39,531 nt of DNA, from NCBI GenBank assembly GCA_017935645.1, contig JAGBHF010000005.1:1-39531 (forward strand), read 5' to 3'. Position 1 is the stretch's first letter. Each line of letters opens with the position of its first letter. The translations under genes were made by a program, and so were the position numbers. This document shows positions 1-39,531 of the stretch, one piece after another. Origin of the DNA: Bacteroidaceae bacterium (GTDB lineage Bacteria > Bacteroidota > Bacteroidia > Bacteroidales > Barnesiellaceae_A). Under the pieces are notes generated by a model. It saw nothing but the letters and a program-made list of their open reading frames with translations. It had not been told where the DNA came from and did not search any database.

Positions 1-448
1 CCTTCGAAATCTTATCGGCCTTGGTAAAAATAATTGCAAAGGGAACACCATTCTCGCCCAAGAAGTCAATAAACTCCAAGTCAATCTTTTGAGGCTCATG
101 ACGACAATCGAGAAGAACAAAAAGGCAAGTCATCGCCTCGCGATTGAGCACATAGGCATTGATAATGCGACGGATAGACTCACGCCCCTCATTACCACGA
201 CGCGCATAACCATATCCGGGCAAATCGACAATATACCATTCATCATTGATGATAAAATGGTTGATAAGCGTCGTCTTACCGGGCGTTGATGAGGTCTTGG
301 CCATACCGTTGCGATTGGACAACATATTGATAAGCGACGACTTACCCACATTCGAACGCCCAATAAAGGCATACTCGGGCAACCCCGTATCGGGGCATTT
401 GCGTACATCGCTGTTACTTATTACAAATTGTGCTTTCTTTACTTCCAT
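1..448 (-). CDS. engB: Ribosome biogenesis GTP-binding protein EngB/YihA (partial, C-terminus outside window)
   Basis: A TRAFAC-class GTPase needed for large ribosomal subunit assembly. Reading leftward from ATG 448-446, the protein begins [14 protein letters not shown]. It has the P-loop GRSNVGKSS (G1), a conserved TPGKT (G2), [11 protein letters not shown] (G3, DxxG) and FTKADK (G4) just before the window edge. About 149 of the roughly 200 usual residues are present, so the gene is cut by the window and not truncated in nature. An upstream ATG at 459 is out of frame. The gene is divergent from the metalloprotease. Family assignment is firm from the motifs and their order. Confidence 0.95.
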
Positions 449-470
449 AGTTCAATCATGATTGCAAGTG

Positions 471-500
471 CAAAGGTAAGAATTTTTTATCCGAAACAAA
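471..500 (-). promoter_or_regulatory. Putative Bacteroidetes-type promoter of engB
   Basis: On the minus strand, TACCTTTG (471-478) matches the -7 consensus TAnnTTTG. A TTTG lies at 497-500 with an 18-base spacer, slightly shorter than usual. A second -7-like element, TATCTTTG, is at 517-524 but has no good upstream TTG. Confidence 0.45.
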
Positions 501-570
501 AAAGTATATCACAATGCAAAGATACAAAACAAAACGCCGAGCATAATGCGATAAAATTTTTTGTATAACA

Positions 571-601
571 TTGCATTATAAATACCTAATCGCTATATTT
601 G
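571..601 (+). promoter_or_regulatory. Promoter of the metalloprotease gene
   Basis: TTG at 571-573, a 20-base spacer, then TATATTTG at 594-601. This matches the Bacteroidetes sigma-factor consensus in both boxes and spacing. It places the transcript start about 40 bases before ATG 647 and argues against an upstream TTG start at 599, which lies inside the -7 box. Confidence 0.75.
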
Positions 602-646
602 CGGAAACTTGCAAATACAATATCTAACACATCAAACACAATACCT

Positions 647-3205
647 ATGAAACGCACACGTATGTTATCGTGGTTGCTCATTGCAATCATTTCGTTGAGT
701 GGAGTATCAGTACATGCTGCACCCAAGAAAAAAGAGAAAAAGAAAAAAGAGAAAACCGAACAGGTGGCAACACCTCCCGAAACACCCTACAGCAAGATTA
801 TCAAAGATTGTCAGAAACAAGAGGGATTGTTTACCACATACCTCAACGACAAGAATGAACTATTCTTTGAGATACCCGACTCATTGCTTGGGCGCGACTA
901 TCTGATATCGAACCGCATGGCTGCCACAAGCGACCCCACAAAAGTTGTAGCCGGACAAATGATAGGTCGCCCTACGATGATTCGATTCAGCCGCAACGAA
1001 CAGATGGTATTCATACACCGTGCTCAGGTGCGCGATGTTGTTGCCAAAGGGGATGAGATTACCCCTTCATTCAACAAGAACTTTGCCGACCCCATCGTTG
1101 CTTCTTTCAAGATAGAGGCCAAGACCGATGAGAAGAAAGGTGTCGTGATAAACGTCACCAAGTTCTTTAACGAAAACAACGACATTATCAACCCCCAAGG
1201 CGAGACAGCCAAGAAAGACCGCCTCAAGGGTGGTAAAGGACACTTGGAGAGTGTAAAGAATTTCCCTAACAATATCGAGATACGTTCGGTCATCAGTTAC
1301 ACCGAAGGCAATCACCTCACGCTCACCATGCACCGCTCATTGGTATTGCTACCCGAAGAACCTATGATGCCCCGCCTGCGCGACAAGCGTGTAGGATATT
1401 TCTCTACTACAAAAAATATCTTTTCGAGCAGTATCGACAAGGTCGATAGCGAGACATATATACACCGCTGGCGCTTAGAGCCTCGTGAAGAGGACCGCGA
1501 GGCGTACATGCGTGGCGAATTGGTTGTTCCTGCCAAGCCTATTGTATTCTATGTCGATACCGCATTCCCGGTTAAGTGGCGTGCCACTGTACGACAAGGT
1601 ATTGAGGACTGGAAAACAGCCTTTGAGAAAGCCGGTTTTAAAGATGCCATTATCGCTCGCGACTATCCTTCACCCGAGGAGGATCCCGACTTCAACCCCG
1701 ACGACATGCGCTACAGCTGTGTCAAGTACGCCACAACCTCTATTGCCAATGCACGCGGTCCCAGCTATGTCGACCCTCGCAGTGGTGAGATACTTACCGC
1801 CGACGTATTGTGGTTTCACAACATCTTGTCGCTCGTGCACAATTGGCGCTTTACCCAGACAGCAGCCGTTGATGAGCGTGTACGCAAAAACACCTTCGAC
1901 AACGACGTTATGTGCGAGTCTCTTCGTTATGTTGCCTCTCACGAGATTGGACACACCATAGGTCTTATGCACAACATGGGTGCAAGCTACTCCTTCCCCA
2001 TCGACTCACTCCGCAGCCCTTCATTTACCCAGAAATATGGAACTACGCCCAGTATCATGGACTATGCACGCAACAACTTTGTTGCTCAACCGGGCGACTT
2101 GGAGCGTGGTGTACGTCTGACTCCTCCGGTATTGGGTGTTCACGATATTTTTGCCGTAGAATGGGGATACCGCTACTACCCCGATGCTCAAACGCCCCAA
2201 GACGAGCGTCCATACCTGACAGCACTTATCAACTCAAAGGATGGCGACCCCATGTTTGAATTTGGTGCTCAACAATTCCCCACTACCATCGACCCCACCG
2301 ACCAAACCGAAGACCTTGGTAACGACCACTTACGTGCCGGCGACTATGCCATCAGCAACCTACGCATCATTACAGCCAACATGCTCGACTGGCTCAAAGA
2401 GGAGGGCGAGGACTATAGCGACATGCGAACAACCTACAATGCAATCTTGTCGCAATATCGCCGACACATAGGTCACGTAGTGCCCTATATCGGTGGTATT
2501 GAGTACAAAGAGGTGCGACAAGGCGACAACCTCATGCCCTACCGTTACATTGACAAGAAACAACAAAAAGCAGCATTAGACTGGCTCATGACTCAAGCTC
2601 GCAGCTATCGCGAATGGCTTACTCCCGACTCACTGTTGTTGCAAATGGGCGTTTCTATCAATGTAGCCAAGCAATTGCACACCTCTATGTTTGGTCGTTT
2701 GCTCAGCAACGATGTACTCTACCGCATCTATGAAGGTGGTGAGCTATCACCCTCGACGCACTATACTGTTAACCAATACCTCAATGACTTGGTAAATGCC
2801 GTATTCCGCGATACCCGCTTGGGCAAATCTCTCAATCGTGTAGAACAAGATATGCAACGAGCCGTTGTTCAAGAGTTGATATATCGCTACACACCTGCGA
2901 TGGGACAAGAGCGGAAGAGTGCATTGGCCGAGGAATACGACCGGTTGTTTGAACAAGCACCCTCGATGCCTTGCAGCCACTACGCATGCCAACATGACGA
3001 GGTTGAGAACGCCGACAGCTTCTCACGCATGACTTATACAACCACCGCATTCAACAAGTTTGAGGCTGCACCCTACATGCTGGGCGCTCTCAAGAAGATA
3101 CAAACTCTCTACCAACAAGCTCGCGCCAACACTTCCGATAGCGAAACCCGCAATTTCTACGACTATCAATTGTTGCTTATCAAGCAGGCTTTAGAGGTAA
3201 AATAA
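647..3205 (+). CDS. Exported zinc-dependent metalloprotease (metzincin, DUF5117/DUF5118/DUF4953 type)
   Basis: An 852-residue exported protein. I chose ATG 647 because it gives a clean signal peptide (MKRTRMLSWLLIAIISLSG..., cleavage after about VHA) and because the longer TTG frame begins inside the promoter. A lysine-rich stretch (PKKKEKKKKEK) follows directly. The metzincin zinc motif HEIGHTIGLMH is at residues 432-442 (HExxHxxGxxH, with zinc ligands H432, H436 and H442), and a Met-turn candidate SIMDYA lies near residue 471. Large N-terminal regions match the DUF5117/DUF5118 architecture common in Bacteroidetes. The role is probably periplasmic or secreted proteolysis; the substrate is unknown. 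The gene is monocistronic, with its own promoter and a terminator shared with the convergent CNNM gene. Confidence 0.9.
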   Translation: MKRTRMLSWLLIAIISLSGVSVHAAPKKKEKKKKEKTEQVATPPETPYSKIIKDCQKQEGLFTTYLNDKNELFFEIPDSLLGRDYLISNRMAATSDPTKVVAGQMIGRPTMIRFSRNEQMVFIHRAQVRDVVAKGDEITPSFNKNFADPIVASFKIEAKTDEKKGVVINVTKFFNENNDIINPQGETAKKDRLKGGKGHLESVKNFPNNIEIRSVISYTEGNHLTLTMHRSLVLLPEEPMMPRLRDKRVGYFSTTKNIFSSSIDKVDSETYIHRWRLEPREEDREAYMRGELVVPAKPIVFYVDTAFPVKWRATVRQGIEDWKTAFEKAGFKDAIIARDYPSPEEDPDFNPDDMRYSCVKYATTSIANARGPSYVDPRSGEILTADVLWFHNILSLVHNWRFTQTAAVDERVRKNTFDNDVMCESLRYVASHEIGHTIGLMHNMGASYSFPIDSLRSPSFTQKYGTTPSIMDYARNNFVAQPGDLERGVRLTPPVLGVHDIFAVEWGYRYYPDAQTPQDERPYLTALINSKDGDPMFEFGAQQFPTTIDPTDQTEDLGNDHLRAGDYAISNLRIITANMLDWLKEEGEDYSDMRTTYNAILSQYRRHIGHVVPYIGGIEYKEVRQGDNLMPYRYIDKKQQKAALDWLMTQARSYREWLTPDSLLLQMGVSINVAKQLHTSMFGRLLSNDVLYRIYEGGELSPSTHYTVNQYLNDLVNAVFRDTRLGKSLNRVEQDMQRAVVQELIYRYTPAMGQERKSALAEEYDRLFEQAPSMPCSHYACQHDEVENADSFSRMTYTTTAFNKFEAAPYMLGALKKIQTLYQQARANTSDSETRNFYDYQLLLIKQALEVK

Positions 3206-3228
3206 TAAGCTGACGACTATATCACAAA

Positions 3229-3272
3229 AACAACCCGCCCCAAGGTCGACATGACCGAGTGGGCGGGTTGTT
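3229..3272. terminator. Bidirectional terminator between metalloprotease and CNNM gene
   Basis: A 12-bp stem AACAACCCGCCC (3229-3240) pairs with GGGCGGGTTGTT (3261-3272). The loop holds a further small stem (GGTC 3244-3247 with GACC 3253-3256). It lies between two convergent genes. Confidence 0.85.
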
Positions 3273-3305
3273 ATTTCTATTTATCAATAATAGTATCGAG
3301 GTCGA

Positions 3306-4403
3306 TTATTGATTTTTCTCACGTTCAATTTCTTCAGCGGCTTCTTCGGCAGCCTCTTCGGCCAATTCGTGTTCAAGTTGCTCGGTTTGCTCTTTCCACT
3401 TTTCACGAGCATACTCCTGCAAGTCTGCCACTGTATCTTTCTCATCGACAATCTCTTGACCGATAATTGTTTCAATAATATCTTCCATAGAAACAACACC
3501 GAGAAATAGACCATACTCGTTGCGTACTTGAGCAATGTGTTCCTTGCCTTTGAGCATCTCTTCCCACACATCGCCAACAGGAGTCTCCTCGTCATACGAA
3601 AGGATAGGACGACGTATATCGCGCAATTCGATATCGAACTTATCTTCAGCCAAATTTTCGAGTACGGTTTGCTTGAGAATATAACCTGTCATAAAGTCGG
3701 GAGTTTCGCCATAGATGGGTATACGTGAATAGGTACGATTCTCCTCATTGGCGTAGAACTCACGCAGGGTAGTGTTCTCTTGTGCTCCAACAACCACTGT
3801 GCGAGGTGTCATAATCTCACCCACGGTAATATTGTCGAGCTTAAAGAGGTTTTGTATGATAGCCTTCTCTTGCGACTCAAACACACCCTCCTCGGTACCT
3901 ACCGACACCATAGCTGTGACTTCCTCACGGCTCACCGACAAGGGTTGTTTCTCAGATGCAACCAATTTTGTAATAAACTCCGACAACCACACAAGGGGAT
4001 ACATGAGTATAATCATTACTCGAATAACAGGTGCCGCAGTCACGGCCAACGAACGCCAATAGTAAGAGCCAATGGTCTTGGGAATAATCTCTGACAACAC
4101 CAAAATAAGGATGGTGAGTATAGCCGAAATAACACCGACAGGAACATTTTCGAATACCTTAGCAGCCTCGGCACCTACACCGGCAGCACCCACAGTGTGA
4201 GCGATTGTATTGAATGATAGTATTGCCGACAATGCGCGGTCAGGGTCTTTTTTGTAATTCATCAATAACGATGCATTGGGAGCACCCTCTTGTTCCTTCA
4301 TCGCTATAAATGATATAGGAGTTGAGAGCAACACAGCTTCAAGTACCGAACACATAAACGACACGACAAGTGCCAAAAGCAAATAAAAAATAAGAAGTCC
4401 CAT
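3306..4403 (-). CDS. CNNM/DUF21-CBS domain membrane protein (HlyC/CorC family)
   Basis: A 365-residue inner-membrane protein. Residues 1 to about 150 form the CNNM (DUF21) transmembrane domain, starting MGLLIFYLLLALVVSFMCS and including SEIIPKTIG, a family signature. Residues about 190-320 hold a CBS pair, with VGEIMTPRTVVVGA opening the first CBS and a second ending near GVVSMEDIIETIIGQEI. The C-terminus is a Glu/Ala-rich helical tail; the CorC_HlyC domain of longer family members is missing. Relatives are linked to Mg2+/Co2+ efflux or resistance, and CBS domains often sense adenosine nucleotides. The actual ion is not visible here. The transcript probably starts at the promoter near 4673-4704, leaving a leader of about 260 bases. 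Confidence 0.88.
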   Translation of the reverse strand: MGLLIFYLLLALVVSFMCSVLEAVLLSTPISFIAMKEQEGAPNASLLMNYKKDPDRALSAILSFNTIAHTVGAAGVGAEAAKVFENVPVGVISAILTILILVLSEIIPKTIGSYYWRSLAVTAAPVIRVMIILMYPLVWLSEFITKLVASEKQPLSVSREEVTAMVSVGTEEGVFESQEKAIIQNLFKLDNITVGEIMTPRTVVVGAQENTTLREFYANEENRTYSRIPIYGETPDFMTGYILKQTVLENLAEDKFDIELRDIRRPILSYDEETPVGDVWEEMLKGKEHIAQVRNEYGLFLGVVSMEDIIETIIGQEIVDEKDTVADLQEYAREKWKEQTEQLEHELAEEAAEEAAEEIEREKNQ

Positions 4404-4668
4404 AATAGGTTGTATCTTGTATAAAATTTATTTAAGTGTGATTATAATATTAAGAATAAAAATAAAATAAGAATAACACAACCGCACCTACATGCGATTG
4501 GCTATACGACTATAATCGGAATACAAAAAAGCGGGGTTGTAATTCGACAAGAGCCACTTCTCGCAAAGCGACATCGGGATATGCAGAAAAACACAAGCAC
4601 ATACGGCATAAATCCGTATCCGCGTCTACATCTTCGTTAATACTATGTTCGTTTGTTTCCATATTGTT
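4404..4668 (-). other. Long leader upstream of the CNNM transporter gene
   Basis: The only good minus-strand promoter for the CNNM gene is at 4673-4704, so the mRNA would carry about 260 untranslated bases unless the small ORF at 4510-4662 is translated. The last 100 bases before ATG 4403 are AT-rich, with no second TAnnTTTG element. Long leaders before metal transporters can hold riboswitches, but I recognise no known class here. Confidence 0.4.
4510..4662 (-). CDS. Possible 50-residue small protein upstream of CNNM gene
   Basis: ATG at 4662 opens a 50-codon frame ending TAG at 4510. The peptide starts METNEHSINEDVDADTD, then has a Cys-rich segment CRMCLCF, and ends PRFFVFRL. A strong promoter ends only about 10 bases before the ATG, so the message would be nearly leaderless. 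I do not recognise the peptide. Codon choice (CCC, GAT, CGC) is not unlike neighbouring genes, but a frame this short could arise by chance. The alternative is that the region is only the CNNM 5' untranslated leader. Confidence 0.3.
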   Translation of the reverse strand: METNEHSINEDVDADTDLCRMCLCFSAYPDVALREVALVELQPRFFVFRL

Positions 4669-4672
4669 GGCG

Positions 4673-4704
4673 CAAAGATATATAATTTACCTTATGCCTA
4701 CAAA
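4673..4704 (-). promoter_or_regulatory. Strong Bacteroidetes promoter driving small ORF/CNNM transcript
   Basis: On the minus strand, TTTG (4701-4704), 20 bases, then TATCTTTG (4673-4680). Both boxes and spacing match the consensus exactly. Confidence 0.75.
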
Positions 4705-4746
4705 TATTATTGCAAAATTTATAAAATTCTAATCTTAAGATTGTTT

Positions 4747-4786
4747 AAAAAAAACATCAAGAGGTCACATCGCACGATGCAACCTC
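4747..4786 (-). terminator. Intrinsic terminator of the CBM26 amylase gene
   Basis: On the minus strand a stem-loop (GAGGT 4761-4765 with ACCTC 4782-4786, and an inner CATC/GATG stem) is followed shortly by eight T residues, seen as A at 4747-4754 on the plus strand. It lies about 30 bases after the stop codon at 4815. Confidence 0.7.
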
Positions 4787-4814
4787 TCGATTCTTAATTT
4801 ATTCTGATGGAATA

Positions 4815-7655
4815 TTATCTTTTGACAAACTTGCCACGACTCACCGTGCCATCCATCAAGCTGATACTATAGAAGTATATACCGGGCGACAATGTTTGCA
4901 CATCGAGCACCGACTCGCTTGACTGCATCACAATTTGACCCTCAATGTTATAGACTTGCACAGCCTCTACATTCAGTGCGTCAGAGAGGTACAAGTAGTC
5001 GACACAAGGATTGGGGTACACCACACAGGCATCGTTGGGCGACTCAATGCCCTCTATACCTGTACCTATGGCGGTATCCTCGGTCGATACGGTTATTCCT
5101 TTGCCCGAGGTTCCTTGTAAGACATAGAAAGTCGTCTCGGTAATATCCTCTATATTTACCGTTTGGTTTTCACCGGTACCATCATTTATTACAACATTGA
5201 TTGATGAATAGTATGGGAAAAAAGGACAGAAATAGTACTCTTTATTATTCTCGACCGTCATTGTCGAAATAATTTCGGCACCGGGCCATGCACCCAAAAG
5301 TTCATTACCTTCGGCATCCCATACATAGTAGTACACCTTATCCCATGCAGCAGCCGAACTCACATCGAGGCATACATAGATAGCTCCCGTTCCGCGAAGG
5401 TAGCTAAAGTCTTCCTTAATGCTGAAATAGGTATCTCGGTCGATATTCTCAATATCGGCTGTTTGCCCCGTTCCATTATTGAAAATAACATTGGCCGATT
5501 GTACATCACGGTCAAAGGTGCTTACATAATAGGTTCGGCTATATAAAAACACCGTATCGGTCATTGCAACTCCGGGCCATGCACCCAAGAGTTCATTATC
5601 GTCGTTATCCCATGCGTAGCAATAGATATTATCCCAATTGCTGGTAACGGCATTGTCCTCGAAATATACCGATATTCCACCGTTACCGGGCACGTTCAAC
5701 TCCTCGACTTCATATTTTTCGCCATCCGACTCAGTGATAGCATAATAAGTAGTTCTCTCAACACCCTTGATATCTATTGTTTGGCTATTACCATCGGTAA
5801 ATATCACATTAGCCATCGTTACGGTATTGGGGAAGGTATAGGTATAATATTCTCTACCGGCGATGGTTGTGGTTGCATTAATCTCGGCGCCCGACCAGCT
5901 ACCAAGCAGCTTATTGTCATTCTTATCCCAAGCATAGAACTTCACAACATCCCACGAAGCCGGCACAGAGTTTTTAGCCAACGAGATTGTGATAGGCTCA
6001 CCGGTCTCATCGCCCGACGCATTGAGGGTTTGTACAGTATATTTACCCGAAGAGTTGGTCGACTGTATTCGATAATAAGTATTGCCTTGCACACCTGCGA
6101 TGTCGACAGTCTGAGAACCGTTGCCATTGCTAAACAAAAGATTGGCTTTAGCAGTGGCAGCATCGAATGAGAACTTATAGTACACATCGCCACCCACAAC
6201 TACCTCTTTATGAACATTCTCACCGGGGAAGGTGCGAGTGAGGCGTTTTGTCTCGTCCGACCAGGCGTAGCAATATACATCTTGCCATGAGGCCGGCAAA
6301 CTGTTCTTTTCGAGATACACCGAAAATCCGTTACGGTCATTCGAAGGGATTATCTTGTCATCCAAGTTCTTGATATGCACCTTACTCCACACACAATATC
6401 CTTCGCCACTTGCTACAATGTCGTTTGAATTAAATCCCTCGGGAGTATAATCGCCATAGCCTACCTTGATAAACAAGTCGCCATGCTTACCATACACCTT
6501 GGCTACATACTTATCTTCTTGAGCTTCCCACACTTCAATATTGCTTTGGTTGTGAATACCAACCGACTTGCGCACATTGATAAGTTGCTTGATTTCATTC
6601 TTATACTGTTTCCAATGAGGCAAGAAAACGCATGGAGTACCGGGATGACAGAGGATAAAGGCATTGGCTGCTACAACGTATGCTTCATTACTAAACTTAC
6701 TGCCATCGCGATAGGTATCGTGGTTGTCGACAAATGTAACCGAGAAACGGCGAAATCCGGGTTCTTTAATTAATCCGTTGGGCTGATTGGCACCATTGTA
6801 GTTTGTTGCAAGTTTCGAGAAATCGCTGGGATAAGCAAACGCCTCGTTCATTCGGAATTTCATAGGAAAATCGAATGCGCCCGACTGTATCTCATTGTCG
6901 CGTATCGTACCATCTATCCAGCCTGTAACCATGCCATAATCGCCATCGAAATACTCGCCTACCGAATAGGTGGGTTTTACTGCAGCATTGTACAATCCCA
7001 CATAATAGGCTGCAAAGCCTTTCACCATATCATAGCGGAAGCCGGCATAACCCAACTCGTTCAGCAAATAATCAAGATAGGCCTTAATAGCTTCTTGCAC
7101 ATAGGAATTGGTATGATCAAGGTCGCGACATCCGTCAAAGTTATCACCCTCATCATTGGCACCGGTAGGCTTAGGTTGGCCATCGGCATATGCCATCTCG
7201 TCGTTGCCACAGATAGCATCCAAACCCAATTGCCACTTTCTGCCATAATGGTCGGTCTCGGCAGGGAAATCGCACCAATCATTCACTCCATCGCGGTGAT
7301 TGATAACCACATCGGCGATAAATCCTGTTCCTTTTTTCTTGAAGGCTTTTATCATCTTGCGAAGTTCGGCCGATGTACCAAAGGAACTCTCATGTTGAAA
7401 CCAATACTTCGGATTATAGCCCATCGAGTTATAACCACTCGATGCACTATTGGGAATCCATATCAGGTCGTAATAGGCTGACAATTCATCCACTTGCGAA
7501 GTCAGATTAGTCCATTTCGTATCATCAAACGAGTCCCAATAGAACCCTTGAAGCATCACACCACCATACTCCGACTCCCAAGCCGTAGCCGACGCATTAC
7601 ACACGCCTAACAGTACAAGAATCAGGGCTACAAGCATGTTCTTTACATTTTTCAT
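4815..7655 (-). CDS. Secreted alpha-amylase: GH13 + four CBM26-like modules + T9SS C-terminal tail
   Basis: A 946-residue enzyme predicted to hydrolyse alpha-1,4 bonds in starch at the cell surface. There is a signal peptide (residues 1 to about 24, ending ASATA). GH13 barrel motifs are present: DVVINH (115-120), GFRYDMVKG with nucleophile D209, GEYF with acid/base E234, and FVDNHD with D313. Four tandem starch-binding repeats follow at about 443-532, 556-643, 660-746 and 757-846. Each has an aromatic YAW or YVW motif, and three have LLGxWxG, as in CBM26. Residues about 878-946 form a Por/T9SS sorting tail (YPNPCVDYLYL ... GIYFYSISL ... GKFVKR). The gene is the last of the leftward arm of the locus. 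A hairpin separates it from the SusA-like gene, so its expression may be tuned separately. Confidence 0.93.
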   Translation of the reverse strand: MKNVKNMLVALILVLLGVCNASATAWESEYGGVMLQGFYWDSFDDTKWTNLTSQVDELSAYYDLIWIPNSASSGYNSMGYNPKYWFQHESSFGTSAELRKMIKAFKKKGTGFIADVVINHRDGVNDWCDFPAETDHYGRKWQLGLDAICGNDEMAYADGQPKPTGANDEGDNFDGCRDLDHTNSYVQEAIKAYLDYLLNELGYAGFRYDMVKGFAAYYVGLYNAAVKPTYSVGEYFDGDYGMVTGWIDGTIRDNEIQSGAFDFPMKFRMNEAFAYPSDFSKLATNYNGANQPNGLIKEPGFRRFSVTFVDNHDTYRDGSKFSNEAYVVAANAFILCHPGTPCVFLPHWKQYKNEIKQLINVRKSVGIHNQSNIEVWEAQEDKYVAKVYGKHGDLFIKVGYGDYTPEGFNSNDIVASGEGYCVWSKVHIKNLDDKIIPSNDRNGFSVYLEKNSLPASWQDVYCYAWSDETKRLTRTFPGENVHKEVVVGGDVYYKFSFDAATAKANLLFSNGNGSQTVDIAGVQGNTYYRIQSTNSSGKYTVQTLNASGDETGEPITISLAKNSVPASWDVVKFYAWDKNDNKLLGSWSGAEINATTTIAGREYYTYTFPNTVTMANVIFTDGNSQTIDIKGVERTTYYAITESDGEKYEVEELNVPGNGGISVYFEDNAVTSNWDNIYCYAWDNDDNELLGAWPGVAMTDTVFLYSRTYYVSTFDRDVQSANVIFNNGTGQTADIENIDRDTYFSIKEDFSYLRGTGAIYVCLDVSSAAAWDKVYYYVWDAEGNELLGAWPGAEIISTMTVENNKEYYFCPFFPYYSSINVVINDGTGENQTVNIEDITETTFYVLQGTSGKGITVSTEDTAIGTGIEGIESPNDACVVYPNPCVDYLYLSDALNVEAVQVYNIEGQIVMQSSESVLDVQTLSPGIYFYSISLMDGTVSRGKFVKR

Positions 7656-7687
7656 AACTTATCGTTGCACGTTTTTTTTAACATACA

Positions 7688-7713
7688 CAGAGCAGACCTC
7701 ACGATCTGCTCTG
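7688..7713 (-). terminator. Hairpin between SusA-like gene and CBM26 amylase
   Basis: A 9-bp perfect stem CAGAGCAGA (7688-7696) with TCTGCTCTG (7705-7713) and an 8-base loop. On the minus strand it is followed by TGTATGTTAAAA, not a clean U-run, so it is more likely a leaky terminator or mRNA-stabilising hairpin than a full stop. Confidence 0.5.
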
Positions 7714-7732
7714 CTATTGTGGGTTAGATATA

Positions 7733-9655
7733 TTATAATTCAATAATCAAGTTGGCACGAGCCGGCAAGGCGAGTGTTTCGCCCCAAGTAAGCGTTTGAC
7801 CCGATATTACATCGTGTCCCGATGTTGCACCATCCAACACTTCGACATAGGGTCGCATATTGAGGTCTACCGCTTTGTCGGTTCCGTTGAGTACTACCAA
7901 CACTCGCTTGCCCTCGTAACTACGAGCATACACATACACACCTTGTTGAGGGATAAAATGCTTCATATCGCCTTTGGCAATGACATCATTACCCTTGCGC
8001 CAATGCAGGATGTTGCTGATAAAGTTGAATGCTTCGCTCTCGATGGCATTGCGTTCGGCAGCATTGAAGAGGTTGCGTGCATCGCCCTCCCAACCTCCGA
8101 GGAAGTCTTTGCGTACAAGACCGTCAAACTTGGCCTTTGTACCGTTCATCATCACCTCGGTACCATAGTAGAGTTGCGGTATGCGACGAGTAGTGAGCAA
8201 GAGTGTCATAGCTTGCTTAAGAGCTGTTATATCGGCACCTTCGCGCAAGAAGCGGTCGGTGTCATGATTTTCGACAAACGCCATTACCATCGAGGCATCG
8301 GGATAGAGGTAGTCGTATACAAAGTGGTTGTAGAGTTTATTCAATCCCATCATGTAGCCGTCGGTATTCTCGGCAAATGCGGTATTAACCACTTGCCACA
8401 AGTGGAAGTCCATAACACTCTTGAGGTTGCTGTTGCGAGGAGCCGAGAGTTTCGAGTCTTTCTGCCACCAAGCTGTAAAGGCAGGATTTTCGCACCAAGT
8501 TTCGCCCACTACAGTAAAGTTGGGATACTCCTCATTCAACTCTTTCATCCATTGCGACATAGCATCGTAGTAGGCATAGGGATGTGTATCCATGCGTATA
8601 CCATCGATACCTACAGTTTCAATCCACCAGAAACTATTTTGTATCAAATAACGAGCCACGTGGGGGTTGCGTTGATTGAGGTCGGGCATTGTAATTACAA
8701 ACCAACCATCGTTCATCTGGTCGAAGTCATATTGCGAAGCATAGGGATCGACGTGAGGTGTCAACTTGTACGATGTTTGCACAAAGTTGTTCTTATAATC
8801 GGGATAGTTAAACCAATCCTTCGAGGGCATATCTTTGAGCCATACATGCTCGCTACCGCAGTGATTGAATATCATATCCATCACCACCTTCAACTCCTTC
8901 TCATGAGCCTTTGTTACCAACTCGCGATAGTCGTCGTTAGTACCGAAACGGGGGTCGACCTTATAGTAATCGGTAGTGGCATAGCCGTGATAACAGCTAT
9001 GACGGAATTCGCCCCACATATCATCTCCCATATTGTTTTCGAGTACGGGAGTAAACCACAAGGCTGTAACACCCAACTCATTGAAGTAGTCGAGATGATC
9101 GGTAATACCTTTTATATCGCCACCGTGACGGGCATTGGGTTGCTTGCGGTCAACAACATAGGCACTCATACCCTCAACATTATCGTTCGAGGGGTCGCCA
9201 TTGGCAAAGCGGTCGGGCATGAGCATATAGAGTACATCACCGGCATCAAATCCGATGCGTTCCTCGGGAGCCACTTCACGTGCACGCAACTCGTAGGGCA
9301 CTGCTTGCTTGCAATTGTCAAAGACGAGATACAAATTCATATCGCCGGGCTGTGCCTTGGCAACATTAAGATAAACAAGCAAATAATTCTTGCTATCGAG
9401 GCTCACCACACTATCTACTTGTACATTGGCGCAATCGGTCACAACATTGGTTGCATTACCTACACCCTCACCGTACAACATTACTTGCAATGAGGGGTTC
9501 TTCATGCCGACAAACCAGCAAGGAGGATCAACCTTATCGATACTTACCACAGCACTATCGGGCAAGTTCAGTTCGGGTGCCGATTGTTTACTGCCACAGC
9601 CCACCATCATAACACCGGCAAGGGCAACGGTGGCGATTGAAAATATCTTTTTCAT
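7733..9655 (-). CDS. susA: SusA-like periplasmic GH13 neopullulanase/cyclomaltodextrinase lipoprotein
   Basis: From ATG 9655 the protein has 640 residues and a lipoprotein signal MKKIFSIATVALAGVMMVGC, with lipidated Cys20. ATG 9667 (MTKD...) is also possible; the longer frame to 9727 overlaps the transporter gene and is unlikely. Residues about 28-126 resemble the cyclomaltodextrinase N-terminal domain, followed by the GH13 barrel: MDMIFNH (259-265), GIRMDTH with nucleophile D356, VVGETW with E385, and FVENHDTDRF with D465. This architecture is that of SusA, which cuts imported maltodextrins and pullulan. No acidic surface-export signal follows Cys20 (GSKQ), so a periplasm-facing location is inferred. 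The stop of the MFS gene lies 22 bases upstream, which argues for one operon. Confidence 0.9.
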   Translation of the reverse strand: MKKIFSIATVALAGVMMVGCGSKQSAPELNLPDSAVVSIDKVDPPCWFVGMKNPSLQVMLYGEGVGNATNVVTDCANVQVDSVVSLDSKNYLLVYLNVAKAQPGDMNLYLVFDNCKQAVPYELRAREVAPEERIGFDAGDVLYMLMPDRFANGDPSNDNVEGMSAYVVDRKQPNARHGGDIKGITDHLDYFNELGVTALWFTPVLENNMGDDMWGEFRHSCYHGYATTDYYKVDPRFGTNDDYRELVTKAHEKELKVVMDMIFNHCGSEHVWLKDMPSKDWFNYPDYKNNFVQTSYKLTPHVDPYASQYDFDQMNDGWFVITMPDLNQRNPHVARYLIQNSFWWIETVGIDGIRMDTHPYAYYDAMSQWMKELNEEYPNFTVVGETWCENPAFTAWWQKDSKLSAPRNSNLKSVMDFHLWQVVNTAFAENTDGYMMGLNKLYNHFVYDYLYPDASMVMAFVENHDTDRFLREGADITALKQAMTLLLTTRRIPQLYYGTEVMMNGTKAKFDGLVRKDFLGGWEGDARNLFNAAERNAIESEAFNFISNILHWRKGNDVIAKGDMKHFIPQQGVYVYARSYEGKRVLVVLNGTDKAVDLNMRPYVEVLDGATSGHDVISGQTLTWGETLALPARANLIIEL

Positions 9656-9677
9656 ATCTTTCGTCATTTCTTTTTTG

Positions 9678-11027
9678 TTACTCTTCGTCTTGTTTTTTCT
9701 CTTTAACGATAAATACCGACAATGCACCCAAAATCAAGAATACACCTGCCAATACAAGCATCAAGTTTTGCGATGCAATACCACTCTCGGTGAGAGGGAG
9801 GCAACCCAATACAAGACCACCGGTAACTGCAGCTACGATTTGGGGCAAACAGATTGTACCGTTAAACAAGCCCAAGTATGTACCCATGTGCTTACCCGAG
9901 AGTGAGTTGGTAAGGATAGTGAAAGGCATGGCCAACATGGCAGCCCAAGCACAACCAATAAGTGCATAAGAGATAAACAACATATATTGGTCGGTGATGA
10001 AATAGGTCGAAATAAAACCGGCAGCACCTAACAAGAGGCTCAACGAATAGGCCACCTTACGGTTGCTGAACATAGGCAATACAACAGCCCACAATACCGA
10101 TCCAACAGCTTGCACAGCAAACAATACACCTACCCAGTCGCCTGCTGCCTGATACTCCTTCGAGGCTGTATCAAGTGCACCATTCACGATAGGAGCATTG
10201 AACGCGCCCTCGGCAATAGCACCGTTGGTATAAGTCCACATATACATGAACGCTGCCCAGCAGAAGAATTGCACCAAACCTACAGTCCAGAATGTTTTGG
10301 GTGCTTTCACGAGCAGTTTCAACATACTCACTTTCTCTTCATTATCCTCCTCTTTAATACCATGATATTCGGCATACTCTTTGGGAGGCATCTCCTTCAC
10401 GGTCGATGTGGTGTATATAACACACAATATAAGAATAATAGCACCTACATAGAACGACCACTTCACCGAGTCGGGTATCTCACCGGCAGCGGCAACACTT
10501 GCCACGCCCAAGGCAGTGAATATGTAAGGGAAAAGATAACCCACCAAGCTACCTGCATTACACAAGAAACTTTGTATCGAGTAAGCAAGACCCTTTTGTT
10601 TCTCATTCACCATGTCACCCACCATCATTTTAAAGGGTTGCATAGCCATATTGATAGAGGTATCGAGGAACATCAATGATACCAAACCAAATATCATGGC
10701 AGCACCCACCGACAAGCCAAAGCTACCGGCATTGGGCAACATACACATTACCAATACGGCCACAAGAGCACCTATAAATAAATAAGGTATACGACGACCG
10801 AAGCGAGTCCATGTATTATCGCTCCACTTACCCACCAAGGGTTGCACAATGATACCCATCAACGGAGGAAGAATCCAAAAGAAACTCAAATCGTGAGGGT
10901 CGGCTCCCAAAGTAGCAAATATACGGCTCACGTTGGCACTCTGCAAGGCATACGCTATCTGTACACCAAAAAATCCAAAACTCAAGTTAAAGAGTTTTAC
11001 AAAAGACAAGTCTGGCTTGATTTTCAT
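9678..11027 (-). CDS. MFS sugar (probably maltose/maltodextrin) transporter
   Basis: A 449-residue multi-pass inner-membrane protein of about 12 segments. The N-terminal part (FGVQIAYALQSANVSRIF) and the loop GKWSDNTWTRFGRRIPY carry the MFS signature D-x-x-x-x-R-x-G-R-R between helices 2 and 3. It resembles the GPH/SLC45-like transporters found beside starch genes in Flavobacteria and other Bacteroidetes. It lies between the LacI regulator (29-base gap) and the SusA-like enzyme (22-base gap), so uptake of maltose or short maltodextrins into the cytoplasm is the likely job. Substrate is inferred from context only. Confidence 0.87.
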   Translation of the reverse strand: MKIKPDLSFVKLFNLSFGFFGVQIAYALQSANVSRIFATLGADPHDLSFFWILPPLMGIIVQPLVGKWSDNTWTRFGRRIPYLFIGALVAVLVMCMLPNAGSFGLSVGAAMIFGLVSLMFLDTSINMAMQPFKMMVGDMVNEKQKGLAYSIQSFLCNAGSLVGYLFPYIFTALGVASVAAAGEIPDSVKWSFYVGAIILILCVIYTTSTVKEMPPKEYAEYHGIKEEDNEEKVSMLKLLVKAPKTFWTVGLVQFFCWAAFMYMWTYTNGAIAEGAFNAPIVNGALDTASKEYQAAGDWVGVLFAVQAVGSVLWAVVLPMFSNRKVAYSLSLLLGAAGFISTYFITDQYMLFISYALIGCAWAAMLAMPFTILTNSLSGKHMGTYLGLFNGTICLPQIVAAVTGGLVLGCLPLTESGIASQNLMLVLAGVFLILGALSVFIVKEKKQDEE

Positions 11028-11056
11028 AAGATTATCTTTTTTAAATATTTCTATTT

Positions 11057-12079
11057 TTATTTCTTCTCACGAGTACTTCCTCGCAACAAGAGCGAGGTTT
11101 TCACAATCTTGTTTTTGTACACAAGTTTCTCCTCACCACCGCCTATCTTGGCCATGAGCAACTCCATAGCACCTTGTCCCACAGCCTCACCATGTTGGTC
11201 GACCATCGACAAGCGAGGCTCGGTCGAACGCGCGGTCTCATTATCCGAGAAACCACATATCGACACATCCTCCGGCACGCGCAGGCCTGCATCCTTACAA
11301 GCATACAATATTCCGGCAGCCGTATCGGCATTCACTGCAAAAAATGCATCGGGGTGATTTTTGCCGGTGCGCAACATTGTCAACGTCAACTCACGAGCAG
11401 CCTCACGAGTATCACACTCTATTATCAAGTTGTTATCAACCTCCAAGCGATGCTTACGCAAGGCGTCGACATAACCATTGCGACGATTTTTCGATATCTC
11501 GAGATGCAAAGGCGAGGTATAGAATGCAATTTTACGGCAACCCGTTTCTATCATGTGCTCGACAGCAGCAAATGCACCGGTATAGTCATCAACCACCACA
11601 CGCGACGTGTTCAATTCGGTACAAATGCGGTCATAAAAAACCAACGGAACCTCCTCTTCCACCAGACGACGGAAGTGGGTATAGTCCATCGTACCCTTAG
11701 CCAACGAAACGATGACACCGCACACCTTAGCCTTACGAAATGATTCGATAATAGCCACTTCGCGCTCATACTCTTCATTACTTTGCGCCACCATGATATT
11801 GTAGCCTGCAGCAACAGCCGCTTGCTCAATACCCGAGAGCACACTGGCAAAGAAGTAGTGTTTTATTTGAGGCAATATCACACCTATCGTATTGGAACGA
11901 TTATTGCGCAGGCTCAAAGCAAACTCATTGGGGCGATAGTTATGCTCAAGGGCATAGCGCTGTATGGCCTCACGCACTGCCGGACTGATATTTGAGCTAT
12001 TATTCAAGGCTCTCGACACAGTCGACGGAGCACATCCCATTGCCTTAGCTATATCCTTTATAGTAATATGTGATGACAT
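11057..12079 (-). CDS. LacI-family transcriptional regulator of the starch locus
   Basis: A 340-residue regulator. Residues 5 to about 55 form the LacI helix-turn-helix (TIKDIAKAMGCAPSTVSRAL) with the hinge helix near YRPNEFALSLR. Residues about 60-335 are a periplasmic-binding-protein-like sensor domain (NTIGVILPQIKHYFF ... VVVDDYTGAFAAVEHMIE ... VPEDVSICGFSDNE). It heads the leftward operon and is divergent from susC. A perfect 12-bp palindrome overlaps its own -33 box, as expected for autorepression. The effector is probably a maltodextrin-derived sugar, by context. This protein stands where SusR would be in the classical Bacteroides locus. Confidence 0.93.
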   Translation of the reverse strand: MSSHITIKDIAKAMGCAPSTVSRALNNSSNISPAVREAIQRYALEHNYRPNEFALSLRNNRSNTIGVILPQIKHYFFASVLSGIEQAAVAAGYNIMVAQSNEEYEREVAIIESFRKAKVCGVIVSLAKGTMDYTHFRRLVEEEVPLVFYDRICTELNTSRVVVDDYTGAFAAVEHMIETGCRKIAFYTSPLHLEISKNRRNGYVDALRKHRLEVDNNLIIECDTREAARELTLTMLRTGKNHPDAFFAVNADTAAGILYACKDAGLRVPEDVSICGFSDNETARSTEPRLSMVDQHGEAVGQGAMELLMAKIGGGEEKLVYKNKIVKTSLLLRGSTREKK

Positions 12080-12137
12080 AGTATTGCGATTTTAGGTTTT
12101 CAAAGTTGCAACTATTTGAGCAATTAAGACTTCGCTA

Positions 12138-12169
12138 CAAAAATAATAAAGGAATTTTTTCTACGCAAA
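12138..12169 (-). promoter_or_regulatory. Promoter of the lacI-type gene, overlapping its operator
   Basis: On the minus strand, TTTG (12166-12169), exactly 20 bases, then TATTTTTG (12138-12145). The -33 box is one half of the palindrome at 12165-12176, so regulator binding should block this promoter. Confidence 0.75.
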
Positions 12170-12176
12170 CGTTTGC
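12165..12176. promoter_or_regulatory. LacI-type operator (perfect palindrome GCAAACGTTTGC)
   Basis: A 12-bp perfect palindrome with the central CG typical of LacI-family sites. It lies between the divergent lacI-type and susC genes. Its centre is about 62 bases upstream of the susC -7 box and overlaps the -33 box of the regulator gene. An identical site, sharing 15 bases in total, is at 23551. Confidence 0.85.
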
Positions 12177-12232
12177 AACGTTAAAATATTTTTTTTCATA
12201 TAAAATAAAATAGGACAAACAACAATAAAATT

Positions 12233-12240
12233 TATATTTG
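12233..12240 (+). promoter_or_regulatory. susC promoter -7 element without a -33 box
   Basis: TATATTTG matches TAnnTTTG. The place where TTG should stand (about 12210-12212) reads ATA, so the promoter probably needs an activator. The LacI-type operator lies at a suitable distance upstream. Confidence 0.6.
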
Positions 12241-12251
12241 CAATCGGAATA

Positions 12252-12275
12252 GTGTGGATAATTGTATCCATACAC
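12252..12275 (+). other. Stem-loop at the 5' end of the susC leader
   Basis: GTGTGGATA (12252-12260), loop ATTG, then TATCCATACAC (12265-12275) can fold with a small bulge. It begins within about 10 bases of the predicted transcript start, in a leader of about 100 bases. It may stabilise the mRNA 5' end. Confidence 0.45.
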
Positions 12276-12345
12276 ATATTTTGTTTTGCGAAATACAAAC
12301 ACAAAAAACCCAAATATTAACAACAACTTTTTTAATCTAATCTAC

Positions 12346-15300
12346 ATGAATTACGTTAGTAAAAAAGTCCCCAGAGTGCTTGTAGCAGCCATGCTGCTTT
12401 GCTTCTCTATTGCAGCATTTGCACAGCAAATCGTTGTATCGGGACACGTAAAGGATTCGTATGGCGAGCCCATTATTGGTGCTAATGCTATGCTAGTAGG
12501 TACATCTGTGGGAACTACCACCGACATCGATGGTAACTTCTCATTGAAAGCCGAACAAGGTGCTACCATTAAGGTTAGCTACATTGGTTACAAACCCCAA
12601 GAGGTGAAAGCAGCTCCTTCGCTTGTTGTAACACTCGAAGAGGATGCTCACGTACTCGAAGAGGCTGTGGTTATCGGTTATGGTGTTGTAAAAAAAGCTG
12701 ATGCTACCGGTTCGGTTACAGCCATTGAGCCCGATGCCATGAACAAAGGTCTTGTTACCAATGCTCAAGACATGATTGCCGGTAAAATCGCCGGTGTAAA
12801 CGTTGTTTCTGACGGTGGTACTCCCGGTGGTGGTGCTTCTATCACTATCCGTGGTGGTTCTTCTCTCACAGCAAGCAATGCTCCTCTTATCGTTGTTGAT
12901 GGTCTTACACTCGACAACAGTGGTATCCAAGGTGTTGCCAACCCCTTGAGTACTATCAACCCCAATGACATTGCAACATTCACTGTCCTCAAAGATGCTT
13001 CTGCAACAGCTATCTATGGTTCACGTGCTGCCAATGGTGTAATCATCATCACTACCAAGAAAGGTAACAAGGGTTCAAGACCTCACGTATCTTACAATGG
13101 TAACGTATCGCTCAGCACACCCACTCGCTTGCGCGAAGTAATGACCGGTGACGAATTCCGTGCTCTTGCTAACGACATCTATGGCAAACGTGAGAATGCT
13201 GCTGAAATCCTCGGCATGCTCGGTGATGCCAACACCGACTGGCAAAGCCACGTATATCAAAACGCTATCAGCCACGACCACAACGTAACTCTTACCGGTG
13301 GTTTCAGCTGGATGCCTTACCGCGTATCGGTTGGTTACACTAACCAAGACGGTATCGTGAAGACTTCAAACTTTGAGCGTGTTACAGGTTCAGTAAACTT
13401 GTCACCCACATTCTTCAATGATTATTTGAAATTCAACATCAACGCTAAGGGTATGTACGTTGAAAACCGCTATGCCGATGGTGGTGCTATCGGTGCTGCA
13501 GCAGCTTACGACCCCACTCAACCCGTATATGGCGATCCCAACCAATTTGGTGGTTACTGGCAATGGACTACCGGCACAGGTGGTTACAACAGCCAAGCAC
13601 CCCTCAACCCCCTTGCTATCCTTGAGCAAAAGAACGATCGCGCTTACTCATGGGACTTCATCGGTAACATCGAGGCCGACTATCGTCTCCACTTCTTCCC
13701 CGATATGCGCGTTCACGCCAATATCGGTATCGACATGGCCGATGGTAATCAATACACCAACTTGCCCCGCGAGGCTGCCGGTACATTCGGCTTGGGTAGC
13801 GTAAGCTCAACTCACAAGTACAAAACTAACAAGATGTTGAATGCTTACTTGCAATACACCAAAGAGTTTGGTGCCAACAACATCGACGTTATGGCCGGTT
13901 ATGAGTGGCAACACTTCTACAACGAAGGTGAAAGCGCTTGGGATAACCTTGACAACACCAACGCCGGTACTGACAAATGGAAAATGGAGAACTACTTGGT
14001 ATCGTTCTTCGGTCGTTTGAACTACCAACTCTTCAACCGTTACCTCTTGACAGCTACAGTACGTTACGACGGTACAAGCCGCTTCTCGGCCGACAACCGT
14101 TGGGGTCTCTTCCCCTCAGTAGCTCTCGCATGGAAAATCAAAGAAGAGTCGTTCTTGGAAGACGTTAGCTGGTTGAGCGACCTCAAGCTCCGCTTGGGTT
14201 GGGGTATCACCGGTCAACAAGAGATTGGTGGTTACTATGACTACATCCCCGTTTACTCACAAAGCAAAGACCACGCTTTCTATCCTATCGGTACTGATGC
14301 AAACGGCAACTTCATCTACTTGCCCTATGCACGTCCCGATGCTTACAACCCCGACTTGAAGTGGGAGGAGACTACTACTTACAACGCCGGTCTTGACTTC
14401 GGTTTCTTGAACGGTCGTATCCGTGGTGCTGTTGACTACTACTTGCGCGACACTAAAGACCTCTTGAACATGACAAGCGTATCAGCCGGTACTAACTTCG
14501 GTCCTGCTGTAACAAGCAACGTAGGTTCATTGCGCAACCAAGGTGTTGAATTCTCTATCGAGGCTACAGCTATCCAAACTAAAGACTGGACTTGGGAACT
14601 CGGCTACAACGTAGCTTACAACCAAAACGAGATTACCAAACTTACCAACGGTGTAGGTGACGACTACTATGTACCCGCAGGTAACGCTTCGGCCGGTACA
14701 GGTTCACCTATCAAGGTTCACAAGGTAGGTTACCCCGCAGGTTCATTCTATGTATATGAGCAAGTATACGACACTAACGGTAAGCCCATCCAAGGTTGCT
14801 TCGTAGACCGCAACGCCGATGGTCAAATCACTGCTGCCGATAAATATGTATATGAGAATCCCGCTGCCGACTTCAACATGGGCTTCACTTCGAAGTTGAT
14901 GTGGAAGAACTGGGACTTCAGCTTCTCATTGCGTGCATCAATCGGTAACTACGTTTACAATGACAACGACGGTTGCAACGCCAACCTTGACATCTACTCA
15001 ACTCTTGGTTTCTTCTCAAACCGTCCCATGTCAGCTCTCGATACTCAATTCTTCGGTACAGGCGAGTACTACGCAAGTGACTACTACGTACAAAACGCAT
15101 CATTCCTCCGCTGCGACAACATCACTCTCGGTTACTCATTCAAGAGCAAGGTTGTTAACGGTCGTGTATATGCAACTGTACAAAATCCCTTCGTGATTAC
15201 CGGCTACAATGGTATCGACCCCGAGGTTAACGGTGGTATAGACAACAACATCTATCCTCGTCCTCTCGTATCATTGATCGGTTTGACTCTCGATTTCTAA
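12346..15300 (+). CDS. susC: SusC-like TonB-dependent outer-membrane maltodextrin transporter
   Basis: A 984-residue outer-membrane barrel. ATG 12346 gives the signal peptide MNYVSKKVPRVLVAAMLL...AFAQ; a TTG start at 12262 would lie in the leader. Residues about 25-105 are the carboxypeptidase-regulatory-like domain (GHVKDSYGEPIIGANAML). They are followed by EEAVVIGYG and the plug domain with IAGVNVVSDGGTPGGGASI and the SusC signature TIRGGSSL, and the C-terminus ends in Phe (LIGLTLDF) as in beta-barrels. It imports oligosaccharides with TonB energy, with SusD acting as a lid. The starch substrate is inferred from the flanking GH13 and SusE/F genes. Codon use is strongly biased, consistent with high expression. 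It is first in a five-gene rightward run. Confidence 0.95.
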   Translation: MNYVSKKVPRVLVAAMLLCFSIAAFAQQIVVSGHVKDSYGEPIIGANAMLVGTSVGTTTDIDGNFSLKAEQGATIKVSYIGYKPQEVKAAPSLVVTLEEDAHVLEEAVVIGYGVVKKADATGSVTAIEPDAMNKGLVTNAQDMIAGKIAGVNVVSDGGTPGGGASITIRGGSSLTASNAPLIVVDGLTLDNSGIQGVANPLSTINPNDIATFTVLKDASATAIYGSRAANGVIIITTKKGNKGSRPHVSYNGNVSLSTPTRLREVMTGDEFRALANDIYGKRENAAEILGMLGDANTDWQSHVYQNAISHDHNVTLTGGFSWMPYRVSVGYTNQDGIVKTSNFERVTGSVNLSPTFFNDYLKFNINAKGMYVENRYADGGAIGAAAAYDPTQPVYGDPNQFGGYWQWTTGTGGYNSQAPLNPLAILEQKNDRAYSWDFIGNIEADYRLHFFPDMRVHANIGIDMADGNQYTNLPREAAGTFGLGSVSSTHKYKTNKMLNAYLQYTKEFGANNIDVMAGYEWQHFYNEGESAWDNLDNTNAGTDKWKMENYLVSFFGRLNYQLFNRYLLTATVRYDGTSRFSADNRWGLFPSVALAWKIKEESFLEDVSWLSDLKLRLGWGITGQQEIGGYYDYIPVYSQSKDHAFYPIGTDANGNFIYLPYARPDAYNPDLKWEETTTYNAGLDFGFLNGRIRGAVDYYLRDTKDLLNMTSVSAGTNFGPAVTSNVGSLRNQGVEFSIEATAIQTKDWTWELGYNVAYNQNEITKLTNGVGDDYYVPAGNASAGTGSPIKVHKVGYPAGSFYVYEQVYDTNGKPIQGCFVDRNADGQITAADKYVYENPAADFNMGFTSKLMWKNWDFSFSLRASIGNYVYNDNDGCNANLDIYSTLGFFSNRPMSALDTQFFGTGEYYASDYYVQNASFLRCDNITLGYSFKSKVVNGRVYATVQNPFVITGYNGIDPEVNGGIDNNIYPRPLVSLIGLTLDF

Positions 15301-15326
15301 TCATAAACTACGCAAAACAATAAGTC

Positions 15327-16865
15327 ATGAAACTTAACATTAAAAATATATTGATAGGTGGTGCGATGGCGTTGACCCTCGGCCTTACCTCTTGCGTGGA
15401 CGACTTGAATGTGGAGCCTATCAACCCCCAAGTGTCACAAGAATTTGACCAACAAGCCGTTTTCACCAAAATTTATGCCTCTTTGGGTATGACCGGTATG
15501 ACCGGTACTGCCGGTGGTGGTGACCTCGATGCCATGGGTATCGACGAAGGTCAATCGGGTTTCTACCGTACATTGTGGTATCTCAACAACCTTGCAGGTG
15601 ACGAGGCTCTCTGTGTATGGGGTGATAATGGTGTTCCCGAAGCCAACTATACAGGTTGGACTGACACCGACGTATTTGTACAAGGTCTTTACTATCGTCT
15701 CTATTTCGGTGTTACACTCTGTAACCACTTCTTGGATATGACAGCCGACAAGGACGATGCTGAGACTAAATTGCAACGTGCCGAGGCTCGTTTCATCCGC
15801 GCACTCAACTACTACTACCTCATGGATATGTATGCCAACGTACCCTTGGTAACTAAAGTTGAAAGCGAGTCACCCAAACAAGCTCAACGTGCCGACATCT
15901 TTGCTTTCCTTGAGCAAGAGTTGCTCGAGATGCAAAACGACATGAGCCAACCCGGTGCAGGTATGTACTACCGCGTTGACCGCGCTGCTGCTTGGTTGCT
16001 CCTCTCTCGTCTCTACTTGAACGCTGAGGTTTACACCGGTACTGCTCGCTGGGCCGACGCTGCTACTTACGCCGAGAAGGTTATCAACTCTTCTTACGCT
16101 TTGGCCGACAACTACGCTGCACTCTTCATGGGTGACAACGATACCAACGCCGAAGCTATGCAAGAGATTATCCTCCCCATCGCTCAACATGGTGATTTCA
16201 CTAAGACCTATTCAGGTTCTTACTTCCTTGTAGCAGCAACTCACACTGCAGGTATGCCCGAGTGGGGTTCAATCGATGGTTGGGGTGGTATTTGCGCTCG
16301 CAAATCACTCATCCAAAAATTTGCAACAGGCAACGACGATCGCGCATTGTTCTATGCAACATCTGACGATCCTACTATCACCGACCCCCATGCCTTCACA
16401 AGCGGTTGGGGTGTAACAAAATGGAACAACCTCGACTCACAAACTGGTGGCCCCGTAGCCAGCAACGACGTTGAAGTAAAAGTTCCCGAGACTGATATTC
16501 CTTTCCTCCGCGTTGCTGAGGCTTACTTGACTTATGCCGAGGCTGCCTTCCGCGATGCCAACGGTGACAAGGGTCTTGCTCTCGAGCGCTTCAATGCTCT
16601 CCGCACTCGTGCCAATGCACAACTCGCAAGCAACCTTACACTTGAGTTGCTCCGCGACGAGTGGTCACGTGAGTTCTACTTCGAGGGTCGTCGTCGTATC
16701 GACCTCGTTCGTTTCGACAGCTTCGGTGGTAACACCGATTACAACTGGGACTGGAAAGCCGGTGTAGCCAATGGTACTTCTTTCGACAAGAAATACAACA
16801 TCCTCCCCATCCCCGTTTCGGACAGAAATGCTAACCCCAACTTGGTTCAAAATCCGGGTTATTAA
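15327..16865 (+). CDS. susD: SusD-like starch-binding outer-membrane lipoprotein
   Basis: A 512-residue surface lipoprotein that pairs with SusC. The signal is MKLNIKNILIGGAMALTLGLTSC, and the residues after Cys (VDD) are acidic, like the surface-export signal known in Bacteroidetes. The helical TPR-like scaffold includes RAEARFIRALNYYYLMDMYANVPLV, seen in nearly all SusD proteins. Near the C-terminus, LRDEWSREFYFEGRRRIDLVRF is the conserved RagB/SusD signature. It begins 26 bases after susC. Length is close to the family norm. Confidence 0.95.
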   Translation: MKLNIKNILIGGAMALTLGLTSCVDDLNVEPINPQVSQEFDQQAVFTKIYASLGMTGMTGTAGGGDLDAMGIDEGQSGFYRTLWYLNNLAGDEALCVWGDNGVPEANYTGWTDTDVFVQGLYYRLYFGVTLCNHFLDMTADKDDAETKLQRAEARFIRALNYYYLMDMYANVPLVTKVESESPKQAQRADIFAFLEQELLEMQNDMSQPGAGMYYRVDRAAAWLLLSRLYLNAEVYTGTARWADAATYAEKVINSSYALADNYAALFMGDNDTNAEAMQEIILPIAQHGDFTKTYSGSYFLVAATHTAGMPEWGSIDGWGGICARKSLIQKFATGNDDRALFYATSDDPTITDPHAFTSGWGVTKWNNLDSQTGGPVASNDVEVKVPETDIPFLRVAEAYLTYAEAAFRDANGDKGLALERFNALRTRANAQLASNLTLELLRDEWSREFYFEGRRRIDLVRFDSFGGNTDYNWDWKAGVANGTSFDKKYNILPIPVSDRNANPNLVQNPGY

Positions 16866-16893
16866 TCAACCATCAAAAAAAAATTGATATAAT

Positions 16894-18063
16894 ATGAAAA
16901 AGCTTAATTATATTATCTCGGGCGTAATGGGTCTGGCACTTCTCGCAGGTTGCCAAGAACACCCCATGACGACAATCAACCCGGCGGCAGAGGATGGTAC
17001 TCTCACTTTTGAGATCAACACACCCGCATATGCCGGTTACACTTACATTTTGAGCGCCGACAATAGTGCCAATACTATGGAAACTATCTATGTGCGCGAG
17101 CAACCCGACTACGGCTTCACAGCTCCTACTCAATACTTTGCACAAGTTAGCTTTGGCGAGACTTTCGAAGAGGGTACTTACCAAGAGTTGGAGCAAGTAG
17201 GTTTCATGCAAAAGTATGACATTAACACCAAGGATATGAACAAGGGTATTACCTTGCTCCAAGGTGATAATGTAAATGAGAATCCCGGTGTAATGGAGGT
17301 TTACATCCGTCTCCGTGCTCACCTCACTGATGCTACTGCTAACGTTCTCGACAGCGTTCCCACTGTTAAGGATTGCTTCTCGAATGTTATCAAACTCAAC
17401 ATCCAACCCTACTACATGTTGTTGCAAGATGCTCTCCCCGCTCCCTACTGGTTGGTAGGTGACTTCCAAGGTTGGGATAACTCAGCAGGTGCAGCCGGTA
17501 CTTCGCTCATTCCTATGAGCTTGGTTGAAGGCTTCAACTACAACACTGTAACAGGTGCCGGTGAATTTACTTACACAGGTTACTTCGAGGCCGGCTTGGG
17601 CTACAAGCTCGTTCTCGTTCCCGGTGACTGGAATGTACAAGTAGGTATGAAAGATGGTGCTCTCGCATTCAACGATGGTGGTTCAGACAATATCACAGTT
17701 GCCGAGAGTGGTTATTACACTCTTACTGTTAACTCTGAGAAGTTCGAAGGTACATTCGAGGCTGCCGATGTAGCTCCCGCCGAGCACGCTACAATGGAGT
17801 TTGTAGGCTCATTCGACAACTGGGGTGAGGCTCCTATCTTGATGACTCCCATGGGTATGAAACACCTCTGGTGTGCCGAGATGACATTCGATGCCGACTG
17901 CGAAGGTAAGTTCCGCAACGACTCTTCTTGGAGTGCCAACTGGGGTGGTGACTCATTCCCCTACTCAACAGCTAAGTCGGGTAGCAACATCCAAGTTAAG
18001 GCCGGTACATACCAAGTAGTATTTAACGACCTCGATGGTAACTACTATTTCTTCGCGAAATAA
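16894..18063 (+). CDS. susE: SusE-like starch-binding lipoprotein
   Basis: A 389-residue lipoprotein, with signal MKKLNYIISGVMGLALLAGC. Residues about 25-180 form the SusE N-terminal Ig-like region (TLTFEINTPAYAGYTYIL), followed by two SusE/SusF-type starch-binding domains that begin PYWLVGDFQGWDN and MEFVGSFDNWGEAP. Each repeats the pattern of a glycine-aspartate turn and an aromatic tryptophan. The protein ends NYYFFAK. In the classical system SusE holds starch at the surface and affects the length of imported chains. It follows susD by 28 bases, and a strong hairpin follows it. Confidence 0.88.
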   Translation: MKKLNYIISGVMGLALLAGCQEHPMTTINPAAEDGTLTFEINTPAYAGYTYILSADNSANTMETIYVREQPDYGFTAPTQYFAQVSFGETFEEGTYQELEQVGFMQKYDINTKDMNKGITLLQGDNVNENPGVMEVYIRLRAHLTDATANVLDSVPTVKDCFSNVIKLNIQPYYMLLQDALPAPYWLVGDFQGWDNSAGAAGTSLIPMSLVEGFNYNTVTGAGEFTYTGYFEAGLGYKLVLVPGDWNVQVGMKDGALAFNDGGSDNITVAESGYYTLTVNSEKFEGTFEAADVAPAEHATMEFVGSFDNWGEAPILMTPMGMKHLWCAEMTFDADCEGKFRNDSSWSANWGGDSFPYSTAKSGSNIQVKAGTYQVVFNDLDGNYYFFAK

Positions 18064-18082
18064 TATACCGAGAAAATATCAC

Positions 18083-18114
18083 GAATAGGGCGAGACAATC
18101 GCCTCGCCCTATTC
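18083..18114 (+). terminator. Strong hairpin between susE-like and susF-like genes
   Basis: A 12-bp perfect stem GAATAGGGCGAG (18083-18094) with CTCGCCCTATTC (18103-18114) and loop ACAATCGC. No U-run follows (TCACAACAAAC), so it may protect upstream mRNA from 3' decay or partly reduce expression of the downstream genes. Confidence 0.6.
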
Positions 18115-18148
18115 TCACAACAAACGAAACATTTAATATCGAAACAAA

Positions 18149-19612
18149 ATGAAAAAAATATCGATTTTCAGCACATTGTTGGCAGGTGTGGTAGCATTCT
18201 CGGCTTGTACACCCGAAATCGACCCCGCATTGCCTCCTGTAAGCTACGAGCCCGTTGACTCAGCTTCTGTAGCTATCAGCATCACTGCTGCACAATATGC
18301 CGAGGCTATTGACCTCAATAGCTACGCAGCCGATACTATCTCGGCATTTACCATCGACTTGAGTGCAACTCCCGAGCTCTCTGAGGGTACTTCATTAGAT
18401 TATACTCTCTACATGGCTGCTGCCGAAGACATGAACGGAGCTGTTGAAGTACCCGTTATCGTAGAAGATAACAAAGCTATGGTACTTGCCGGCGAGTTGA
18501 ACACAAAGATTCAAGCTCTCTTTGGCAAACGCCCCCAACCCGACACATTCTACAGCCAACTCAAAGCATTGGTTAAGAGTGCCGAGGGTCGCAACTTCTA
18601 CATCGTATCTAACGTAATCAGCGCTACAGTTACTCCCTTCGCTTCACCTATCGAGAGTGCATACTACCTCATCGGTGACGTTCCCGGTTGGGACATGGCT
18701 GCTGCTGCTACAATGCCCTTCAGCCACAGCGGTAAGGACGTTTACGAAGATCCTATCTTCACTCTTACTGTTACTGTAGATGGTGAGAAATACTGGAAGG
18801 TTGCTCCTCAATCGGCTATCGACAGCGGTTCATGGGATACAGTTCTTGGTAACACTGAGGCCGACGGTAGCACATCGGCTACAGGTAATCTCGCTGACAA
18901 TGCTTCATGCGCAGGTGCCATGAAGTTCCCCGAGGCCGGTAACTACAAGATTACCCTCAACATGGAAGAGTACAGCTACACAGTAGAGGTAGTTCCCGAT
19001 GTTGTAGAGTACTTCGTTGTAGGTGACTTCAGCGGTTGGAGCCAAACCAACGGTCAACGTCTTTACAGCGTAGCCGGTGCACCCGCACAAGGCTGGCTCG
19101 TATTGAACGGCCAAGGTGCCAACGGTTGGAAGATTTCTACTCAAGAGGACTGGAACGGTATCAACTACGGTGCAGGTGAAGAAGCTGCAGCTGAGGCTGC
19201 TACAATGCTTCTCTCTACCGATGGTGGTGCAGGCAACATTACTCAATACGCAGGCTTCAGCTACGAAGTAGCATTCGATGCAGCCAACCTTACACTTACA
19301 ATCCTCCGCACAGTTGACACTTGGGGTCTTGTTGGTACATTCAACGAGTGGGGTGGTAGCGCCGATATTCCCATGGCTCTCTCAACTGAGGATGGTATGG
19401 ACTACTTGGTAGCTACAGCTACATTGGATGCTGGTGCCGAGTTCAAGATTCGTGCCAACTCTGATTGGGCTATCAACTACGGTGATGCAGGTGCCGGCGA
19501 CGGTACTCTCGCTGCTGATGGTGGCAACTTCAAGGTTGAAGAGGCTGGCGACTATGAAGTACGCTTCTACTTCTGCGCTCAAGCTCCTTACTACACTGTA
19601 ACCAAACTCTAA
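18149..19612 (+). CDS. susF: SusF-like starch-binding lipoprotein with three binding domains
   Basis: A 487-residue lipoprotein with signal MKKISIFSTLLAGVVAFSAC. After an N-terminal Ig-like region (about 25-170) come three repeated domains starting AYYLIGDVPGWDM, EYFVVGDFSGWSQ and TWGLVGTFNEWGG. Each ends in a strand like YTVEVV, LTLTIL or YYTVTKL. These are the SusE/SusF starch-binding folds with aromatic platforms. One more domain than the SusE-like neighbour is the same relation as in Bacteroides SusE and SusF. A terminator with a U-run follows directly. Confidence 0.87.
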   Translation: MKKISIFSTLLAGVVAFSACTPEIDPALPPVSYEPVDSASVAISITAAQYAEAIDLNSYAADTISAFTIDLSATPELSEGTSLDYTLYMAAAEDMNGAVEVPVIVEDNKAMVLAGELNTKIQALFGKRPQPDTFYSQLKALVKSAEGRNFYIVSNVISATVTPFASPIESAYYLIGDVPGWDMAAAATMPFSHSGKDVYEDPIFTLTVTVDGEKYWKVAPQSAIDSGSWDTVLGNTEADGSTSATGNLADNASCAGAMKFPEAGNYKITLNMEEYSYTVEVVPDVVEYFVVGDFSGWSQTNGQRLYSVAGAPAQGWLVLNGQGANGWKISTQEDWNGINYGAGEEAAAEAATMLLSTDGGAGNITQYAGFSYEVAFDAANLTLTILRTVDTWGLVGTFNEWGGSADIPMALSTEDGMDYLVATATLDAGAEFKIRANSDWAINYGDAGAGDGTLAADGGNFKVEEAGDYEVRFYFCAQAPYYTVTKL

Positions 19613-19627
19613 GAGTTATAGTATAAT

Positions 19628-19674
19628 GACAAGGCTGGCATACACTCATAGGGTATGCCACCTTGTCTGTTTTT
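19628..19674 (+). terminator. Terminator/attenuator between susF-like and GH13 genes
   Basis: A long stem, GACAAGG (19628-19634), one bulged C, TGGCATAC (19636-19643), pairs with GTATGCCA CCTTGTC (19653-19667). A T-run follows at 19670-19674. The GH13 gene starts 22 bases later without a clear promoter, so it probably depends on read-through. Confidence 0.75.
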
Positions 19675-19696
19675 AATCAAATAAATAACAATCACA

Positions 19697-22435
19697 ATGC
19701 AAAAGAGATTTTTTCTTCTTATCGCAACACTGCTCACTACTGTAGCGGCTTGGGCACAAACAGGCACATACACAACCAATCCCAGCCCCCTCAATGCCGA
19801 CAAAGAGGGCACAATAACCTGGATTGACACCAATAAAATCTTTGGTGCAACCGATGAACTCTATGTCCACATTGGTGTAGTTGATGAGACACAAACATGG
19901 CACAACGGCCCCAAACAATGGTGTGACAATGATGCCAAATACAAGATGACCAACGAAGGTGACAACAAGTGGTCAATTACACTTGGTCCCACAGTACGCG
20001 AGTATTTTGGTGCCGACATCGAGATACACACTATCGGCGTGGTTGTTCGCAATGCCGATGGCTCGAAACAAACACGTCCCGACATCATGATACCTTGCGA
20101 GGATGGTGCACTCTATACCTCTATCGAGGGTATTCCCGCATCGGGCATTGTCTCGGAGGGTAGCAGCCTTGACATCACAGTAAATTCTACCAAAGAGGCC
20201 GACTTGACACTAGTTGTCGAAGGCCCCAATGGCACTAACGAATATACTGCCGGGCCTTCTAAGGCAATGGTACAAAAAATCGACTTTGCCATGACCGGCG
20301 ACTATAAATTTACAGCTAAAGCCACAGCCGGCAACGAAGTACACGAAGTATCGGCCAACCTCACAGTATGTGGCAAGGTTATTGAAGAGACTCGCCCCGA
20401 AGGTACTATAGAAGGTATCAACATTATCGACGAGAACACCGTAACATTTGTATTCTTCGATAGCGACAAGCAAGGCAAATACAGCAAATACATCTTCTGG
20501 GTAGGCGACAACAACAACTGGAAGATAAGCAACGACCACATGATGAAGCGCGACAACACCAACAAGTGCTGGTGGATTACCATCGACGGCCTTGAGCCGG
20601 GCAAAGAGTATGCGTTCCAATATCACGTAGTACCCGAAAATGGCGATGCCATTCGCTTTGCCGACCCCTACTCGACTAAAATTCTCGATCCCTGGAATGA
20701 CAAATGGATTGACGAAAGCATATATCCCGGCTTGCGCGAATTTCCTGCCGAGGCATGGGAACAACCCGCAACAGTATTCAAGACTACCGGTTCGGACTAC
20801 CAATGGGAAGTAACCGACTTTACTGTTAAGAACCGCGACAACTTGGTTATATATGAGTTGCTCCTTCGTGATTTCACAGCCGAGAAATCATTGAAAGCAG
20901 CCATGGAGAAACTCCCCTACTTGCAAAGCCTTGGCGTAAATGCCATTGAGTTGATGCCTGTACAAGAGTTTGACGGCAACCTCAGCTGGGGCTACAACCC
21001 CGCCTACTTCTTTGCACTCGATAAGGCATATGGTACCGACGAAGATTACCGCAAGTTTATCGACGAGTGTCACAAGTTGGGCATTGCCGTGTTCTTCGAC
21101 GTAGTATACAACCATGCTACAGGTAACTTCCCCTACTGTAAGTTGTGGTGGGATGCCAAGAACAACAAGACCGCATCGAACAACCCCTGGTTTAACGTCG
21201 ATGCACCCCACCCCTTCAGCGTGTTCCACGACTTCAACCACACTGTAAGCGGTGTTAAAGAGTATATCAAACGCAACCTTCAATACCTCCTCACCGAGTA
21301 CAAGATTGACGGCTTCCGCTTTGACCTTACCAAGGGTTTCACCAACCGTCCTTGCAACGACAACACAGCCTCAAACTACGACCAATCACGCATCGACATC
21401 CTCAAGGGTTATAATGATGCCATCAAAGCCGTTCGCCCCGATGCATGCGTAATTCTCGAGCACTTCTGCGATGCAAGAGAAGAGAAGACATTGGCCGAGG
21501 CAGGCATGATGGTTTGGCGCAACATCAACCATGAGTACTGCGAGGGTGCAATGGGCTATGTGTGCGACGTAACAGGTGTGTATGCCAACGGTAGCAACAT
21601 GGTCAAGAATGGTTATGTAGGTTACATGGAGAGCCACGACGAAGAGCGCACTACATACAAGGCTGCTACATACGGTTTCAAAGACGTGAAGACTGACCTT
21701 GCCACTCGTATGGATCAAGCTATTGCCAACGTAGCACAATTCCTCACCATCCCCGGCCCCAAAATGATATGGCAATTCGGTGAGCTTGGCTACGACTACA
21801 GCATCGACTACAACGGCGACCGCACAGCCGAGAAACCCGTGAAATGGGAATATGCTCAAGACCCCGAACGTCACCGCTTGTGGATGGCGTATGCCAAGTT
21901 GAACACCTTGCGCAACTATCATGCCGAGTTGTTTGCACAAGATGCTACATTGAGCTATAAGTTGAGCAAGAGCGACTGGAACAACGGTCGTTTCGTAACA
22001 CTCACAAGTGCCGACGGCAATAAGAGCGTAGTAGTAGCTATCAACCTCACCGAGAAAGATGGCAACTACACACTCAACTTCCCCAAGACCGGTACTTGGA
22101 CCAACCTGCTCACCGACGAGACCATTCAGATAACAAGCACAAGCTACACTCAATCGGTACCTGCCAACAGCTGTGTTATCTACACCAACTTCGAGGTAAC
22201 AGGCGTTGACAATGTCGAGAGCGATAAGTTTGAGTACACAGTATACCCCAACCCTGCATGCGACTATGTATACACCAATGCTCAAGGCGATCTCTCGGTA
22301 TACAACCTCGCCGGTGCAGTAGTTAAGCAAGCACAAGGTAATTGTGTAGAAGTACGCGACCTTCCTGCCGGCATGTACATCCTCAACATCCAAGATGGTG
22401 ACAACAGCCAGAGCTTGAAGTTTGTAAAGAAATAA
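19697..22435 (+). CDS. Secreted GH13 amylase/pullulanase-like enzyme with T9SS C-terminal tail
   Basis: A 912-residue exported enzyme, with signal peptide MQKRFFLLIATLLTTVAAWA. Residues about 30-140 are an N-terminal beta domain, then an Ig-like segment (about 150-225) and a CBM48-like domain (about 237-335, with KYIFWVGDNNNW and FADPYS). The GH13 barrel runs from about 380: DVVYNH (468-473), GFRFDLTKG with nucleophile D543, VILEHF with E588, and MESHDEE with D648. The last 80 residues are a T9SS sorting tail (YPNPACDYVYTNAQGDLSVY ... LPAGMYILNIQ ... LKFVKK). It occupies the place of SusG but has no lipobox, so surface delivery would be by T9SS. Exact bond specificity cannot be read; the CBM48-like part suggests activity on branched glucans. 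Confidence 0.9.
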   Translation: MQKRFFLLIATLLTTVAAWAQTGTYTTNPSPLNADKEGTITWIDTNKIFGATDELYVHIGVVDETQTWHNGPKQWCDNDAKYKMTNEGDNKWSITLGPTVREYFGADIEIHTIGVVVRNADGSKQTRPDIMIPCEDGALYTSIEGIPASGIVSEGSSLDITVNSTKEADLTLVVEGPNGTNEYTAGPSKAMVQKIDFAMTGDYKFTAKATAGNEVHEVSANLTVCGKVIEETRPEGTIEGINIIDENTVTFVFFDSDKQGKYSKYIFWVGDNNNWKISNDHMMKRDNTNKCWWITIDGLEPGKEYAFQYHVVPENGDAIRFADPYSTKILDPWNDKWIDESIYPGLREFPAEAWEQPATVFKTTGSDYQWEVTDFTVKNRDNLVIYELLLRDFTAEKSLKAAMEKLPYLQSLGVNAIELMPVQEFDGNLSWGYNPAYFFALDKAYGTDEDYRKFIDECHKLGIAVFFDVVYNHATGNFPYCKLWWDAKNNKTASNNPWFNVDAPHPFSVFHDFNHTVSGVKEYIKRNLQYLLTEYKIDGFRFDLTKGFTNRPCNDNTASNYDQSRIDILKGYNDAIKAVRPDACVILEHFCDAREEKTLAEAGMMVWRNINHEYCEGAMGYVCDVTGVYANGSNMVKNGYVGYMESHDEERTTYKAATYGFKDVKTDLATRMDQAIANVAQFLTIPGPKMIWQFGELGYDYSIDYNGDRTAEKPVKWEYAQDPERHRLWMAYAKLNTLRNYHAELFAQDATLSYKLSKSDWNNGRFVTLTSADGNKSVVVAINLTEKDGNYTLNFPKTGTWTNLLTDETIQITSTSYTQSVPANSCVIYTNFEVTGVDNVESDKFEYTVYPNPACDYVYTNAQGDLSVYNLAGAVVKQAQGNCVEVRDLPAGMYILNIQDGDNSQSLKFVKK

Positions 22436-22457
22436 TAGAGTTATTTCTATATAATAT

Positions 22458-22498
22458 ATAGAGCCTAAGGGAATCTACCCCTCAGGCTCTATTTTTTT
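22458..22498 (+). terminator. Intrinsic terminator at the end of the sus operon
   Basis: The stem ATAGAGCCT (22458-22466) pairs with AGGCTCTAT (22484-22492) and is followed by a run of T up to 22498. It lies 23 bases after the GH13 stop codon. Confidence 0.88.
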
Positions 22499-22553
22499 GC
22501 ACAAAAATTTAATTTTGGATATTAATCTGAAATATTATACAGAGAAAAAATAT

Positions 22554-22561
22554 TATCTTTG
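22554..22561 (+). promoter_or_regulatory. Putative -7 element for the HTH regulator
   Basis: TATCTTTG matches TAnnTTTG, about 90 bases before ATG 22652. No TTG stands 19-21 bases upstream, so the promoter may be weak or regulated. Confidence 0.5.
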
Positions 22562-22622
22562 TCGCATAACAACCTTTACTTCCTTATAAACCAACTAACA
22601 ACAATTAGAAACATCACACCTC

Positions 22623-22636
22623 AGAGGTTAACCTCT
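22623..22636. promoter_or_regulatory. 14-bp perfect palindrome, likely autoregulatory operator
   Basis: AGAGGTTAACCTCT is a perfect inverted repeat ending 15 bases before the start codon of the HTH regulator. As RNA it would also fold over the translation start region. Repressor binding here is inferred from position and symmetry. Confidence 0.6.
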
Positions 22637-22651
22637 TTTATCGAATTAGTA

Positions 22652-23050
22652 ATGGAGAGCACACTATTTACCCGACTCGATGCGTTCATGAAATGCAAAG
22701 GGTTAAATGACAATCGCATAACAGTACAAGCAAAAATTGCTGTGGGCACAATTGGCAAACAAAGACGCTCGGGCAAAGGTCTATCGTACGATAGTATTGT
22801 AAAAATCTTACGCACATATCCCGAACTCAACCCCACTTGGTTCATTCTGGGCGAGGGTGAAATGTTTCTTAGGGAGAATGTCAATCCACGAAACCTTGAA
22901 GAGCTACTTATATCAGTTAAGTCGCTTGAAGCCACACTTCTGAGACAAGAGGAAAAAATCAACCTGCTTATCAGTCAACTCGACTACATGCGCACACAGA
23001 TATCGGTAAATCAAGGGTATCTACGCGATATATCCTCAAAGGATGAATAA
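22652..23050 (+). CDS. Small phage-repressor-like HTH regulator
   Basis: A 132-residue protein from ATG 22652. The longer frame to 22559 would start with TTG at the -7 promoter box, so I rejected it. Residues 1 to about 70 are a repressor-type HTH domain: FTRLDAFMKCKGLNDNRITV, then GTIGKQRRSGKGLSYDSIVK (recognition helix region), then YPELNPTWFILGEGEMF. The last is an ending typical of Bacteroidetes HTH regulators related to phage CI. The C-terminal 55 residues look like a coiled coil (LEELLISVKSLEATLLRQEE), likely for dimerisation. The palindrome at its start fits self-regulation. Targets are unknown; no phage structural genes are adjacent. Confidence 0.75.
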   Translation: MESTLFTRLDAFMKCKGLNDNRITVQAKIAVGTIGKQRRSGKGLSYDSIVKILRTYPELNPTWFILGEGEMFLRENVNPRNLEELLISVKSLEATLLRQEEKINLLISQLDYMRTQISVNQGYLRDISSKDE

Positions 23051-23149
23051 AATTGGCTACACTCGGCATTAGTGTTGCCAAACACGTTGCATAGCAACAT
23101 ACCGGCAAACCCGAGGCATACACACGGTAGCAAGAGACATACCTATATA

Positions 23150-23482
23150 AAGCAACAAAGGAGAATATCACCGATATTCTCCTTTGTGTATTCTTTCGGA
23201 GGCAGTTTCCTGCTCACTCCGTGGGTCACAAGCTCTGTAACCCGCCTCTTTCGAGGTTTTGTGGCTTCCCTATCTCACGACAGCGCCACGTTTTACTAAC
23301 AATCTTCTTATTCCTTAACCTTATGAAAAACCTAACAAACAATCAAATCTACCTTTAAACAATCTAACCTTAAAACCTATTTAAAACCTAACAATGTGAT
23401 AATAAAACCAATCTTTACCTTAACCTATTAGTATGAGGTCTGCATTACAAATGCAGAGTGTAAAAGACTTATCTGTCATTCA
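23150..23482 (-). ncRNA. Candidate structured non-coding RNA, about 330 nt
   Basis: The stretch has no convincing ORF. On the minus strand it starts at a full consensus promoter (23488-23518) and ends at a 15-bp perfect hairpin (23155-23187). Before that hairpin lies a compact structured domain (23198-23289), read on the minus strand: GTGGC/GCCAC closing a 19-base loop, CCTC-GAAA-GAGG, GGGTTACA/TGTGACCC, and GCAG-GAAA-CTGC within GGAG/CTCC. Two stems carry GAAA tetraloops only on the minus strand, which fixes the orientation. The 5' part has one hairpin (23440-23456) and a long AT-rich linker with repeated GGTTAAGG or GGTTTTAA words. I cannot match it to tmRNA, RNase P RNA or SRP RNA. Confidence 0.55.
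23155..23187. terminator. 15-bp perfect hairpin between HTH regulator and candidate ncRNA
   Basis: ACAAAGGAGAATATC (23155-23169) pairs exactly with GATATTCTCCTTTGT (23173-23187) over a 3-base loop. Tails are TTGCTTTATAT on the minus side and GTATTCTTTC on the plus side. It can end the ncRNA transcript leftward and the HTH regulator transcript rightward. Confidence 0.75.
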
Positions 23483-23487
23483 CGATG

Positions 23488-23518
23488 CAAAGGTAGCGCC
23501 ACAATTGAAATCACACAA
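23488..23518 (-). promoter_or_regulatory. Promoter of the candidate ncRNA
   Basis: On the minus strand, TTG (23516-23518), exactly 20 bases, then TACCTTTG (23488-23495). It is one of the best consensus matches in the window, yet no protein gene lies downstream of it. Confidence 0.7.
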
Positions 23519-23550
23519 CAACAAAAGTCAATTTTCTGCAAAATATACGC

Positions 23551-23562
23551 GCAAACGTTTGC
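23551..23562. promoter_or_regulatory. Second LacI-type operator (GCAAACGTTTGC)
   Basis: Identical to the palindrome at 12165, and the match extends to 15 bases (CGCAAACGTTTGCAA). Its centre is about 61 bases upstream of the ncRNA -7 box; at susC the distance is about 62. It is not close to a rightward promoter with a good -33 box. Confidence 0.7.
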
Positions 23563-23829
23563 AAGCACGCATCTACCACAGCATTACAGCAATATACACT
23601 CCAATACACATCAACTTTCACATCTTGTTGCATTGATTTGCACAAAGCGTTGCACTGAAAATACGACAATCGAGAAGGACAAAATAGGATATACAACGAA
23701 TATTTTCTACTTTTGCACTTACCGGTAAATATATATATATAGCATTCGTCGTAAAATAACGACATAACACACTATATATATCGCCCGATTTTTGTATATT
23801 TGCAACGAATAGTATATAATCAGAGAAGT
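23563..23829 (+). promoter_or_regulatory. lysS upstream region with -7 elements and TTGCA repeats
   Basis: No ORF of note. TACTTTTG (23708-23715) and TATATTTG (23795-23802) both match the -7 consensus; neither has a clear -33 box. The second lies about 28 bases before the lysS ATG and is the likelier promoter. Three TTGCA words at 23628, 23638 and 23650 are spaced about one helical turn apart and may bind a protein; this is only suggestive. Confidence 0.4.
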
Positions 23830-25560
23830 ATGAACATATTAGAATTAAGCGAACAAGAGATAATACGTCGCAATAGCATGGAAGAGTTGCGCCGTATAGG
23901 CATTGAGCCCTATCCCGCAGCCGAATATCCGGTAGACGCATATACAACAGAAATCAAAGAGACCTTCAGCGACGAAGCCGAGCCCCGTCAAGTATCGGTA
24001 GCCGGTCGTATCATGAGCCGTCGCATCATGGGTAAAGCCTCTTTTATGGAGCTTAAAGACTCAAAAGGTCGCATTCAAGTATACATCTCGCGCGACGACC
24101 TCTGTCCCGGCGAAGACAAAGAATTATATAACACTGTATTCAAGAAATTGTTGGATATAGGCGACTTTGTCGGCATCAAAGGTTTTGTTTTCCGCACACA
24201 AATGGGCGAGATAACCATCCACGCCCAAGAACTCACCGTATTGTCTAAGTCGTTGCGTCCCCTCCCCGTTGTCAAGATGAAAGACGGCGTGGTATATGAC
24301 GCCTTTACCGACCCCGAGTTGCGCTATCGTCAACGCTATGTCGACTTGGTAGTAAACGAGGGCGTGAAAGACATCTTCTTGAAACGCGCCACAGTATTCA
24401 ATACCATGCGCGACTTCATGAACGCACACGGCTATGTCGAGGTAGATACTCCCGTATTGCAAGCCATCCCCGGTGGTGCTGCAGCACGCCCCTTCATCAC
24501 ACACCACAACGCGCTCGACATTCCTTTGTATCTGCGCATTGCCAACGAGTTGTATCTCAAGCGCCTCATCGTAGGTGGATTTGAAGGTGTATATGAGTTC
24601 TCTCGCAACTTCCGCAACGAGGGTATGGACCGCACCCACAACCCCGAGTTTACTTGCATGGAGTTGTACGTTTCGTACAAAGACTATAACTGGCTCATGA
24701 GCTTCACCGAAGAGCTTCTCGAGAAGATTTGTATCGCTGTTAACGGCACAACCGAAGTGATGATAGGTGATAACAAAGTGAGCTTCAAAGCGCCCTACCG
24801 TCGCGTAACTATGATTGAGGCCATCAAAGAACACACAGGCATTGACATTACCGATATGGGCGAAGAAGAATTGCGCAACGCATGTCGTCAGTTGGGTATT
24901 GAGACCGACGAGACCATGGGTAAAGGCAAACTCATCGACGAAATATTTGGCGAAAAGTGTGAAGGCAACTATATACAACCCACCTTCATCACCGACTATC
25001 CCATCGAAATGTCGCCCCTCACCAAGCGTCACCGCAACAACCCCAACTTGACAGAGCGTTTTGAGTTGATGGTAAACGGTAAAGAGCTTGCCAACGCCTA
25101 CTCAGAGTTGAACGACCCTGTCGACCAACGCGAGCGCTTCATGTATCAATTGAGCCTCTCGGAGAAAGGCGACGACGAGGCAATGTTTATCGACCAAGAC
25201 TTCTTGCGCGCCCTCGAATATGGTATGCCTCCCACAGCCGGTATCGGTATCGGTATCGACCGCTTGGTAATGTTTATGACCAACCAATCAACTATTCAAG
25301 AGGTATTGCTCTTCCCCCAAATGCGCCCCGAGAAAACTCAAAAGCGCGACAACGAAGCAGCCTACACCGCTATAGGCGTGCCTGCCGAATGGGTAGCTCC
25401 TATACAAAAGGCCGGCTATCTCACCGTAGCCGATATGGCCGAGGTAAATCCCGCCAAATTGCACCAAGAAATATGCGGTGTAAATAAAAAATACAAACTC
25501 AATTTGACCAACCCCTCAGTCGATAACGTGACAGAGTGGATTGCTCAGATACAAAAATAA
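23830..25560 (+). CDS. lysS: Lysyl-tRNA synthetase, class II
   Basis: A 576-residue cytoplasmic enzyme charging tRNA-Lys with lysine. ATG 23830 ([20 protein letters not shown]) was preferred over TTG 23800, which sits in the promoter. Residues about 50-150 are the OB-fold anticodon-binding domain ([20 protein letters not shown]). Class II motifs are clear: motif 1 [13 protein letters not shown], motif 2 [19 protein letters not shown], motif 3 [12 protein letters not shown]. About 70 C-terminal residues extend beyond the usual length of about 505, as in other Bacteroidetes LysS proteins. It probably forms an operon with gpsA, which starts 5 bases later. Confidence 0.97.
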
Positions 25561-25565
25561 AGACT

Positions 25566-26564
25566 ATGCAATCAACCGGTAAAATAGCCATTATGGGTGG
25601 TGGTAGCTGGGCTACCGCCTTGGCAAAGTTGATACTTAATAACGAGCAAAGAATATTGTGGTATATGCGTCGCGACGACCGTATCGCCGATTTTATTCGC
25701 GACGGTCACAACCCCGCATACCTATCAGATGTAGCTTTTGACCCGAGTCGTATCGACTTCTGCTCAGACATCAACAAAGTGGCTAACGAGGCCGACACAC
25801 TTGTATTTGCAACGCCTTCGCCCTATCTCAAGTCGCACCTTGAGAAACTTACCGCCGACATCAAAGACAAGTTCCTTGTAACCGCCATCAAGGGTATCGT
25901 ACCAGATGAAAACTTGATTGTTACCGACTACTTCAAGAAAGTTTATGGTGTAGATGATGGTAACATGGCTGTTATCGGTGGTCCATGTCACGCAGAGGAG
26001 GTTGCACTCGAACGCTTGTCATACCTCACTGTCGGATGTCAAGACATCGAACGTGCTCGTTGCTTTGCAAAGGCTCTCTCGTGCAACAAATTGCGCACTG
26101 TTGTATCGAGCGACGTGATAGGTATAGAATATTGTGCAGTTCTCAAGAACGTATATGCCATAGCATCGGGTGTGTGCCAAGGCTCACGCTTCGGTGATAA
26201 CTTCCAAGCAATGCTCGTATCGAACGCCTTGAAGGAAATGTCGCACTTCCTGCAAATCGCATCACCCGACATTGTTCGCGACATGAGCGACTCGGTATAT
26301 CTGGGCGACCTGCTCGTTACTGCCTATTCACGCTTCAGCCGCAACCACAACTTCGGTACAATGATAGGTCGTGGATACTCGGTAAAAGCCGCTCAAGTAG
26401 AGATGGATATGATTGCCGAAGGTTATTATGGAACAAAGTGTATGCACGAGGTTAATAAGCGATATGAAGTATCGATGCCCATCCTCGAGTGCATGTACGA
26501 CATCCTGTACCGTCGCATATCGGTGAAGAAAGCCATCGCTCACATGGCCGACTCATTCTTATAA
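25566..26564 (+). CDS. gpsA: NAD(P)H-dependent glycerol-3-phosphate dehydrogenase
   Basis: A 332-residue enzyme reducing dihydroxyacetone phosphate to sn-glycerol 3-phosphate for phospholipid synthesis. ATG 25566 follows the lysS stop after 5 bases; an overlapping TTG start at 25536 is unlikely. The dinucleotide-binding motif is GGGSWATALAK (usually GxGxWGTA), a minor variant. Further signatures are TAIKGIVPDENL, GGPCHAEEVA, and catalytic-region NVYAIASGVCQG with GDNFQAML. Confidence 0.95.
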   Translation: MQSTGKIAIMGGGSWATALAKLILNNEQRILWYMRRDDRIADFIRDGHNPAYLSDVAFDPSRIDFCSDINKVANEADTLVFATPSPYLKSHLEKLTADIKDKFLVTAIKGIVPDENLIVTDYFKKVYGVDDGNMAVIGGPCHAEEVALERLSYLTVGCQDIERARCFAKALSCNKLRTVVSSDVIGIEYCAVLKNVYAIASGVCQGSRFGDNFQAMLVSNALKEMSHFLQIASPDIVRDMSDSVYLGDLLVTAYSRFSRNHNFGTMIGRGYSVKAAQVEMDMIAEGYYGTKCMHEVNKRYEVSMPILECMYDILYRRISVKKAIAHMADSFL

Positions 26565-26607
26565 TAACAACATTACATCAGGACAATATATTCAATAGGA
26601 AAAAGAA

Positions 26608-27954
26608 ATGGATAAGAAGATTAACTTGATTATTGATAAGGCCTTGGGCTCTATCAGCCGTGAAGATATTTTTGCCTTGGAAGGCAAAGCCATGAACGGC
26701 ATTGAGCAATTACATAAGGGAACAGGTCTCGGAAACGACTTCCTTGGCTGGTTGAACCTGCCCGCCGAAATTACTGAAGAACATTTGCAAGACGTAGAAA
26801 ATGCAGCACGTAAGTTGCAATCGAAATGCGAAGTTGTAGTTGTAATAGGTATTGGCGGTAGCTACCTCGGTGCTAAAGCCGTTATAGAGGCTCTCTCTAA
26901 CAGCTTTGAATTCCTTCGTAGTCGCCACGAAGCTCCTATCGTTCTCTTTGCCGGTCAAAATATTGGTGAAGATTACCTTTACGAATTGCAAGAGCTTCTT
27001 ACCGACAAGCAATTTGGTATCGTTGTTATATCAAAATCGGGAACTACTACCGAGCCTGCTATTGCATTCCGTCTACTCAAAGAGCAACTCGAAAAACAAG
27101 TGGGCAAGGAGGAGGCCGGTCAACGCATCGTAGCCGTTACAGATGCCGCCCGTGGTGCTTTGCGCAAGTTGGCTGATACCGAAGGCTACAAAACCTTTGT
27201 TATTGAGGACAATGTAGGAGGTCGCTTCTCGGTACTCTCACCCGTAGGTTTATTACCCATAGCCATTGCCGGATATGACATTCGCGCCCTTGTTGCCGGT
27301 GCTGTAGAGATGCAAAAGGCTTGTGCCGAAGACGTACCCTTCGCCGAGAACCCCGCCGCCATATATGCTGCTACTCGTAACGCCTTGTATCAATCGGGTA
27401 AGAAGATTGAAATTCTTGCCAACTTCAACCCCAAGCTACACTTCCTTGCCGAGTGGTGGAAACAACTATATGGCGAGAGCGAGGGTAAAGACCACCTCGG
27501 TATCTTCCCCGCATCGGTAGACTTCACTACCGACTTGCACTCAATGGGTCAATGGATACAAGATGGCGAACGCACTATCTTTGAAACCGTTCTCTCGGTA
27601 GGTTCTATGCGTCACAATGTAGTAATTCCTGCCGATAAGGACAACCTTGATGGCCTCAACTTCCTCGCCGGAAAGCGCGTGGATGAAGTAAATCAAATGG
27701 CCGAACTCGGTACTCAGATTGCTCACGTTGATGGTGGTGTGCCCAACATCAAGATTGAAATTCCCGCACTTACCGAACGCTATTTGGGTCAGCTCATCTA
27801 CCTTTTCGAGAAGGCATGCGGTATCAGTGGCTACATCTTGGGTGTAAATCCCTTCAACCAACCCGGTGTTGAGGACTACAAGCGCAACATGTTTGCCCTG
27901 CTCGACAAGCCCGGATATGAGGCTGAGAGCAAAGCTATCCGCGAACGATTGTAA
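26608..27954 (+). CDS. pgi: Glucose-6-phosphate isomerase
   Basis: A 448-residue glycolytic enzyme interconverting glucose 6-phosphate and fructose 6-phosphate. Seen are the sugar-phosphate-binding segments [13 protein letters not shown] and [18 protein letters not shown], plus [14 protein letters not shown] and the C-terminal signature YKRNMFALL. The length matches the short Bacteroides/Bacillus-type enzyme, not the 550-residue E. coli form. The gene lies 43 bases after gpsA, without a clear new promoter, and ends at a strong terminator. It would receive glucose released by the starch locus after phosphorylation, though that link is only metabolic. Confidence 0.97.
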
Positions 27955-27979
27955 TAGCTTTATACTATTATAACAATAC

Positions 27980-28016
27980 AACGATATGCGCCATCGCGGT
28001 GCATATCGTTTTTTTT
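27980..28016 (+). terminator. Intrinsic terminator after pgi
   Basis: The stem AACGATATGC (27980-27989) plus GCC pairs with GGT plus GCATATCGTT (to 28010), followed by a run of T. It ends the lysS-gpsA-pgi operon. Confidence 0.92.
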
Positions 28017-28018
28017 AC

Positions 28019-28026
28019 TACCTTTG
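28019..28026 (+). promoter_or_regulatory. -7 element of the Mrp-type ATPase gene
   Basis: TACCTTTG matches TAnnTTTG, 27 bases before the ATG. No TTG is found at the -33 position, which falls inside the pgi terminator. Confidence 0.5.
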
Positions 28027-28053
28027 CGACATAATAATTAAGATCAATTCAGT

Positions 28054-29160
28054 ATGGATACACTATACCCCAAACTCATTACCGACGCACTATCGCAAGT
28101 GCGTTATCCCGGCAACGGTAAAAGCCTTGTCGAGAACGATATGATTGAGGACGACATCCGCATTGACGGTCGCAAAGTGAGTTTTACACTCATTTTCGAG
28201 AAAGAGAACGACCCTTTCATTCGTTCGGTTGTTAAGGCTGCCGAGGCTGCCATCCTCACATTTGTTGCCCCCGATGTTGAAATACAAGGCAACATCGGCG
28301 TAAAATTCCGCGTAGCCGCTCGCCCTACTCGCGAAAATCCGCTACCCGGAGTCAAGAATATCATTGCCGTATCTTCGGGCAAAGGCGGTGTAGGCAAATC
28401 GACCGTAGCTTCAAACCTCGCTGTGGCACTTGCCATGTCGGGCTATAAGGTTGGTCTGCTCGATGCCGACATCTTCGGCCCTTCAGCCCCCAAGATGTTT
28501 GATATAGAAGACGAAAAGGTATATGCCGAGGAGCGCAACGGTCACAGCTACATCATACCCATCGAAAAGTATGGCGTAAAGGTGCTATCTATAGGCTTCT
28601 TTGTAAATAAGGAAGATGCCGTATTGTGGCGCGGTGGCATGGCCAGCAACGCACTGAAGCAACTCATTACCGATGCTGCATGGGACGAGTTGGACTTCTT
28701 TGTCCTCGACCTCCCTCCCGGCACAAGCGACATCCACCTCACCCTTGTACAAACATTGGGTATTACCGGTGCTATCGTGGTAACAACACCTCAAGAGGTA
28801 GCATTGGCTGATGCTCGCAAGGGAATAAGCATGTTTATGGGCGATAAGGTCAATGTACCCATCCTCGGATTGGTTGAGAACATGAGCTGGTTTACTCCTG
28901 CCGAATTACCCGAAAATCGTTACTACATCTTCGGTCGTGAAGGCGGTAAGCGACTTGCCGAGGAAATGGGTGTAGCACTGCTCGGTCAGATACCATTGGT
29001 ACAAAGCATATGCGACGGTGGCGATGCCGGTCATCCCGTAGCACTCGACGACACCGCATCGGGATTGGCATTCCGCATGCTTGCCACCGAGGTTATCAAC
29101 GCTGTAAATCATCGCAATGAGACACAGCCTGCCACCCAAAAGGTTGAATTAAATCACTAA
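28054..29160 (+). CDS. Mrp/ApbC-type P-loop ATPase, iron-sulfur cluster carrier
   Basis: A 368-residue cytoplasmic protein. Residues 1 to about 90 are the MIP18/DUF59 domain, followed by a deviant Walker A, SGKGGVGKST (108-117), then LLDADIFGPSAPKMF, LDLPPGTSDIHLTL and VTTPQEVALADARKGI. Mrp proteins carry and transfer Fe-S clusters. Many family members have a CxxC pair shortly after VENMS; here the text reads VENMSWFTPAELPENRYYIF, with no cysteine. If that cluster site is lost, binding must use other residues or the protein has another role. Similar Bacteroidetes forms exist as far as I recall. Confidence 0.92.
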   Translation: MDTLYPKLITDALSQVRYPGNGKSLVENDMIEDDIRIDGRKVSFTLIFEKENDPFIRSVVKAAEAAILTFVAPDVEIQGNIGVKFRVAARPTRENPLPGVKNIIAVSSGKGGVGKSTVASNLAVALAMSGYKVGLLDADIFGPSAPKMFDIEDEKVYAEERNGHSYIIPIEKYGVKVLSIGFFVNKEDAVLWRGGMASNALKQLITDAAWDELDFFVLDLPPGTSDIHLTLVQTLGITGAIVVTTPQEVALADARKGISMFMGDKVNVPILGLVENMSWFTPAELPENRYYIFGREGGKRLAEEMGVALLGQIPLVQSICDGGDAGHPVALDDTASGLAFRMLATEVINAVNHRNETQPATQKVELNH

Positions 29161-29184
29161 GAACAAGGATACACTCCCAATAAG

Positions 29185-29219
29185 CAAGGCAGAGTCACCT
29201 AATTGGTGGCTCTGCCTTG
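29185..29219. terminator. Bidirectional terminator after the Mrp gene and the 840-residue gene
   Basis: CAAGGCAGAGTCACC (29185-29199) pairs with GGTGGCTCTGCCTTG (29205-29219), with one G-U pair and a 5-base loop. It lies between convergent genes. Confidence 0.85.
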
Positions 29220-29252
29220 TGTGTTATAGGACATTATACTCAACCGACATCA

Positions 29253-31775
29253 TCAGTTGAGTACCTCGATAAGCTTTACATCGTATATAAGTGTAGCGTG
29301 TGCCGGCACATCTGCAACAGCCTTATTACCGTAACCCAAATTGGCAGGCACATACAGGATGTAATTAGCACCCTCCTTCATCTGTAGTAAGCCCTCGGCA
29401 AAACCTTTTATCACCTTATTCAAGTTAAACTGAATAGGCTCGGTGCTTCGGTCCAATTGAGTTCCATCGGGCAACGTGCAGGAATAGGTACACAATATAT
29501 CACTGTTGGCATGCGGTTTGTTACCCTTACCTTTCTTCACGACTTCATACTGAAGTCCGCTGGCAAGGATTTTCACATCATCACGTTTGGCATTCTCAAT
29601 CAAGAAAGCCTCACCATCGCTCATGGTTATATACTTGCTGCTTACCCAAGCCTCATTGCCATAGTAGTCGATGCGGGCATATCCATTTTTTATTTCATAT
29701 ACCTCAACCTCTTCGTTATACTGCAATCCGCCCAATTGCGCTGCCGATGAAGAGGGAGCCTGACGTACTATTACGCCCGACTGCGCTGTACAATAGTAGG
29801 TTGATGTAGGCAAGGTCACCACCTGCTCGATAACAGGTTCGTCGCTATCATTGCGGGCAAATATTCCTCGTGCCACACCTCCCACAAGGGCTGCTATCGA
29901 CGGGCCAAAGAGAAGAATTAGCGCAATAAGGAAAGTCCAAGCATTCTTAAATACCAGGCTTAAAACAAAAGTAATAATAGGCAGTACATAGCTTAATACA
30001 ACCGTAAGAAGAGCCACTATTACAAAGCCTACAAATCCGGCAATAAGTGCCGCAATGAAGCCATCGTCTATCCACGTTCCTATAACGGCAATACCCAATA
30101 ATACATATAGTAATACAGTAACTATAGCACTCAATCGGTCGTCGTTATCATCAATCCATATACCTATAGACTCAATCTTATCATTGAATCGCGACCACAA
30201 CGAGTCGCCCGAGCTTCTGCGGCGATGAGGAGTGTTGTGTGTCTTCTTGGGTCCCCAACCACTACCCGAGCCTATCTTAACATTGGCTGTATAGAGTACT
30301 TTACCCTCACAGCTAAAGGTTACTTTCACCGTCTCATTCTCAGTCCAAAAGGTACAATCGTTACGACCCCAACCCGACAAGTCGTATTCGCCGGGACCTT
30401 GGATGCTTATCTCGCATGATGTACGATCGGCATCTTTATTCTTATACTCAAAGGTCATATCAATAGTAACTGCACCGCGGAAGTTATTCGACACCACAAT
30501 ACGAGGCTTCAAGTAGGGGATGCCGGTAGGAATGGGCGAGCCAAACTTCACTTTGATATTACCGTCGTAATCAACTGCACCAAACTTGACAGTCGATATT
30601 TCGGGCAAGCGCGGGCTGTTACCGTCGCGACCTATGGTCACACGACCCTGCCACAACTTCTTACCCTTGCACTTGAAGGTATACTCGACGTAGCCGTATG
30701 AAGCATACGATGTACCACTCTTGCTACCCCATCCCGACAATGTATAATCGCCCTTACCACTGAATGTTACTTCGGTATCATAGTTGTAAGTTTTGCCATC
30801 GGGATACTTCAGGAAAATCTCGATTGTCTCAGTACCATAGTATTCGCTCGACACCGACAGGCGAGGCACTATATACTGCGTATTGGTAAAGAGCACCCTA
30901 CCAAAGTCCTTGATAATCTTATTCTCGTAAGTTGCATCGGCAAACAACACATCGCGTATAATCAACTCACTATCTCTACGCGGCGATTGAGGTATCCGTT
31001 TCTTTTTCTTTTCAGGCTCGGGAAATTCGCGACGAGGTGGCTTGTTGTTTTGATAATACTCGGCAAGAGCCTTCTTATAGATATCAAAGTTCTTCTTATC
31101 CTCATACATCTTACGCGCTACCGCACATAGGTTCTTGCTATGCTCAATAATTTCGCGATTGTTTGAGTGTAGCTTGTGCGAATTGACCAGCACCTTGACC
31201 ATCTCGGCAGCCTCCTCCTTCATCGTAGGTTGGAAAGAAGGACGTCGCCACATATCGCTCAACAATTCAATAGCTGTAATCTCGGCTGTATCGAGTTGAG
31301 GAGTGATTTCCTCACTCTTGAGGAACTGCAATGAACGCGACCACTTCTGCACATTGGTTATTATCAGAGCCTCGTCATGTTGAGGAGTAGAGTCGGGAGT
31401 AGGTGTAGGTACAGGGGCCTTCTTGGGCTCGGGGATAGGAGCTTTCTTAGTACTCGGGGTCCAACCCAACTCTCGGCGAAACTCGTCAAACGACGCTGCA
31501 TCTTTGGTATAAAACGTTTGGGCAATACCACGCAGGGTCTTGCTCTTTTCGATAATCTCTCGATTATTTGAGTGCAATTTATCGCAATGCTTGAGTAGGT
31601 CTATACGCTTTTGGCACGCATCCTTGTCAAATTCTTTGTCACGCCAGAAGTTGACAAGAAACACAATAGCCTCCTTCTCCTCTTTATCGAGCAGCTTAAC
31701 AATGTCGGGCGCAGCAAAGAAATTGCAAGCCTTCTCCCACTCGGCAACTTTCTGCTTTAGAAGTGTCTTATCCAT
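29253..31775 (-). CDS. Multidomain membrane protein: two helical repeats, two beta repeats, TM region, SH3-like and FKBP domains
   Basis: 840 residues, no signal peptide. Residues 1-105 and about 141-242 are two copies of a helical domain sharing KLHSNNREIIE and SK-L. A Pro-rich linker lies between them. Residues 270-382 and 392-502 are two beta-sandwich-like repeats sharing GxYxLSGWG. A hydrophobic block (about 548-638) has three or four membrane segments. Residues about 659-718 resemble a bacterial SH3 domain (VIVRQAPSSSAAQLG ... EAWVSSKYI). Residues 740-840 are an FKBP prolyl isomerase (GLQYEVVKKGKG ... FAEGLLQMKEGANYILYVP ... GYG). With an odd number of membrane segments the SH3 and FKBP parts would be periplasmic. 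It sits downstream of GrpE-like and Hsp70-like genes, which suggests a chaperone role at the membrane. I know no named family with this order. Confidence 0.85.
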   Translation of the reverse strand: MDKTLLKQKVAEWEKACNFFAAPDIVKLLDKEEKEAIVFLVNFWRDKEFDKDACQKRIDLLKHCDKLHSNNREIIEKSKTLRGIAQTFYTKDAASFDEFRRELGWTPSTKKAPIPEPKKAPVPTPTPDSTPQHDEALIITNVQKWSRSLQFLKSEEITPQLDTAEITAIELLSDMWRRPSFQPTMKEEAAEMVKVLVNSHKLHSNNREIIEHSKNLCAVARKMYEDKKNFDIYKKALAEYYQNNKPPRREFPEPEKKKKRIPQSPRRDSELIIRDVLFADATYENKIIKDFGRVLFTNTQYIVPRLSVSSEYYGTETIEIFLKYPDGKTYNYDTEVTFSGKGDYTLSGWGSKSGTSYASYGYVEYTFKCKGKKLWQGRVTIGRDGNSPRLPEISTVKFGAVDYDGNIKVKFGSPIPTGIPYLKPRIVVSNNFRGAVTIDMTFEYKNKDADRTSCEISIQGPGEYDLSGWGRNDCTFWTENETVKVTFSCEGKVLYTANVKIGSGSGWGPKKTHNTPHRRRSSGDSLWSRFNDKIESIGIWIDDNDDRLSAIVTVLLYVLLGIAVIGTWIDDGFIAALIAGFVGFVIVALLTVVLSYVLPIITFVLSLVFKNAWTFLIALILLFGPSIAALVGGVARGIFARNDSDEPVIEQVVTLPTSTYYCTAQSGVIVRQAPSSSAAQLGGLQYNEEVEVYEIKNGYARIDYYGNEAWVSSKYITMSDGEAFLIENAKRDDVKILASGLQYEVVKKGKGNKPHANSDILCTYSCTLPDGTQLDRSTEPIQFNLNKVIKGFAEGLLQMKEGANYILYVPANLGYGNKAVADVPAHATLIYDVKLIEVLN

Positions 31776-31786
31776 CTATATATATT

Positions 31787-31820
31787 CAAAAACAAGGTTG
31801 TGTCACGAGTGACACAACCT
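31787..31820 (-). terminator. Terminator between Hsp70-like gene and 840-residue gene
   Basis: An 11-bp stem AGGTTGTGTCA (31795-31805), loop CGAG, TGACACAACCT (31810-31820). On the minus strand it is followed by TGTTTTTG, a U-rich tail. The downstream gene starts just 12 bases beyond, with no promoter visible, so it probably depends on read-through at a lower level. Confidence 0.75.
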
Positions 31821-31843
31821 CTATGGGTAGGATATACAATTAC

Positions 31844-33436
31844 TTATTCTACAGTGGCGTTTGCGATGAAGTTTTGAGACTTTCTCAACTCATCTTCACT
31901 CTTCACACCGGCCACCTTCAATTGGAAGTCGATTACGTCGCTATCGCGAGTAGCATTGACGCTGAGGATACCCTCTTCGCTAATACTGAATGTAACCTTA
32001 ATCTCAGTACCTTTGGGGTGATTACCTGTAAGTTTCAACTCCGATATATCTTCAGTAGCCAAGTTACAGAAGCGGTCTTCAACGGTTTGGTCTTTCTCCT
32101 CATCGGTAAAGTCGCTCTCATAGATAGGCAATGTAACACCGGTTTGACCATCGCGAACAGTCTCGAATACACGAGTACGCGATACGGGCAGTGTGGTGTT
32201 GGCAAAAATCATATTACCTACTTGGTTATCGATAAGACCAAGACCATAAGTCTTACTTGTTACATTGACAATGCGAGTGCGCTTGGTCATGAGAGGCTCG
32301 GGCGCTTTAGTACCCTCTTCCTCCGATTTCTTCAATGCGGCATCATAAGCCTCATTCATGGCAAAGATAGCAGCACCCTTAGCCACGCACTCATCGGGGT
32401 CGGTAATGTGAGTAGGCAAGCCAAACTCAGCCTCTACGCGCTCCTTGATTTGAGGCATCTTACTACTACCACCAACAAGAATAATCTCATCGATTTTCTT
32501 GTAGCCCTTCTCCTCGGCCTTCTCTATAATCTTACGTGTAGCATCGATGGTCTCATTCAAGCGGTCCTCGGTAATGGCATTGAATGTCTCACGAGGAAGT
32601 TCAAAGTTAACCGACTTGCCTTCGTATGAGAAGTTAATCTTAACTTTTTGCTTGGCGGTAAGGTTTTTCTTCCAGTTCTCGGCATTGAGCAACAACTCAT
32701 ATCGAGCATTGGGAGCGAGTGAATCAAATTCGTATGAAGTGCCATTTTGAGAGTTGAATGTGTTAAGCACATATTTAGCCAACTCAGTATCCCAGTCGAC
32801 ACCACCCAAGTGGTGGTCACCACCGGTAGCAACAACCTTGATAGCACCACCGTTAACGGCAATAATGGTAACGTCGAATGTACCACCACCGAGGTCATAT
32901 ACAAGAATAGTACGACGCTCGTCAACCTTCATTCCGTATGAAATAGCAGCTGCTGTAGGCTCGTTGATAATAGCCAACACATTAAGACCGGCACTGATAC
33001 CGGCTTGCTTGGTTTGCAAACGCTCTTTGTTACCGAAATATGCGGGACAAGTAATAACTACGTCGGTAATAGGCTCGGGGTTGTCGCCCAAGTTATTGGC
33101 ATCTTGCACAAGTTTCTTAAGAATAAGCGCCGAAATCTCAACAGGGTCGAGGTGCATGGGGGTTGTATTCTTGGTCTTGTCGAAAGCCTCATCATTACCT
33201 ATCTCGCGTTTGATAAACGCTACAGTCTTTTCAGGCTCTACTGCCAATTGGTTCTTAGCCTCTTTACCTACAATCATGTTACTTTCCGACTCGATGTACA
33301 CTACCGAAGGGGTAGTAGCATCGCCCTCAAAGTTGCGAAGTACCACTGCTTGGTCATATCGGTCTACTTGTGCGATACAACTAAATGTTGTACCCAAGTC
33401 AATGCCATATACGGCTCTACTTTTATCGTTTGCCAT
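31844..33436 (-). CDS. Hsp70 (DnaK-like) chaperone without the C-terminal lid
   Basis: 530 residues, against about 640 for DnaK. The ATPase domain is intact: GIDLGTTFSCIAQVD (phosphate 1), INEPTAAAISYG (connect 1), VYDLGGGTFDVTI (phosphate 2) and ILVGGSSKMPQI (adenosine). A beta substrate-binding domain follows: NTTLPVSRTRVFETVRDGQ, then GNHPKGTEIKVTFSISEEG. The protein stops soon after, at FIANATVE, so the helical lid that closes DnaK over its client, and the acidic tail, are absent. The stop is natural, with a terminator after it. The gene follows a GrpE-like gene by 23 bases; no J-domain protein is nearby. Clients may be held loosely, or it may act as a regulator instead of a folding machine. 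Confidence 0.92.
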   Translation of the reverse strand: MANDKSRAVYGIDLGTTFSCIAQVDRYDQAVVLRNFEGDATTPSVVYIESESNMIVGKEAKNQLAVEPEKTVAFIKREIGNDEAFDKTKNTTPMHLDPVEISALILKKLVQDANNLGDNPEPITDVVITCPAYFGNKERLQTKQAGISAGLNVLAIINEPTAAAISYGMKVDERRTILVYDLGGGTFDVTIIAVNGGAIKVVATGGDHHLGGVDWDTELAKYVLNTFNSQNGTSYEFDSLAPNARYELLLNAENWKKNLTAKQKVKINFSYEGKSVNFELPRETFNAITEDRLNETIDATRKIIEKAEEKGYKKIDEIILVGGSSKMPQIKERVEAEFGLPTHITDPDECVAKGAAIFAMNEAYDAALKKSEEEGTKAPEPLMTKRTRIVNVTSKTYGLGLIDNQVGNMIFANTTLPVSRTRVFETVRDGQTGVTLPIYESDFTDEEKDQTVEDRFCNLATEDISELKLTGNHPKGTEIKVTFSISEEGILSVNATRDSDVIDFQLKVAGVKSEDELRKSQNFIANATVE

Positions 33437-33459
33437 AGTTTTATATATATTTTATTTGT

Positions 33460-34272
33460 TTACTCTTGTGTTTCAGTTTTAGGGGCTTCTTCAGTGTATT
33501 TATACACTTTTACTCGGGCATAACGCACTACCTTTTCAGTGTCGACATTGACAAAGCCACCACATATCAATTTTGCAATCTTGCCATTCAGTTCGGGATT
33601 GGTTGTTTCTACCGAGTCACCTTGAAGTTGTTGATGCAACTTACGATTAAACTCCTCGCCAACCTCAGGCTCGTAGTACTCAACACCGAAGTCATTATAT
33701 GCACGATCACTCAAGGCCATAATGGCACTCTTAAACTCTTTCATAAGATTACCATACAACTCCTCCCAGTTACACTCGGCATTGTCAAGTTGGTCAAAGT
33801 GCGTATAGGTATTATTAAATCGACTGTGCAAGTCAAGCAAGGCCTTCAAATAGGGCTGGGTTATCTTCACAAAGAAGTCACCTTTATATTGCTCCAACTC
33901 CTTGTGCATGGCACGCATGTTCTCATCTTGTCTTTCACGAAATCCGAGCAATACTTTATACTCGTCCATCAAAGCCTTTTGAGCAACAGCCTGTTCCTTT
34001 AGCTCGTTGAGCGTTGCATTGAGGGTCTCAAATGCAGGAGCATAATCAACGCCCTGTGTACACACAGGTGTTTCCTCGGCAGGCACAATGGGTGTAGGTG
34101 TAGTATTTTCTTCAGTACTACTCATGCCTTCTATCACTTTCTTCAGACGTTCTATCTCGGCATCCTTTGCTTTATTTTCATCTTCAAGCATAGCATATTC
34201 CGATTTCAAACGCTCAATCGTTTGCTCAAAGCTCTTCAACTCGTGCTCGTTATTATTTCCAAATAAGCCCAT
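33460..34272 (-). CDS. GrpE-like nucleotide-exchange factor with long coiled coil (divergent)
   Basis: 270 residues. Residues about 8-48 form a heptad-rich coiled coil (ELKSFEQTIERLKSEYAMLE). A Thr/Pro-rich linker (about 51-72) follows, then a second long helical stretch (about 75-135). The C-terminal third resembles the GrpE beta domain: FGVEYYEPEVGEEFNRKLHQ, then KIAKLICGGFVNVD and ARVKVYKY, in the same order as GrpE's GVExIxxxGxxFDPxxH and GY...RxAxVxV. It is longer than GrpE (about 190). Its place directly before an Hsp70 gene supports a role as that chaperone's exchange factor. It is probably not the housekeeping grpE, which normally accompanies dnaJ. Confidence 0.72.
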   Translation of the reverse strand: MGLFGNNNEHELKSFEQTIERLKSEYAMLEDENKAKDAEIERLKKVIEGMSSTEENTTPTPIVPAEETPVCTQGVDYAPAFETLNATLNELKEQAVAQKALMDEYKVLLGFRERQDENMRAMHKELEQYKGDFFVKITQPYLKALLDLHSRFNNTYTHFDQLDNAECNWEELYGNLMKEFKSAIMALSDRAYNDFGVEYYEPEVGEEFNRKLHQQLQGDSVETTNPELNGKIAKLICGGFVNVDTEKVVRYARVKVYKYTEEAPKTETQE

Positions 34273-34305
34273 GATAAAATTGATTATATAAGGTTATATC
34301 TCTCG

Positions 34306-34336
34306 CAAATATATACATATAAATATAAATACGCAA
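34306..34336 (-). promoter_or_regulatory. Promoter of the GrpE-like/Hsp70-like operon
   Basis: On the minus strand, TTG (34334-34336), 20 bases, TATATTTG (34306-34313). It is a full consensus match about 35 bases before ATG 34272. No CIRCE-like heat-shock repeat is seen. Confidence 0.7.
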
Positions 34337-34439
34337 GTATTTTCTTAAAATTTGCAAGACAGAATGCCAATTACTTATTAATTTTATCGCACGCTCAGCC
34401 CTCTTTTGTATAGCATCTTTGCAATAAAAAGAGAGGCTT

Positions 34440-34673
34440 ATGATAAAGATTGACAAAATGACCGTTCACCTTACCACTGCTTGCATTATGTGCTTGGCAG
34501 GATTGGTTCTTATTTTCTCGGGATTCTGGGTAGCGCCCGAAGGAGAAATACACAACAGCGTACTGATAGCCTTTGGAGAGGTAGTGACCTTTGCAGGAGC
34601 ATTATTCGGAGTTGACTACAGCTATCGAGTGCGCACATACACCCCCTGCAACAAGGATGGAGGTGAAAAATGA
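34440..34673 (+). CDS. Small two-helix membrane protein, holin-like
   Basis: 77 residues with two hydrophobic segments (about 11-31, LTTACIMCLAGLVLIFSGFW; about 41-59, SVLIAFGEVVTFAGALFGV) and a short charged tail, the size and topology of small phage holins. It is preceded by a purine-rich AGAGAGG ribosome-binding site (34430-34436), which is uncommon in Bacteroidetes. Its stop overlaps the start of the M15 peptidase gene (ATGA). Function is inferred from context; the sequence itself is not diagnostic. Confidence 0.6.
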   Translation: MIKIDKMTVHLTTACIMCLAGLVLIFSGFWVAPEGEIHNSVLIAFGEVVTFAGALFGVDYSYRVRTYTPCNKDGGEK

Positions 34674-35077
34674 AATATTTTACAATCGAAGAACTCACAG
34701 ATAGTATTGTCGCACGACAATTGCACATCGACAACACTCCTACTCCCGAGGCGAACAAAAACCTCGAAGCTCTTGTCGAGCATATCCTTGACCCGGCTCG
34801 CGAGATTTTGGGCAAACCTATTCGCGTCAATAGCGGCTATCGCTGTGCCACACTCAACAATTGTGTTGGCGGTGTGGCAAACAGCCAACATCTAAAAGGG
34901 GAGGCTGCCGATATTGGCACCGGCTCACCCGAGGGAAACCGTATATTGTTTGATATACTTCTCAACATGCCATTCGACCAACTGATATGGGAGCGAGGCA
35001 ACAAGCACGGGCCGGCATGGATACATGTAAGCTACTGTCGCAACGGCAACAACCGAGGGGAGGTAATACACTTATGA
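34670..35077 (+). CDS. M15-family peptidase (phage endolysin-like)
   Basis: 135 residues with the Peptidase_M15 (DD-/LD-carboxypeptidase) fold: ILGKPIRVNSGYRCATLN, zinc-ligand segment SQHLKGEAADI (His and Asp), and WIHVSY with the third ligand His. There is no signal peptide, as in phage endolysins released through a holin. A strong Shine-Dalgarno GGAGGTG (34659-34665) stands 4 bases before the ATG. The gene overlaps both neighbours by ATGA. It would cut peptidoglycan cross-links; the substrate bond is assumed from the family. Confidence 0.85.
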   Translation: MKYFTIEELTDSIVARQLHIDNTPTPEANKNLEALVEHILDPAREILGKPIRVNSGYRCATLNNCVGGVANSQHLKGEAADIGTGSPEGNRILFDILLNMPFDQLIWERGNKHGPAWIHVSYCRNGNNRGEVIHL

Positions 35078-35511
35078 AATGGAGAATTATCGCAACAGCT
35101 ACTATGCTCGCAACACTCTTTGCAGCTTGCACAAAGACCATATACATCCCACTCGAACAGCGACATACCGAAGTCATATCCTTGAAAGACACAATCGTAG
35201 AGGTAATCACACCTGGAGAGTCGCACAGTAACCACACCGGTGATACGACAAGCACTCTGAGCAGCCGGGGTGCTACAAGCACTGCAACATTCAGTAATGG
35301 CAAGCTATCGCACACACTCATCATACATCCGCGTCGCGACAGCATAGCCATACAAGTGCGCGATGTTCACACAATCGACTCTATACCCTACCCCTTACCT
35401 GCGAGCGAAAAACAAACGGATAGTGAGAAGAGGCATGCACGCGATATAGCAACAGCAATAACACTCACAGCGTTGATTGTAGCAATTTTGATATGCAAAC
35501 ACCGAGATTGA
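35074..35511 (+). CDS. Spanin/Rz-like lipoprotein with C-terminal membrane segment
   Basis: 145 residues from ATG 35074, which overlaps the M15 stop. The N-terminus is a lipoprotein signal (MKWRIIATATMLATLFAAC). The middle reads VISLKDTIVEVITPG, then STATFSNGKLSHTLIIHP, a pattern I associate with proteins placed after M15 or amidase lysins in Bacteroides prophages. A hydrophobic helix (IATAITLTALIVAILIC) is near the C-terminus. A lipid anchor plus a transmembrane helix would let it span the envelope like a unimolecular spanin. GGGGAGGT (35057-35064) is its ribosome-binding site. The spanin role is inferred. Confidence 0.6.
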   Translation: MKWRIIATATMLATLFAACTKTIYIPLEQRHTEVISLKDTIVEVITPGESHSNHTGDTTSTLSSRGATSTATFSNGKLSHTLIIHPRRDSIAIQVRDVHTIDSIPYPLPASEKQTDSEKRHARDIATAITLTALIVAILICKHRD

Positions 35512-35607
35512 GTTTAATTCGACCACAATAGAGTGCTATTTGAACAACAATAACAAATTGTAAGCAAAAAAGTGAGCGCGAAATTTCGTATATCGAAAGA
35601 AAACAAT

Positions 35608-35615
35608 TAATTTTG
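35608..35615 (+). promoter_or_regulatory. -7 element of the TPR protein gene
   Basis: TAATTTTG matches TAnnTTTG, about 55 bases before ATG 35670. The -33 position reads TTC, a weak match. Confidence 0.5.
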
Positions 35616-35669
35616 TCGGTCGAATGCAAAATGCACTCAGAAACAAGGAATAAAAAAATAAACAAGGAT

Positions 35670-36326
35670 ATGACAGAACAAAAAAAGGACGAAATGGTAC
35701 AAGAGGTTTCGTCATCAGAAAGATTTTTAGTAAAAAACCAAAAGACAATCATGACTGTCTTGGTAGCAATCATCGCAGTTATTGCATTGGTATTGGCAGT
35801 AAAACAATTCTATTTTGAGCCCCGCGAAGTAAAAGCACAAGAAGCTTTGTTCCAATCGGTATTGGCATTTGAACAAGACTCACTCGACCTCGCATTGAAC
35901 GGCAACGACGAGTTTGATGGCTTGCTCACTGTTATCGACAACTATGGTTCTACCAAAGCCGGCAACATCGCCAACGTATATGCAGGCTTGGCTTACTACA
36001 ACAAGGGCGAATATGAGAATGCTAAGAACTATTTGAGCAAATTCAGCGCCAACGATGTATTGCTCTCACCCGCAGTTACAGCCGCCATTGGTAACGCTCT
36101 CGTTAACATGGACAATGCTGCCGAGGCTGTTAAATACTTCGAGAAAGCCGCTAAAGTTGCCGATAACGCTGTATTCTCACCCATCTACTTGATTAAAGCC
36201 GCTAACGTATATGAAAAACTCGGCAACAAAGCTGCCGCTTTGAAAGTATACGAGCAAATCAAGAACGAATATCCCACTTCACAACAAGCCTCTACAATCG
36301 ATTCATATATCGAGCGTGTAAAATAA
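35670..36326 (+). CDS. TPR-containing membrane-anchored protein (YfgM-like)
   Basis: 218 residues. ATG 35670 starts MTEQKKDEMVQEVSS; an upstream TTG frame from 35613 overlaps the promoter. There is one membrane segment at about 27-47 (TIMTVLVAIIAVIALVLAV), then TPR helices: IANVYAGLAYYNKGEYENAK, AAIGNALVNMDNAAEAVKYF, IKAANVYEKLGNKAAALKVY. The layout of a short cytoplasmic N-terminus and periplasmic TPRs is that of YfgM/Tol-Pal-associated tetratricopeptide proteins. The partner is unknown. A terminator follows. Confidence 0.82.
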   Translation: MTEQKKDEMVQEVSSSERFLVKNQKTIMTVLVAIIAVIALVLAVKQFYFEPREVKAQEALFQSVLAFEQDSLDLALNGNDEFDGLLTVIDNYGSTKAGNIANVYAGLAYYNKGEYENAKNYLSKFSANDVLLSPAVTAAIGNALVNMDNAAEAVKYFEKAAKVADNAVFSPIYLIKAANVYEKLGNKAAALKVYEQIKNEYPTSQQASTIDSYIERVK

Positions 36327-36353
36327 TTGAAGTTCAATAAGTACAATATTCAT

Positions 36354-36385
36354 GGGGCTGTGACATCTTAGCGCAGCCCCTTTTT
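36354..36385 (+). terminator. Intrinsic terminator after the TPR gene
   Basis: GGGGCTG (36354-36360) pairs with CAGCCCC (36374-36380), with a T-run after. ribH begins 18 bases later, so ribH would need read-through or a promoter that I cannot see. Confidence 0.85.
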
Positions 36386-36402
36386 ATAAATTCACCGTTA
36401 CT

Positions 36403-36924
36403 ATGGCAAATGTAAGCGATAATGTTCAAGTATTTATGGCAGGTATGCCATCGGCCGAGCATTGCAAAAAATTAAGAGTAGGTATCGTCGCCGCTGAGTG
36501 GAACGACAACGTAATTTCGCCTTTACTACAAGGTGCTATCGACACTCTCACCGAGAACAATGTATGCCCCGAGAATATCTTCATCTCGCGCGTACCGGGC
36601 ACTGTAGAACTCACTTACGGAGCCAAGTGCATGATTGAGAGCCTTTGTCCTGACGCTGTAATTGTATTGGGTTGCGTTGTTCGTGGTGATACTCCACACT
36701 TCGACTACGTATGCGACAGCGTTACTCAAGGCGTTACCGAACTGAACCTTCGCGAGCGTGTACCCGTTATATTTGGCGTCATCACCACCAACAACATGGA
36801 ACAAGCACTCGACCGCGCAGGTGGCAAGGTTGGCAATAAGGGCAGTGAATGTGCGGCAACGGCATTGAAGATGACTGCACTGAAAGCAACTGCACTCAAC
36901 GGCGAAGAAAAAAGCCTGTTGTAA
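36403..36924 (+). CDS. ribH: 6,7-dimethyl-8-ribityllumazine synthase
   Basis: 173 residues. It catalyses the penultimate step of riboflavin synthesis, from 5-amino-6-ribitylaminouracil and dihydroxybutanone phosphate. Visible are [20 protein letters not shown] (substrate-binding N-terminus), [12 protein letters not shown], and the catalytic loop [15 protein letters not shown] with His. [20 protein letters not shown] follows. The last 15 residues ([15 protein letters not shown]) are a simple Ala/Lys tail. Its start lies close to the terminator of the TPR gene. No other rib gene is in the window. Confidence 0.96.
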
Positions 36925-36999
36925 ACAATTGCTAAACAACATATTGCAGAAAAGCAAAGGAAAAACTTTAAATAAAATCGAAAAAAGTAACACAAAAAG

Positions 37000-37031
37000 T
37001 TGCATAATCGATATATTTATACTTATCTTTG
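37000..37031 (+). promoter_or_regulatory. Promoter of tRNA-Tyr
   Basis: TTG (37000-37002), 21 bases, TATCTTTG (37024-37031). The tRNA starts 12 bases after the -7 box. Confidence 0.7.
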
Positions 37032-37042
37032 CACTCGCAAAC

Positions 37043-37125
37043 GGGCGAATACCAGAGTGGCCAAATGGGGCAGACTGTAAATCTGCTGGTTTTTACCTTC
37101 GGTGGTTCGAATCCATCTTCGCCCA
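37043..37125 (+). tRNA. tRNA-Tyr (anticodon GTA)
   Basis: An 83-base class II tRNA with a long variable arm. The acceptor GGGCGAA (37043-37049) pairs with TTCGCCC (37118-37124), discriminator A at 37125. The anticodon loop CTGTAAA within CAGA...TCTG gives GTA. The T arm holds GGTTCGAATCC. The 3' CCA is not encoded, so it must be added enzymatically. Confidence 0.96.
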
Positions 37126-37130
37126 CAAAG

Positions 37131-37158
37131 AAAGCTGTCTCAATCGACAGCTTTTTTT
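37131..37158 (+). terminator. Terminator after tRNA-Tyr
   Basis: AAAGCTGTC (37131-37139) pairs with GACAGCTTT (37146-37154) over a 6-base loop, followed by T residues. Confidence 0.9.
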
Positions 37159-37209
37159 GTATATACTTACGTAACACCTTATAATACCAACCCTCAACCA
37201 CCAATCATC

Positions 37210-37956
37210 ATGGATACACTGGAACTTTTGCGCAACAGACGCACCATCAGACGATACAACAACACACCCATAAGTGATGAACTGCTCAACGAGTTATTAG
37301 AAATAGCCTTCCGCGCTCCCACTACCGGTGGCATGCAGCTTTATAGCGTTGTAGTAACTCGCAACGACGAGATGAAACAACGCTTGGCTCCTACACACTT
37401 CAACCAACCTACCGTTACGAGCGCTCCCGTCGTGCTCACTTTCTGCGCCGACTTCAACCGCTTTGTCAAATGGTGCGAGGCAAGCAATGCACAACCCGGA
37501 TACGACAATTTCATATCATTCAATACAGCAATGATTGACACACTCTTGGTTGCACAGCAATTCAACACGGCAGCCGAAGCTCGCGGATTGGGTTGTTGTT
37601 ACTTAGGAACTACCACCTATAATGCTCCCCAAATAGCCGAGATACTCAATCTGCCCCAACGAGTTGTTCCCGTAACTACACTCACCGTTGGATATCCCGA
37701 GAGCATGCCCGAGCAAGTCGAGCGACTCCCTATCGAGGCCTGTATTCATCATGAACAGTACCAAGACTATACGACCGAACGCATCAAAGAATTGCATGCC
37801 GAAAAGGAGTCACTGCCCATCAATCGACACTATGTCGAAGAGAATGGCAAAGAGACTCTTGCACAGGTATTCACCGATATTCGTTATACCCGCAAAGACA
37901 ACGAATACTTCTCGCAAGTGTGGAAAGAATTTATCGCCTCACAAGGTTTCAAATAA
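37210..37956 (+). CDS. Nitroreductase-family FMN oxidoreductase
   Basis: 248 residues from ATG 37210; the longer frame from 37102 would start inside the tRNA and is rejected. The FMN-binding N-terminus is LRNRRTIRRYNNTPISDELL, then AFRAPTTGGMQLYSVVVT. A central segment, ARGLGCCYLGTTTYNAPQIA, matches the nitroreductase core, and VPVTTLTVGYP is the usual late strand. The C-terminus (HYVEENGKETLAQVFTDIRY) resembles NfsA/FRP-type enzymes. It probably reduces nitro or quinone compounds with NAD(P)H; the physiological substrate is unknown. Confidence 0.9.
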   Translation: MDTLELLRNRRTIRRYNNTPISDELLNELLEIAFRAPTTGGMQLYSVVVTRNDEMKQRLAPTHFNQPTVTSAPVVLTFCADFNRFVKWCEASNAQPGYDNFISFNTAMIDTLLVAQQFNTAAEARGLGCCYLGTTTYNAPQIAEILNLPQRVVPVTTLTVGYPESMPEQVERLPIEACIHHEQYQDYTTERIKELHAEKESLPINRHYVEENGKETLAQVFTDIRYTRKDNEYFSQVWKEFIASQGFK

Positions 37957-37978
37957 AAGCCATACGATAGTAAACAGC

Positions 37979-38019
37979 AAGCCCTATTACACTGCATCTA
38001 CCGCTGTGCAATAGGGCTT
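37979..38019. terminator. Bidirectional terminator between nitroreductase and CotH genes
   Basis: AAGCCCTATT (37979-37988) pairs with AATAGGGCTT (38010-38019), with partial extra pairing in the loop (ACA/TGT). It lies between convergent genes. Confidence 0.8.
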
Positions 38020-38039
38020 TACTATGCTTATACACCGAC

Positions 38040-39531
38040 TTATTCTACAAGCAATCGACCACGACACACATGGTTATGTTCATCACTTATGGCTACAATA
38101 TACAATCCGGCTTGTAGCTCATTACTATCTACGACAACATTATTGTTGACATCGGCCACGTGCTGTGCCGAGTATACAATCTTTCCATCAATCAAGGCAA
38201 TAACAACATTTACCACACCACGCACACAAGCAATCTTGATATCATCACCCTGCTCGATATAGTTAGACACCATAACAATTTCGTTATCGTCGGTCACTTT
38301 TTTATCAATATCGGCACGTTTCCGCCATATCAGGTCAAGAAAATTGATGCGAGCCTCCACATATTCTCTCAACGCTTGAACCTCGGCCTCATACGAGCCA
38401 TGTACCGAATATTCATAGTGTACACGGGTATCGAGCGTAGGCCATATCTCGTAGTTGATTTTTTGCGATTCGTCCAATAAGATGGCTGTGCTATCGATAT
38501 AATTCAGCATGAACTCTTTGATATTTTCAGCCCCCATCTCTACCCAACGCTTCTTCACGAGTTTTTGCAATGTCTCATCCTCCCACCATCGCTTTATCCA
38601 TGTCTTTGGGTCGCAACCCGACATGCGCATAAATTTTTCGGTAGCATTTCCTATACGATAGTCATTATTGAAAGCAATATCGAAATCCCATAGAGGACCA
38701 AACCTAAACTTTTCGTCACGCTCCTTATACATATATGTGCTCCACCATGAGTCGGAGTTGCCAAACAGCTCACAAGCTATATACCAATTGACCCATGATG
38801 CTTCATCGATATAATGCCGCCAACCCTTTTCGGGGTCATCAAACCGCCCCGAGAAGAGTGCATTCTCCATACGTTGAGTATATTGGTGAATATAGTTCTT
38901 TTGCGATGCATTGATTTCATCATCTTTGGGATACTTGATAGTTACTTTCATTCCCTTCGCGGTCTCAAACCACGATATTTCGCTATCGGCAAATCCATCT
39001 ACCTCAATAAGATACCCTCCGGTAATTTCGGGATCGCCATGTTCAACATCGGTCGATTGTTCCATAACCGACACACGCTTCTTCTTCACCTCCACTTGGT
39101 CTGTGAGGAGATAACTACCTATATTCTCACCATTGAGCACCACATCGACAAACGTAACCGATGGGGTAAACTCAAAGTCAAACAAGGCGCGAGCAGTCTC
39201 AAATGCCAGGGCATTGCGCAACAAAGACTTGTCGGCATAGTTGGCCAAGAGCACCCAATTCTTCTCTTTGGCATCATTCCCCAAGAAGTTAATTTTCTCT
39301 TTAAATTTCAAGCGATAGGGTTTCTTTGCCATTTTCCATGTCGAGTTACCACGCCCCTTTATCTCGGCAGCGACTTCGGTAATATTATCCTCGTCATTAG
39401 CTGCACCTCTTACGGTAACTACCGCATCGACATAATCTTCTTTACTTGTAATGGCTACACCATTCTCCGTGTCGATAAAAATCGTAGGCAGATTGGTAAT
39501 GGGAACATAGACATCTTCGTTCATTTCATCA
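38040..39531 (-). CDS. CotH-kinase-family protein with C-terminal sorting-like domain (partial, N-terminus outside window)
   Basis: The frame is open to the right edge, so the ATG at 39524 is probably internal and the signal peptide lies outside. About 497 residues are seen. CotH motifs: EIKGRGNSTWKMAKKPYRLK, WVLLANYADKSLLRNALAFE, YLLTDQVEVKKKRV, and the acidic site GPLWDFDIAFNNDYR. The last 75 residues (IEQGDDIKIACVRGVVNVVI ... LQAGLYIVAISDE ... CRGRLLVE) resemble a T9SS sorting tail. CotH proteins in Bacillus are protein kinases of spore coat; in Bacteroidetes they are secreted and of unknown role. The substrate cannot be inferred. Confidence 0.88.
   Translation of the reverse strand, partial: DEMNEDVYVPITNLPTIFIDTENGVAITSKEDYVDAVVTVRGAANDEDNITEVAAEIKGRGNSTWKMAKKPYRLKFKEKINFLGNDAKEKNWVLLANYADKSLLRNALAFETARALFDFEFTPSVTFVDVVLNGENIGSYLLTDQVEVKKKRVSVMEQSTDVEHGDPEITGGYLIEVDGFADSEISWFETAKGMKVTIKYPKDDEINASQKNYIHQYTQRMENALFSGRFDDPEKGWRHYIDEASWVNWYIACELFGNSDSWWSTYMYKERDEKFRFGPLWDFDIAFNNDYRIGNATEKFMRMSGCDPKTWIKRWWEDETLQKLVKKRWVEMGAENIKEFMLNYIDSTAILLDESQKINYEIWPTLDTRVHYEYSVHGSYEAEVQALREYVEARINFLDLIWRKRADIDKKVTDDNEIVMVSNYIEQGDDIKIACVRGVVNVVIALIDGKIVYSAQHVADVNNNVVVDSNELQAGLYIVAISDEHNHVCRGRLLVE

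Follow-up and report, generated by a model that had tools for sequence, protein, structure and literature searches.

Three genes and their signals

The window, i.e. the whole stretch of 39,531 nucleotides considered here, contains three co-directional genes encoding a GrpE-like protein, an Hsp70 without the helical lid and a membrane protein (Table 1). The ORF check gave the same coordinates, order and minus strand as described in an earlier note on this DNA, and its family calls were matched by Pfam (PF01025, PF00012 and FKBP_C).

Table 1. Features of the locus and domains of the membrane protein
Feature	Coordinates	Strand	Residues	Details
Promoter, Bacteroidetes-type	34336..34306	-		TTG, 20 nt, TATATTTG; consensus match only
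GrpE-like gene	34272..33460	-		270 aa, first of three ORFs
Lidless Hsp70 gene	33436..31844	-		530 aa, second
Terminator-like hairpin	31821..31794	-		perfect stem, GAGGTTGTGTC-N(4-10)-GACACAACCTC, then T5
Membrane protein gene	31775..29253	-		840 aa, third
Helical repeat 1	31461..31775	-	1-105	helix bundle, pLDDT mostly 83-94
Helical repeat 2	31041..31388	-	130-245	basis as for repeat 1
Two tandem beta-strand domains	30267..30974	-	268-503	strands in model
Transmembrane block	29880..30131	-	549-632	three predicted TM helices; hydropathy and charge
SH3_3 domain	29628..29786	-	664-716	PF08239, E 4e-13
FKBP domain, Mip/FkpA type	29256..29624	-	718-840	PF00254, E 1.6e-17

The promoter lies 5' of the GrpE-like gene, the first in order, and its form (TTG, about 20 nt, TAnnTTTG) also precedes the orthologous genes of L004 and L005; in L006 and L009 the promoter element is TACTTTTG. 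This element and the spacing of 23 nt between the GrpE-like and Hsp70 genes are in line with the single consensus promoter proposed earlier for the first two genes. Read-through into the third gene, also proposed there, is a fair description of the 68-nt gap that follows the Hsp70 gene and contains the hairpin. The hairpin is kept in all eight trio-bearing species of the genus (with the T tail cut in L018); its stem is conserved and its loop varies in length between species. The trio locus of L008 has no hairpin. Elsewhere in the host genome the palindrome has one further copy, at the 3' end of another gene, and Rfam contains no family for it. A protein-binding operator is less likely, given the variable loop and the T-run after the stem. 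In part, the hairpin sets the membrane gene apart from the first two and counts against reading the trio as one machine.

The neighbours in the window include the housekeeping genes gpsA, pgi, an Mrp/ApbC-type ATPase gene and ribH, and no GAP1-N2 GTPase was found among nine neighbour proteins (Pfam, E ≤ 0.001). PADLOC gave no convincing match for any of the three proteins, and the trio was dropped as a candidate defence system on this ground.

Of the 9 species sampled from the genus, 8 have the trio with its gene order unchanged, and so does one further genome (L008), where it is flanked by different genes. Scattered relatives, the outcome fixed beforehand as speaking against a dedicated gene set, did not occur, and the co-conservation bears out the dedicated set of the earlier note. 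One member of the genus (G007) has no trio, which we count against the reading preferred below. The wider distribution is patchy: three of 296 genomes of the phylum, including the host, and two genomes from outside the genus in the sample of the order. The hsp70 gene is under strong purifying selection (dN/dS 0.01–0.09) and the grpE-like gene under constraint (about 0.09); the membrane gene (mostly 0.11–0.13) evolves faster than hsp70.

The GrpE-like protein and the lidless Hsp70

The GrpE-like protein consists of an N-terminal coiled coil, the GrpE core and a beta-wing. It belongs to the GrpE family by its PF01025 match (E 1.9e-10, 41.1 bits against a gathering cut-off of 25.8) and by the conserved wing motif ..GGF....(V/L)R.AR(V/I)..YK, whose LRP form is common to the GrpE-like proteins at other lidless-Hsp70 loci. 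Among PDB entries the best hit is GrpE (3a6m, E 2e-4).

The Hsp70 matches PF00012 above the cut-off (E 7.9e-105). The match stops at profile position 500 of 599 and therefore the lid is missing, as noted earlier; the protein, composed of the NBD, the linker and SBDbeta, ends at helix A. The actin-like ATPase motifs of the NBD and SBDbeta assign it to the Hsp70 superfamily, and K70, P143, R151, E171 and T199 (DnaK numbering) are retained. Two features of the DnaK subfamily are absent, namely the helical lid (SBDalpha) and the J-contact residues R167 and D393, which are A or G and N, respectively, in all nine sequences of the window clade. The window protein carries R167->A, D393->N and L390->R, and R167, D393, L390 and D326 are all changed in the aligned Hsp70s of the clade. 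The TIGR02350 score is 330.7 bits against a cut-off of 822.55. Both deletions of the HscC type are present, that of NBD residues 76–101 and that of the GrpE-signature loop (DnaK 290–295). With this loop gone, the contact with GrpE must be either remodelled or absent.

In DnaK, R167 bonds residue D35 of the HPD motif (PMC8215388), and the R167A mutant is non-functional unless DnaJ has D35N (PMC13012618). The window Hsp70 does not have the usual contact points for a J protein and therefore probably uses a different kind of helper. Judged from these residues, the absence of a J protein runs deeper than the earlier note could see.

On the tree, the protein falls into a clade of lidless Hsp70s (UFBoot/SH-aLRT 97–99/96) lying outside DnaK, HscA and HscC, the last represented by one E. 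coli sequence on a long branch. The support equals 98/96 with HscA, HscC and G496 removed. The tree row dnaK_L075 was mislabelled and duplicated the lidless G496 sequence; both were removed and the result was unchanged. The clade is monophyletic, and its lid loss and an insert before the interdomain linker are found in the window protein. Tree position and the missing lid exclude it from HscC. The Bacteroidales Hsp70s of about 830 aa were rejected as relatives, as they form a separate branch and lie in separate clusters.

The clade extends to distant Bacteroidota and a Rhodococcus plasmid, its members outside the genus being few (G739, G560, G496, G020, G180 and Rhodococcus). Plasmid and phage searches with the window Hsp70 yielded mostly ordinary DnaK; the search with the G020 Hsp70 yielded one lidless relative, that on the Rhodococcus plasmid, which also carries recombinase, TniB/TniQ and FtsK-type genes. 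GrpE is present at four of the six lidless-Hsp70 loci outside the genus. A J-like protein without the HPD motif adjoins the lidless Hsp70 in L099, L097 and L146; in L100 and L096 the neighbouring adaptor is too diverged to be called J-like. Adaptors of the relatives contain TPR, Ig-like or FGE domains, often with TM segments. Several lidless Hsp70s with HPD-less partners (G020, G180, Rhodococcus) retain R167 and D393, and therefore these residues are not closely tied to HPD. The clade, with an HPD-less J-like third gene in several of its members, is new relative to the earlier note.

The membrane protein and the J-protein question

The AlphaFold2 model of the membrane protein has a mean pLDDT of 73. 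Its two helical repeats are homologous (hhalign 99.4%), and the motif H..NR.IIE.SK is invariant in the first apart from E/D at one position. Its H, N and R are H68, N71 and R72 in repeat 1 and H203, N206 and R207 in repeat 2. The fold of this module had no convincing match (best Foldseek E 1.5; best VIA Z 8.1, which for helical bundles counts as noise). The tandem repeat of the beta-domains is visible by tblastn of the protein against its own locus; they had no Pfam or PDB sequence match. The FKBP fold is matched by LpMip (1fd9, VIA Z 21, rmsd 1.4 over 123 residues).

In seven orthologues loop 1 of the TM block is acidic, loop 2 basic or uncharged and the C-terminal flank mainly acidic. Prediction supports three TM helices with the N-terminus in and the C-terminus out, the SH3 and FKBP domains being periplasmic. 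The membrane tether suggested earlier fits this topology, the contact with the Hsp70 being putative. Folding of clients across the membrane, also suggested there, found no support, and neither did a contact between the GrpE-like protein and this Hsp70. The window sequence may alternatively have four TM helices and a cytoplasmic FKBP domain, a point against the preferred reading. The orthologue in L008, at the same position in its trio as the others, has no FKBP domain, and a central role of FKBP is not supported; in L009 an AhpC/TSA-thioredoxin domain follows FKBP. In these sequences FKBP is a variable accessory and no constant part of the system.

J-domain proteins count as partners that an Hsp70 cannot do without. 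Pfam detected no J domain in any of the three proteins at E ≤ 1; on this point the earlier note was right. When the helical repeats were aligned with J domains, profile against profile, hhalign gave probabilities of 0.1–0.5%, and on this comparison they were rejected as degenerate J domains. There was no J domain among the fold-search matches listed for the helical module, which by itself does not exclude a J fold. In the window genus the J-like slot is held by a protein with two four-helix repeats, unrelated to J by profile comparison. The host genome encodes one ordinary DnaK and one GrpE–DnaJ pair, this DnaJ being its only J-domain protein by Pfam.

Interpretation and comparison with known systems

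We give an even chance to reading the trio as an Hsp70 machine of its own, tethered to the membrane, with a non-J adaptor in the place of the J protein. In its favour are the co-conservation of the trio, the selection on its genes, the lidless clade with its HPD-less or strongly diverged adaptors, the changed R167 and D393, the profile comparison of the helical repeats and the charge pattern of the TM block. Besides the points against it named above, the deleted GrpE-signature loop, the small number of lidless relatives outside the genus and the R167 and D393 kept in several of these weigh against it. The Hsp70, retaining the ATPase and the peptide-binding beta-domain, would pair with its own GrpE-like exchange factor, and the cytoplasmic helical repeats and beta-domains of the membrane protein would anchor it at the inner membrane. 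The membrane protein would replace the J protein in client recruitment, stimulation of ATP hydrolysis or both, possibly via its duplicated H..NR.IIE.SK motif. Exchangeable folding helpers would sit at its periplasmic end (SH3 and FKBP, these plus thioredoxin, or SH3 alone). Likely tasks would be the handling of proteins located at the inner membrane or passing through it, or quality control of membrane proteins. More tentatively, the membrane-tethered Hsp70 may be J-independent, with a non-J cochaperone driving its ATPase cycle; the duplicated four-helix module with its invariant motif would have replaced the J domain at an unchanged gene position, and the HPD-binding residues would have been dropped by co-evolution.

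Could the Hsp70 instead be a nucleotide-driven holding or sensing switch, lidless and binding one membrane-proximal partner, within a stress-sensing or conflict set like the Hsp70/GrpE/DnaJ-FNIII or TPR sets found with GAP1-N2 GTPases? We find this unlikely. The patchy distribution, in both samples, and the recombinase, TniB/TniQ and FtsK-type genes on the plasmid of the Rhodococcus relative favour it, and Kaur et al. (2020, PMC7159879) describe conflict loci where Hsp70 and GrpE accompany fusions of DnaJ or TPR; the housekeeping neighbours, the PADLOC result, the retained SBDbeta and the steady conservation across the genus speak against it. Slightly less probable is that the Hsp70 still uses the single DnaJ of the cell. 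The trio would then be an extra chaperone of DnaK type whose client adaptor is a membrane protein, and the changes at R167 and D393 would be tolerated or compensated. The host DnaJ has a normal HPD, and a triple HPD/AAA variant leaves some stimulation in some Hsp70/J systems (PMC13012618), but the HPD–R167 contact is well established, R167, D393, L390 and D326 are all changed in the aligned window-clade sequences and several lidless relatives supply their own J-like partner. Least probable, in our view, is a locus of two adjoining units, in which GrpE and Hsp70 form a pair and the SH3-FKBP membrane protein is independent of them, being simply located downstream of a terminator. The hairpin and the faster evolution of the membrane protein would suit such a division; against it, the membrane gene comes next in all trio loci read, including L008 with its different flanks, relatives have a J-like, FGE or Ig adaptor gene after Hsp70, and the helical module occurs in the host genome only among 395 genomes of the phylum.

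Beside the ordinary Hsp70 machine, a group of gut bacteria has a second, reduced version with its own GrpE-family factor and a putative membrane partner, and a bacterial membrane-tethered Hsp70 system may be revealed here. The loci form a graded natural series, from J with HPD via J-like without HPD to no J. A conserved natural Hsp70 without the lid or J-contact residues raises the question of what else can drive the Hsp70 cycle.

The mitochondrial TIM23 import motor includes mtHsp70, Mge1, Tim44, Pam18 and the HPD-less Pam16. As a works-like analogy only, with no sequence relation of the adaptor claimed, it resembles the trio in a membrane-held Hsp70, a GrpE-type factor and an HPD-less J-like part; unlike the trio, it has a true J domain, given by Pam18. 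E. coli HscC has the same two deletions as the window Hsp70 and membrane-associated J partners, DjlC and DjlB (PMC8215388). However, it retains the lid, R167 and D393, works with J-domain partners, is thought not to use GrpE and branches outside the lidless clade. The GAP1-N2 conflict sets, like the trio, have a dedicated Hsp70 and GrpE beside a beta-domain or TPR adaptor (PMC7159879), whereas no such GTPase was found among the window neighbours and the trio adaptor has no DnaJ domain and shows a membrane SH3-FKBP architecture. MxDnaK2/MXAN_6672 of Myxococcus is likewise a second Hsp70, bicistronic with its own GrpE; unlike the trio Hsp70, it is a DnaK paralogue with J-protein interactions, and the part of the source drawn on here describes no adjoining J gene and no membrane adaptor (PMC11019930). 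With DnaK/DnaJ/GrpE the trio has in common the ATPase core, SBDbeta and the GrpE-family exchange factor; it differs in having neither lid nor J protein, in the changed J-contact residues and the deleted GrpE-signature loop, in an Hsp70 lying outside the DnaK clade and in the added membrane partner.

The trio locus and its conservation

The GrpE-like, Hsp70 and membrane-protein genes (further referred to as the trio) form the locus listed below, where the first two are 23 nt apart. The Hsp70 of the trio is a member of the Hsp70 family and its partner is a member of the GrpE family. Surrounding genes of the window encode glycerol-3-phosphate dehydrogenase, phosphoglucose isomerase, an Mrp/ApbC-type ATPase, lumazine synthase, a nitroreductase, and proteins of the M15-peptidase and CotH types.

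Positions and assignments of the features of the trio locus in the window
Feature	Coordinates	Strand	Remarks
Bacteroidetes-type promoter	34336..34306	minus	upstream of the GrpE-family gene
GrpE-family gene	34272..33460	minus	Pfam GrpE, E 1.9e-10
Hsp70 gene	33436..31844	minus	Pfam Hsp70, E 7.9e-105; match runs to position 500 of the 599-position profile
Perfect hairpin followed by a T-run	31821..31794	minus	inside the 68-nt gap between the Hsp70 and membrane-protein genes
Membrane-protein gene	31775..29253	minus	840 residues; Pfam SH3_3 and FKBP_C

The earlier note proposed that the three genes form one chaperone system, and their neighbourhood proved to be co-conserved: of 9 species sampled within the genus, 8 carry all three genes together in unchanged order, and so does a further genome (locus L008) with other flanking genes. 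Directly 3' of the L008 trio, the disaggregase gene clpB lies on the opposite strand (L008:14956-17550). The trio is absent from one genus member, G007 (genome 99% complete). The order sample of 393 genomes includes the window genome, four more trio-bearing members of the genus and G007; in this sample, scores of the GrpE-like profile above 400 bits were confined to the five trio-bearing members, and the next level was 34.7 bits in G180, itself a carrier of a related locus. Hsp70 is the most constrained protein of the trio (identity 84–98%, dN/dS 0.01–0.09), followed by the GrpE-like protein (about 0.09 where computable) and the membrane protein (mostly 0.11–0.13; 0.23 against L008), these ratios being rough because some pairs are near synonymous-site saturation.

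The hairpin, GAGGTTGTGTC-N(4-10)-GACACAACCTC-T5, has a variable loop and is retained at the same position in 8 of 8 trio-carrying genus members, with the T-run cut off in L018, the locus of a relative; L008 has a different, GC-rich hairpin. Elsewhere in the window genome the palindrome was found in one place only, the 3' end of a different gene. Most simply, the hairpin would be a partial terminator holding the amount of the membrane partner below that of the chaperone. A T-run also accompanies a strong terminator-like hairpin located 3' of the phosphoglucose isomerase gene (window 27980-28010, plus strand).

The window genome encodes one full-length DnaK (contig 53) and an ordinary GrpE-DnaJ pair (contig 45), and this DnaJ retains the HPD motif (..YHPDKW..). 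A Pfam J-domain search of the genome retrieved none besides this DnaJ. Therefore the trio is an addition to the ordinary chaperones, not a replacement.

The lidless Hsp70 and its relatives

In DnaK, R167 is bonded by D35 of the HPD motif of the J domain, and L391 is touched by H33 (PMC8215388); the R167A variant of DnaK functions only together with DnaJ D35N (PMC13012618). In the nine window-clade sequences the R167 position is occupied by A (six) or G (three), and the linker reads R-T-R-(I/V)-V-N-V versus D-V-L-L-L-D-V in DnaK, so that D393 is replaced by N and L390 by R. Residues K70, P143, R151, E171 and T199 are kept. Deleted are NBD segment 76–101 and the GrpE-signature loop 290–295. Lacking both the lid and the J-contact residues, this protein is not DnaK. 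The same two deletions are present in HscC (PMC8215388), which, however, has a lid; this difference and the tree rule out HscC.

Hsp70s of about 505–560 aa with nearly the same end point were found in genomes G739, G560, G496, G020 and G180 and on a Rhodococcus plasmid. They group with the window sequences in a single clade separate from DnaK, HscA and HscC, with support of 97/96 (NBD), 99/96 (with SBDbeta) and 98/96 (without HscA, HscC and G496); HscC and HscA were represented by one long-branch sequence each. The type is rare, occurring in 3 of 296 genomes of the phylum, the window genome included, and in two genomes outside the genus in the order sample.

A GrpE-family gene adjoins the lidless Hsp70 gene in four relative loci (L096, L097, L100, L146); none was seen beside it in L098 and L099. 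Five of the six relative loci have an adaptor gene next to Hsp70. The adaptors of L097, L099 and L146 begin with a J-like domain (94% probability when compared as a group with genuine J domains; Pfam E values of 2e-6 for L099 and 1e-8 for L146) that lacks HPD and is followed by TPR and TM segments. The J-like start is very weak in the L100 adaptor, which has Ig-like repeats. In L096 two tandem adaptor genes (L096:3513-6563) encode formylglycine-generating-enzyme-like (FGE-sulfatase) domains, and one of the two genes also encodes a TM segment. R167 and D393 are retained in G020, G180, G496 and Rhodococcus (the last taken from its sequence); the two positions read Q/D in G560 and M/E in G739, and the window genus has lost both residues. 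Thus, in this small sample, the loss is strongest where the J-like domain is unrecognisable.

On the plasmid of Rhodococcus pseudokoreensis (L146:8001-11207), the genes of the lidless Hsp70, the HPD-less J-like-TPR-TM protein and GrpE are consecutive. An FtsK/SpoIIIE-type gene adjoins them, and genes for a recombinase, TniB and TniQ are close by; a mobile or conflict setting is possible. A separate Bacteroidales family of Hsp70s of about 830 aa (L103:8525-11026, L104:5816-8320, L101:1483-3975) is likewise far from DnaK in the tree. Its L103 and L104 clusters contain a protein with NPYRFLGIYSN or NPFRILGVYSN, J-like by eye and without HPD (no Pfam match for that of L103), and a protein kinase-like gene, fused to AAA in L103.

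The membrane protein

The AlphaFold2 model of the membrane protein (7 sequences, mean pLDDT 73) comprises two helical bundles, beta-domains, long membrane helices, an SH3 domain and an FKBP domain; the N-terminal 245 residues modelled separately reached pLDDT 85. Homology links the two helical repeats (99.4%), and scattered residues around the motif H..NR.IIE.SK are common to all 14 repeat copies. By profile comparison (0.1–0.5%) the repeats are not J domains, and comparison of the helical module with solved folds gave no convincing match. The trio has no recognisable J domain.

The hydropathy and charge pattern points to three TM helices and an N-terminus on the inner side: loop 1 is acidic, any charges in loop 2 are basic, and acidic residues predominate in the C-terminal flank. 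The predicted topology may include a fourth helix in the very hydrophobic loop 2 of the window sequence. The C-terminal part varies from SH3 only (L008) through SH3 and FKBP (most loci); in the orthologue from L009, another relative (L009:12505-15438), an AhpC/TSA-thioredoxin domain (WCGPC) follows FKBP. The FKBP domain resembles the Mip/FkpA type (Z 21).

Proposed working and known systems

The membrane protein would bind Hsp70 via its cytoplasmic helical repeats and deliver clients to it, substituting for a J protein; the GrpE-like protein would reset Hsp70, and the periplasmic end could provide these clients, or others nearby, with exchangeable folding domains. We consider the chances of this mechanism as a whole to be evenly balanced. 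That the trio is a dedicated system is the more probable claim, and stimulation of hydrolysis by the helical module is a less probable one than the whole.

Searches of the open-access literature yielded no account of lidless Hsp70s whose J partner is absent or lacks HPD. The nearest published descriptions found are Hsp70, GrpE and DnaJ/TPR sets of conflict loci (PMC7159879) and grpE-mxdnaK2 (PMC11019930). The trio may operate somewhat like a membrane-tethered Hsp70 motor, by way of functional analogy.
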